Positions 1 to 7,225 of a DNA stretch of 7,225 nucleotides are shown here, one piece after another. The first letter of the stretch is position 1. Each line of letters starts with the position of its first letter. The stretch is from Eubacteriales bacterium (lineage in GTDB: Bacteria > Bacillota_A > Clostridia > Christensenellales > Aristaeellaceae), in contig JAQUXV010000129.1 in NCBI GenBank assembly GCA_028692205.1, positions 1 through 7,225 of the forward strand, given 5' to 3'. Both the position numbers and the translations under genes were made by a program. The notes under the pieces were generated by a model. It ran no database searches. It was not told the DNA's origin and was given only the letters and a program-made list of their open reading frames with translations.

Positions 1-365
1 ACCAGCACGTCCAGCACCTGCCGACCGCGGAAACGGTACATGGCCAACGCATACCCGACGATGGAAGAGAAGAACAAGCCGACCGACGTTTGCAATATCA
101 TAATGATCAGGCTGCTCTGGTACCATTTCCAGTAGATGCCGTCCCGGTAGGTGTTCAGCGACAGGTAGTTGGATAAGGAGGAGACACCCGGATCGTATTT
201 GAAACTCAAGCCAAGCCGGAGAATTTCCGTGCCGGGTTTAAGCGAGGACAGGAACATAAAGTAGAACGGCAGCATCAGCAACAGGCCCGCGGAGATCAGC
301 ATCAGCGCAAAGAGAATCCGGTAAAACGTTTTGGCGGGGCTGAAAGCTTTCACTTTTTTTTGCAT
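1..365 (-). CDS. Carbohydrate ABC transporter permease, MalG/AraQ type (partial, C-terminus off the left edge)
   Basis: Inner-membrane permease of a CUT1 sugar importer, the second of two permease subunits. About 121 N-terminal residues are visible, starting MQKKVKAFSPAKTFYRILFA. A first membrane segment spans about residues 16-40 and ends in the FLSSLKPGTE stretch typical of MalG-type proteins, where SLKP marks the start of the first outer loop. A second segment spans about residues 84-108 and is followed by the basic loop YRFRGR. The EAA loop that contacts the ATPase would lie beyond the window. The start ATG at 365 has an AGGAGGGG ribosome binding site five bases upstream. It lies inside the end of the preceding permease gene (16-base overlap), which implies translational coupling. 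The order after a binding protein and a MalF-type permease fits AraN-AraP-AraQ of Bacillus by resemblance. The exact sugar is not shown. Confidence 0.88.
   Translation of the reverse strand, partial: MQKKVKAFSPAKTFYRILFALMLISAGLLLMLPFYFMFLSSLKPGTEILRLGLSFKYDPGVSSLSNYLSLNTYRDGIYWKWYQSSLIIMILQTSVGLFFSSIVGYALAMYRFRGRQVLDVL
350..365 (-). other. 16-base permease gene overlap with slippery A AAA AAG heptamer
   Basis: Read on the minus strand, the upstream permease ends TGC AAA AAA AAG TGA while the downstream one starts ATG CAA AAA AAA GTG, one frame back. The heptamer A AAA AAG is the same as the dnaX -1 frameshift site. A Shine-Dalgarno-like AGGAGGGG lies about 11 bases upstream of it, close to the stimulatory spacing known for dnaX. 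The Shine-Dalgarno element is fully explained as the start signal of the second permease, so any frameshift or polymerase slippage that would fuse the two proteins is only a possibility. Confidence 0.4.
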
Positions 366-1270
366 GCTTTCCCCTCCTGTCGAAAGAAGCCCATCAGGGT
401 CAGCTGCAGCAGATTGACCGCGGAAACAAGCAGTAGCAGGGTAATGCCGACCGCCGAGGCGAGCCCCATATTGTTTTTATAGAAGCCCATCATGTACATG
501 TATCCGACGATGGTGCGGCCAACGCCGCCGGGGTTGCTCTGCTCCCACAGCGCGACGCTTTCGGTAAACATGGAAAAACCACCCAGCACCGTGATGGTGA
601 CCACGTAGATCATCACGGGCCGGATGCCGGGCAGCGTGATGTTCCAGAAGGATTTGATTTCGCTTGCGCCGTCGATGCGGGCCGCTTCGTAAAGCTCCTG
701 CGGTATGGCGCGGATAGCGGAGTAGAAATAAATGATATTGACGCCCATCCATCGCCACAGCGTCATCAAAATCAGCACGAAGTTGCCGCTGCCGGAGTGG
801 TTAAGCCAATCGATGCCGGGCAGGCCGATGGCGATGCAGACGCGGTTGGCCAGCGACGTATCCAGGCTGCCGAACGCCAGCCGGAAAACAATACCCGCGA
901 CGATGATGGAAGTGAGCGCCGGGATAAAATAAAGCGATTTGAAAAAATTCGGCCAAATCGCGAACTTACTGTTCAGAATTGCCGCAAATAACAACGGCAC
1001 GGGAATCAGGATGAGAAGATCCCACAGGGTGTAATTGCCGGTCGTTTGAAGCGCCATGATGTAGTTTTTGGAAAACAGCTTCCGATAATTGCTCAGTCCG
1101 ATAAAGGTGGCGTTGTCCGGGCCGTCGATCCTCTGGAAGCTCATAATAACAGATTCAATGGTCGGGTACAGATAGATCGCCAGAAAGTAGATCACGAAGG
1201 GTGCAACCAACACATAGGGCACGATTCGCGGGTCGTTGAGGCCTGTAAGCCTGCGCGTGCGCTTGTCCAA
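350..1270 (-). CDS. Carbohydrate ABC transporter permease, MalF/AraP type
   Basis: First permease subunit of the CUT1 sugar importer, a six-helix inner-membrane protein of about 306 residues. Counting from the TTG at 1270, hydrophobic segments fall at about 18-42, 83-100, 113-132, 163-186, 218-236 and 268-290. The ATPase-docking EAA loop is clear at about 195-218 (EAARIDGASE, then ITLPGIRP). Other family stretches are FIPALTSIIVAGIVFRLAFG and WRWMGVNI; these match my memory of Bacillus subtilis AraP closely, which suggests an arabino-oligosaccharide-like substrate (inference). The frame is open to a TTG at 1288, but that start would put the ribosome binding site AAGGAGGA (1278-1285) inside the gene. 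The TTG at 1270 sits seven bases after it and is preferred. The gene ends in an A8 run overlapping the next permease. Expression is probably driven from the promoter ahead of the binding-protein gene. Confidence 0.9.
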   Translation of the reverse strand: MDKRTRRLTGLNDPRIVPYVLVAPFVIYFLAIYLYPTIESVIMSFQRIDGPDNATFIGLSNYRKLFSKNYIMALQTTGNYTLWDLLILIPVPLLFAAILNSKFAIWPNFFKSLYFIPALTSIIVAGIVFRLAFGSLDTSLANRVCIAIGLPGIDWLNHSGSGNFVLILMTLWRWMGVNIIYFYSAIRAIPQELYEAARIDGASEIKSFWNITLPGIRPVMIYVVTITVLGGFSMFTESVALWEQSNPGGVGRTIVGYMYMMGFYKNNMGLASAVGITLLLLVSAVNLLQLTLMGFFRQEGKACKKK

Positions 1271-1277
1271 AACGGTA

Positions 1278-1285
1278 TCCTCCTT
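1278..1285 (-). promoter_or_regulatory. Ribosome binding site that sets the TTG start of the MalF/AraP-type permease
   Basis: AAGGAGGA on the minus strand lies seven bases before TTG at 1270. It makes the longer frame starting at 1288 unlikely, because that TTG would overlap the site. Confidence 0.75.
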
Positions 1286-1369
1286 CAAACAGGATCAGGG
1301 TTTCGGCTGGGTATTTACGGCGGGGGCAATAACGCCTCCCGCGCAACAGGAAAGGCCCGGATTCGACAT

Positions 1370-1400
1370 CTGCGCCGGAGGGGAAACTCCTCCGGCGCAG
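1370..1400 (-). promoter_or_regulatory. Intercistronic RNA hairpin between binding-protein and permease genes
   Basis: CTGCGCCGGAGG (12 bases) and its exact reverse complement flank a seven-base loop, in the 147-base gap after the binding-protein stop codon. No U-tract follows on the minus strand, so it is not a standard intrinsic terminator. In CUT1 operons, hairpins at this place (for example between malE and malF) protect the upstream message from 3' exonucleases and let the binding protein be made in excess over the permeases. That role is inferred here. Nothing else recognisable was seen in the gap apart from the ribosome binding site of the permease. Confidence 0.75.
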
Positions 1401-1417
1401 ACTAGAAGGAGATACGG

Positions 1418-2698
1418 TTACTCGGCAGCCGCTTCGCGCAGCTCGTCGGCGCAGGTCTTGGCGATTTCCGCGGGGGCCATCCGGTTGACAACCAGATCGT
1501 AAGCCATCTCGGACTTGACGATGTCCGCCGCGGTGGGGTAGAGATCCGTCAGGCAGGTGGGGGCGACGCTGTCGAGCATGGAGGAAACCACGTCGAAGAT
1601 ATCATCGCCGAAGTAATCGAAGAATTGGTTGGGCTTTGCGAGGTCTTCCGTGCCGTAGACATCCGTGCGGATGGGATCAAAGCCAAGGATATACCACTCC
1701 TGCAGGTTGCCTTCGTAGCTCAGCGTCGCATAGGCAAGGAAATCTTTAGCCAGATCGACGTTTTCGCTCGTCTTGATAACCGCGGTGCCGGTGCCGCCCA
1801 TTTGCGCGGTCTTGTAGCCGCCGTCGGACCAGGTGGGCATCGGGGCAACCTTGATCTTGCCGGCCAGATCGGGCATATAGTTGGTGAAACGGGCGGTGTA
1901 CCAGAAAGGCATAATGACGGAAGCGCAGTTGCCGGCGTTCATCCAGCCGTAGTACTCTTCCTCATGATGTCCGCCGCCGGGGGCCGCGACCGCGGTGCCC
2001 GCGTCCAGCATATCACTCATAAACTGCAGCGTATCGATGACGACCTGATCGTCCATATGCACGTTGTTGTCCGCATCCAGCCAATCGCCGCCGTGCTGGC
2101 TTACGAGCGGATAGATGCTCCAGGTATCCTTGACTTCCCAAGTGGTCATGGGCTTGCCGGTCTTTTCAAGAACGGTTTTGCCGGCCGCGGCGAAGTCGTC
2201 CCACGTTTTGATGTCCTGGTAGTTGATTCCGGCGGCCTCAAGGATTTCCGTGTTGTAGAATACCACGCAGGCGCCGATGTGATGGTCGATGCCGTAGTAT
2301 TTGCCGTCGCGGGCATAGTTGTCCAGACGCTGCATGACCAGCTTGTCTTTCAGCGGTTCAACATAGTCGTTCATATCGGCCAGTTGAATATCGCCCTTCA
2401 GGTAGTTGGCGAACATGTTGATTTCGATATCGGAGATATCGGGCGCGCCTTCGCCGGTTTGCAGGGCGATCGTCAGCTTGTTGTGCATGTCCTCGTAAGG
2501 ATAGCACTGCATGTCGATGTCCAGCTTCGGGCCGGTCGTTTGCGCATTGTACTCTTTGAGCATTTCCTGATAGAACTGCAGGTGCAGCTCCTGGAATGTC
2601 CACAGCGTCAGGTGAACCGTGTCGTCGCTTTCAGCGAAAGCGACGCTCCCCATCAGCAGCATGGTGAGAGCCAGAACCAGAGCAAGTGCCTTTTTCAC
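1418..2698 (-). CDS. Sugar ABC transporter substrate-binding protein (AraN-like, extracellular solute-binding family 1)
   Basis: Exported sugar receptor that delivers its ligand to the two permeases encoded after it; 426 residues, normal for the CUT1 family. The N-terminus is a plain signal peptide: MKK, a hydrophobic core of Ala/Leu/Val to residue 18, then an AFA cleavage motif at 20-22 followed by ESDD. No cysteine is present, so there is no lipoprotein box. The mature part begins with a beta strand LTLWTF and continues with family features such as GEGAPDISDIEI (about 83-94), FANYLKGD, and YYGIDHHIGACVVFYNTEIL in the middle. The text LTLWTFQELHLQFY and the neighbours resemble AraN of Bacillus, so arabinose-containing oligosaccharides are a candidate ligand (inference). 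The start is GTG at 2698, seven bases after AAGGAGGA (2706-2713). It is the first gene after a strong promoter and a LacI-type operator, so it is likely repressed by the divergent regulator. Confidence 0.92.
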   Translation of the reverse strand: MKKALALVLALTMLLMGSVAFAESDDTVHLTLWTFQELHLQFYQEMLKEYNAQTTGPKLDIDMQCYPYEDMHNKLTIALQTGEGAPDISDIEINMFANYLKGDIQLADMNDYVEPLKDKLVMQRLDNYARDGKYYGIDHHIGACVVFYNTEILEAAGINYQDIKTWDDFAAAGKTVLEKTGKPMTTWEVKDTWSIYPLVSQHGGDWLDADNNVHMDDQVVIDTLQFMSDMLDAGTAVAAPGGGHHEEEYYGWMNAGNCASVIMPFWYTARFTNYMPDLAGKIKVAPMPTWSDGGYKTAQMGGTGTAVIKTSENVDLAKDFLAYATLSYEGNLQEWYILGFDPIRTDVYGTEDLAKPNQFFDYFGDDIFDVVSSMLDSVAPTCLTDLYPTAADIVKSEMAYDLVVNRMAPAEIAKTCADELREAAAE

Positions 2699-2728
2699 GA
2701 CAAATTCCTCCTTGAAGATATGTAATTA

Positions 2729-2742
2729 GGTTAACGTTAACC
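2729..2742. promoter_or_regulatory. LacI-family operator palindrome
   Basis: GGTTAACGTTAACC is a perfect 14-base palindrome with the central CG usual in LacI-family operators. It lies about 7 to 20 bases after the predicted transcription start of the importer operon and 15 bases before the ribosome binding site. Binding there would block transcription. The LacI-family gene is transcribed divergently from the other side of the same region and is the obvious candidate to bind it. Confidence 0.82.
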
Positions 2743-2755
2743 CTAAGTTGTTTTC

Positions 2756-2784
2756 ATCATATCGTATTCCATTTTGTTTGTCAA
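2756..2784 (-). promoter_or_regulatory. Sigma-A/sigma-70 promoter of the sugar importer operon
   Basis: On the minus strand, a consensus -35 TTGACA (2784-2779) is followed after 17 bases by -10 TATGAT (2761-2756), five of six bases matching TATAAT. Transcription should start near 2749, running into the operator palindrome and then the binding-protein gene. Confidence 0.85.
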
Positions 2785-2796
2785 CAGCTTTTCAGA

Positions 2797-2808
2797 ATTA
2801 TCGTTAAT
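2797..2808. promoter_or_regulatory. Possible second LacI-type operator (imperfect palindrome)
   Basis: ATTATCGTTAAT has five of six symmetric base pairs and a central CG. It shares the CGTTAA half with the perfect operator 67 bases away, centre to centre. It lies just upstream of the importer -35 box and beside the presumed promoter of the repressor gene, so it could serve autoregulation or a repression loop. A/T-rich sequence makes chance similarity possible. Confidence 0.35.
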
Positions 2809-2811
2809 CTC

Positions 2812-2841
2812 TTGCAAAGATACCTATAAATATGCTACTCT
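2812..2841 (+). promoter_or_regulatory. Tentative promoter of the LacI-family gene
   Basis: TTGCAA (2812-2817) and TACTCT (2836-2841) are separated by 18 bases, and the second is preceded by TG in the extended -10 position. The -10 match is weak, and TATAAA at 2825-2830 is an alternative, so the exact promoter is uncertain. Confidence 0.35.
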
Positions 2842-2870
2842 GCATTCATCAAGAAAACATTGGAGATACC

Positions 2871-3908
2871 ATGATGAATTCAAACCGTGTAACCCTGAAA
2901 GACCTGGCGGCTGCCTGCGGATACTCCGCCAATACGGTGTCGCGCGCCCTTCGAAACGATACCCGATTGCCGGAAGAGACGCGCAATACGATCGCGAAAA
3001 AAGCGGCGCAGATGGGCTACATCCGCAATTCTCTGGCGTCTACGCTGCGCTCCGGCACAAGCAAAACGATCGCGGTGATCGTAAACGATATCAACAACCC
3101 CTACTATTCCAACCTGTTGGGCGAGATTGACGCGTTGCTTCGCCAGAAGAATTACAACATCATGATCCTGTGTACGCAGGTGAATGACGAGCTGGCCCAG
3201 AAGATGATCCATATCGCGATTTCCCAGTCGGTGGACGGCATTCTGTTTTTTCCGCACAACAAGGTGGAGCATATTGAATATATGCGCAACAGCGGCGTGC
3301 CCTTTGTGCTGCTCGACCGCTGGATTAAAGGCGTTACGGCGGATACGGCCCGTTGTGACGACGTGATGGGCGGGCGACTGGTAGGCGAGCACCTGCTGCA
3401 GCGGGGGCATAAGAACATAGCGTATCTTGCGGGTCCCTTTGTAAACAGCTCGCAGTCCGACCGTCAGGCGGGGCTAATGACCGCGATGAAACGGGCCGGT
3501 CTTACGGAAAACAACCTGCGGGTGATTCCGTGGCAGCCGGATTTTCAAAAACCCCAGCCGGATTATATCTATCAGCTGCTGAAGCCCTATCGGTATACGG
3601 CGATTGTTGCCTACAACGACGAGCTTGCTTATTATTGCATGAACGATCTGCATTCGCATGGGATTTCGGTGCCGGAAGACGTTTCCCTGATCAGCTTTGA
3701 CCATATTCGCCGGGGGCATACCTACCTGCCGCCGTTAACCAGTGTGACGGCCGACAGCCCGGGCGTGGCGGAAGAGGCGGTTCGGATATTGCTGAACCGG
3801 ATCGAGCAAAACGATCTGCCGCCGCAGGTGGTTGTAATGCCCGTGCGGATTTACGACGAAGGAACGACGGCTTTTTTGAAAAAGCCGGATGACGAAAAAC
3901 CGTTGTAG
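2871..3908 (+). CDS. LacI-family transcriptional repressor
   Basis: DNA-binding regulator of 345 residues, usual for the family. The helix-turn-helix is at about residues 7-28 (VTLKDLAAACGYSANTVSRA). The hinge helix is at about 53-62 (NSLASTLRSG), with the leucine that intercalates at the central CG of LacI-type operators. The effector domain follows from about 66 (IAVIVNDINNPYYS) and keeps ligand-pocket landmarks: Arg198 in SDRQAG, Asn-Asp at 249-250 in YND, and Asp277 in ISFDH. The frame is open back to an ATG at 2832, but that start would fall in the presumed promoter and has no ribosome binding site. GGAG at 2862-2865 supports ATG 2871 (five bases) or ATG 2874 (eight bases). It is divergent from the sugar importer and probably represses it through GGTTAACGTTAACC. 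The inducer is unknown, likely the imported sugar or a derivative. No strong terminator follows. Confidence 0.93.
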   Translation: MMNSNRVTLKDLAAACGYSANTVSRALRNDTRLPEETRNTIAKKAAQMGYIRNSLASTLRSGTSKTIAVIVNDINNPYYSNLLGEIDALLRQKNYNIMILCTQVNDELAQKMIHIAISQSVDGILFFPHNKVEHIEYMRNSGVPFVLLDRWIKGVTADTARCDDVMGGRLVGEHLLQRGHKNIAYLAGPFVNSSQSDRQAGLMTAMKRAGLTENNLRVIPWQPDFQKPQPDYIYQLLKPYRYTAIVAYNDELAYYCMNDLHSHGISVPEDVSLISFDHIRRGHTYLPPLTSVTADSPGVAEEAVRILLNRIEQNDLPPQVVVMPVRIYDEGTTAFLKKPDDEKPL

Positions 3909-3976
3909 TAAAAGGCCTGAAGTAAGAGAGGCCGGGCAGGCTTCTACCCCTGAGCCGGAAAAATGTCAAAAAAAGC

Positions 3977-4004
3977 TTGACAGCATGCGCTTTCCTGTGA
4001 TAAC
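3977..4004 (+). promoter_or_regulatory. Probable promoter of the ilvBNC operon and its leader
   Basis: A consensus -35 TTGACA (3977-3982) is followed after 16 bases by GATAAC (3999-4004), a four-of-six match to the -10 box, preceded by TG. An 18-base spacing to TAACGT is the alternative. Transcription would start near 4011, about 24 bases before the leader-peptide ATG. The stretch 3909-3976 before it holds no recognised gene, only weak hairpins without a U-tract. Confidence 0.6.
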
Positions 4005-4034
4005 GTATTCCCAATCACCGAAAAGGAGCCTTGT

Positions 4035-4160
4035 ATGAACCATTTTAGCCTGGCCCTAAGCATTATTATTATTAGCGTTGTCGTCCTAGTACAGGTACTT
4101 GTACTGGTCGGCAACGTTGTTTTGCGTATACCTAGGGTTGGGAGATTGGTGAAAGCATAG
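4035..4160 (+). CDS. ilv operon leader peptide (attenuation peptide, 41 aa)
   Basis: Small gene too short for routine calling: ATG at 4035, stop TAG at 4158, with AGGAG (4024-4028) six bases upstream. Of 41 residues, 23 are Val (11), Leu (7) or Ile (5). Residues 10-25 read IIIISVVVLVQVLVLV, so 14 of 16 are branched-chain amino acids, the end products of the operon that follows. Several are written with codons that look scarce in the GC-rich neighbours (CTA twice, GTA three times, ATA once), which would sharpen stalling. The product is probably unstable and without function of its own; its translation is the sensor. When charged Ile, Val or Leu tRNA is short, the ribosome stalls and changes the folding of the RNA. 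This follows the known ilv and ivb leader mechanism in Enterobacteria. It is hydrophobic, so a tiny membrane protein is a less likely alternative. Confidence 0.88.
   Translation: MNHFSLALSIIIISVVVLVQVLVLVGNVVLRIPRVGRLVKA
4073..4119 (+). promoter_or_regulatory. Leader hairpin 1:2 (pause / protector stem) inside the leader peptide
   Basis: The arms 4073-4093 and 4100-4119 pair across a six-base loop (GGTACT). The inner stem AGTACA/TGTACT and the outer stem GTTG/CAAC are joined by further pairs, with one U-U mismatch (4084/4108) and one bulged U (4087). I count about 20 pairs including three G-U. The 5' arm covers the Val codons that follow the Ile run, so a ribosome stalled on Ile or Val codons would open it and release the 3' arm. 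Confidence 0.72.
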
Positions 4161-4193
4161 CCTCACAAAGCATGCTCATACCCCCCGAACCGT
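4103..4193 (+). promoter_or_regulatory. Candidate antiterminator pairing (region 2 with region 3)
   Basis: Bases 4103-4111 (ACUGGUCGG) can pair with 4185-4193 (CCGAACCGU) in eight pairs with two single-base bulges (U4105 and A4188). This uses the released second arm of the leader hairpin and sequesters most of the first arm of the terminator. A competing possibility is GGUUGGG (4136-4142) with CCCGAACC, seven pairs and one bulged G. Which one forms cannot be decided by eye. Confidence 0.45.
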
Positions 4194-4219
4194 GGCATAC
4201 GGTTCGGGGGGATTTTTTT
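4181..4219 (+). terminator. Intrinsic terminator serving as ilv attenuator
   Basis: CCCCCCGAACCGT (4181-4193), loop GGCAT, then the exact complement ACGGTTCGGGGGG (4199-4211), one A, and seven T (4213-4219). The 13-bp GC-rich stem with a U-tract is a textbook intrinsic terminator. It lies 20 bases after the leader stop codon and 18 bases before the ilvB start codon, on the same strand, so it must be conditionally bypassed for the operon to be expressed. Confidence 0.92.
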
Positions 4220-4222
4220 ATC

Positions 4223-4230
4223 GGGAGGAG
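4223..4230 (+). promoter_or_regulatory. Ribosome binding site that sets the ilvB start
   Basis: GGGAGGAG lies seven bases before ATG 4238 and directly after the attenuator U-tract. It rules against the in-frame ATG at 4172, whose coding region would run through the terminator hairpin. Confidence 0.85.
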
Positions 4231-4237
4231 CGAGACG

Positions 4238-5905
4238 ATGAAGCTTACCGGCGCGCAGATTCTGATGGAGATTTTTAAGGAGAATGAGGTAAACACGATC
4301 TTTGGCTATCCGGGCGGCGCGGTGCTGAATATCTACGACGAGATTTACAAGGCGTCGGGGTGGCTTAAGCATGTGCTTACCTGCCACGAGCAGGGAGCCG
4401 CGCACGCCGCGGACGGCTATGCCCGCGCCACCGGCAAGACCGGCGTGGTGCTGGCTACCTCCGGCCCGGGCGCGACCAACCTGGTTACCGGCATTGCCAC
4501 CGCCTATCTGGATTCCACGCCGATGGTCGCCATCACCGGCAACGTGGCCTGCCCGCTGATCGGCCGCGACAGCTTTCAGGAAGTGGATATCACAGGGGTC
4601 ACCATGCCGATCACCAAGCACAACTATATGGTGAAGGATGTTCGCAAACTGGCCGATACCCTGCGCGAGGCTTTCTGCATCGCAGCGTCCGGCCGCCCCG
4701 GCCCGGTGTTGGTGGACATTCCCAAGGATGTGCAGGTGGCGACGTGCGAGTTTACGCCCGCGGGGAAACCGTGCGGCGTGAAAGCCAAAGCGCCAGACCC
4801 CGAAGCGGTGAAACGCGCCGTGGAGTTGATCGCCGGGGCTGAGCGCCCCATCCTCTACGCGGGCGGTGGCGTGATTGCCGCGGGCGCGGGCGAGGAACTG
4901 CTCAAGCTCGCCGAGACGATCGGCGCGCCCATCGGCGCCAGCATGATGGGGCTTTCCGCCGTGCCCAACGACCATCCGCTCTTCCTCGGCATGACGGGCA
5001 TGCACGGGCGTTACGCCGCCATCAAGTCGCTGGACCGCGCCGACCTCATCATCGCGGTGGGCACGCGTTTCTCGGATCGCGCCACGGGCAACAAGCAGGA
5101 GTTCTCCAAAAACCACAAGGTGCTCCATATCGACATCGACCCTGCCGAGATCAGCAAGAACATCCCCGCCTACGTGGCGCTGGTGGCGGATGTGAAAGAA
5201 GCGCTGATCGCGCTCAACGCCGCGGGCCTCCCGCACGCCAACCCCGAGTGGCTTACGGAAGTGCAGGCCCTGAAAAGCGCGCCCGACAACCACCTGACCA
5301 TGAATGAAAACGTACTCAACCCCGAGATGGTGCTGCGCGCCGTAAACAAGCGCCTGCCCGCGGACAGCCCTGTGGCGACCGACGTGGGCCAGCACCAGAT
5401 GTGGGTGGCACAGTATTACAGTTTCGGCAAGCCCCGCACCTTCATCACCTCCGGCGGCCTCGGCACCATGGGTTTCGGCATGGGCGCGGCCATCGGCGCG
5501 TGTGTCGGCACGGGGCTTAAAAAGACCGTGCTCGTCACCAGCGACGGCAGCTTCCACATGAACATGAACGAGCTTGCCACGGCGGTGGAAAACCGCCTGC
5601 CGCTGATCGTGCTGGTGCTGAACAACTGTGTGTTGGGCATGGTGCGCCAGTGGCAGACGATGTTTTTCGACCATCGGTACGCCAGCACCACGCTGAACCG
5701 CGCGACTGATTACTGTTTGTTGGCGCAGGCGTTCGGCGCCAAAGGGCTGCGGCTGGAAAGCAAGGATAGGCTCGACGCGTTGCTGGACAAGGCTTTCGCC
5801 CTGCCCGGCCCGGTGGTGGTGGATGTGCGCATCGACCGCGACGAGATGGTGCTGCCCATGATTCCGCCCAACGGAACGATCAAAGACATGATTTTAAGGG
5901 GGTAA
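4238..5905 (+). CDS. ilvB: Acetolactate synthase (acetohydroxyacid synthase), catalytic large subunit
   Basis: Thiamine-diphosphate enzyme joining two pyruvates to 2-acetolactate, or pyruvate with 2-oxobutyrate to 2-aceto-2-hydroxybutyrate, the first common step of Val, Leu and Ile synthesis in the cytoplasm. It has 555 residues, usual for the family. The N-terminal pyrimidine-binding domain carries GYPGGAVL (23-30) and the catalytic glutamate Glu51 in CHEQGAAHAADG, then SGPGATN and RDSFQEVDITG. The central FAD-type domain has GRYAAIKSLDRADLIIAVG. The C-terminal domain has GGLGTMGFGMGAAIG and the diphosphate/Mg motif, here SDG (435-437) with Asn-Asn at 462-463 after 24 residues. The usual motif begins with Gly, so Ser435 is a small deviation while Asp436 is kept. 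LGMVRQWQ follows as in biosynthetic synthases, not catabolic AlsS. It is followed by ilvN after four bases and is controlled by the upstream attenuator. Confidence 0.96.
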   Translation: MKLTGAQILMEIFKENEVNTIFGYPGGAVLNIYDEIYKASGWLKHVLTCHEQGAAHAADGYARATGKTGVVLATSGPGATNLVTGIATAYLDSTPMVAITGNVACPLIGRDSFQEVDITGVTMPITKHNYMVKDVRKLADTLREAFCIAASGRPGPVLVDIPKDVQVATCEFTPAGKPCGVKAKAPDPEAVKRAVELIAGAERPILYAGGGVIAAGAGEELLKLAETIGAPIGASMMGLSAVPNDHPLFLGMTGMHGRYAAIKSLDRADLIIAVGTRFSDRATGNKQEFSKNHKVLHIDIDPAEISKNIPAYVALVADVKEALIALNAAGLPHANPEWLTEVQALKSAPDNHLTMNENVLNPEMVLRAVNKRLPADSPVATDVGQHQMWVAQYYSFGKPRTFITSGGLGTMGFGMGAAIGACVGTGLKKTVLVTSDGSFHMNMNELATAVENRLPLIVLVLNNCVLGMVRQWQTMFFDHRYASTTLNRATDYCLLAQAFGAKGLRLESKDRLDALLDKAFALPGPVVVDVRIDRDEMVLPMIPPNGTIKDMILRG

Positions 5906-5909
5906 GAGC

Positions 5910-6422
5910 ATGGAATCCGCAAGGCTGATCCTGTCGATGCTGGTCAATAACGAGTCCGGCGTCCTCACCCGAATTTCCGGGCTGTTTGCGCGGCGCGGCT
6001 TCAATATCGACAGTCTCTCCGTCGGAGAAACACAGGATTCCCACGTGTCCCGCATCACCATACAGGCAGCGGGGGACGATTATGTACGCGACCAGCTCGT
6101 GCACCAGCTGGAAAAGTTGCACGACGTTCTGGTGGTGGAACCCATGGACCTGAGCAACATTGTGGCGCGCGAACTGCTGCTGGTTAAGGTGCGGGCCGAG
6201 CCCGACACCCGCAGCCAGGTGCTGGACGCGGTTACGGTGTTCCGCGCCAAGGTGATCGACCTGACGCCCGCCACCATGACCATGGAGCTTACGGGGGAAC
6301 AAACCAAACTGGACGCGTTTATCCACTTTCTGGAACCACTGGGGATCCTGGAGGTATGCCGCACCGGTATTACCGCCATCGGCCGGGGTAACTACACGCT
6401 TACCAAAAATGAGGAGGAATAA
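5910..6422 (+). CDS. ilvN: Acetolactate synthase, regulatory small subunit
   Basis: Regulatory partner of the large subunit; it raises its activity and gives feedback inhibition by valine. The 170 residues match the usual 160-170. The N-terminal ACT domain (about 4-78) begins LILSMLVNNESGVLTRISGL, with the NESG turn (14-17) that forms the valine site in IlvH/IlvN proteins, then FARRGFNIDSLSVGETQD. A C-terminal domain (about 85-160) includes ARELLLVKV and ends GITAIGRGNYTL. The ATG at 5910 lies four bases after the ilvB stop, and AGGGGG at the end of ilvB (5897-5902) is its ribosome binding site, so the two subunits are coupled and made together. The symbol ilvH is used for the same protein in some genomes. 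Confidence 0.95.
   Translation: MESARLILSMLVNNESGVLTRISGLFARRGFNIDSLSVGETQDSHVSRITIQAAGDDYVRDQLVHQLEKLHDVLVVEPMDLSNIVARELLLVKVRAEPDTRSQVLDAVTVFRAKVIDLTPATMTMELTGEQTKLDAFIHFLEPLGILEVCRTGITAIGRGNYTLTKNEEE

Positions 6423-7225
<803 letters not shown>

Follow-up and report, generated by a model that had tools for sequence, protein, structure and literature searches.

How is transcription of the ilvBNC operon controlled in this bacterium? The window, which is the whole stretch of 7,225 nucleotides analysed here, holds at 4011-4237 a short leader in front of the operon, and the original prediction took this leader for a peptide-based transcription attenuator in a Clostridia-like host. Comparison with related genomes supports such a host. 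It also lends good support to the attenuator, through the recurrence of leader and terminator in related upstream regions and through the RNA pairings of 65 cassettes. On this evidence the leader is very probably a classical ribosome-mediated transcription attenuator that senses the supply of branched-chain amino acids. Ribosome-mediated attenuation is a textbook mechanism. The observations concern the anatomy of the leader, its recurrence in relatives, the pairing potentials of its RNA, and its association with a lineage of ilvB.

The controlled gene is ilvB, which encodes the large subunit of acetolactate synthase (4238-5905; TIGR00118). It is followed by ilvN, encoding the small subunit (5910-6422; TIGR00119), and by ilvC, encoding ketol-acid reductoisomerase, which runs off the window (6426-7225; TIGR00465). 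These genes and all features of the leader lie on the forward strand. Both ilvN and ilvC follow ilvB in 11/11 relatives checked, and in one of the close relatives (L072) the order is ilvB-ilvN-ilvC-ilvD-leuA.

The leader peptide is encoded by an open reading frame at 4035-4160, with 41 codons followed by TAG (MNHFSLALSIIIISVVVLVQVLVLVGNVVLRIPRVGRLVKA). Isoleucine, leucine and valine account for 23 of its residues, and a Shine-Dalgarno sequence, AAGGAG (4023-4028), is found 6 nt 5' of the ATG, so that the predicted frame, its good ribosome binding site and its codon count are all borne out. Inside the Val/Leu codons the RNA is predicted to fold into a hairpin of the pause type (4073-4119), with an energy of -25.8 kcal/mol for 4070-4121, which confirms the strong hairpin expected within the frame. 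Some of its pairs are changed on both sides among six close leaders.

Downstream of the frame is an intrinsic terminator (4181-4219), consisting of a 14-bp stem (4181-4211) with a loop of 3, then an A and seven T (4213-4219). Its energy is -27.4 kcal/mol, and two of its pairs are changed on both sides in the six-leader alignment. The terminator and its seven T had been foreseen correctly; the length of its stem had been given as 13 bp, where the scan gives 14 pairs. The Shine-Dalgarno sequence of ilvB, GGGAGGAG, can be read directly at 4223-4230. Taken as a whole, the leader RNA folds more stably than its shuffled versions (z = -5.4; 0/200 shuffles equally stable).

Upstream of the frame, a promoter-like element can be read directly at 3977-4006. 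It consists of TTGACA (3977-3982), an 18-nt spacer ending in TGA, and a -10-like TAACGT (4001-4006). The first hexamer is a perfect -35 and the second matches the -10 consensus at 3/6 positions. A consensus promoter scan of the window lists none, its -10 rule requiring four matches, but TTGACA, 18 nt, and TGn just 5' of TAnnnT were seen by eye in 4/4 close relatives inspected (L002, L003, L072 and L004). It is best regarded as a candidate promoter.

The RNA between promoter and ilvB contains four segments that can pair in alternative ways. For region 1 (4049-4060) the partner is the 5' half of region 2, as found by folding 4047-4145 and in a six-leader consensus, where several of the pairs are disrupted in some rows. 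Region 2 (4132-4158), made up of the last codons of the frame and its stop, is the 5' strand of the predicted antiterminator, and region 3 (4172-4195), which overlaps the 5' arm of the terminator, is its 3' strand; both were assigned from folds, including that of the stalled state. Three pairings result: 4049-4058 with 4133-4142 (1:2, by folding), bases in 4132-4158 with bases in 4172-4195 (2:3; -22.5 kcal/mol for 4130-4195), and 4181-4194 with 4198-4211 (3:4; -27.4 kcal/mol). They share bases and are mutually exclusive. Since the terminator is more stable than the antiterminator, switching must be kinetic.

From this layout we infer where transcripts end, where the ribosome sits and stalls, and how the switch responds to Ile, Val and Leu. 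RNA polymerase would start near 4013, and a ribosome would translate the 41-codon frame. A shortage of charged Ile, Val or Leu tRNA would stall the ribosome in codons 10-30, from the run of ATT at 4062. A ribosome covers about 15 nt on either side of its A site. One that is stalled at the Ile run would cover region 1 and leave region 2 free to pair with region 3, and transcription would run on into ilvBNC. With a good supply, the ribosome would reach the stop codon (4158-4160) and cover the 3' half of region 2, so that region 3 would pair with region 4 and transcription would end near 4219. If the frame is not translated at all, regions 1 and 2 would pair with each other and the terminator would form.

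Conservation of an Ile/Leu/Val-rich frame and a terminator upstream of related ilvB genes, with compensatory changes in the RNA, had been proposed as a check on the attenuator. From 302 confirmed loci that the IlvB protein of the window found in named genomes, the best 80 were taken as relatives, a sample that leans to close kin. The upstream regions of the window and 79 of these loci were compared (n = 80), leaving out L075, whose match begins at residue 103, and L081-L087, which are repeats. A frame counted as a leader if it had 8 or more Ile/Leu/Val codons within a stretch of 12 and its start score was 4 or higher, and its terminator had to lie at most 130 nt from the leader stop. By this rule a leader frame is present in 53/80 regions (52/79 related loci and the window), and the frame together with a terminator in 51/80. 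Two loci with too little upstream DNA, L005 (176 nt) and L033 (97 nt), are scored as misses in these counts.

The leader frame alone is found in 126/8000 dinucleotide shuffles and in 38/2106 other 500-nt stretches of the same loci, counting both strands; as the relatives are not independent, these rates describe an excess and not a probability. When 10 or more Ile/Leu/Val codons within 12 were required, at an unchanged start score, 5000 dinucleotide-shuffled versions of the 500 nt 5' of ilvB in the window contained no such frame. The five rows nearest to the window in a tree of IlvB proteins (L001, L002, L003, L072 and L004) all have leader and terminator. L005, which is congeneric with L001 and is cut off upstream, retains a partial Ile/Leu/Val-rich frame and a terminator. 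A leader without a terminator assigned by the rule is found in L007 and L038, and L035 falls just below the start score. Some loci labelled as having no leader are probably missed leaders.

As to compensatory change, the six-leader alignment of the window group has 8/48 pairs changed on both sides, others being broken in some rows, and a covariation term near zero (-0.02). When stalling is placed in the middle of the codon cluster, the same antiterminator layout is seen by eye in 5/6 leaders of the window group, the stalled-state fold of L072 differing from the rest. Other groups have different but equivalent antiterminators, in which the last codons of the frame pair with the terminator arm. 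Examples are GAGUUUUACC with GGUAAAACUC in L006, and GUACUGCC with GGCAGUAC in L023.

An equilibrium pairing measure places the stalled state in the top 5% of shuffles in only 12/55 cassettes, and the contrast between the stalled ribosome and the ribosome at the stop is partly trivial, because less RNA is free at the stop. Partner swaps and shuffles of region 2 were therefore used. After 4 repeated leaders were removed from 69, the tests covered 65 distinct cassettes. The energies of the matched 2:3 pairings are stronger than in all 20,000 partner swaps, and the same holds for the 1:2 pairings. Against shuffled region 2, the total 2:3 energy has z = -8.9, and 0/300 shuffle totals reach the real one. 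Individually, 18/65 cassettes are at or below 5% in this test, while more than half of the shuffles are better in 13/65; a whole-fold test places 22/55 cassettes at or below 5%.

Within the window group itself, the 2:3 duplex goes beyond chance in 0/6 leaders when region 2 is shuffled, the duplex being reached by 51% of shuffles in the window, 27% in L001, 89% in L002, 68% in L003, 29% in L004 and 33% in L072. Only L004 stands out in the whole-fold test (3/300, compared with 31/300 in the window and 153/300 in L002), and only L004 is within 5% in the arm-pairing test, where the window has 12/100. Since this group is not beyond chance by itself, the case for the putative antiterminator of the window draws on the wider set and on its position.

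Selection on the codons was examined in 18 related leader pairs, with 92 aligned one-base codon differences that have Ile, Leu or Val on at least one side. These comprise 42 synonymous differences, 22 from one of the three residues to another, and 28 to or from something else. Ile/Leu/Val is thus lost in 28/92, where a model giving every single-base change the same likelihood predicts 48% (p = 0.0004). For amino-acid changes alone, retention is borderline (22 kept, 28 lost, p = 0.06).

Known RNA families were also sought. The leader of the window has no T-box motif and no covariance match to the T-box family RF00230, so the reported absence of a T-box landmark holds. An Rfam scan of the window at E up to 1 finds no family over the leader; its three weak matches all lie elsewhere, below their gathering scores. 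At the gathering score, 16 leader loci contain no leader family, the only matches being the rRNA and tRNA of L029. The Rfam model of ilvB-OMG does not match the leaders scanned. On 8 more leader loci (E up to 0.1), only sub-threshold matches were found, two of them to His_leader. The latter cover the ilv attenuator in L016 (314-455) and L017 (3820-3960) with 36-37 bits, the gathering score being 49, and presumably reflect shared architecture.

These results bear on other explanations of the leader. The frame could encode a genuine small hydrophobic membrane protein that the terminator only separates from ilvB; the peptide is indeed strongly hydrophobic with a basic tail, and its frame is under some selection. 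Its composition argues otherwise, since the 20-residue cores of 55 leaders are 67% Ile/Leu/Val and 13% Ala/Phe/Gly/Met/Trp/Cys, whereas for the one protein compared, the permease encoded in the window, its most hydrophobic segments have 48% and 27%. The peptide tails also differ among groups, and over the set the bases of the tail pair with the terminator arm of their own locus, which together make a membrane protein very unlikely. Also very unlikely is a terminator regulated by a protein or small ligand, with the frame incidental. T-boxes at other ilvB genes of this order could suggest it, as could the riboswitch control of ilvB described for other bacteria in excerpts of one paper (PMC10272879). 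Against it are the lack of any Rfam match over the leader of the window or, at gathering score, of the 16 loci, and the fact that the feature common to the groups is the Ile/Leu/Val-rich frame itself.

The terminator might also belong to the gene upstream, leaving the leader as a chance frame. The window carries a sugar-type ABC transporter permease and binding protein (350-2698, reverse strand) divergent from a LacI-type regulator (2874-3908, forward strand), which together form an ordinary carbohydrate-uptake locus. The regulator gene ends at 3908, about 270 nt 5' of the stem. This explanation is almost certainly wrong, as the LacI-type and sugar-binding genes of the window are absent from the 4 kb 5' of ilvB in 11/11 relatives checked, yet the leader recurs 5' of ilvB, and the shuffles give a low chance rate for the frame.

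Attenuators of this kind have been described elsewhere. Ribosome-mediated ilv attenuation has been tested in Listeria monocytogenes, where Rli60, the ilv-leu leader, resembles the leader of the window in its peptide rich in branched-chain amino acids, its segments 1-4, its 2:3 antiterminator and 3:4 terminator, and its occurrence in Bacillota; it differs in having a 13-residue peptide before ilvD instead of 41 residues before ilvB, and in the action of CodY above it (excerpts of PMC5864092). In Staphylococcus aureus, a leucine-rich attenuator of ilvD is supported by suppressor mutations and likewise has an Ile/Leu-rich leader peptide and a terminator. In the antiterminator proposed there, the terminator stem stays intact and the poly-U is sequestered, whereas that of the window would re-pair region 3 (excerpts of PMC5794164). 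A review, as far as its excerpts go, has ilv leader attenuation predicted in Lactococcus and Streptococcus and suggests that leader attenuation is common in Gram-positive bacteria (PMC6123439). To call the attenuator uncommon or undescribed in Bacillota, as the original prediction did, is thus too strong (PMC5864092, PMC5794164, PMC6123439).

Outside this phylum, the ilvB and ilvGMEDA leaders of E. coli encode 32-residue peptides with 11 and 15 branched-chain residues and act by classical attenuation; the likeness to the window is one of layout across different phyla (excerpts of PMC6123439). The Corynebacterium ilvB-II, ilvB-OMG and Leptospira ilvB motifs also place an upstream frame rich in branched-chain amino acids and stems before ilvB. 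A terminator is present in the Corynebacterium motif, as in the window, with a frame of usually 15-17 codons instead of 41, and the same 2023 paper suggests, in its excerpts, that such attenuation is a common way of regulating ilvB (PMC10272879). According to excerpts of other work, changing the candidate codons of a similar ilvB leader in Streptomyces coelicolor was without effect (PMC1262725), a result that by analogy may count against an attenuator in the window. Exchange of sensors has a precedent in a 2010 terminator survey, the excerpts of which report a histidine leader peptide replacing a T-box in bacilli (PMC2965389).

A T-box, like the proposed attenuator, senses tRNA charging. A further set of 51 ilvB loci was taken from the family and order around L002, in drawn samples of 100 and 248 genomes. 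Leader and terminator are present in 14 (3 being repeats of earlier loci) and a T-box motif in another 14 (1 repeat), with L120, L131 and L134, which have 58, 151 and 3 nt of upstream DNA, scored as misses. Rfam places a T-box 5' of ilvB at gathering score in 5/20 such loci (L089, L090, L091, L122 and L126). A sixth match, in L104, lies on the other strand and not 5' of ilvB, and was left uncounted. Leader peptide and T-box thus alternate at one gene, ilvB, within this family and order, RF00230 preceding ilvB in more distant relatives and not at the locus of the window.

The same pattern appears in the IlvB tree, built with FastTree from 122 proteins and rooted at its midpoint after L119 and L121 were dropped as identical. 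One side (72 rows) has 54 leaders, 15 loci with neither, 1 T-box and 2 unlabelled rows; the other (50 rows) has 17 T-boxes, 26 with neither and 7 leaders. The labels are clustered, with 15 changes compared with a shuffled mean of 40.3. They are also patchy: branches with good support require 10 or more changes, and simple descent from a single origin is therefore not established. Five close-relative genomes have 8-12 T-box matches each at E up to 0.001; in 3/5 there are matches that pass the family cut-off, and none adjoins ilvB by coordinates. CodY was not found in 12/12 related genomes, which are mostly metagenome-assembled and possibly incomplete; the control search was positive in Bacillus subtilis and Lactococcus lactis.

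Leaders also occur with closely related ilvB genes in other phyla. For the order of L013, labelled Lentisphaerae, 47 genomes were searched and 30 of the ilvB loci found there were examined. The leader is present in 11/11 loci whose protein is at least 71% identical to that of L013, 10 of which were already in the 302-locus set and one of which (L161) has a start score of 3, the cut elsewhere being 4. It is present in 1/19 more distant homologues (43-55% identity), among which L172 has only 182 nt of upstream DNA and L177 lacks a clear start. Before another distant ilvB of this order, L166 has a short Val-rich frame, MKKVVVVQLVVVSGTVNA, and a terminator (-218 to -161), possibly an independent attenuator. 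For the order of L029, labelled Spirochaetales, the leader is found in 5/5 loci with at least 75% identity, all already in the 302-locus set, and in 0/25 more distant homologues, examined among many more matches in 146 genomes. On this Spirochaetales-labelled contig, tRNA, 23S and 5S rRNA genes lie directly 5' of the ilv leader (L029:224-3640).

Binning errors are possible, most Lentisphaerota and Spirochaetota records being metagenome-assembled, but the 5.7-Mb contig of L017 belongs to Oligosphaera ethanolica strain DSM 24202. The simplest reading of these sequences would be that the leader was transferred together with ilvB. A search for plasmids carrying ilvB gave a single distant partial match.

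No leader-peptide ilv case from Clostridia or Lentisphaerota, and no serial one, was found in open-licence PMC full text. We found no description of how prevalent the attenuator is in one Clostridia IlvB lineage, T-boxes being frequent among the more distant relatives of that lineage, or of the attenuator alongside closely related ilvB genes in Lentisphaerota and Spirochaetota. With this set, ribosome-mediated attenuation of the branched-chain amino acid pathway would also cover a broad branch of Clostridia, most of it uncultured, in genomes where T-box matches occur as well and the search for CodY was negative. It offers natural replicates of a switch between two tRNA-charging sensors at one gene, and of a regulator apparently transferred together with its own operon. 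Oligosphaera ethanolica DSM 24202 provides a named strain with the attenuator, where testing is possible.

Two leader-terminator cassettes stand in series 5' of ilvB, from about -420 to -45, in three loci of Lentisphaerota/Verrucomicrobiota (L012, L013 and L021). A tandem rule had flagged 6/80 loci. L010 was rejected, its first frame resembling the tail of a preceding gene that is followed by a promoter, as were L032 and L057, whose first cassettes are weak. In the three loci kept, 102/178, 113/184 and 110/184 aligned positions agree between the paired cassettes. Their alignments score 112-131, compared with at most 77 in 200 single-base shuffles each, and the pairs therefore look like duplications. 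In L021 the second leader lacks a clear Shine-Dalgarno sequence.

The attenuator may be a heritable module of one IlvB lineage. It would have taken the place of T-boxes at ilvB within Clostridia, or given way to them, travelled with ilvB into Lentisphaerota/Verrucomicrobiota and Spirochaetota, and there been duplicated in series. Because the tree labels are patchy, we hold this larger account evenly in the balance. If it is true, serial attenuators must be passed by the polymerase one after another. In three other loci (L011, L022 and L158), the interval from attenuator to ilvB holds a second frame rich in Leu and Val (about -178 to -25); no terminator is assigned after it by the rule, and its peptide begins with MKSKM behind a strong Shine-Dalgarno sequence.
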